This document shows positions 1-35,493 of a stretch of DNA of 35,493 bases, piece after piece. How positions within the stretch are numbered: the stretch's first letter is position 1; every line of letters begins with the position of its first letter. The notes beneath the pieces are model-generated. The model was not told where the DNA came from. It did not search any database and worked only from the letters and a program-made list of their open reading frames with translations. The stretch is from an uncultured Desulfovibrionaceae bacterium (GTDB lineage Bacteria > Desulfobacterota > Desulfovibrionia > Desulfovibrionales > Desulfovibrionaceae): contig CALUUT010000092.1 of assembly GCA_944324045.1 (NCBI GenBank), forward strand, positions 1 to 35,493, in the 5' to 3' direction. Made by a program: the position numbers and the translations under genes.

Positions 1-588
1 CTCATCGACAAAATCAAGACGCGCAGCGTCATTCTTGTGCCGCTTGCGGGCATAATGCTTGGAAGCGTCGTCAACGCGGTCACTGTTTTTTTCGCATACA
101 GCAACGATATCATGCAAAATATGACGACCTGGCTGCAGGGCAACTTCGCGCTGATCATCAAGGGAAACTACGAGCTGCTCTATGTCGGCGTTCCGCTGAT
201 GATCCTTGGATATCTCTATGCCGACCGCTTCACCATAGCCGGCATGGGCAAGGACATGACCACAAGCCTGGGGCTCAATCACGCCGCGACTATGCGCGTC
301 GGGCTTGTGCTTATTGCGCTCATATCCTCGGTCACCATCGTCGCGGTGGGGAATATCCCCTTTCTCGGTCTGGTCGTGCCGAATCTCATAAGACTCTACC
401 GCGGAGACTCCCTGAAAAACACGCTCTTTGAAACGGCATGGCTTGGGGCCATTCTTGTTCTTTTCTGCGACATTATCGGCAGAGTGCTCATTTATCCCTA
501 TGAAATACCCATCGGCATCATTTTCAGCGTCATGGGCGGCGGCATGTTCCTCATGCTTTTGTTAAGGAGAAAAAGCCATGCGGCATAA
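1..588 (+). CDS. Siderophore ABC transporter permease 1 (FecCD family), 5'-truncated
   Basis: Inner-membrane permease half of an iron-siderophore importer. The frame is open from base 1 with no start in view, so the N-terminal part lies outside the window. About 195 residues are visible, containing several hydrophobic membrane spans. The conserved FecCD block with GNIPFLGLVVPNLIRL lies near the middle, matching the segment that contacts the ATPase in BtuC-like permeases. The C-terminus ends in a membrane span and a basic tail. It overlaps the next permease by 11 bp, so the two are translationally coupled. The order permease-permease-ATPase-binding protein matches catecholate systems such as ceuBCDE and yclNOPQ. 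The exact ligand cannot be read from the sequence. Confidence 0.9.
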   Translation, partial: LIDKIKTRSVILVPLAGIMLGSVVNAVTVFFAYSNDIMQNMTTWLQGNFALIIKGNYELLYVGVPLMILGYLYADRFTIAGMGKDMTTSLGLNHAATMRVGLVLIALISSVTIVAVGNIPFLGLVVPNLIRLYRGDSLKNTLFETAWLGAILVLFCDIIGRVLIYPYEIPIGIIFSVMGGGMFLMLLLRRKSHAA

Positions 589-1531
589 AAAGCTGATCTT
601 TTTCTCGCTGATCTTCGTATGCGCCGCGCTCATGCTCGCGTATATCTTCATAGGCCTTACGCCGGACAACTGGGCGTTCAACTTTCCCCGGCGCCTGAAA
701 ATCATGGCCGCCATAGTCGTCGTGGGCGCAGGAGTAGGGCTTGCCGCAGCGACCTTCCAGACCATCACGGCAAACCACATCCTCACCCCAAGCATTATGG
801 GCCTGGACAGTCTGTATCTCTTTTTGCAGACCATCGTGGTTTTTCTTTTCGGCAGCGGCCAACTGGTCATGATGAACGACATACCGGGATTTCTTCTGAC
901 GTTGCTGCTCATGATCGGCGCGTCCGCCGCGCTTTTTATCTGCATGTTCCGCAAGGAAGGCCAGAACATCTATTTTCTGGTTCTGGTCGGGTTCGTCTGC
1001 GGCACGGTTTTCAGCGGCCTTGCGAGTTTCATGCAGGTCATCATTGATCCCAGCGAATATTCCGTGCTTGAAGGGCGCATGTTCGCGTCGTTCAACCGGA
1101 TAAACATGCAGCTTCTCTGGATTGCGGCCGGAATCGCGGCTGTTTCGTGCCTTATTTCAATTCTGGACTTCAAGTATCTCGATGTTCTCACCCTGGGCCG
1201 CAATCACGCCATAAATCTTGGAGTTCCCTATCAAAGAGTGGTTTTGCGCACTCTTGTCTGCATTGCGGTCCTGACTTCGGCCGCCACGGTTCTGGTCGGC
1301 CCCATAACCTTTCTGGGCATTCTGGCGGTCAGTCTGGGAAGGGCGCTTGTCCAGACATACCGCCACAGCATGCTTGCCGGCGCGAGCGCGCTCGTCGCGA
1401 TAACCGTTCTCATTCTGGGAATGTTCGTCACGGAACGGGCCCTGAATTTCACGACGCCGTTAAGCGTCATCATCAACTTCATCGGAGGGCTGTATTTTCT
1501 GTTCCTCCTTCTGCGGGCGAAAAACACATGA
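578..1531 (+). CDS. Siderophore ABC transporter permease 2 (FecCD family)
   Basis: Second membrane subunit of the same importer, 317 aa, the usual size for FecCD/BtuC permeases. About nine or ten hydrophobic segments are visible. The family block VGPITFLGILAVSLGRAL lies in the C-terminal third (about residues 240-260) and corresponds to the similar motif in the upstream permease. The start overlaps the end of the upstream gene, with AAGGAG at about 565-570 as ribosome-binding site. The stop overlaps the ATPase start in an ATGA arrangement, so the genes are very probably one transcript. By order and sequence it resembles CeuC, FatC or YclO. Confidence 0.92.
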   Translation: MRHKKLIFFSLIFVCAALMLAYIFIGLTPDNWAFNFPRRLKIMAAIVVVGAGVGLAAATFQTITANHILTPSIMGLDSLYLFLQTIVVFLFGSGQLVMMNDIPGFLLTLLLMIGASAALFICMFRKEGQNIYFLVLVGFVCGTVFSGLASFMQVIIDPSEYSVLEGRMFASFNRINMQLLWIAAGIAAVSCLISILDFKYLDVLTLGRNHAINLGVPYQRVVLRTLVCIAVLTSAATVLVGPITFLGILAVSLGRALVQTYRHSMLAGASALVAITVLILGMFVTERALNFTTPLSVIINFIGGLYFLFLLLRAKNT

Positions 1532-2286
1532 TTGAAGTGCAGAACCTGACCAAACGCTATCGGGAAAAAGAGGTCGTCAGCAACGTATCCCTGACGCTGC
1601 CCACGCGGAAAATCGTCGCGTTCATTGGGAGCAACGGCGCCGGAAAGAGCACGGTTCTTTCCATCATCAGCCGGCTTATTGCCGCAAGCGAGGGAAGCGT
1701 GCTGATCGACGGCGTCGAGCTTGGCAAGTGGGACACGCGCGAACTGGCCAAAAATCTGGCGATTCTGGGCCAGTCCACGCATTTCAGCATCCGCCTTACG
1801 GTTGAAGATCTTGTGCGTTTCGGCCGGTTCCCGCACTCCCGGGGCAAAATCACGGAACAGGACCGGCATGTCGTCCGTCAGGCTCTTGAATACACCGGCC
1901 TGACCGAACTTAAAAACCGGTTCATCGACGAATTAAGCGGCGGGCAGCGGCAAACGGCCTACATCGCCATGGCCATAGCCCAGGACACCAAATATATCCT
2001 GCTTGACGAGCCTTTGAACAATCTGGACATGCAACGTTCGGCCCAGATCATGCGCCTTTTGCGCAAACTGGTTGATGAAAAGGGAAAAACAGTCCTCATC
2101 GTCATCCATGACATTAATTTCGTTTCATTCCACGCCGACGACGTGGTCGCGCTCAAACACGGAAAACTGGCGGCCATGGGAACGGTTTCGGAAATAATCA
2201 ACCCAGATGTTCTGCGCGACATTTACGGCATGGATATCGCTGTTGAAGACTACAAGGGAAAATCCCTGTGCATATATTACCAATAA
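1528..2286 (+). CDS. Siderophore ABC transporter ATP-binding protein
   Basis: Cytoplasmic ATPase that powers the two permeases, 252 aa. The start at 1528 is chosen because the ATG overlaps the permease stop (ATGA) and begins directly at the conserved beta strand MIEVQNLTKRY. The open frame extends further upstream, but only as an overlap with the permease. Walker A is GSNGAGKST (residues 34-42), the ABC signature is LSGGQRQ, Walker B is YILLDEP, and the H-loop is VIHD. All catalytic motifs are intact. It belongs to the FepC/CeuD/YclP group of iron-chelate ATPases. Confidence 0.94.
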   Translation: MIEVQNLTKRYREKEVVSNVSLTLPTRKIVAFIGSNGAGKSTVLSIISRLIAASEGSVLIDGVELGKWDTRELAKNLAILGQSTHFSIRLTVEDLVRFGRFPHSRGKITEQDRHVVRQALEYTGLTELKNRFIDELSGGQRQTAYIAMAIAQDTKYILLDEPLNNLDMQRSAQIMRLLRKLVDEKGKTVLIVIHDINFVSFHADDVVALKHGKLAAMGTVSEIINPDVLRDIYGMDIAVEDYKGKSLCIYYQ

Positions 2287-2306
2287 CGTAAAAAGGGGAA
2301 CACACG

Positions 2307-3251
2307 ATGAAAACAGTCTTTGGTTTTGTTTGCGCCGCTTTTTTCGCCGCGGCATTCTGTCTCGCCGCGCCACATCAGGCCGCCGCGAAAGACACGACGG
2401 ACATAACGGATACGCATGGGACGAGCGCGTTTCCTGTCCGGCCGAAAAGAATCGTCATTATGGACTTCGGCATGCTGGACACGCTGGAAGCCTTTAAACG
2501 CATGGGACTTTTGGATGAAGATGTGCAACTGGCGTTGGCCAAAAAAAATCTCCCCGCCTATTTGTCCCAATACACATCCGGCGAATATGTCGACGTCGGC
2601 GGTTTGAAAGATTTCAACCTGGAAACAATCTATGCCTTCAAACCGGATTTGATCATCATATCCGGACGGCAGCAGGATTTTTACGATGAACTGCGCGCCA
2701 TGGCGCCTGTCTGGCAGGTCAACAGCATCCCCAATCCGTACATTCAGGGGACCATGCAAAACATACGGGACATGGCCAAGATTTTTGATGTTTCTGAAGC
2801 CGCGGACAAGGCTCTGGCCGCGATTTCCGAATCCATTCAAAAAACCCGCGACAAAGCCGAAGCCAAAAACCTGAAAGGGCTTGTGCTTTTGACCAATGAC
2901 GGAAAAATCAGCGCGTACGGCTCCGGGTCGCGTTTTGGCGTCATCCACGACGCGCTGGGCGTCAAAGAGGTCGATTCCTCCATACGGGTCGGCATACACG
3001 GGCAGCTTGTCAATTATGAATACATCGCGCAGAAGAATCCGGATATCATCTTTGTGGTGGACCGCTCCGTCGCCGTAACTGGAAAGGCCGACGGGACGCG
3101 CCTTTTGAAGAATGATCTTGTGGATGGAACCAAGGCCGCGAAAAACGGGAGAATCGTCTCTCTTGATCCCAATGTCTGGTATCTGTCCGGCGGCGGGCTG
3201 ATATCGTTGCAGATGATGATTGATGAAGTGAACGCGGCTCTGGAACAATAA
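2307..3251 (+). CDS. Periplasmic siderophore-binding protein (CeuE/YclQ/FatB-like)
   Basis: Substrate-binding component of the iron importer, 314 aa. The N-terminus is a clear Sec signal peptide: MK, a hydrophobic stretch to about residue 22, then AAPHQAAAKD with a probable cleavage after AAA. There is no lipobox cysteine, so the protein should be free in the periplasm, consistent with a Gram-negative cell. The rest follows the type III solute-binding fold, with PKRIVIMDFGMLDTLEAF near the start and FKPDLIIISGRQ near residue 115. It begins 20 bp after the ATPase stop with a purine-rich ribosome-binding site (AAAAGGGG). No outer-membrane receptor or TonB gene is in view. The ligand is probably a catecholate, by analogy only. 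Confidence 0.9.
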   Translation: MKTVFGFVCAAFFAAAFCLAAPHQAAAKDTTDITDTHGTSAFPVRPKRIVIMDFGMLDTLEAFKRMGLLDEDVQLALAKKNLPAYLSQYTSGEYVDVGGLKDFNLETIYAFKPDLIIISGRQQDFYDELRAMAPVWQVNSIPNPYIQGTMQNIRDMAKIFDVSEAADKALAAISESIQKTRDKAEAKNLKGLVLLTNDGKISAYGSGSRFGVIHDALGVKEVDSSIRVGIHGQLVNYEYIAQKNPDIIFVVDRSVAVTGKADGTRLLKNDLVDGTKAAKNGRIVSLDPNVWYLSGGGLISLQMMIDEVNAALEQ

Positions 3252-3253
3252 TC

Positions 3254-3280
3254 CTTTTACGCGCTTAAAAGGCGTAAAAG
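3254..3280 (+). terminator. Small hairpin directly after the binding-protein gene
   Basis: A perfect 9-bp stem (CTTTTACGC at 3254-3262 pairing with GCGTAAAAG at 3272-3280) with a 9-nt loop begins 3 bp after the stop codon at 3251. No T-tract follows. It may protect the 3' end of the message or act together with the stronger hairpin just downstream. Confidence 0.5.
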
Positions 3281-3293
3281 ATTTATGATACAG

Positions 3294-3333
3294 CCGGTTT
3301 TCCGCGCCGCATGCGGCGCGGAAAACCGGTTTT
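3294..3333 (+). terminator. Strong intrinsic terminator built on a 36-bp perfect palindrome
   Basis: Positions 3294-3329 form an uninterrupted perfect palindrome centred on TGCATG-like bases at 3311/3312, with a GC-rich core and CCGGTTTT arms. It is followed by TTTT (3330-3333). It lies between the convergent iron-uptake operon and the YjbQ gene. On the minus strand no T-run follows, so it should mainly stop plus-strand transcription. Confidence 0.75.
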
Positions 3334-3366
3334 GTCCGCCATGTTTTTCAAAACGGCGTCCCCGCG

Positions 3367-3762
3367 TCACGCTCCAAGCCACTGCACAAGAACCCGGCGC
3401 CGTCTGGGTCCGTCGAATTCGCAAAACCAGACGCCTTGCCATGTTCCAAGACTCAATGCGCCGTTTTCAACGGGGATGATCTCGCTTGCTCCCACAAGAC
3501 TCGATTTGATATGCGCATCGCTGTTTCCCTCGTCATGCAAAAATTCCGCAAGGCGCGGACTGATGCGGGACAAGCCATGCAGCATGTCCCGACACACGTT
3601 TGCATCGGCGTTTTCATTGATGGTCACCGCCGCTGTGGTATGCGCGCAAAACACCAGCACAGCGCCCTTTTTCCACCTTTCGGCCGCAATGACGTCCTGA
3701 ATTTCGCGCGTGATATCCAACATATCTTCTCTGGCCCTGCTTCGCACTATGATTTCTTTCAT
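3367..3762 (-). CDS. yjbQ: YjbQ / UPF0047 family protein
   Basis: Small cytosolic protein, 131 aa, typical length for UPF0047 (YjbQ). The family signatures are present in order: HTTAAVTINENAD near residues 41-53, HDEGNSDAHIKSSLVG near 76-91, and LGTWQGVWFCEFDGPRRR near 105-122. Members of this family have weak thiamine-phosphate synthase activity in genetic assays, but the physiological role is not settled. The gene stands alone: it converges on the iron-uptake operon and diverges from selB, with 172 bp between. Confidence 0.93.
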   Translation of the reverse strand: MKEIIVRSRAREDMLDITREIQDVIAAERWKKGAVLVFCAHTTAAVTINENADANVCRDMLHGLSRISPRLAEFLHDEGNSDAHIKSSLVGASEIIPVENGALSLGTWQGVWFCEFDGPRRRRVLVQWLGA

Positions 3763-3934
3763 ACCATCCTCTTTGTCATATATTGTTCTCTTGTCCCTAA
3801 TCCTATACTATCCGGCGTCGACAACGCTTTCAAGCAACGGCCCGCCGGTGCGGAAGACAAAAAAACGCGCGAGCGCCAAGGCTTTTCCAAACGTAAAAAA
3901 CGCGCGCCCCATCATCTGACAAAAGGATTTCCGT

Positions 3935-5845
3935 ATGGCCATAATTCTGGGCACAGCCGGGCACATCGACCACGGCAAAACCTCGCTTATCCGCGCGCTC
4001 ACGGGCACGGACTGCGACCGGCTGGCTGAGGAGAAACGCCGGGGCATCACTATTGAGCTGGGGTTTGCCGCCTATGAACTGCCGGACAAGGAACGAATCG
4101 GCATTGTGGACGTGCCCGGACATGAACGCTTTGTGCGGGCCATGGTCGCCGGGGCGTCAGGCATGGACGCGGCGCTTCTGGTCGTCGCCGCGGACGAAGG
4201 CGTGATGCCCCAGACGCGCGAACATCTGGAAATATGCACGCTTCTGGGGCTTCGCGCGGGTCTTGTGGCCCTGACCAAAATAGACCTTGTGGATGAGGAA
4301 TGGCTGGAGTTTGCGCGTTCCGAAGTTCAGTCTTTTTTGCGCGGAACGTTTCTGGAGCAGGCCCCCATCTTTCCGGTATCCGCAACCACCGGCAAGGGTC
4401 TCGACGCGCTTCGAGACGCGCTTTTCGCCTTGAATGAAAACCTGACTCCGCAGAGGCGTCCCGATTTGTTCCGAATGCCCATAGACCGGGTGTTCACCAT
4501 GCACGGCCATGGAACCGTGGTCACAGGAACCGTCATTGGCGGCAGCCTGCATGAGGAAGAAAACGTCGCCGTGTTCCCTTCCGGCCGCGTCTTCCGGGCC
4601 CGCTCCCTGCACAATCACGGCGTCCGGACCTCCAGGCTTGACGCCGGGCAACGCGCGGCCGTCAATCTGGCCGGGGCGGACACGTCCGACGCGGCGCGCG
4701 GCGACGTGCTGGCCATGCCGGGCTCTCTGACGCCGGCTGAAAGCTGGCTTGTGGAGCTGACCGCGCTCTCGTCCATGAAAACGCCGCTGAAAAATCGAAC
4801 TGAGGCGCATTTTCATCACGGAGTGCGGGATATGCCCGCGCGTCTGCGTTTTTTTGACCGCGACAGGCTTATGCCTGGCGACACGGCGCTGTGTCAGGTG
4901 TCTTTTCCGCGCCCCATGGTCGGGATATCTGGAGATCGCTTTGTCGTGCGCGGCTTTTCTCCTCTGCGCACGTTGGGCGGCGGGCTTGTGCTCTGGCCTG
5001 AAGCCATGCGCCTGCGTTCAAGGGATACGCGCGCAATCGAACGCCTGCGCGCGCTTCCCGCCATGAACGCCATGGACAGAACCTGCGCCGTCCTTGAACT
5101 TGCGGGCGTCCAGGGCGCGGACCTTGCCCGTCTTGGACGCCTGACCAACATAGAAAAACGCATTTTGGAAAAAACCATGCGCGCGCTTCTGGCGAACGGC
5201 CGGGCATTTTGCTTTGATCACGAAAATCAGGTCTTCATAGGTCCGGATGCGCTCGAACATCTGTGCCTGTCCTGTGAAAAGCATATGCGGGATTTTCACG
5301 AAGCGAACCCGGCCATTTTGGGCGCGACCCGCGCCGAGCTGCTTTCCGGATGGGGCGGCGGACTCGCGCCGAAACTGGTCCACTTTACAATCGAACGCCT
5401 GCTGCGAACAAAACGGCTGGAACAAACCAGCGGCATGCTGCACCTGGCCGGACGCGAACCGGCAAAACGCGGCCGCGGTCTGGAAACCGCGCGCCGCGCG
5501 CTGCATGACGCCTATGCAAAGGCCAAAAGCGCGCCGCCCAACATTAGCGAACTCATACGGGAATATGGTCTTTCCCAGGCGGACGCTGAAAACGCGCTTA
5601 AGGAGTTATGCGCATCCGGGGAATTAATCCGGGTGAGCAGAGAGCTTTATTACATCGCCCCGGAACTGGAACGCCTGCGCATGACCGTTGTAACCTGGCT
5701 TAAAGAACACGATGAAATTACGCCGGCGCAGTTCAGAGAGCTGACTGGCCTGTCCAGAAAATACGTCATCGCGCTGCTTGAATATTTCGACCGGGCAAAA
5801 ACAACCATGCGCGTGGGCGACGCGCGCCGTTTGCGCCGCGGATGA
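3935..5845 (+). CDS. selB: Selenocysteine-specific translation elongation factor SelB
   Basis: GTPase that carries selenocysteinyl-tRNA(Sec) to the ribosome at UGA codons marked by a SECIS hairpin. The product is 636 aa, normal for bacterial SelB. G motifs: GHIDHGKT (residues 9-16), [10 protein letters not shown] (36-45), DVPGH (59-63) and TKID (114-117). Two or three beta-barrel domains follow, then a C-terminal region of winged helices (about 380-636) that binds the SECIS RNA. The ATG at 3935 has AAGGA 8-9 bp upstream. The upstream 172-bp gap holds no obvious tRNA(Sec). selA and selD are not in the window, but the gene implies that selenoproteins, such as formate dehydrogenase, are encoded elsewhere. 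Confidence 0.96.
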
Positions 5846-5863
5846 AAAAACGTCGCGCCTGTA

Positions 5864-5900
5864 AAAAAGACCGGAAAGAGCTTCCCGGTCTTTTTGTTTT
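5864..5900. terminator. Bidirectional intrinsic terminator between selB and the oxidoreductase operon
   Basis: Stem AAAAAGACCGG (5864-5874) pairs perfectly with CCGGTCTTTTT (5884-5894) around a 9-nt loop. It is followed on the plus strand by GTTTTTG. Read on the minus strand the same stem ends in a T-run. It can therefore stop both convergent units, selB from the left and the 2-oxoacid oxidoreductase operon from the right. Confidence 0.85.
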
Positions 5901-5923
5901 TGCAGACGGCCGGCAGAAGTCCG

Positions 5924-6469
5924 TCACGCGCGGATGCAGTCGTATCCGGCCTGAAGGCACGCTTCATTTTTAGGAATAAGATGCGCATAGTGCGCGGGAA
6001 CGACATTCCCAAGACTTTTTTTCACAGCCTCAAGAGGCACAATGCCCGTGGCCGCCACATACGCGCCAAGCGCTACCATGTTCGCCATCTTGATTGAGCC
6101 TATCCGGTTTGCAATTTCATTGGCCGGAACGCAAAACGCCCGCACCCTGGGCTGCGCGTCTTCGGCGCGAACCAGACACGAATTCAGAATGAGCACGCCG
6201 TCATCCTCAAGCTTGGGCTGAAATTTGTCCAGGGAAGGCTGATTCATGACGATCAGGCTTTTTGGACGGCTGATGATGGGCGAGCCTATGTCTTCCTGGG
6301 CGACGACCACGGTGCAGTTTGCCGTGCCGCCGCGCATTTCCGGCCCATACACCGGAATATAGGTGATGTTGAGTCCCTGTTCCATGGCCGCGTAGGCCAG
6401 AAGATTGCCGATGAGCATAACGCCCTGACCGCCGAATCCCGCAATGATCACATCCATGTACAGACTCAT
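5924..6469 (-). CDS. 2-oxoacid:ferredoxin oxidoreductase, gamma subunit
   Basis: Gamma subunit of a thiamine-diphosphate enzyme that oxidatively decarboxylates a 2-oxoacid to acyl-CoA, passing electrons to ferredoxin. The product is 181 aa, normal for the separate gamma chain. The family hallmarks are GFGGQGVMLIGNLLAYAA (about residues 11-28) and YGPEMRGGTANC (about 41-52). It is the last gene of the operon (delta, alpha, beta, gamma), and its ATG overlaps the beta stop by 4 bp. With the VorB-like alpha subunit, the substrate is more likely a branched-chain 2-oxoacid than 2-oxoglutarate, but this is not certain. Confidence 0.93.
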   Translation of the reverse strand: MSLYMDVIIAGFGGQGVMLIGNLLAYAAMEQGLNITYIPVYGPEMRGGTANCTVVVAQEDIGSPIISRPKSLIVMNQPSLDKFQPKLEDDGVLILNSCLVRAEDAQPRVRAFCVPANEIANRIGSIKMANMVALGAYVAATGIVPLEAVKKSLGNVVPAHYAHLIPKNEACLQAGYDCIRA

Positions 6470-7260
6470 TCGCCCATCTCCTTAAAGACCCCAAGCGGAA
6501 AACAGGGAATCATTTCCGTTTCAACGCGTTCGTTGGCCTTTATGGGATCAAGACGCCAGTTTGTCGGACATGTGGACAAAAATTCCACAAAACCGAATCC
6601 CAATCCCTGTTCCTGAACTTCAAAGGCGCGGCGCACGGCCTTTTCCGCTTTACGGATATTTTTCACGGAATTCACGGCCACGCGCGCGGAAAACGCCACG
6701 CCGTCAAGCTGGGCCATAAGTTCGGCCATGCGAATAGGCGCGCCGGCTGTTTCGCGCTCCCGTCCTTTGACGCAGGTCGTGGTCTTCTGGCCAAGAAGCG
6801 TCGTGGGCGCCATTTGGCCGCCGGTCATGCCGTAGGTGGTGTTGTTCACGAAAATAACGCTGATGCGTTCCCCGCGGTTCGCGGCATGAATGGCCTCGGC
6901 CGTGCCTATGGCCGCAAGATCGCCGTCGCCCTGAAAGGTGTAGACAAAGTTGCCCGGACGCGCGCGCTTGACCCCTGTGGCCACGGCCGTGGCCCGTCCA
7001 TGCGGGGCCTCCACGCAGTCCATGGAAATGTAGCGATATACAAACACGCTGCATCCCACTGAGCCGACCGCTATCGCGCGTTCCTGCAGCCCCATGTCGT
7101 CAAGGGTCCGGGCCACGATGCGGTGAATCAGGCCGTGCTGGCAGCCAGGGCAAAAATGCATCGGCGTGTCCACCAGGGATTTGGGCGCGTCAAAAACCAG
7201 GGTTTCATCCGGCCCTGGCGTCAATTTCCGTTGCAGTTCGATATCACATGCGACATTCAT
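6466..7260 (-). CDS. 2-oxoacid:ferredoxin oxidoreductase, beta subunit (thiamine diphosphate binding)
   Basis: Catalytic beta chain, 264 aa. The motif GDGDLAAIG followed about 20 residues later by NNTTYGMTGGQ is the thiamine-diphosphate/Mg2+ binding signature. CPGCQHG near residue 37 and GSVGCSVF near 66 are also conserved in this family. The ATG overlaps the alpha stop by 4 bp, and its own stop overlaps the gamma start by 4 bp. This tight coupling suggests a stoichiometric complex. The N-terminus is about 20 residues longer than in some homologues. Confidence 0.94.
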   Translation of the reverse strand: MNVACDIELQRKLTPGPDETLVFDAPKSLVDTPMHFCPGCQHGLIHRIVARTLDDMGLQERAIAVGSVGCSVFVYRYISMDCVEAPHGRATAVATGVKRARPGNFVYTFQGDGDLAAIGTAEAIHAANRGERISVIFVNNTTYGMTGGQMAPTTLLGQKTTTCVKGRERETAGAPIRMAELMAQLDGVAFSARVAVNSVKNIRKAEKAVRRAFEVQEQGLGFGFVEFLSTCPTNWRLDPIKANERVETEMIPCFPLGVFKEMGE

Positions 7261-8360
7261 TCTTTATGCTCCTTGGACTCATTCCTGTTCTCCAGGGCTT
7301 CAAGAATGGGCCCTATAAAATCATCGCTGCTGGGCATGTCGCCCGGCATATATCCAAAAAATGCGGAATCCGCGTCCCGCCGCACGGCAAGGCGCACATC
7401 TTCGACCATCTGCCCGCAATTATGCTCAATGGTCAAAAAATGCCGTCCGATATCCCGCCCTTTGCGCGCAAGGTCCGCCAGAAGCGCGGAAGGGAAGGGG
7501 TAGAGCGTCTGAGGACGCACGAGCCCCACTTTAAACCCCCGGGCCCGCAACTCGCGCACCGCGCTTTTGGCGATGCGCCCGATGACGCCGAAAGCCACGA
7601 CAACAAGTTCCGCATCTTCCGTCGCAAAGGTTTCCGCGCGCGCCTCTTTCTGCATGGCCTCGTACTTTTCCGCAAGCTTTCTGTTATGCTCGCCAAGCGA
7701 GTTGTCTTCAAGGAACAGCGATTTCAAAAGGCGGGGGCTTCGTCCGCGCGCGCCTTCCAAACGCCAGTCTTCCGCGCCGTAATCATTGCGCGGCGCAGGT
7801 CCGCGCATGACTACGGGCTCCTTCATCTGTCCGACGGTGGAATCGCCCAGAACCAAAACCGGGTTGCGGTATTTAAAGGCAAGATCAAAGGCCTCGATCA
7901 TCATGTCGTAGCATTCCTGACCGCTGGCCGGGGCCAGAACCAGGGTGCGGTAATCGCCGTGGCCGCCGCCTTTGACCGCCTGAAAATAATCGCCCTGAGA
8001 CGGTCCAAGGTTGCCAAGCCCCGGTCCGCCGCGGTTCATGTTCACAATGACCGTGGGCAGTTCGCTTCCGGCAAGATACGAAATGGCTTCCTGCATCAGA
8101 GAAATCCCCGGACTTGAGGAAGACGTGCAGGAACGCGCCCCGCACGCGGCTGCGCCAAGCAGCATGTTTGCTGAAGCCACTTCGCTTTCCGCCTGCACAA
8201 ATGAACCGCCGCGCTCAGGCAAAAGCGCGGACATAAGTTCAGGAATGTCGTTTTGCGGGGTGATGGGATAGGCGAAATAGCACTCGCACCCGGCGTCAAG
8301 AGCGCCGTACACTATGGCTTCATTGCCTTTGATGAATTTTTTCTGAACCGCGTCGGCCAT
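7257..8360 (-). CDS. vorB: 2-oxoacid:ferredoxin oxidoreductase, alpha subunit (VorB-like)
   Basis: Alpha chain, 367 aa, with the pyrimidine-binding and transketolase C-terminal domains. The N-terminal GNEAIVYGALDAGCECYFAYPITP is diagnostic of the family. The stretch NRGGPGLGNLGPSQGDYFQ resembles subunits annotated as 3-methyl-2-oxobutanoate dehydrogenase VorB more than KorA, which usually has a GPSTGLPT-type sequence there. The ATG lies 2 bp after the ferredoxin-subunit stop. The enzyme would feed amino-acid-derived or 2-oxoacid carbon into acyl-CoA and reduced ferredoxin in an anaerobe. The VorB assignment is by motif memory, not alignment. Confidence 0.92.
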   Translation of the reverse strand: MADAVQKKFIKGNEAIVYGALDAGCECYFAYPITPQNDIPELMSALLPERGGSFVQAESEVASANMLLGAAACGARSCTSSSSPGISLMQEAISYLAGSELPTVIVNMNRGGPGLGNLGPSQGDYFQAVKGGGHGDYRTLVLAPASGQECYDMMIEAFDLAFKYRNPVLVLGDSTVGQMKEPVVMRGPAPRNDYGAEDWRLEGARGRSPRLLKSLFLEDNSLGEHNRKLAEKYEAMQKEARAETFATEDAELVVVAFGVIGRIAKSAVRELRARGFKVGLVRPQTLYPFPSALLADLARKGRDIGRHFLTIEHNCGQMVEDVRLAVRRDADSAFFGYMPGDMPSSDDFIGPILEALENRNESKEHKE

Positions 8361-8362
8361 GG

Positions 8363-8599
8363 CTATTCTCCCGCTCCCGCGCTTTTACGTGTTCTGAATA
8401 CCCTGATAGCCGTATCGGGACACACCATGGCGCACGATGCGCAGCCTGTGCATAAAGCCATGTCCTCATCCGCCACTTCCACAATCTTGTAGCCTTTGGC
8501 GTTGAATCGTTCCGATTGCCTGATGATCTTTTTCGGGCACTGGGCCGCGCATAACAGGCAGCCCTTACAGCGGCTTTCAAGGACCACTATTCTGCTCAT
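8363..8599 (-). CDS. 2-oxoacid:ferredoxin oxidoreductase, delta (ferredoxin-like) subunit
   Basis: Small 2[4Fe-4S] electron-transfer subunit, 78 aa, and first gene of the four-gene operon. Two complete cluster motifs are visible: CKGCLLCAAQCP (residues 10-21) and CTGCASCAMVCP (residues 50-61). The pattern is C-x2-C-x2-C-x3-C-P in both. The ATG at 8599 has GGAGAG about 5 bp upstream. A weak TATAAC sequence about 25 bp upstream of the start could be a -10 box, but no good -35 stands out. Confidence 0.93.
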   Translation of the reverse strand: MSRIVVLESRCKGCLLCAAQCPKKIIRQSERFNAKGYKIVEVADEDMALCTGCASCAMVCPDTAIRVFRTRKSAGAGE

Positions 8600-8747
8600 G
8601 ATTCTCTCCGTATTCCATAAGACGTTATAATCAATATATGTTATCCGACCCGAACCGGAACTTCAAGCGTTCGCCAGATAAGGGAACTCTCTTGTTCCGG
8701 ACCGAATCCGTAAGAACGAAATTCCCGAAAACATCAAAAAACGCGCG
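8600..8747. other. Gap between queA and the oxidoreductase operon with an inverted repeat
   Basis: This 148-bp gap separates two minus-strand units. It holds CCGGAAC (8655-8661) and GTTCCGG (8694-8700), a 7-bp inverted repeat, and a nested smaller hairpin GGAAC/GTTCC (8683-8698). No T-run follows on either strand. It could be an operator or a weak queA transcript end. The promoter of the operon must lie here unless it is transcribed from queA. Confidence 0.35.
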
Positions 8748-9896
8748 TCACCAGATGAGCATGGCGTCGCCATAAGAAAAGAAACGATACCCCCGGGCAA
8801 TCGCTTCTCTGTACGCCGCAAGAATATTCTCGCGGCCGGTCATGGCCGCCGCCAGCATGAGCAGGGTTGTTTCAGGCAAATGAAAATTGGTGATCAAATG
8901 ATCGACCACATGCAGCTTTTTTCCGGGATAAAGAAAAATATCCGTCATTCCCCGAAACGCCCCGATGCGCCCCATGGCCTGCCAGGCTCCTTCAAGGGCC
9001 CTGAGCGTCGTCGTCCCCACAGCGACGACAGGGCGGCCTTCCTTTTTGGCGCAGGCCACGCGCTGGGCGGTTTGCCCGCTGATTTCCACAAGCTCCTCAT
9101 GCATAACGTGTTCCCGGATATCGTCGGCGCGAACAGGGGCAAACGTGCCATACCCCACATAGAGGGTTACTTCCGCCCAGTCATGCCCCGCGGCAAGAAG
9201 CGCTTTTTTTATTTCCGGAGTAAAATGCAAACCGGCTGTGGGCGCGGCCACGGCGCCGGCTTTTTCACTGCGCGCATATACGGTCTGGTACCGCTCAAAA
9301 TCCGCGCGCGTATCCGGACGTTTTATATAAGGCGGCAACGGAAGATGCCCCACGCGCTCAAGAATGTCCACCAGGTTTCCGCGCCAGCGCAAAATGACGC
9401 TTGCGCGTCCGAACCCGGCGCTTTTTTGGGGTATGACCTCAAGATCAGGCGCAAAACGCAACGCCCGCCCAGGAACGAGCCGCTTAAGCGGTCTGAGCAG
9501 ACCTTCGGCCGCGGCTTCGCGCCAGGCGTCGGGTTTTTCCTGAACAACCAGTTCCGGCAAAGGCGTCAGCAAAAGAAATTCCATCTTTCCGCCGGTGTCC
9601 CGCACGCCAAGAAGCCGCGCCGGGATGACCCGCGCGTTGTTCGCCACCAGAAGAGACGCTTTCGGCAAAAGCGAGACGATATCCGAAAAAACATGATGGG
9701 AGAGCGCAAGGCGGCCCGACTCGCAACGTTTCGCCAACATAAGCCTGGAAGCGCCGCGCGCGGCCGGCGGCTCCTGCGCTATCAGCTGTTCCGGGATATC
9801 GAACCTGTATGAAGACAGACGCATATCCAAAAGACCGTCATCGCCGGATGCGGCGTTGGACAGGACGCACTCTTTATTTGCAGTTTGTTCCGACAT
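8748..9896 (-). CDS. queA: tRNA preQ1(34) S-adenosylmethionine ribosyltransferase-isomerase QueA
   Basis: Transfers and isomerises the ribosyl group of SAM onto preQ1 in tRNA to make epoxyqueuosine, the penultimate step of queuosine synthesis. Conserved blocks are LVANNARVIPARLLG, the GAVAAPTAGLHFT segment, VTLYVGYGTFAPVR, MHEELVEI, and HLPETTLLMLAAA. The listed start gives 382 aa, but the family usually starts at the MRLSSYRFDIP segment, residue 25 here (codon at 9824-9822). The 24 extra residues are unlike the family, so 9824 is a credible alternative start. Neither has a strong ribosome-binding site. Confidence 0.95.
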   Translation of the reverse strand: MSEQTANKECVLSNAASGDDGLLDMRLSSYRFDIPEQLIAQEPPAARGASRLMLAKRCESGRLALSHHVFSDIVSLLPKASLLVANNARVIPARLLGVRDTGGKMEFLLLTPLPELVVQEKPDAWREAAAEGLLRPLKRLVPGRALRFAPDLEVIPQKSAGFGRASVILRWRGNLVDILERVGHLPLPPYIKRPDTRADFERYQTVYARSEKAGAVAAPTAGLHFTPEIKKALLAAGHDWAEVTLYVGYGTFAPVRADDIREHVMHEELVEISGQTAQRVACAKKEGRPVVAVGTTTLRALEGAWQAMGRIGAFRGMTDIFLYPGKKLHVVDHLITNFHLPETTLLMLAAAMTGRENILAAYREAIARGYRFFSYGDAMLIW

Positions 9897-10188
9897 TGGC
9901 TATTTTATTTTCCAGTTTTTATGCAAGATGCCGCGGGCCAAAGCCCCGCGCCAAACGTTCGCGCGCCAAAGGCGCGCGCTTTCTCCAACCCCATACCCTA
10001 TAAGACTCAAAGCCTCATGAAACCGCTTTCGCCAAAAAGCCTTTTTTAAAAAGATCACGTGCAAAGGAAAAAAGACGCAACAGCGCGGCAAGGCATCCAG
10101 CCGGACATTTTTCCTTTGCAGGCAGCCGCCTCAAAAACGGTTGCGCGGAAGACGGTGTTGCGGCCTAAAGTCCGAACAAGGAACACGC
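9897..10188. other. Gap with two GC-rich hairpins between divergent queA and a lipoprotein gene
   Basis: These 292 bp hold no gene I can support. Two adjacent GC-rich hairpins are visible: CGCGGG/CCCGCG (9932-9937 with 9945-9950) and CGCGCGCC/GGCGCGCG (9960-9967 with 9971-9978, loop AAA). The second is followed by CTTTCTCC, not a true T-run. Promoters for both divergent genes should lie here, but no convincing -35/-10 pair could be read. Confidence 0.4.
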
Positions 10189-10821
10189 ATGCGACGCATA
10201 GTCTTGCCCTTACTGGCCGCATTGTTCATCGCCGGCGGAGCCGGATGCTCCACTGTCAAGCCCGTGGCCGTCAGCATGGGCCTTTCCGAAGTCCCCAACC
10301 CCTTTGATCCGCAGGGTCCGGCGGGCGTATATGAAACATATTATGACATATTCCCGGACGTGCCGCTGCCGCGCGACATGAAAGTCGATAAGGACAAAAC
10401 CTACAAATCGGACAACGACCACCCAAACACGGGATTCATCATGCTGACCGGCAATGTGGATGTAAATTCCCTGCTTACGGCCCATGCCATGACTCTGACC
10501 AAGGACGGATGGACCGTAACCGGATTCTTCCGGTACAAATACGGCATGGTCGCGGCGGAAAAAGACGATCGCATCTGTGTGACCGCCATCGGCGAGTCTC
10601 TCACGGTCAGTTATATGATGATCTGGGTAAGCCCGAAGATGAACGGATTCAGCGCGCCTCTTTCGGGCTACTCGCAAGCGGCCGAAGAGTCAAGCACTGC
10701 AAACAAGGGCAGTGGAGACAAAAACGTCAGGGAAACCGATGAAAACGGCGTCACGGTAAGCACCGTTCCGCAATCCGGCGGAGCTTCCGGCAATGTACAG
10801 GAAACGCAGTTAACTCAATAA
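10189..10821 (+). CDS. Predicted lipoprotein of unknown function
   Basis: Product of 210 aa with a lipoprotein signal: MRRIVLPLLAALFIAGGAGC, with Cys20 as the acylated residue. The ATG at 10189 is preferred over the upstream in-frame start at 10141, because AAGGA lies 6 bp before it and the signal peptide then begins properly. The middle (about residues 45-165) looks like one compact domain, with repeats of a DVPLPRDMKVDKDKT type opening and the sequence KDGWTVTGFFRY. The C-terminal 50 residues are Ser/Gly/Asn/Gln-rich and probably disordered. It sits 22 bp before coaBC. Function not recognised; likely outer-membrane attached. Confidence 0.8.
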   Translation: MRRIVLPLLAALFIAGGAGCSTVKPVAVSMGLSEVPNPFDPQGPAGVYETYYDIFPDVPLPRDMKVDKDKTYKSDNDHPNTGFIMLTGNVDVNSLLTAHAMTLTKDGWTVTGFFRYKYGMVAAEKDDRICVTAIGESLTVSYMMIWVSPKMNGFSAPLSGYSQAAEESSTANKGSGDKNVRETDENGVTVSTVPQSGGASGNVQETQLTQ

Positions 10822-10843
10822 CCGTCTGGAGCGCCTTATTTTT

Positions 10844-12136
10844 ATGGATAAGCCCCATCTGCATTTCACATTGTTCAAAGGCAAGCGGCTGCATCTTGGC
10901 GTGACAGGCTCCATCGCCGCATACAAGGCTTTGGAGCTCATGCGGTCATGGCAGAAAGCCGGCGCAACCGTGGGCGTGACGCTGACGGAATCGGCGCTTG
11001 AATTCGTCACCCCGACGGCCTTCGGCTGCCTGGGGGCGGACCCGGTTCACACAAAAATTTTTGACGGATACGCCAAGCCGTTTGCCCATCTTATGCCTGG
11101 ACAGGCTGCGGACGCGTTCGTCATAGCGCCCGCGAGCGCCTCCACCATTGAAGCCGTGGCCCATGGCCGCGCGGACAGCATCCTGTGCTGTCAGGCGCTG
11201 GCCTATGACCGGCCCATCGTCTTTGCCGCGGCCATGAACACCCTTATGTGGAAAAATCCGATAACCCAGGCCAACTGGGAAACGCTCAAGAAACGGGGGC
11301 ATGACTGCATCGAGCCCGGCTCCGGACTTCTTGCCTGCGGCGTAGTGGGAGACGGGCATATAGCCGACCTTTCGCTTATCTATCTCCACGGACTCAAGGC
11401 CATGTCGCCGCAGGACCTTTCCGGCGTCAACGTCATGCTGACCATCGGCCCGACCAGAGAATACTGGGACGGAGTCCGGTTCTGGAGCAACGCCTCAAGC
11501 GGCGTCATGGGCGCATCGCTTGCCGTGGCGGCCTGGCTGCGCGGCGCGTGCGTTCACGCCGTATGCGGACCGGGAACCCCATGGCTTCCGCCCGGCATCA
11601 ATCGCCTGGATGTCGTAAGCGCACAGGAAATGTACAATGCCGCACATGCCATATGGGATGAAATGGAAGAAAATGGAGAAGGGCGGGCTCTGGGAATATT
11701 TACGGCCGCGGTCGCCGATTTCCGCCCGGATTATTATGGGCCTGAAAAATTCAAAAAACATGTTCAGGGAAACGATATGGAGCGTACTGAAAAACGCGGC
11801 TCCGTGCTGCTTAATTCAGACGCCAGCATCGGCCTGCGTTTTTTGCGCAACCCGGATATTCTCTCTTCCATCAGCGCCAAAAAGAAAGACGGTCAATACA
11901 TCATAGGTTTTGCCGCGGAAACGAACAATCTCATTCAAAACGCACGGGAAAAACTTGAACGCAAAAATTTGGACATGCTGGTCGCCAATATGGTGAATGT
12001 CCCAGGCAACGGCTTTGCTTCATCCACTAATACGGTCGCCATTTTGAGCAAGGAAGGAATCGAAAACTGGGAAAGCATGACAAAACCGGATTTGGCATGG
12101 AGGATTCTGGATTGGTATTGCCTGCGCTGCTTGTAG
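10844..12136 (+). CDS. coaBC: Bifunctional phosphopantothenoylcysteine decarboxylase/synthase CoaBC
   Basis: Joins 4'-phosphopantothenate to cysteine (CoaB) and decarboxylates the product (CoaC) in coenzyme A synthesis. The product is 430 aa. The N-terminal flavoprotein domain has GVTGSIAAYK (19-28), the catalytic-type His82, PASASTIEAV (about 97-106), AAMNTLMW (129-136) and LACGVVGDG with Cys165. The CoaB half starts near residue 193 and has TIGPTREYWDGVR, SNASSGVMG (215-223), PEKFKK and GFAAETNN. In E. coli the SGKMG loop has Lys where this protein has Val221. Other active-site features look intact. It is the second gene of a plus-strand run starting at the lipoprotein. Confidence 0.94.
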   Translation: MDKPHLHFTLFKGKRLHLGVTGSIAAYKALELMRSWQKAGATVGVTLTESALEFVTPTAFGCLGADPVHTKIFDGYAKPFAHLMPGQAADAFVIAPASASTIEAVAHGRADSILCCQALAYDRPIVFAAAMNTLMWKNPITQANWETLKKRGHDCIEPGSGLLACGVVGDGHIADLSLIYLHGLKAMSPQDLSGVNVMLTIGPTREYWDGVRFWSNASSGVMGASLAVAAWLRGACVHAVCGPGTPWLPPGINRLDVVSAQEMYNAAHAIWDEMEENGEGRALGIFTAAVADFRPDYYGPEKFKKHVQGNDMERTEKRGSVLLNSDASIGLRFLRNPDILSSISAKKKDGQYIIGFAAETNNLIQNAREKLERKNLDMLVANMVNVPGNGFASSTNTVAILSKEGIENWESMTKPDLAWRILDWYCLRCL

Positions 12137-12966
12137 AAGAAAATCTGCGTCCCTTTCTTTCTCTGGGCCTGCACTATGTGTATTCTGAAACGGATTACGG
12201 TTTTGTCGGGCGCGCACCATTTAGCGAGCTGAAAAAGCCGCTCCAAAACGCGACTTCGGCCAAACGCCGCACCGAACCGGCGACAATTATTGAAGACCGG
12301 CCAAACCGGACTGACATTCCGAAATGCCAAAAACCATCAGCCGTAAAAGAACAAATTGACGCCAAAAAGAATCAGTCCCCGTCCGCTGTTCAGACGCCGC
12401 GGCAGTTTGTTCGCCTGGAAACGGCTTATGAAACGAACAGCTCCGCTCCATCATTGAACAGCCCGGACAAAAACCGGCCGCCGCATTCAAACGGCCGCAA
12501 TCCGGAAGAAACATGGCCAACGCCATGGAAAAACCACTGGAAGAACATCGGCCGCTGCCGTCCCGTGGTCTGGACATACTGGGAACTGGGCCTTGACATG
12601 GGCGGGAGGGCGGATGCGCGGCGCGGAGCTCTTTTACGGAAATTCAACACGGAACTGGGGCTTCCGCCGGGAACCAACGCCTACTGGCCCATAACGGCGC
12701 TGGATGAAAAAAATACGCTTCAAACGAACAGGTCTGTTTTTTTAGCCGGTCTTGAGCGCATTGCGCCCAGTTTCGCTATTGTATGTGGGGAAAAAGCCCT
12801 TGAGGCAATATTTCCGGGAACATCCCTATCGCCTTTTTCACGACATTTTCTTCATAACTGTCTTATGCTGACTCTGCCTGAAATCATGGACCTTCTGAAA
12901 GATGAGACTCTGCAAAATCGGACTCTGGCCTTTCTTCGTCCCTGTCTTTCGGCATTAAAAGCATAA
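12112..12966 (+). CDS. Uncharacterised protein, C-terminal domain possibly of uracil-DNA-glycosylase fold
   Basis: About 284 aa in three parts. Residues 1-40 (VLPALLVEENLRPFLSLGLHY) are conserved-looking. Residues about 45-150 are rich in Pro, Asn, Lys and Ser and probably disordered. Residues about 150-284 form a compact domain. That domain has YWELGLDMGG, then RRGALLRKFNTELGLPPG, and FLAGLERIAPSFAIVCGEKAL, loosely recalling the GE-x-PG..G..LL and P-x-VIV-x-LG-x-x-A spacing of family-4 uracil-DNA glycosylases. This is only an idea. The start is uncertain: an ATG at 12097 has no ribosome-binding site, while GGAGGA (12099-12104) sits 7 bp before TTG 12112. Either way it overlaps the coaBC end. 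Confidence 0.7.
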   Translation: MVLPALLVEENLRPFLSLGLHYVYSETDYGFVGRAPFSELKKPLQNATSAKRRTEPATIIEDRPNRTDIPKCQKPSAVKEQIDAKKNQSPSAVQTPRQFVRLETAYETNSSAPSLNSPDKNRPPHSNGRNPEETWPTPWKNHWKNIGRCRPVVWTYWELGLDMGGRADARRGALLRKFNTELGLPPGTNAYWPITALDEKNTLQTNRSVFLAGLERIAPSFAIVCGEKALEAIFPGTSLSPFSRHFLHNCLMLTLPEIMDLLKDETLQNRTLAFLRPCLSALKA

Positions 12967-12988
12967 CATCTGTTTCAGCGAGGAACAT

Positions 12989-13999
12989 ATGAGATTTCTG
13001 GTGACTGGCGCAGCCGGATTTATCGGCGCGCATATAAGCAAACGTCTGATCGAAGAAGGGCATGACGTCACAGGCATCGACAATCTTAACGCATACTATT
13101 CCGTGGCCCTGAAAAAAGAACGGCTCAAATGGATAGCTCACCCGTCCTTTACGTTTGTGAAAGGCGATATTGCGGAAAAAGAACCACTGGAAACACTTTT
13201 TCGCACCAAAAAGTTTGACGGCGTCATCCATCTTGCAGCTCAGGCAGGCGTCAGACACAGCATTATTGAACCTCAATCGTATATCCGTTCAAACCTTGTA
13301 GGGTTCTCCAATATTCTGGAGTGCTGCCGCCATGCGCAGACAGGGCATCTAGTTTATGCCTCTTCAAGTTCCGTCTATGGGCTTAATACCGTAATGCCGT
13401 TTTCCACGCATCAGAATGTGGATCATCCAGCAAGCCTCTATGCGGCGACAAAAAAATCAAATGAACTTCTTGCCCACAGTTACAGTCATCTTTACGGCAT
13501 CCCCACAACAGGCTTACGCTTTTTCACAGTATACGGCCCATGGGGAAGACCAGATATGGCCCTTTTTGGTTTTACAAAAGCCATTTTGTCCGGACAGTCC
13601 ATCAGGGTATTCAATCATGGAAACATGCAACGAGATTTCACGTATATTGACGACATTGTCGCAGGCATCACAAAAGTCTTATTCCATATCCCGAAGCCAA
13701 ACCCGGACTGGGACAGGAAAAAGGCCGATCCGGCCACAAGTTCAGCACCTTATACAATATATAATATAGGCAACAATCAGCCAGTCAGCTTAAATACATT
13801 TATTGAAACCATAGAGACAGTCACAGGCAAAAAAGCCATACGGGAATATATGCCTATGCAGGCCGGCGATGTGGAAGCGACGTACGCCAATATTGACTCC
13901 TTAAAAAAAATAGGATTTACCCCTAAAACTTCTCTTTACGACGGAATAAAAAAGTTTTACGAGTGGTATATAAAATACAGAAACAAGATAAATATATAA
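12989..13999 (+). CDS. UDP-glucuronate 4-epimerase (NAD-dependent epimerase/dehydratase)
   Basis: Short-chain dehydrogenase-type sugar-nucleotide epimerase, 336 aa, normal for UDP-glucuronate 4-epimerases that make UDP-galacturonate for LPS core or capsule. It has the Rossmann motif GAAGFIG (residues 7-13), HLAAQAGVRHS (about 82-92, typical of this subgroup), ASSSSVYG with the catalytic Ser, and the YAATK catalytic Tyr/Lys pair. LRFFTVYGPWGRPDMA is a good marker for the glucuronate epimerase group. GAGG lies just upstream of the ATG. It starts 22 bp after the preceding gene. Its 3' half is noticeably more AT-rich than the genes to the left. Confidence 0.92.
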   Translation: MRFLVTGAAGFIGAHISKRLIEEGHDVTGIDNLNAYYSVALKKERLKWIAHPSFTFVKGDIAEKEPLETLFRTKKFDGVIHLAAQAGVRHSIIEPQSYIRSNLVGFSNILECCRHAQTGHLVYASSSSVYGLNTVMPFSTHQNVDHPASLYAATKKSNELLAHSYSHLYGIPTTGLRFFTVYGPWGRPDMALFGFTKAILSGQSIRVFNHGNMQRDFTYIDDIVAGITKVLFHIPKPNPDWDRKKADPATSSAPYTIYNIGNNQPVSLNTFIETIETVTGKKAIREYMPMQAGDVEATYANIDSLKKIGFTPKTSLYDGIKKFYEWYIKYRNKINI

Positions 14000-14015
14000 T
14001 TCTCAAAAAAGTTAA

Positions 14016-14031
14016 TGTTTCACGTGAAACA
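14016..14031. other. parS centromere site 1
   Basis: TGTTTCACGTGAAACA, an exact match to the widely conserved bacterial parS palindrome bound by ParB. It sits in a longer perfect palindrome of 32 bp (14008-14039), so as RNA it would also form a stem that could end transcription of the epimerase gene. It lies 137 bp before parA. Confidence 0.92.
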
Positions 14032-14128
14032 TTAACTTTCAATCAAGTAAAAATAAAAATTTAAAGTAACACTTTAATCTAGTGAATTTTAAACATACTC
14101 ATAAATAGTCACACATAAAAACAGTACA

Positions 14129-14144
14129 TGTTTCACGTGAAACA
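14129..14144. other. parS centromere site 2
   Basis: A second exact TGTTTCACGTGAAACA, 113 bp from the first and ending 24 bp before the parA start codon. Here the palindrome is limited to the site itself. Its position between promoter space and start codon means that ParB binding could also repress parAB. Confidence 0.92.
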
Positions 14145-14168
14145 ATTTAAAATATAGGTACTGAGAAA

Positions 14169-14945
14169 ATGACACGAATTATTGCTATAGCCAACCAAAA
14201 AGGCGGGGTGGGAAAGACGACAACCGCTATAAATCTAGCTGCTTCTTTAGCGGTGATGGAAAAAAATATTCTTTTGGTTGATTGTGATCCACAAGCAAAT
14301 TCTACAAGCGGTATAGGTTTTACACCTTCGGAACAAGGTCAAACTTTGTATAATGTTTTCTTCTCACCAGAAGAAGGATTAGAAGCGGTCTATCAAACCC
14401 AAACGCCATTTTTATCCATTATGCCCGCTACAACAGATCTTGTAGCGGTCGAACTTGAACTTGTAGATAAAATGAGTCGGGAATACTATCTGAGTGATTT
14501 GCTAAAACCTCTTGAATCGCGATTTGATTATATTATTCTGGACTGTCCGCCATCACTGGGACTCATAACGCTTAATGCGCTTTGTGCGGCGCGGGAATTA
14601 CTCATTCCATTGCAGTGTGAATTTTTTGCGCTTGAAGGTATAGTGAAATTATTTCAAACCTATGAGCAGGTAAAAAAACGCCTCAATCCCGGACTAACAT
14701 TAACAGGCGTTGCACTGACAATGTATGACGTGCGCAATAAACTATCCAGACAGGTAAAAACAGAAGTGCGCAAATGTTTCCCGGATCATCTTTTTGAAAC
14801 CGCCATACCGCGCAATGTCCGTCTTTCAGAAGCTCCAAGCCATGGACGTTCCGTTATTCATTATGATGTAAAATCAAAAGGTGCGGAAGCATATCTGGCG
14901 CTGGCTAAAGAAGTCGTACTGCGAAGGCCCAAAATAGCGCAATAA
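14169..14945 (+). CDS. parA: Chromosome-partitioning ATPase ParA (Soj)
   Basis: Walker-type ATPase that moves ParB-parS complexes and binds DNA non-specifically. The product is 258 aa, the usual chromosomal Soj size, with no N-terminal HTH as in plasmid type Ia ParA. It has the deviant Walker A KGGVGKT (residues 11-17), DCDPQANST (about 39-47), and DCPPSLGLITLNAL (about 120-133). It is preceded by two parS sites and followed by parB, forming a complete ParABS locus about 5 kb left of dnaA. The gene is AT-richer than its neighbours. Confidence 0.97.
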   Translation: MTRIIAIANQKGGVGKTTTAINLAASLAVMEKNILLVDCDPQANSTSGIGFTPSEQGQTLYNVFFSPEEGLEAVYQTQTPFLSIMPATTDLVAVELELVDKMSREYYLSDLLKPLESRFDYIILDCPPSLGLITLNALCAARELLIPLQCEFFALEGIVKLFQTYEQVKKRLNPGLTLTGVALTMYDVRNKLSRQVKTEVRKCFPDHLFETAIPRNVRLSEAPSHGRSVIHYDVKSKGAEAYLALAKEVVLRRPKIAQ

Positions 14946-15010
14946 TTATATACAACATATTGATAAAAAAAACGCTCATGGGCAGTAGCGTCAATATTGC
15001 GGAGGATATA

Positions 15011-16030
15011 ATGCAAAATAAACCTCAGGGATTGGGAAAAGGACTTGCGGCGCTTTTCGGCGATGCGCCCGCGCGTCCAGGAATGACGGAAAACAAGAAT
15101 GCAACGCAGAAGAAACTTCCTCTGCATAGCATTATTCCCAATGCGCAACAGCCGCGCACGTTCTTTGATGATGAAAAACTTCTGGAACTTGCCGAGTCCA
15201 TAAAAGCGCAAGGCGTCCTTCAACCCCTGCTAGTTCGTCCAATAGGTTCGCCTGCTGAACAAAAATATGAAATCATCGCCGGAGAACGACGCTTTCGAGC
15301 AAGTCGCCTTGCCGGTCTTCGTGAAGTCCCGGTCGTCATCAAAGACCTTACAGACGAGCAGGCCATGCTGGCGGCTCTCATTGAAAATCTGCAGCGCGAA
15401 GATTTAAATCCCATGGAAGAAGCTCAAGGTCTTCTTGAACTTTCGCAAAAATTCAATTTGAAACAGGAAGACATTGCCGCAAAAATAGGAAAGAGTCGCT
15501 CCATGGTGGCCAACACCCTGCGGTTGTTGCAGCTTCCTGAAATTATCCGTCAGGATATTGCGCAAAAAACCATGACTCCAGGACAGGCAAGACCGTTGCT
15601 GGTTGTGGATGACCCCAACGTGCTTGCGGAACTGCGACGCCGCATTCTGGAAGAAGACGCCAATGCCCGACGTATTGAATCCTGGGTTGCATATTGGAAA
15701 CGTCATGCCGTCCTGCCGGAAGAAGGGCAGTCTGAAAAACGCCGCGCCGCTGCGCCCAATGCAAAGCCGGCCCCGAATACGCATATTGAGCACAGACTTA
15801 AACAGGAACTTGAACTTCCCGTGCGTTTTTCCGGAACCATGGAAAAAGGGAAACTCAGCATCGCATTTACATCCAAGGCGGATTTATTCCGGCTTATGGA
15901 GCGGCTTGGCATTTCCTGTGAAGAATTTAAAGAAGAACTTGAAGAAACTCAGCATACGCCTCAATCGGAATCAGAAACCGCGACTGCGGAAACGCATCAT
16001 CAAACGCTCTCCCCAGTTACGGAAGAATAA
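15011..16030 (+). CDS. parB: Chromosome-partitioning protein ParB (Spo0J)
   Basis: CTP-dependent clamp that loads at parS and spreads along DNA, 339 aa. The ATG at 15011 is chosen over an earlier in-frame start at 14960: GGAGGAT lies 3-10 bp before it, and the protein then opens with the typical MQNKPQGLGKGLAALFGD. The CTP-binding motif GERRFR is at 91-96 and ENLQREDLNPMEEA follows. The parS-binding HTH is GKSRSMVANTLRLL (about 162-175). Residues about 225-270 are a charged linker before the C-terminal dimerisation domain. The tail after about 310 is Glu/Thr/Ser-rich. Confidence 0.96.
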   Translation: MQNKPQGLGKGLAALFGDAPARPGMTENKNATQKKLPLHSIIPNAQQPRTFFDDEKLLELAESIKAQGVLQPLLVRPIGSPAEQKYEIIAGERRFRASRLAGLREVPVVIKDLTDEQAMLAALIENLQREDLNPMEEAQGLLELSQKFNLKQEDIAAKIGKSRSMVANTLRLLQLPEIIRQDIAQKTMTPGQARPLLVVDDPNVLAELRRRILEEDANARRIESWVAYWKRHAVLPEEGQSEKRRAAAPNAKPAPNTHIEHRLKQELELPVRFSGTMEKGKLSIAFTSKADLFRLMERLGISCEEFKEELEETQHTPQSESETATAETHHQTLSPVTEE

Positions 16031-16141
16031 CGGATATCTCCGCGTCAAAATACAGGTCAGACAACTATTTCTGCACCCAAGCATCATACTGGTGCGGCGA
16101 ATCTGCAATATGACGCGATTTTCCTTTTTTGAAGAGGACCC

Positions 16142-17173
16142 ATGTCGGAATACATCTCATTTGAGCCAGAACGCCTGTGCGCGCATACCGAACGTTTTTC
16201 CAAGGCGAAAGCGCTTATTGTAGGCGATATCATGCTTGACGCCTATCTATTCGGCGATGCGCACAGAATTTCGCCGGAAGCCCCTGTCCCGGTCGTGCGC
16301 ATCGAACATGAACAAAATATGCTTGGCGGAGCCGGCAACGTGGCCCGCAACATCAAAAGCCTTGGCGCACAGCCCATGCTTATAGCCTTGACCGGAAACG
16401 ACCGGAATGCGGATGAACTGGAAAAACTCTCCCGTAGTGAAGGCATTCAGCATATTTTTATGCGTCTTGACTCCAGAAAGACAACCACAAAAACCCGCGT
16501 CCTTGCCCGGCAACAGCAAATGATCAGGATAGATCATGAAGAGTGCTCGACGCTTTCGGAAAAAGACTATTCTGATTTTCTTGCCATACTGGAAACGCAT
16601 CTGCCGCTTTATGACGTGCTGATTCTTTCAGACTATGGAAAAGGCCTTCTCAGTAAAAATGTGATTCAGGGCATAGCGGCGATACGGCAAAAGTATGGCC
16701 TTTCAGCCATGAAAATACTGGTTGACCCAAAATCGCCCAACTTCGGCATATATGGCGACATGCACATCATGACCCCCAATGTCAAGGAAACAAGCGAAGC
16801 CGCCGGAATGCCCATTTGTTCCAGAGAAGACATACGCAAAGCGGGAAAGCGTATCATGGAAAAATACCAATGCCGCCATCTTTTGTCCACGCTTGGTCCT
16901 GACGGCATGGCCCTGTTTGAATCGCCGGAAACGATATGGCACATTCCAACCATGGCCAAAAGCGTCTATGACGTGACCGGAGCCGGCGATACCGTCATAG
17001 CCGCGCTGGCCTTATGCCTGGCGGCCGGCATTCCTTTGTTGGAAAGTTGCCTTCTGGCGAACAGCGCCGCAGGGATTGTCGTTGGAAAAGTCGGAGCAGC
17101 CGCAGTGACCCGCAAAGAACTTATAGAATCGCTTTTGGCTCAAACCAGAATAGATGTTCACACATGGTCGTGA
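16142..17173 (+). CDS. rfaE1: D-glycero-beta-D-manno-heptose-7-phosphate kinase (monofunctional RfaE1/HldA)
   Basis: PfkB-type kinase that makes heptose 1,7-bisphosphate for ADP-heptose and LPS inner core. The product is 343 aa, only the kinase half of E. coli HldE; no nucleotidyltransferase HxGH motif is present, so a separate RfaE2 is expected elsewhere. Motifs are GDIMLDAY near residue 29, ISPEAPVPV, GGAGNVARN (about 62-70), and the PfkB signature DVTGAGDTVIAALAL near 277-291. The ATG has GAGGA about 5 bp upstream. A 111-bp gap separates it from parB. Its presence implies a lipopolysaccharide-bearing outer membrane. Confidence 0.94.
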   Translation: MSEYISFEPERLCAHTERFSKAKALIVGDIMLDAYLFGDAHRISPEAPVPVVRIEHEQNMLGGAGNVARNIKSLGAQPMLIALTGNDRNADELEKLSRSEGIQHIFMRLDSRKTTTKTRVLARQQQMIRIDHEECSTLSEKDYSDFLAILETHLPLYDVLILSDYGKGLLSKNVIQGIAAIRQKYGLSAMKILVDPKSPNFGIYGDMHIMTPNVKETSEAAGMPICSREDIRKAGKRIMEKYQCRHLLSTLGPDGMALFESPETIWHIPTMAKSVYDVTGAGDTVIAALALCLAAGIPLLESCLLANSAAGIVVGKVGAAAVTRKELIESLLAQTRIDVHTWS

Positions 17174-17564
17174 CGGACAAAATGCGCTGATGCGACAAAG
17201 GATTCCGAATCGCGCGGCCTCTTTTTCAGAGCATGTCTTCTTCGGAATATCAGACGAAAAAAGAGCTCCTGCGCGCCAGCAATAAGGCGGCAAAGCTTCA
17301 AGGCTTTGCGCTTGAGCGGGGTGTGTGCATCTCCTTCCAGACTTTGCACCCTTCATATGCCCCGCGAAAAAAGGCGCGGGGTAGGGCGACATGACCTTTT
17401 GACCTTCGGTCTCAAACTACAGAAGAAAATAGCTGACGAAAAGGCGCGGCATATGTCTTCTGTATGAAAGACAACCCGCGCGCCCTTGCTGGAAGATGCC
17501 GGCATGCTTTTGACTAGCTCCCCAACATGCCGGAAAAAAAGCCGCTGCTTTTTAAGCGGAACGT
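17174..17564. other. 391-bp gap between convergent genes with inverted repeats and a repeat copy
   Basis: No protein gene is supportable here. From left to right: an 8-bp inverted repeat ATTCCGAA/TTCGGAAT (17202-17209 with 17241-17248) enclosing a CTCT/AGAG mini-hairpin; repeat copy A (listed separately); CCGGCATG/CATGCCGG (17499-17506 with 17526-17533); and AAAAAGC/GCTTTTT (17536-17542 with 17547-17553). The last two may terminate the convergent transcripts of the heptose kinase and the MerR-like gene, though the GC content of the final stem is low. Confidence 0.5.
17279..17440 (+). repeat. Dispersed intergenic repeat, copy A (possible structured RNA)
   Basis: About 160 bp that align, by eye at roughly 70 percent identity, with the reverse complement of 30481-30650. 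Shared landmarks in order are GCAATAAGGCGGCAAAG, a CTTTGCG box, CCCCGCG with an 8-nt A-rich loop and CGCGGG, and CTTC-GTCTCAAAC. Hairpins: GCAAAGC/GCTTTGC (17290-17296 with 17303-17309) and CCCCGCG/CGCGGGG (17360-17366 with 17375-17381). The frames contain a stop and a 1-nt indel between copies, so it does not code. No known RNA family was recognised. Confidence 0.75.
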
Positions 17565-18608
17565 TCAGCCAAGTATCTCGGATACAAATTCATGCAGGGA
17601 AGATGTCGAAACTTCAATTCCATCCTGAAAAACGCGCTCAGCGACAAGGATATCCATTCCCTTGATGGTTCGCGCAGGAGTCAGAAGCAAACGCCAGCTT
17701 TCTTTCCGCGCATTTCTGGAAAGGTCGATCAGCAGCCATATTTCTGTTCCTGAACGTTGCCATACAAGGGCATGTCGGTCAGGCGGCGCTATTCGATGCG
17801 TCAAAACAGCCTGCAAATCGTTAATGCTGAAACGGGACCGACCGCGTCCGGCTACATTGCCGTATTGCCCGTGTTCGTTGCGCGCAAAAAGAGGCAACCC
17901 GGACCAGACAAAAAACTTCTCCTTATCCTCTGAAGAAGTCTGCGCATCGCAATTTGGCGGAGCGCCGGAATCAAGTTCATGCCGCCCGGCATCCTGAGCC
18001 GCCGTAAAATCGCTTTGAGCCGGGCGGTCCGACGCTTTCGTTTCGCAGCTCTCTTTTCCCTGACCGGCCGCCATTTCTTTAAGAAGAGCGCCTATCACGG
18101 AAAGTTCCTGCTCAATCCGGTCAAGACGCGCCGCATAGTCGGAATGTTCCCGGCCTTCCTGCTTTCCGCTGGAAAGCGCATCCATGTTTTCAAAACGCGA
18201 CTCAAGACCTTCAAGGCGTTTTAAAATAAAATTCTGCTGCTGGCTGATTCCCACCATGCTCTTGGCAAGACTGGCTACCGATGTGGCCACAGGCTGAAAA
18301 ACAGCCCGATCATGTTCTTCACAGGGCGCGGGCGCTTCTTTTTCCGGCTGCCGTTCCTCAGGCTCTTTGGCGTCTATCCATGCAAATTCCGCGGACAGAC
18401 GTCGCCGTATTTCATTCACGGCCATGCCCACCTCAAAAAAATCACGAATACGTTTGCATACTTCGGCCGCTTCCGGCGTAAACCGGATAGGCTTTCCGGC
18501 GTTGGCCACAGGCACGCATCCGGGAAACTTGCGCCGATAACTTTTGACCGTTGTTTCGGAAACTCCGAGCAGCCTGGATAAATCCTTATGCGTCAACAAA
18601 GAAGCCAT
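17565..18608 (-). CDS. MerR-like DNA-binding protein with central coiled coil
   Basis: Product of 347 aa. Residues 1-70 are a MerR-type winged helix-turn-helix: LLTHKDLSRLLGVSETTVKSYRR followed by a wing and EAAEVCKRIRDFF. Residues about 105-180 are rich in heptad-like Leu/Ile/Gln and probably a coiled coil. Residues about 180-235 are polar and low-complexity. Residues about 235-347 form a C-terminal domain with FFVWSGLPLFARNEHGQYG and RLLLTPARTIKGMDILV, which I do not recognise. It starts 22 bp after the M23 peptidase stop, so the two are probably one operon. The target genes are unknown. Confidence 0.8.
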   Translation of the reverse strand: MASLLTHKDLSRLLGVSETTVKSYRRKFPGCVPVANAGKPIRFTPEAAEVCKRIRDFFEVGMAVNEIRRRLSAEFAWIDAKEPEERQPEKEAPAPCEEHDRAVFQPVATSVASLAKSMVGISQQQNFILKRLEGLESRFENMDALSSGKQEGREHSDYAARLDRIEQELSVIGALLKEMAAGQGKESCETKASDRPAQSDFTAAQDAGRHELDSGAPPNCDAQTSSEDKEKFFVWSGLPLFARNEHGQYGNVAGRGRSRFSINDLQAVLTHRIAPPDRHALVWQRSGTEIWLLIDLSRNARKESWRLLLTPARTIKGMDILVAERVFQDGIEVSTSSLHEFVSEILG

Positions 18609-18630
18609 GCCAGCACCAGCCTTGACAAAT

Positions 18631-19968
18631 TTATTTACTTACAACCTGATACTCATGAAGCGGCTTGTCGCCGGAAAGAAACGCCTTGTACAAAGCGACC
18701 TTTTCATCAAATTCCGCTTTCTTGGAAGCATGAACCGGATCGGAACGTGGGCTTGTCACAGTCATGGGATTAATAAATTTCCCATTGCGCTTCATCCGAA
18801 AATCCAGATGCGGGCCTGTCGACCAACCAGTCGAACCCACATAGCCGATGACTTCTCCCTGACGCACGCTTTTACCTTTTTTAAGGCCCCGCGCAAATCC
18901 CGAAAGATGCATGTATGTGCTTTCATACCCGTTGCTGTGCTTTATCCTGATATATCGGCCGGCGCCGCCGCCCCAGCCCGCAAACAGCACGGTTCCGCTT
19001 CCAATGGCCTTGACCGGGGTTCCGGTGGGCGCGGCGTAATCAATGCCTGGATGAGGCCGGACCACTTTATGAATGGGATGCAGCCGTTTCATGGTGTACC
19101 CTGAGGAGATTCGGGAAAAAGAGAGCGGGGCCTTTAAAAACGCCCGTTTCAGACTCTCTCCGCCGCTTGTGAAATAATGGGGCGCGCCATGACCGTCAGC
19201 GAATCTGAACGCTTCATAGCTTTTCCCCTGATTCACGAAATAGGCGGCCAGCAACTGGCCGTAACCCTTGAATTCCCCGTTCAGATATCGCTTTTCAATC
19301 AATATGTCGAAGGTGTCGTTTTCGCGCAGTTCCTTAATGAAATTCACTTCCCAGCCAAATATGTCCGCAAGCAGTATGGCCAAAACCGGTTTTTCTCCGG
19401 CATCGGCCACGGTTTGAAACAGATTTGACTGAATGACGAACTGCTTGCACTCAAGACGGATATCGCAGGGCAACTTTTCTATGCGGGCTGCAAACCCGGC
19501 TTCGCAACGCTCCACAACAAGACGCTCAAAATCGTCGATTTCATATTCAAAGCGTTCAAAACCGCCTGTTCCCGATGTAATGACGTATTCATGCCCCACA
19601 TTGATTTTCGCCAGGGAATAGACGTCATTGCAGGAAACAGCCACCTCATGTATTTCGCCAAGCGTCAGCCACTCCTGAAGAATCTTGCTGGCGTTGTCGC
19701 CTTCTTCGACCACGTTTCGAAAAACATACGAGGCGTCCGGCTCGACTTCCGACTCCTTAGCCTCTCCAGTCTGCGCAGGGTCTGTTTTCCCTGTTCCGCC
19801 GGCCAAGGAGTCTGAAAGCTCCGCGCCGTCTTCCACTTCCGGATAATCCGGCGCCACTATATATTGGACCAACAAAAGAATGCAAACAGCAACGGCGATT
19901 CCGGCGGCAAGCTGCAATACGAGTTTTTTTCCGGACTTTCTTCTGCGAATGGGAAAACGCTGCTTCAA
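18631..19968 (-). CDS. M23-family murein endopeptidase, membrane-anchored (MepM-like)
   Basis: Predicted peptidoglycan DD-endopeptidase, 445 aa. A single N-terminal membrane anchor spans about residues 16-38. Residues about 85-255 resemble the OapA/Csd3-type regulatory domains that precede the catalytic domain in MepM. The LytM domain (about 285-405) has HPGID (His306, Asp310), YMHL (His354) and GPHLDF (His387, Asp389). In most family members the last motif is H-x-H; here the second His is Asp. The start is a TTG at 19968 with AGGA about 9 bp upstream. It heads a minus-strand pair running away from dnaA. Confidence 0.9.
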   Translation of the reverse strand: MKQRFPIRRRKSGKKLVLQLAAGIAVAVCILLLVQYIVAPDYPEVEDGAELSDSLAGGTGKTDPAQTGEAKESEVEPDASYVFRNVVEEGDNASKILQEWLTLGEIHEVAVSCNDVYSLAKINVGHEYVITSGTGGFERFEYEIDDFERLVVERCEAGFAARIEKLPCDIRLECKQFVIQSNLFQTVADAGEKPVLAILLADIFGWEVNFIKELRENDTFDILIEKRYLNGEFKGYGQLLAAYFVNQGKSYEAFRFADGHGAPHYFTSGGESLKRAFLKAPLSFSRISSGYTMKRLHPIHKVVRPHPGIDYAAPTGTPVKAIGSGTVLFAGWGGGAGRYIRIKHSNGYESTYMHLSGFARGLKKGKSVRQGEVIGYVGSTGWSTGPHLDFRMKRNGKFINPMTVTSPRSDPVHASKKAEFDEKVALYKAFLSGDKPLHEYQVVSK

Positions 19969-20307
19969 AACGACAAATCCTAAAATGAAGAGGTTATGCG
20001 CATGTCATGGCGTTAGGGCATGGAATCAGACAAGTTGGCGAAACAGGCTTTGCCGGAAGAAAGCGAACATGGATATCTGAAAAAAAGAAAGGGTTGATTT
20101 CCAGACATGCCTGAAACGTTGATACGTTATATACGCAAGCGCATTGAAAGACCAGAGGCAAAAAAGCCGCTCAGGCATTGAAACCATTTTGGACAACCAG
20201 GATGGACAACGCCTGTCCGGCTTTCTCTTTTCAAAAAAAATAAAAAAAAGAAACAAAAATATGCGCCCTGCAAAACGCATGACGCGCATAAGGTGTTCAA
20301 AAGTGTG

Positions 20308-20330
20308 AAAATATCTGCTGATATTTTTTT
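20308..20330 (+). other. AT-rich hairpin with T-run in the dnaA upstream region
   Basis: AAAATATC (20308-20315) pairs with GATATTTT (20320-20327) around TGCT, followed by more T. It looks like a rho-independent terminator but has only one G-C pair, so it may instead be part of an unwinding element. Confidence 0.35.
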
Positions 20331-20368
20331 TACTTTATATTTCAAGTGATTATAATATAACTTAGCCC

Positions 20369-20397
20369 TTGAAGGCATACTGGATATCTGGTATATA
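20369..20397 (+). promoter_or_regulatory. dnaA: Possible sigma70-type promoter of dnaA
   Basis: TTGAAG (20369-20374), a 17-bp spacer, then TATATA (20392-20397), about 56 bp before the dnaA start. An overlapping TATAAT lies at 20394-20399 with a less favourable spacer. AT-rich surroundings make chance matches likely. Confidence 0.35.
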
Positions 20398-20453
20398 ATA
20401 TCATTATAATATGAACGACACAATACTGCCTTAAAGCGAGAAACAGCCTGCCC

Positions 20454-21776
20454 GTGACAGAATCGGCGACACAAATCCTGCGTAACCGGCTTTTACGTAC
20501 CCATACCGCAAATGAGCTTGCATCATGGTTTGATCCGCTGCAAATATCGGACAATGGCGAGGAGCTTATTGTGGTCTTCCCTCATATGTTTTTTGAGGCC
20601 TGGTTTACAGTCAAAGGAAAACATATTCTGGAAGCGGGCGTCAAAGACCTTTTTGGCCCAAAAACCATACGCTATACGCTTAAAACGCCAAGCAGCGCAT
20701 ATTATCCCGCAACCGGCATGCGCGGCGAACGATGCGAAGAAATCTATCCTTTCGGAGCTGATTTCAGATTCGACGCCTTTTTGTACAACCGAAAGAACGC
20801 CTTTCCCTATCAATGCGCCAAAGAGCTTGCTGAAAACGACGAACTGCGGCGCACCTCGTCAAATCCCTTTATAGTCTGGGGAGAAAGCGGAACCGGAAAA
20901 ACCCATCTTGTACGGGCCATGGCCAATGTCATGCAAAAAAAAGGAAAAAAAATCTTTTTTTCCTCAGGGGCGGAACTCAAGCTGCAATGCGCCCGATATG
21001 GAAACGCCGGATTGATGCGCAACGCGTTTGACGCCGACGCGCTCATTATCGACGGTCTGGATGATCTTCTCACGCTCCATGATGTTCATGAACATGTCCT
21101 GTCCATCATGGACGCCTTTACAGTGCGAAACAAACAGATGATTTTCACTGTCCAGCGGCTGCCGGATACGGAACGAAATGTGGATATCCGCCTCTTTGAC
21201 CGCCTGGAGCAGGGCCTTGCCGTCGAGTTGCTTAAACCGGACATGGATATCCGCATGCAACATGTCGCGCGGCGCACAAGCGCGCGGGGCATCCGCCTGA
21301 ACAAAGACCAAACCTTCGCTCTGGTGCATCGATTCACCGGATTCCGCCAGATTGACGGCGTTTTGAACAGGCTTGAATCGTTTATACGCCAGCAGGCGCG
21401 TCCCGGAAAAAATACGCCGTCGAAAATCAGCCAAAAGGATTTCGACGAACTCTTGCAATACAGCGTAAGCAGCGCTCGCCGGCATCTGACCTCAGCCGTA
21501 GTCATCGAAACCACCGCAAACCACCTGTCGCTGTCGCCGGCCGACATTATAGGCGACAAACGCAATCAGGACATATCCAAAGCGCGTCAGCTGGCCATGC
21601 TGCTCTGCCGCGAACTGCTGCACTGTTCCTATCCGGAACTGGGCCGGATTTTCGGCGGAAAAGATCATAGCACAGCCATGTACAGTATAAAAAAAGCCAA
21701 ACAATTACTGGAAGATAACAAAGATGCGCGCATTACATACGCCGATATTATGAGGCGATGTAAGGAACGCGGTTAG
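20454..21776 (+). CDS. dnaA: Chromosomal replication initiator DnaA (divergent)
   Basis: AAA+ origin-binding initiator, 440 aa, with a GTG start. Domain I covers about residues 1-80 and domain II is almost absent. Domain III opens with FRFDAFLYNRKNAFPY (104-119) and has Walker A GESGTGKTH (143-151), Walker B LIIDGLDDL (197-205) and the Arg-finger-like Arg250 in LFDRLEQGL. Domain IV (about 360-430) has ADIIGDKR, ARQLAMLLCRELL and GGKDHSTAMYS (401-411). Standard DnaA has GG-x-G-x-GKTHL, IDDIQF, SRF-x-x-GL and GGRDHTTVLHA. Catalytic lysine, acidic and Arg positions are kept, but several family-invariant residues differ. Position next to dnaN and gyrBA supports the identity. Confidence 0.9.
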   Translation: MTESATQILRNRLLRTHTANELASWFDPLQISDNGEELIVVFPHMFFEAWFTVKGKHILEAGVKDLFGPKTIRYTLKTPSSAYYPATGMRGERCEEIYPFGADFRFDAFLYNRKNAFPYQCAKELAENDELRRTSSNPFIVWGESGTGKTHLVRAMANVMQKKGKKIFFSSGAELKLQCARYGNAGLMRNAFDADALIIDGLDDLLTLHDVHEHVLSIMDAFTVRNKQMIFTVQRLPDTERNVDIRLFDRLEQGLAVELLKPDMDIRMQHVARRTSARGIRLNKDQTFALVHRFTGFRQIDGVLNRLESFIRQQARPGKNTPSKISQKDFDELLQYSVSSARRHLTSAVVIETTANHLSLSPADIIGDKRNQDISKARQLAMLLCRELLHCSYPELGRIFGGKDHSTAMYSIKKAKQLLEDNKDARITYADIMRRCKERG

Positions 21777-21929
21777 ACAGCCTGAAAAAATGACGCGTCC
21801 TGGCGGCAAGAACACGAAGAACATAATGCGCACATCAAAAAATATAAAAAAATATTTATAATATTCAAACAATTAATATCATTTTAAACAAAAGACGCCT
21901 GTCTATAAAATCAACAAGGAGATTCAAAT
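21777..21929. other. AT-rich dnaA-dnaN gap
   Basis: A 153-bp gap whose part from about 21838 to 21895 is almost pure A/T, including AATATAAAAAAATATTTATA. No consensus DnaA box was found on either strand. It is a second candidate for an unwinding element or origin. An AAGGAG site at 21916-21921 serves dnaN. Confidence 0.4.
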
Positions 21930-25504
<3,575 letters not shown>

Positions 25505-25638
25505 GCATATGGACCGCGTTCATGTCGCGTTTGTCCATCTTTTTCGCATCTCTTTGGGAAAAGAATCCGGCGTGTGTTCATCCGGCTGTGAAAGGCCGCT
25601 GAAACGGCTTGCGGATTGAAATATAAAGGGGTTGTATT

Positions 25639-28095
25639 GTGTCGAATCAGTTGATTCCGGAACAGGACGTGGTCAATATTGAGACCGAACTGAAGAAGTC
25701 CTATCTTGAATATTCGCTGTCCGTCATCATAGGGCGCGCCATACCTGATGTGCGCGACGGTTTGAAGCCGGTTCATCGGCGCATTTTGTTCGCCATGCAG
25801 GATTTAGGGAACTCCTGGAACCGGCCGCCGAAAAAATCGGCCCGCGTGGTCGGCGACGTCATAGGCAAATATCACCCTCATGGCGATTCCGCGGTGTATG
25901 ACGCCCTGGTGCGTATGGCCCAGGATTTTTCCATGCGCGACATGCTTGTCGAAGGTCAGGGCAATTTCGGCTCCATCGACGGCGACGCGGCCGCGGCCAT
26001 GCGATATACCGAAGTGCGCATGGCCCGTCTGACCGGCGAGTTTCTGGCGGACATTGAAAAAAACACCGTCGATTTCCGGCCCAACTACGACAACACCCTT
26101 ATGGAACCTTCCGTTTTGCCCACCAAGGTTCCAAACCTGCTTTTAAACGGCTCGTCGGGCATTGCCGTGGGCATGGCCACAAATATTCCGCCGCACAACC
26201 TTGGGGAGTTGTGCGACGCGCTTTTGCTTTTGCTTGAAGAGCCGGATTGCGGGGTTGAAGATCTCATGGAGCATGTAAAGGGGCCGGATTTTCCCACCGG
26301 CGGTCTGGTATACGCCGGACAGGGACTTTATGACGCCTACGCGACCGGCAGGGGCTCAATTAAAATACGGGGCCGGGTCGAGTTTGAGGAACGGAAAAAA
26401 GGCCATGAAAGCCTGGTTATCCGGGAAATCCCCTATACCGTGAACAAGGCCGCCATGGTGGAAAAAATAGCGGCTCTGATCAATGAGAAGAAGATCGACG
26501 GGGTTTCGGATCTGCGCGACGAATCCGACCGCAAGGGCATCCGGGTGGTTCTTGATCTTAAAAAAGGCGCCATAGCGGATATCATCGTCAATTCGCTTTA
26601 CAAATATACGCCTCTTGAAACCTCTTTCGGCATCAATATGCTCGCGGTTGTGGACAACAAACCGCAAACTTTGAACTTAAAGCGCGTTCTTGAACATTTT
26701 ATCGATCATAGAAATGAAGTCGTCATCCGGCGCACGCGCTATGATCTTGACAGGGCCGAAGCCCGCGCCCACATAGTGGAGGGCCTGCGCAAGGCGCTTG
26801 ACGCCATTGACGCCGTGGTGGCGGCTATTCGCGCTTCCTCAAGCCGCGACGACGCGGAAGCGCGTCTCATGCGCGAATTCGAATTCACTGAGATTCAGGC
26901 CAAGGCCATTTTGGATATGCGTTTGCATCGCCTGACCAATCTCGCAATTGAAGAACTTATTGAGGAATACACGGAGCTTTTGCGAAAAATAGAATATTTC
27001 AAGTCCATTCTGGAAAATTCCGAAGTCCTGCGCAGTGTAATCCGGCAGGAAGTGGAGGAGCTTAAAGCCCAGTTCGCCACCCCGCGCCGTTCCGAAATCG
27101 TGCGTGAAACGCTGGAAGACATCAATATTGAAGACCTGTTGCCGGATGACGATGTGGTCATCACTTTAAGCCGTCGCGGCTATATCAAGCGAACCACGCT
27201 GGACAACTACCAGCAGCAGCGTCGAGGCGGAAAGGGCATTGCGGGCCTTAATACAAGCGACGATGATTTTGTCCAGGATTTTCTGGCCACGACCAATCAT
27301 CAATACCTGCTTTTATTCACCAATCAGGGCCGCATGCATCAACTTAAAGTGCACCAGGTTCCTGAAGGCAGCCGCACGGCCAAAGGCGCGCACATCGCCA
27401 ATCTTCTGCCTCTGGAAAAAGACGAACTTGTGACCGTGGCCCTGACCATCCGCGATTTCGCGGAAGACAAATATTTTCTGTTCTCCACCAGAAAAGGCAT
27501 GGTCAAACGTTCATCCGCATCGCTGTATGCGCGCAGCCGTAAAGGCGGGCTTATTGCCGTGGGACTTCGCGACGACGATGAACTGATTACCGTGCGCGAA
27601 GTCAATGAGCATTCCCATGTGGTGCTGACCACGGAACAGGGCATGGCCATTCGTTTCTCATGCAGCGAAGCCAGGCCCATGGGCCGCAGCGCGACCGGCG
27701 TCAGAGGCATTTCGCTAAGGGACAACGACAATGTCGTCGCCTGCGTCACGCTGGCTGAAAATGAAGACCCTGAAATCATGACCGTATCCCGCAACGGATA
27801 CGGAAAACGGACGAAACTTGATCTGTATCGCAGTCAGGCCAGAGGCGGAAAGGGAATCATTAACTTCAAAGTCACCCCGAAGACCGGATCCGTCATAGGC
27901 GCCATGCCGGTTACGGACTATGACGCTCTGGTGCTTTTGACTTCCACCAACAAGATCATCAGAATGAGCATCGACGAAGTGCGCAGCGTGGGCCGCGCAA
28001 CGCAGGGCGTACGTCTGGTGCGCCTGGACGAAGGCGCATACGTCGTGGGCTTTGACCGCATCGACGAACGCGAAGAGCAGGAAAATCAGGAATAG
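25639..28095 (+). CDS. gyrA: DNA gyrase subunit A
   Basis: DNA-cleaving subunit of gyrase, 818 aa. The start is GTG 25639 with AAAGGGG about 8 bp upstream. The active-site Tyr is Tyr123 in [10 protein letters not shown]. The quinolone-resistance-determining region reads [10 protein letters not shown], with Ser84 and Asp88 corresponding to E. coli Ser83 and Asp87, so the drug-sensitive residues are present. The GyrA-box QRRGGKG (527-533) marks it as gyrase rather than topoisomerase IV. The C-terminus is Glu/Gln-rich. The 134-bp gap after gyrB holds nothing notable beyond a weak CCGC/GCGG hairpin. Confidence 0.97.
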
Positions 28096-28111
28096 GAATA
28101 AAAACGAATGC

Positions 28112-28131
28112 GGGGCGGCCGTCCACGCCCC
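28112..28131 (+). terminator. Weak hairpin after gyrA
   Basis: GGGGCG (28112-28117) pairs with CGCCCC (28126-28131) around an 8-nt loop, 16 bp after the gyrA stop. Only ATTTAAAGG follows, so termination is probably partial. Confidence 0.4.
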
Positions 28132-28158
28132 ATTTAAAGGAATGCTCTTCCCTCGAAA

Positions 28159-28172
28159 CCCCTTTCAAGGGG
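28159..28172 (+). promoter_or_regulatory. Hairpin that would cover the ribosome-binding site of the TPR lipoprotein gene
   Basis: CCCCTT (28159-28164) can pair with AAGGGG (28167-28172), the apparent Shine-Dalgarno of the gene starting at 28182. The loop would be very short (2 nt, or 4-6 nt if the inner pairs open), so strength is uncertain. Confidence 0.3.
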
Positions 28173-28181
28173 ACTTATCCC

Positions 28182-29006
28182 ATGCATGGCATGATGCGTT
28201 TGACTTTTTGTATTCAGCATTGCGGGCGTTTTTTGGTTTTGGCGGGGGTTTTGTTGTGGGCGGCTGCCTGCGACAGACCCCCGCAAACGCCTCATGATCT
28301 TCTGGCGGCGCGAGAGGCTTACAGGATTCAGGATTATTATACAGCCGAACTTGCATATAAGCGCTATCTTCAGAAAAACAGCGAAGCGCCGGAACGCTGG
28401 GAAGCCTGGAAACGGCTTTCGGATATGGCCCTAGTGCGCGCGGACAATCATGAAGCCGTAGAATTGCTGCATAGCATGGCTCTTGAATTTTCCGCGGACC
28501 GGGAAAAGAAAAAGCGGATTCTTGAGCGGTTAAGCGCCGTATATGAAAGCGAACGCCAATGGATGCGCGCCGCGCAAACCCTGACGGAACTTCTGGAGAT
28601 TCCCGGATTACCCCCGGAAGAACAGGGCTGGTTTGTCCTGAGGCTGGGACGGGCGTATAAAAACCGGCGCGAAAATGAACAGGCGCTGGAGGCTTTTCGA
28701 ACATGTTCCGAACCGGGCGCTTCTTCGGACGTCATGGCGCAGTGCCTGCTTTCTCTGGGGCTGCTGCATCTTGATATGGATGATCAAATGGATGCGGAAA
28801 AAGCCTTTGCCAGACTTGAGAAGCTTTCGGGCGTTTCTGAAGACTATAAGGCCATGGCGCTGTTTTCCATGGCGGATTATATGGAGAGCAAGGGAAAGCT
28901 TGAGGAAGCGCTTGTCCTGTTTCGCCGCGTCATGCCTTTGTACCCGAATCCGGCGGCTGCCATGATACGGGTGGAAAGCCTGGAAAAGCAACTGGAGAAA
29001 CCGTGA
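28182..29006 (+). CDS. TPR-repeat lipoprotein
   Basis: Product of 274 aa. The N-terminus carries a hydrophobic signal ending in LVLAGVLLWAAAC, with Cys30 as likely acylation site. The rest is helical with tetratricopeptide-like repeats, for example AREAYRIQDYYTAELAYKRYL, MALVRADNHEAVELLHSMAL, and FSMADYMESKGKLEEALVLFRRVM. Such proteins often organise envelope complexes of the YfgC/BamD type, but no specific partner is visible. ATGs at 28191 and 28194 are alternative starts; 28182 has the best-placed purine tract. It overlaps mutY by 4 bp. The gyrA-TPR-mutY order is, as I remember it, also found in Desulfovibrio. Confidence 0.87.
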   Translation: MHGMMRLTFCIQHCGRFLVLAGVLLWAAACDRPPQTPHDLLAAREAYRIQDYYTAELAYKRYLQKNSEAPERWEAWKRLSDMALVRADNHEAVELLHSMALEFSADREKKKRILERLSAVYESERQWMRAAQTLTELLEIPGLPPEEQGWFVLRLGRAYKNRRENEQALEAFRTCSEPGASSDVMAQCLLSLGLLHLDMDDQMDAEKAFARLEKLSGVSEDYKAMALFSMADYMESKGKLEEALVLFRRVMPLYPNPAAAMIRVESLEKQLEKP

Positions 29007-30139
29007 TTTTATCTGAAGATTCCTATCACGCGTTCAGCGAGGCGCTTCTTGCATGGTTTGCCGAAAAAGGCAGAGATCTTCCCTGGCGGCGTCAGTACAG
29101 CGCGTATCATGTCTGGATTTCGGAAATAATGCTGCAGCAGACCCAGATGGAACGGGGCGTGCGGTATTATTGCAATTGGATGCGGCGTTTTCCGGACGTG
29201 CGCGCCGTGGCCGAAGCCCCTGAAAGCGAAATCATGAAAGCCTGGGAGGGTCTTGGCTATTATTCCAGGGCCAGAAATCTGCACAGGGCCGCAAAACAGA
29301 TCATGACTCTGCATCATGGCGAGTTTCCGCGTGATATTGAGGCCATCCGCGCGTTGCCGGGCGTTGGGGAATATACGGCCGGCGCTATCGCAAGCATCGC
29401 CTTTGAACAGGATATTCCGGCTGTGGACGCCAATGTCGAGCGCGTTTTTTCCCGTCTTCTGGATATTGACACGCTGATTAAAGACAAGCGGGCCAAAGCC
29501 TATGTGCGTGAAGCCGTCATGGCCTGCATGCCCAAAGGCAAGGCCCGTTTTTTCAATCAGGCCATAATGGAGCTTGGCGCGCTTATATGCTCGAAAAAAC
29601 CCTCATGCGGCGTCTGTCCGGTGCGGATGTTCTGCGAGGCGCTCAGGCTGGGGGTGACCGACAAACGCCCTGTGCTTCAGGTAAAGCCAGGGCGCATCTA
29701 CGTCAAACTGGCTACAGGCGTGTTGCTGCACAAAGGATGCGTGCTTATACAAAAACGCCCGCCTGTGGGCATCTGGGCCGGTTTCTGGGAATTTCCCGGC
29801 GGAAGCATGGAAGAAGGGGAATCGCCTGAAGAGACCCTGCTGCGGGAATTTAGGGAAGAGACTGAACTTCTGGTCAGAATCAAAAGAAAGATCGCTGAAA
29901 TTCCTTTTTCCTACACGCGCTACAGAGCGACTATGCACGCCTTTCTTCTTGCGCTCGATATCCCGGCGGAAACGGACCGGGGTTTTCCAAAGCCTGTGCT
30001 TCATGCGGCCACGCGCTATGAATGGGTTCCCTGGCCGGAACTTGAGCGCTATATTTTTCCTTCCGGGCATCGCAAGCTTCTGGATATTCTGAAGACAGGC
30101 GGACTGTTCGTTGAAAGCGGCGGCGCGGTTTCCATATAA
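29003..30139 (+). CDS. mutY: Adenine DNA glycosylase MutY with C-terminal Nudix-like domain
   Basis: Removes adenine mispaired with 8-oxoguanine. The product is 378 aa. The HhH-GPD domain has catalytic Glu41 in SEIMLQQTQ, the hairpin LPGVGEYTAGAIAS (about 118-131), and Asp142 in VDANVERVF. The [4Fe-4S] cysteines are Cys196, Cys202, Cys205 and Cys211, spacing C-x5-C-x2-C-x5-C. The usual first gap is x6, so one residue is missing. The C-terminal domain (about 235-365) has GGSMEEGESPEETLLREFREETEL, close to a full Nudix box except for a G-to-E change near its end. It overlaps the TPR gene by 4 bp. Confidence 0.95.
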   Translation: MILSEDSYHAFSEALLAWFAEKGRDLPWRRQYSAYHVWISEIMLQQTQMERGVRYYCNWMRRFPDVRAVAEAPESEIMKAWEGLGYYSRARNLHRAAKQIMTLHHGEFPRDIEAIRALPGVGEYTAGAIASIAFEQDIPAVDANVERVFSRLLDIDTLIKDKRAKAYVREAVMACMPKGKARFFNQAIMELGALICSKKPSCGVCPVRMFCEALRLGVTDKRPVLQVKPGRIYVKLATGVLLHKGCVLIQKRPPVGIWAGFWEFPGGSMEEGESPEETLLREFREETELLVRIKRKIAEIPFSYTRYRATMHAFLLALDIPAETDRGFPKPVLHAATRYEWVPWPELERYIFPSGHRKLLDILKTGGLFVESGGAVSI

Positions 30140-30763
30140 TGGCGGATATGTGCCACACGTTTTTTTTTGTGCGACAGCAGCCGCAGCGTATGTTTAAAAT
30201 ATATAAAATATATTGATATTATAGATATTTTTTTAAACATATCCTTGTATATTTTGTGCGTTTCCGTATTGGCGGCGTTACGCGCCAGCTTGATGCGCCA
30301 TGGTTTTTTCAACAATACGGCGGCAAAATCTGCGGGATAGCGCTGCATCCGGCCTTCAGGCCGGGACGTCGCACCGCATGCGGAAACATGATAAAATATG
30401 GATGCCTTTTATTGAAAAATATATGTTGGTATTTATTTTAATATATTAATATTAATGATAATTTTTCGAACAATATCCTGTTCGTCAATGAATATGTATC
30501 TTCCTCTGTGGTTTGAGACTGAAGGCCGGAAAGGCCATATAGCCCCATCCCGCGTCTTTTCTCGCGGGGTATCAGATGGACGCAAAGCTTGGGAAGGGAT
30601 ATACATTTCTCCCAAACGCAAAGTTCTTCAGGACTTTGCCGCCTTATTGCCGCCCGGCGGCATATGTGCAAATCATGCTGGATTATTTGTGTATAACTAA
30701 TAAAACACGTTGATATTATTATCATTTTTATAAACATTCGATAGTTTTAACGGAGTGTGCATC
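30140..30763. other. 624-bp AT-rich gap after mutY
   Basis: No gene is supportable. The left part has a T9 tract (about 30161-30169) without a clear GC stem, then an 11-bp inverted repeat TATGTTTAAAA/TTTTAAACATA (30189-30199 with 30231-30241) enclosing an AT-only stretch. CCGGCCTTCAGGCCGG-like bases at about 30350-30364 form a compact hairpin. Positions 30410-30480 are again AT-rich. Repeat copy B (30481-30650) follows, then a single TTATACACA DnaA-box match on the minus strand (30688-30696). The M24 peptidase gene promoter must be near the right end. Confidence 0.5.
30481..30650 (-). repeat. Dispersed intergenic repeat, copy B (possible structured RNA)
   Basis: Reverse-strand copy of the element at 17279-17440, about 170 bp. 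It keeps CCCGCG/CGCGGG with an 8-nt purine loop (30549-30554 with 30563-30568) and the hairpin GCAAAGT/ACTTTGC (30618-30624 with 30633-30639). In copy A the last pair of that stem is C-G, here it is T-A, so pairing is preserved. Short open frames inside it differ between copies by frameshift and are not genes. Confidence 0.75.
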
Positions 30764-31828
30764 ATGTATGCAAAACGTCGCGAAGCATTGCGGAAAAAAC
30801 TGCATGAACAGAATCTGGCGGCCATGCTGGTCAGCTATCCGCCCAACAGGTTTTATTTGTCCGGTTTTGAGCTGCATGACGTGCAGCAAAATGAAAGCGC
30901 CGGTCATCTTCTGGTTATGGCGGATGGACACGATGTAATATGCACGGATCCGCGCTATCTGGAAACCGCGCGCAGAATTTGGAATACGGACGGCATTTTC
31001 ATTTATGGCGGGTCCGGCAGCGCCACGCAGGATTTAAACGGTTTTTTGCGTTCCCAGGTTCGCGGAACCCTGGGTTTTGAAGCAGGCGCCGTTTCCCTCA
31101 AATTCTATAACGCCATAGCCGAGGGGCTGGATTTGCGTCAGGCCGACGGGCTGGTGGAAACCATGCGCGAAATCAAAGACGCGCAGGAAATCGCCTGTCT
31201 GGAAGAAAGCATGGCGCTGAATCATAAACTTATGGAATGGATTCCGTCCATGCTGCTTCCGGGGCGGACTGAAGCGGATATAGCATGGGATATTGAGAAG
31301 TTTTTCCGCGAAAACGGCGCGAGTGAAAACGCTTTTCGGCCTATTGTGGCTGTTGGTCCCAATGCCGCTTTGCCGCATGCCGAGCCGGGACAGGCTGTAA
31401 TTACCGATAATTGTCCGGTTCTCATAGATTGCGGAGCCCGGCATATGACCTATAATTCGGACCAGACGCGCACGTTCTGGGTCGGCGATGCGCCGACAGA
31501 CGAGTTCAGGCGCGCCATGGATCTGGTGCGCGGGGCTCAAAGCGCGGCCATAGCGCTCATCCGTCCAGGTGTGAAGTGTCGCGACGTTTACCGCGCGGCG
31601 TATGATCATTTTGACAAGGCGGGTCAGGCTGAATATTTCACGCATGGCCTTGGGCACGGCGTGGGGCTTGAGACGCACGAAGCGCCGAGTTTTCGCCGGA
31701 AAGGCGAGACCGTGCTGCAGCCCGGCATGGTGATTACGGTCGAGCCGGGTCTGTATTATCCGCAATGGGGCGGCGTCCGCTGGGAAAATGTGGTTCTGGT
31801 CACTGAGGACGGCGTCAGGGTGCTGTAA
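30764..31828 (+). CDS. M24-family metallopeptidase (Xaa-Pro aminopeptidase type)
   Basis: Cytosolic dinuclear-metal peptidase that removes N-terminal residues next to proline, 354 aa. The ATG at 30764 is chosen because CGGAG (30751-30755) precedes it by 8 bp; a GTG at 30755 would sit on that site. An N-terminal creatinase-like domain covers about residues 1-125. The catalytic pita-bread domain has metal ligands in LIDCGA (Asp), NSDQTRTF (Asp), GLGHGVGLETHE (His), TVEPGLY (Glu) and RWENVVLV (Glu), all intact. It heads a plus-strand run; its stop overlaps the next ATG by one base (TAATG). Confidence 0.94.
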   Translation: MYAKRREALRKKLHEQNLAAMLVSYPPNRFYLSGFELHDVQQNESAGHLLVMADGHDVICTDPRYLETARRIWNTDGIFIYGGSGSATQDLNGFLRSQVRGTLGFEAGAVSLKFYNAIAEGLDLRQADGLVETMREIKDAQEIACLEESMALNHKLMEWIPSMLLPGRTEADIAWDIEKFFRENGASENAFRPIVAVGPNAALPHAEPGQAVITDNCPVLIDCGARHMTYNSDQTRTFWVGDAPTDEFRRAMDLVRGAQSAAIALIRPGVKCRDVYRAAYDHFDKAGQAEYFTHGLGHGVGLETHEAPSFRRKGETVLQPGMVITVEPGLYYPQWGGVRWENVVLVTEDGVRVL

Positions 31829-32142
31829 TGGCCAGAAAAAAGCGCCTTCCCTTGCTGCTGCCTGCTCCGCGCTGGTCGGATCATGTGTATGTTCGTATAG
31901 CAAGGCGCGATATCGCACTTTTCCGGTTTCTTCTGGAAGCGGAAGACAATATCGGGTATATGAGCGTTCTTGACTGTCGTGCCGCGATTCTCAAGGTGGT
32001 GTTTTCGCCGCATCAGGAACGGGAAATGCGCGCCTGTCTGGAAACCATGCGCCAAAGCGTGGCCTTTGAAGTCATTGAGCGGCCCGGATGCGCGCGCCGT
32101 ATCGTTTCCCGTTGTCCGTCGGAGGAAAAACCATGTCTGTAA
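31828..32142 (+). CDS. DUF4911 domain protein
   Basis: Small protein, 104 aa, matching my memory of DUF4911, a family seen mainly in Desulfovibrionales and related groups. It opens with basic residues, then APRWSDHVYVRIARRDIALFRFLLEAEDNIGYMSVLD and later LKVVFSPHQEREMRACLETM, compatible with a ferredoxin-like alpha/beta fold. Function unknown. It starts on the last base of the M24 peptidase stop and overlaps the next gene by 10 bp, so all three are translationally coupled. Confidence 0.82.
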   Translation: MARKKRLPLLLPAPRWSDHVYVRIARRDIALFRFLLEAEDNIGYMSVLDCRAAILKVVFSPHQEREMRACLETMRQSVAFEVIERPGCARRIVSRCPSEEKPCL

Positions 32143-32921
32143 CCCGCATATTTCAGGGAATGCCGGACGGGCGTTTTGAAAGCGGCCTTAAGGACAGAAA
32201 ACGCGCGTTTCGAGCCCGATTCAATCTTGGAGACACGCTTGAGGGCGTGGTTTCGGGACTTGAAGAGGGCGAAGAGCCGTTGTGCAGGGTCCGGGTGGAA
32301 GGGCTTGAGCTTATGGCCGTAACGCCGTTTCCCGTCCGGACGGGGCAGCGGCTCATTCTCAGAGTCGAGGCGCTGTCCCCGGAAATCATCCTGCGCTGCA
32401 TGCGGGTGCTTGGCGTGGAGCGCGGGCTTGACATGGGCGGGTATTACGCGGTGCGGCGCGCATATGAAAAAGACGGGAATCCGGCGCTGTTGGAAGAGCT
32501 TCACGCCCTGCGGCTCGCGTTTGCGCGGCGCATGTCCGCGCCTGTGACCTGGCGGTATTTTCCGGCCTTGAATCTGGACGGCGGCCGGTTCTGCGCTCTT
32601 GAGGCCGCGTCCTGGAACGAGCCGGGCACGACCTTGCATCGGTGTCTGGCGTCCGGAACCCTTGAAACCGGGCAAAACGGCCCGCAACGTCTGTTTATGG
32701 AAGGGTTGGCCAAGCCGCCGAATGGTTCCTGGAATCTGTCTACGGATAAAGAGTATCCTGCGTTGCCCGCGTCTTTGCGGACCGCTGCGGAGAATATTTT
32801 ATGCGAATGCGTGGGGCGGTGCCTTCCGGAGCCTGTCGCGGTCTGGCAGTGTCTTTCCAGAAAAAACGCAATCACAGGCATTGCTGAAACAGGGCCCGCG
32901 CTTTTAGCGCGTCTTGGGTGA
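32133..32921 (+). CDS. Uncharacterised protein with N-terminal beta-barrel-like segment
   Basis: Product of 262 aa. The ATG at 32133 is preferred over an in-frame start at 32088, because GGAGG (32121-32125) lies 7 bp upstream. Residues about 25-95 (GDTLEGVVSGLEEG, CRVRVEGLELMAV, PVRTGQRLILRVEALSPEIILR) alternate hydrophobic residues like a small beta barrel. This recalls the pattern in FliK-type or OB/S1-like domains, but I do not recognise the family. Residues about 130-262 are mixed alpha/beta with KNAITGIAETGPALLARLG at the end. It overlaps DUF4911 by 10 bp and ends just before a tRNA-dihydrouridine synthase. Confidence 0.75.
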   Translation: MSVTRIFQGMPDGRFESGLKDRKRAFRARFNLGDTLEGVVSGLEEGEEPLCRVRVEGLELMAVTPFPVRTGQRLILRVEALSPEIILRCMRVLGVERGLDMGGYYAVRRAYEKDGNPALLEELHALRLAFARRMSAPVTWRYFPALNLDGGRFCALEAASWNEPGTTLHRCLASGTLETGQNGPQRLFMEGLAKPPNGSWNLSTDKEYPALPASLRTAAENILCECVGRCLPEPVAVWQCLSRKNAITGIAETGPALLARLG

Positions 32922-32928
32922 CGCCGCA

Positions 32929-33957
32929 ATGGAACAAACGCTTCCTTTTTCTCCAGAAAAGCCATGGCTCGCGCCTCTTGCGGGATTTTCCGATCTTCCG
33001 TTTCGCCTGCTTTGCCGCGCGCACGGCGCGGCCGTGGCCTGCACCGAAATGGTGAGCGCCAAGGGTCTTGTATATAACAGCAAGGGAACCGGGGAGCTTT
33101 TACGTACCATTGCGGCGGACGCGCCTTTGGTGGTTCAGCTTTTCGGCAGCGAGCCCGATATTATGCGCGAAGCCATGGAACGGCTTGTTCCGGATTTTCA
33201 CTGGTTTGACTTGAACATGGGCTGTTCCGTCCCCAAGGTGGTCAAGACAGGATGCGGGGCCGCCATGCTTCGAGAGCCTGAGAACGCCCTGCGCGTGGCG
33301 AAGGCCATGATTGAAGTCGCGGGAGCGGGAAGGGTGGGCTTTAAACTGCGCCTTGGCTATGAGAAAACGGACCGCTGCTTTTTATATCTGGCGAAGGCGC
33401 TTGAGGATTTGGGCGCGGGCTGGATAACTCTGCATCCGCGCACGGCGCGCGACGGCTTTTCCGGTGTCGCGGATTGGGATGCGCTGGGGGCGCTTTCGCG
33501 GACCGTATCCATTCCGGTCATAGCCAGCGGCGATTTATTGACGGCGACCCATGCCGTGAAGTGCCTTGAACGCACCGGCGTTTCCAGCGTGATGTTCGCG
33601 CGCGGGGCGCTCAATAATCCGGCCGTGTTTCGGGAATTGTCCTGTCTTCTTTCCGGCGTTGCGCCAAAGCCGCCCGGCGTGCGTGCGCTTCTTGACCTTA
33701 TCCGCGCGCATATGCGCCTTGCGCGCGCATATGCGCCGGAACATGCCGCGCTTTTGAAAATGCGCACCTTTGTTCCCCGGTATGTGCGCCATCTTCCCGG
33801 CGTCCGCCATGTGCGGCAACGCCTGACCCAGTGCCGTTCATGGGAGGAACTTGACGATATTCTGGAATATTTCGCGTCCTGTCCTCAAGAAAATACAGAG
33901 CCGGACGATAATCGGATTGATGCGGGCGCGCATGACGCCTGCGGCCGGCCTTTTTGA
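32929..33957 (+). CDS. tRNA-dihydrouridine synthase (DusB-like)
   Basis: FMN enzyme that reduces uridine to dihydrouridine in tRNA, 342 aa. The ATG at 32929 with GGTGA 7 bp upstream is preferred over an upstream TTG at 32914. Motifs: LAPLAGFSDLPFRLL (14-28), a TEMVSAKGL segment, VVQLFGSEPDIM, DLNMGCSVPKVVKTGCGAAML with catalytic Cys99, FKLRLGY, ITLHPRTARDGFSG, ASGDLLT and FARGALNNPAVF. The residue after Cys99 is Ser where Pro is usual. The C-terminal helical domain is present, followed by a polar tail. It is downstream of the DUF4911 cluster and 39 bp before ispH. Confidence 0.93.
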   Translation: MEQTLPFSPEKPWLAPLAGFSDLPFRLLCRAHGAAVACTEMVSAKGLVYNSKGTGELLRTIAADAPLVVQLFGSEPDIMREAMERLVPDFHWFDLNMGCSVPKVVKTGCGAAMLREPENALRVAKAMIEVAGAGRVGFKLRLGYEKTDRCFLYLAKALEDLGAGWITLHPRTARDGFSGVADWDALGALSRTVSIPVIASGDLLTATHAVKCLERTGVSSVMFARGALNNPAVFRELSCLLSGVAPKPPGVRALLDLIRAHMRLARAYAPEHAALLKMRTFVPRYVRHLPGVRHVRQRLTQCRSWEELDDILEYFASCPQENTEPDDNRIDAGAHDACGRPF

Positions 33958-33996
33958 TGCGCCCGGGACGGATGCGGCAACCGTGATGGAGGAAAC

Positions 33997-34965
33997 ATGA
34001 AAATTGTGCGCGCCAAGAACGCCGGATTTTGCATGGGCGTGAGCCTGGCCCTCAAAGGTCTTGACAGCGAATTGACGGACCAGGGATACGTCATGCGTAA
34101 AAACGACGTGTTCGTGGGGTCTTCAAATCATATTAAGAATCCGCCTGTTGACGGCGTGGAACGGCGTATCGTGACCTGGGGGCCTATTATCCACAACAAG
34201 CAGGTAACGGATTTTTACCGCTCCAAGAACGTTGAAAGCGTGGAAAGGATTGAGGATATAAAGCCGGGCGATATCGTGATCATAAGAGCGCACGGCATCC
34301 CCATTCCACTGGAAAAGCGCTTTTTGGAAATGGAAAAAAACATGGGCATTCGACTGGTTGACTGTACCTGTCCGAAAGTGAAAAAAGCCCAGCTTTCCAT
34401 TGCGGAAATGAGCGCGGACGGACGCCGCCTTCTTCTGTTCGGGGATGCGCCGCATCCGGAAGTGCGCGGGCTTTTAAGCTATGCAAACGAGTCCCCGGCT
34501 CCTCTGGTTTTTCATACCCTTGAAGAAATGAAGGAAAAAGTCATAGCCGGGAATATTGACGACCATTGTTTTCTTGCGGCCCAGACGACTCAGGACGGCG
34601 CGCTTTTCGCGCGCATGTCAGCATGGCTTGACGAACATTTCGGGCACGAGATTCCTGTTTCCAGAACCATTTGCAACGCGACCAGAATGCGGCTTCAGGA
34701 AGCGCGCGACATAGCGGAACATGTGGACCTTATGATTGTGGTGGGCAGCAAGCACAGCGCCAACAGCCGCCGTCTTGCCGAAGCGCCCATCAAGATGGGA
34801 GTTCCGGTCCTTTTTATCGATTCGCCGGAAGAATTGCGTCGGGAAGACGTCGAGGGATTTGAAACCGTGGGCTTGACAGGCGGCTCGTCCACGCCCAATT
34901 GTCTTATCAACAATACGGAAAAATTGTTGCTTTCATGGTTCGGCGATGACAATCGCCCGCAATAA
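33997..34965 (+). CDS. ispH: 4-hydroxy-3-methylbut-2-enyl diphosphate reductase IspH (LytB)
   Basis: Iron-sulfur enzyme performing the last MEP-pathway step to IPP and DMAPP. The product is 322 aa. Cluster cysteines are Cys12 (GFCMGV), Cys125 (CTCPKV) and Cys226 (ICNATR). Substrate-binding residues include His66 (GPIIHNKQV), His153 and Glu155 (PHPEV), and QTTQ near 196-199. GSKHSANSRRLAEA replaces the usual GS-x-NSSNS. The distance from Cys12 to the first His is 54 residues, against 29 in E. coli, so a segment of about 25 residues appears inserted there. GGAGGA lies 6-7 bp before the ATG. Confidence 0.94.
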   Translation: MKIVRAKNAGFCMGVSLALKGLDSELTDQGYVMRKNDVFVGSSNHIKNPPVDGVERRIVTWGPIIHNKQVTDFYRSKNVESVERIEDIKPGDIVIIRAHGIPIPLEKRFLEMEKNMGIRLVDCTCPKVKKAQLSIAEMSADGRRLLLFGDAPHPEVRGLLSYANESPAPLVFHTLEEMKEKVIAGNIDDHCFLAAQTTQDGALFARMSAWLDEHFGHEIPVSRTICNATRMRLQEARDIAEHVDLMIVVGSKHSANSRRLAEAPIKMGVPVLFIDSPEELRREDVEGFETVGLTGGSSTPNCLINNTEKLLLSWFGDDNRPQ

Positions 34966-34981
34966 AGGCCGGGAGGACGGC

Positions 34982-35493
34982 ATGTCGCAGACAAACATTC
35001 TTCTTGAATCCGGGACCAATGAACTTGAAATAGTTGAATTTTATCTTGAAGAAGAGGGAAGCGCGGATGCGTCCGGACAAAACCCGGATATCCCGGAAGG
35101 AGAAAATTACCGGGGATATTATGGCGTAAACGTCGCCAAGGTTCTTGAAATCATCCGCATGCCCAATGTCACGGAGCTGCCGGAAGTGCAGTCGCCGGCC
35201 GTGCTTGGAGCGTTCAACCTGCGCGATCACATTATTCCGCTGGTCGATCTGGCCATGTGGCTTGGGAAAAAACGCGCCGAAACATCCGAGGCCAAGGTCA
35301 TCGTCACGGAATTCAACAACGTGACCACGGCGTTCATGGTTTCCGCGGTCAACCGCATTCACCGCATAAGCTGGGAAGAGGTCGAGCCGCCGAACGCCTA
35401 TATTGCGTCGCTGTCCGGAAATTCGGTAACCGGCGTGGTCAAGATGGAAAACCGCATTATCTTTCTTCTGGATCTTGAAAAAATAGTGGCGGA
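34982..35493 (+). CDS. cheV: CheV-like chemotaxis coupling protein, 3'-truncated
   Basis: The frame is open from ATG 34982 to the window end, so the stop lies outside. GGGAGG at 34971-34976 is the ribosome-binding site. The visible 170 residues open with ILLESGTNELEIVEFYL, typical of CheV, followed by a CheW-like domain with YYGVNVAKVLEIIRMP, GAFNLRDHIIPLVDLAMWLG and VNRIHRISWEEV. CheV adds a receiver domain after this, which cannot be seen. It lies 16 bp after ispH. The protein couples chemoreceptors to the CheA kinase at the inner membrane. A plain CheW with an extended N-terminus cannot be excluded. Confidence 0.85.
   Translation, partial: MSQTNILLESGTNELEIVEFYLEEEGSADASGQNPDIPEGENYRGYYGVNVAKVLEIIRMPNVTELPEVQSPAVLGAFNLRDHIIPLVDLAMWLGKKRAETSEAKVIVTEFNNVTTAFMVSAVNRIHRISWEEVEPPNAYIASLSGNSVTGVVKMENRIIFLLDLEKIVA

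Follow-up and report, generated by a model that had tools for sequence, protein, structure and literature searches.

Elements that move by the IS200/IS605 rules insert with a fixed tetra- or pentanucleotide beside one end, carry subterminal hairpins and produce no target duplication (PMC7290912, PMC6006769). PATEs and other ends-only IS200/IS605 derivatives lack terminal inverted repeats and target duplications, have hairpins near their ends, use a fixed tetranucleotide and are presumed to move in trans (PMC7290912, PMC6006769). The repeat described here resembles them in all of these respects. It differs in that we found no parent insertion sequence with its ends, that it targets ATGA at start codons and that its target-side end carries a Shine-Dalgarno sequence. 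REP and REPIN repeats, which are served by RAYT proteins, likewise form many intergenic copies with covarying hairpin stems and, in some species, a GTAG-like foot (PMC3733652), whereas our repeat is a 159-nt unit with a fixed external target, a conserved tail and no linked RAYT. MITEs with terminal inverted repeats, ERIC, BOX and RUP are also small, gene-less and dispersed and show recurrent internal deletions, but the repeat has neither inverted ends nor a target duplication, which rules out a MITE of this type. Finally, the TAACTGA repeats of Beggiatoaceae sit just upstream of start codons, where they cover the ribosome-binding region, but they are tandem arrays of a short heptamer and show little Shine-Dalgarno character (PMC4679880); ours is a single long mobile unit, structured and equipped with a Shine-Dalgarno sequence. 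A literature search confined largely to non-subscription papers returned no description of the element in Desulfovibrionaceae and no report of a mobile repeat between Shine-Dalgarno sequence and start codon. The kind is known, a small non-autonomous mobile element, and what is new is the start-codon target combined with a built-in ribosome-binding end. Overall, we consider it probable that the repeat is a gene-less, non-autonomous mobile element of ~159 nt with IS200/IS605-like insertion rules and its own translation initiation signals.

The window, meaning the whole 35,493-nt stretch of DNA that was analysed, holds two copies of the repeat, with the following features.

17278–17432, + strand: copy 1, full-length decayed element that starts with its terminal A and stops right at the target (covariance model R1, 149 bits; alignment with genome copies)
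17410–17432, + strand: conserved tail of copy 1, TCTCAAACTACAGAAGAAAATAG, in which the Shine-Dalgarno-like AGAGGA has mutated to AGAAGA (sequence compared with the tail consensus)
17433–17436, + strand: remnant of the ATGA target of copy 1, now CTGA (sequence; target defined by empty sites in relatives)
30496–30651, − strand: copy 2, full-length decayed element, its terminal A now G at 30651 (R1, 171 bits; alignment with genome copies)
30496–30518, − strand: conserved tail of copy 2, TCTCAAACCACAGAGGAAGATAC, with AGAGGA intact at 30502–30507 (sequence compared with the tail consensus)
30492–30495, − strand: remnant of the ATGA target of copy 2, now ATAT (sequence; R1 alignment)

Aligned together with their flanks, the copies reach a mean column identity of 78%, and BLAST pairs them at 75% over about 153 nt (E 3.8e-20). 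Together with the two R1 scores, this bears out the end-to-end alignment made by eye in the initial annotation, which had also correctly placed both copies in gene gaps and in opposite orientations. Neither copy precedes a gene. With filters off, R1 found no third significant match in the window (next best E 1.3). Both copies are fossils, and the interest lies in the family rather than in these two. A segment adjoining copy 2 (30312–30390, + strand, CAATACGGCGGCAAAATC...CCGGCCTTCAGGCCGG) resembles, on visual inspection, a third copy in an advanced state of decay; R1 gave no match there.

The description as a two-copy repeat holds for the window only. The window's own genome (2.55 Mb in 117 contigs) contains about 90 copies (44 BLAST matches; 94 covariance-model matches at E ≤ 0.1), mostly intergenic, and the BLAST and covariance-model searches that had been proposed thus recovered many more copies, there and in relatives. 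By covariance model, copies occur in 12 of the 288 genomes from this family, Desulfovibrionaceae, and in none of those sampled elsewhere in the order. Tail matches with a named host come mainly from Mailhella, Desulfovibrio piger and rumen Desulfovibrio. Scanning genome contigs with a 22-nt pattern gave zero matches; a degenerate 20-mer scan gave 54 stretches, at least two of them by chance (Chryseobacterium, Caldimicrobium). A plasmid or phage repeat was ruled out by the absence of matches in plasmids, phages and IMG/VR. Genome G238, whose sequences are identical with the uncultured Mailhella bin Lapin-011, gave 42 matches; many of them are near-identical, and they come in the 159-nt form and in a recurrent 84-nt form. 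G180 and G186 have about 76 copies each, and the congeners G181 and G184 three and four. Because many of the copies in the three relatives (42–76 each) are near-identical, their spread was recent, and these copy sets are recent bursts of a mobile element with a dispensable middle. Copies in the own genome are old and decayed and no intact Y1 transposase was found there, which makes it probable that the family has become inactive in this host; in relatives it was recently mobile. Many contigs of G180 and G186 terminate within a copy, and the element would explain assembly breaks in such genomes. Local clusters were also seen in the own genome, with about seven copies in 28 kb of contig C105 (L061, L062) and five copies in 10 kb of C20 (L063), the latter all in the same orientation.

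The unit of about 159 nt consists of covarying hairpins and the tail GGTCTCAAACCACAAAGGAANNNNNG, and is followed by ATGA. When copies were aligned with their flanks, the left end (A/GCAATAAGG; the slash marks the boundary) and the right end (GAGGAAGATAG/ATGA) were both sharp, with unrelated sequence outside. Left-end sequences of the element include AGCAATAATGTAGC and ACCAAGAAGGTAGC. Forms of 84 and 57 nt that lack the middle keep both ends and recur at many sites; the 57-nt form of G180 comprises about 25 nt of the left end, one hairpin and the tail. Terminal inverted repeats are absent, as the two ends are not complementary, and comparison of the flanks revealed no direct repeat between them. 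No frame is open in all copies, and copy lengths take every value modulo 3, which rules out a protein-coding repeat and agrees with the initial annotation. That annotation had not recognised the repeat as a known family, and Rfam likewise gave no match at the gathering score. It had left the choice between an undescribed RNA and a small mobile element; sharp ends in unrelated flanks, bursts that some species have and their congeners lack, and three gapless empty sites strongly support the mobile element.

Insertion takes place exactly 5' of ATGA (TCAT on the other strand), without target duplication. For three insertions in G180, the joined flanks match the congener G189 without a gap over 378–380 nt at 87–90% identity. 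The junction in these empty sites lies directly before ATGA, which is itself present; its position is ambiguous by one base because element and target both start with A. ATGA directly follows 143 of the 158 complete copies, as counted with a finder that allowed five variants. Several native genes start exactly at the terminal ATG, namely gltX, lnt and neuD in the own genome, rsmD and argB in G238, fabZ in Mailhella and rnhA in D. piger, and family profiles for gltX, neuD, rsmD, rnhA and fabZ begin near the first residues of these ORFs. Nested insertions were observed at L174 and L197 (G238) and at L246 and L247 (G180), where element A sits behind the tail of a repeat that was there earlier (AAAGGAATTTTTG, AAAGGAATATTTG, AAAGGAATTTTTA, AAAGGAAGTTTAG) and in front of the next ATGA, so that a single start codon took repeated hits. 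Native gene starts, empty sites and nested copies together identify the terminal ATGA as target rather than as part of the element.

The tail ends in AAAGGA, followed by 5–7 variable bases, G and ATG. Across species and families the distance from AGGA to ATG is constant at 6–8 nt, with variable spacers (AGATAG, AGTAAG, AGCTCAG, AGTTCTG, ACAGTTG, ACTTGCGG, ATTTTTG). In predicted folds AAAGGA is unpaired or, at most, partly paired. We scored a copy as gene-linked when an ORF of at least 100 aa, or a shorter ORF open at the contig end, starts from the terminal ATG. By this measure 49 of 158 complete copies (31%) are gene-linked, compared to 12.4% of intergenic ATGA sites, a null that is a rough estimate from few long loci; in the own genome the share is only about a tenth. 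A Shine-Dalgarno core lies to the left of the element, at a spacing that would have suited the native ATG, in 25 of the 49 gene-linked copies versus 10 of the 109 others (p = 2e-8; background rate 9%). At the level of sequence, this contrast and the tail spacing indicate that, at a start codon, the element separates the native Shine-Dalgarno sequence from the ATG and puts its own AAAGGA 6–8 nt before it. Judging from the sequence, from its spacing and from the fact that genes like gltX survive, the host gene is plausibly still translated via the element's ribosome-binding sequence, and start codons may be a tolerated target owing to it.

A transposon that lands at the start of a gene normally harms that gene. 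An end that resembles a well-spaced ribosome-binding site would turn a dangerous ATGA site into a tolerated one. If this is true, the element offers a testable case of a selfish element that has evolved to spare its host, and in intestinal Desulfovibrionaceae (Mailhella, D. piger) many genes would owe their translation initiation regions to a transposon. We tentatively entertain, at somewhat less than even chances, the broader proposal of a family specialised on start codons, which would insert between Shine-Dalgarno sequence and ATGA, supply a structured leader with a ribosome-binding site and thereby re-wire the translation of host genes (gltX, fabZ, argB, rnhA), perhaps mobilised by an enzyme of unrecognised type.

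A structure of four hairpins plus closing stems pairs 88% of cells in 23 copies from a dozen genomes; it was drawn from one of these 23 sequences, which biases the paired-cell count in the structure's favour. Changes on both sides were found for 17 pairs; no shuffle reached the covariation score, and sliding the partners destroyed the signal. Hairpins 1 and 4, near opposite ends, both covary. For hairpin 1, the two arms read GCAAAGCCC and GGGCTTTGC in G238, GCATGGGCC and GGCCCATGC in G180, GCGAAGCCC and GGGCTTCGC in G186, and GCGTAGCCC and GGGCTACGC in G133. IS200/IS605 elements have a guide tetranucleotide at the hairpin foot that pairs with the target; in the repeat, the conserved TTTGAGACC precedes hairpin 4 on the TCAT strand. 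Since the hairpins covary, single-strand structure, as DNA or RNA, matters to the element. Compared to shuffled sequences, intact copies fold with z-scores of −6.9 and −5.3, and the decayed window copies with −1.3 and −1.8. With own-genome copies as the sole input, RNAalifold gave weak covariation owing to their decay and gaps, and copies from other species had to be added. The count of G.U versus A.C (56 versus 26) was set aside, as the pairing search favours G.U.

Three features of the IS200/IS605 rules are thus present: ATGA beside one end, no target duplication and subterminal hairpins at both ends. On these grounds we think Y1 single-strand transposition most likely, and put roughly even odds on the specific proposal that the element moves as single-stranded DNA via a Y1 HUH transposase acting in trans. 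Insertion directly 5' of ATGA, often at a native start codon, leaves the native Shine-Dalgarno sequence stranded to the left of the element and puts the element's AAAGGA before the ATG; translation would then proceed from there and the gene would survive. Membership in IS200/IS605 is tentative, because no Y1 transposase with the same ends was found in the genomes examined. The Y1 genes of the own genome are broken relics of another IS605, with no intact Y1 found among them, and the Y1 genes in G002 and G238 are bounded by ends of their own that are unrelated to the repeat. There was no Y1 hit in G180 (about 76 copies, 92% complete) or in G034. A search for an autonomous partner covered the sequence upstream of the tail in 13 named loci and 20 contig pieces (G180 and G238) and yielded deletion forms only. 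Beside a broken IS605 tnpA/tnpB pair (L057:1570-1613, contig C45), we noted a 41-nt perfect palindrome, ATGAGGCAGCAAAGCCCTGAAGGGCTTTGCTGCCTCAT plus TGC, derived from the left end of the element. A linked IS605 end was ruled out, as elements of this IS type in G238 carry classical TTGACATCCTCCCC-type ends, and we take the palindrome to be an element fragment that lies beside an IS605 relic.

A second family, B, has a different body of about 180 nt (ATGTTTCAATCCACAGTCGCC...TTTTTG) and has its tail and target in common with family A. Family B accounts for most of the tails in Mailhella excrementigallinarum and D. piger, 22 of 41 family B copies precede an ORF, and the own genome contains single copies at L081 and L092. 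Because the two families differ in body and share one end and the target, these data suggest that both are moved by one enzyme that reads the tail.

The main rival explanation, which we regard as unlikely, is a REP/REPIN-type repeat moved by a domesticated RAYT (TnpA-REP), with hairpins 1 and 2 acting as the REPIN and the rest of the unit carried along. The high copy number is consistent with it, as is GTAG, which lies directly 5' of hairpin 1 in G238, G180, G186 and G133 and is mirrored by CTAC after hairpin 2 in G238 and G133; the closing G-C and A-U pairs of this GTAG/CTAC stem are kept in most sequences. However, the tetranucleotide reads GCAG or GGCG in the own genome. G186 contains intact and broken RAYT-like genes (L230, L235), and the intact gene would suit a REPIN, but the flanks (GGGGAC.../...GTCCCC) are unrelated to the repeat. 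No RAYT adjoins the copies, and neither G180 nor G034 gave a Y1 or RAYT hit. Moreover, REPs are hairpins of 21–65 nt (PMC6006769), whereas this unit spans 159 nt, has a fixed external target and requires a tail at its far end.

Less probable still is another recombinase that leaves no target duplication, for example of the IS110/IS1111 type, guided by the element's own structured RNA. A strongly covarying structure of about 160 nt and precise insertion without duplication would fit such a system, but the recurrence of 57-nt forms without almost all of the structured middle shows that a long guide RNA is unneeded, and families A and B reach the same target with different bodies. A conserved functional RNA, whether a small RNA or a regulator in 5' leaders, that spread by duplication and was retained because it is functional is very improbable despite the covariation and the copies directly before genes such as gltX: orientations relative to flanking genes show no clear preference in the own genome (22/18/18/15 over four arrangements, with a simple gene caller), which argues against a generic regulatory RNA and rules out a terminator or leader RNA, downstream genes have no common function, the empty sites in the congener are gapless, and own-genome copies, including both in the window, decay freely. 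The preferred reading thus remains a mobile element with IS200/IS605-like rules.

Two further observations concern family B. Its start (L119-L171, e.g. L125, L132, L152) reads ATG TTT CAA TCC ACA GTC GCC CCA TCC GCC GAC TGA, an ORF with ten codons between start and stop that directly follows the displaced native Shine-Dalgarno sequence, which could drive translation of a possible short leader peptide; within the family, GTTTCAATCC may resemble the start of some CRISPR repeats. Family B also precedes rnhA at L135, L138 and L154, in Mailhella and two D. piger strains. The left flanks of these three copies differ, as do their lengths (115, 300 and 129 nt), which points either to recurrent insertions at a single start codon or to remodelling of an old copy.
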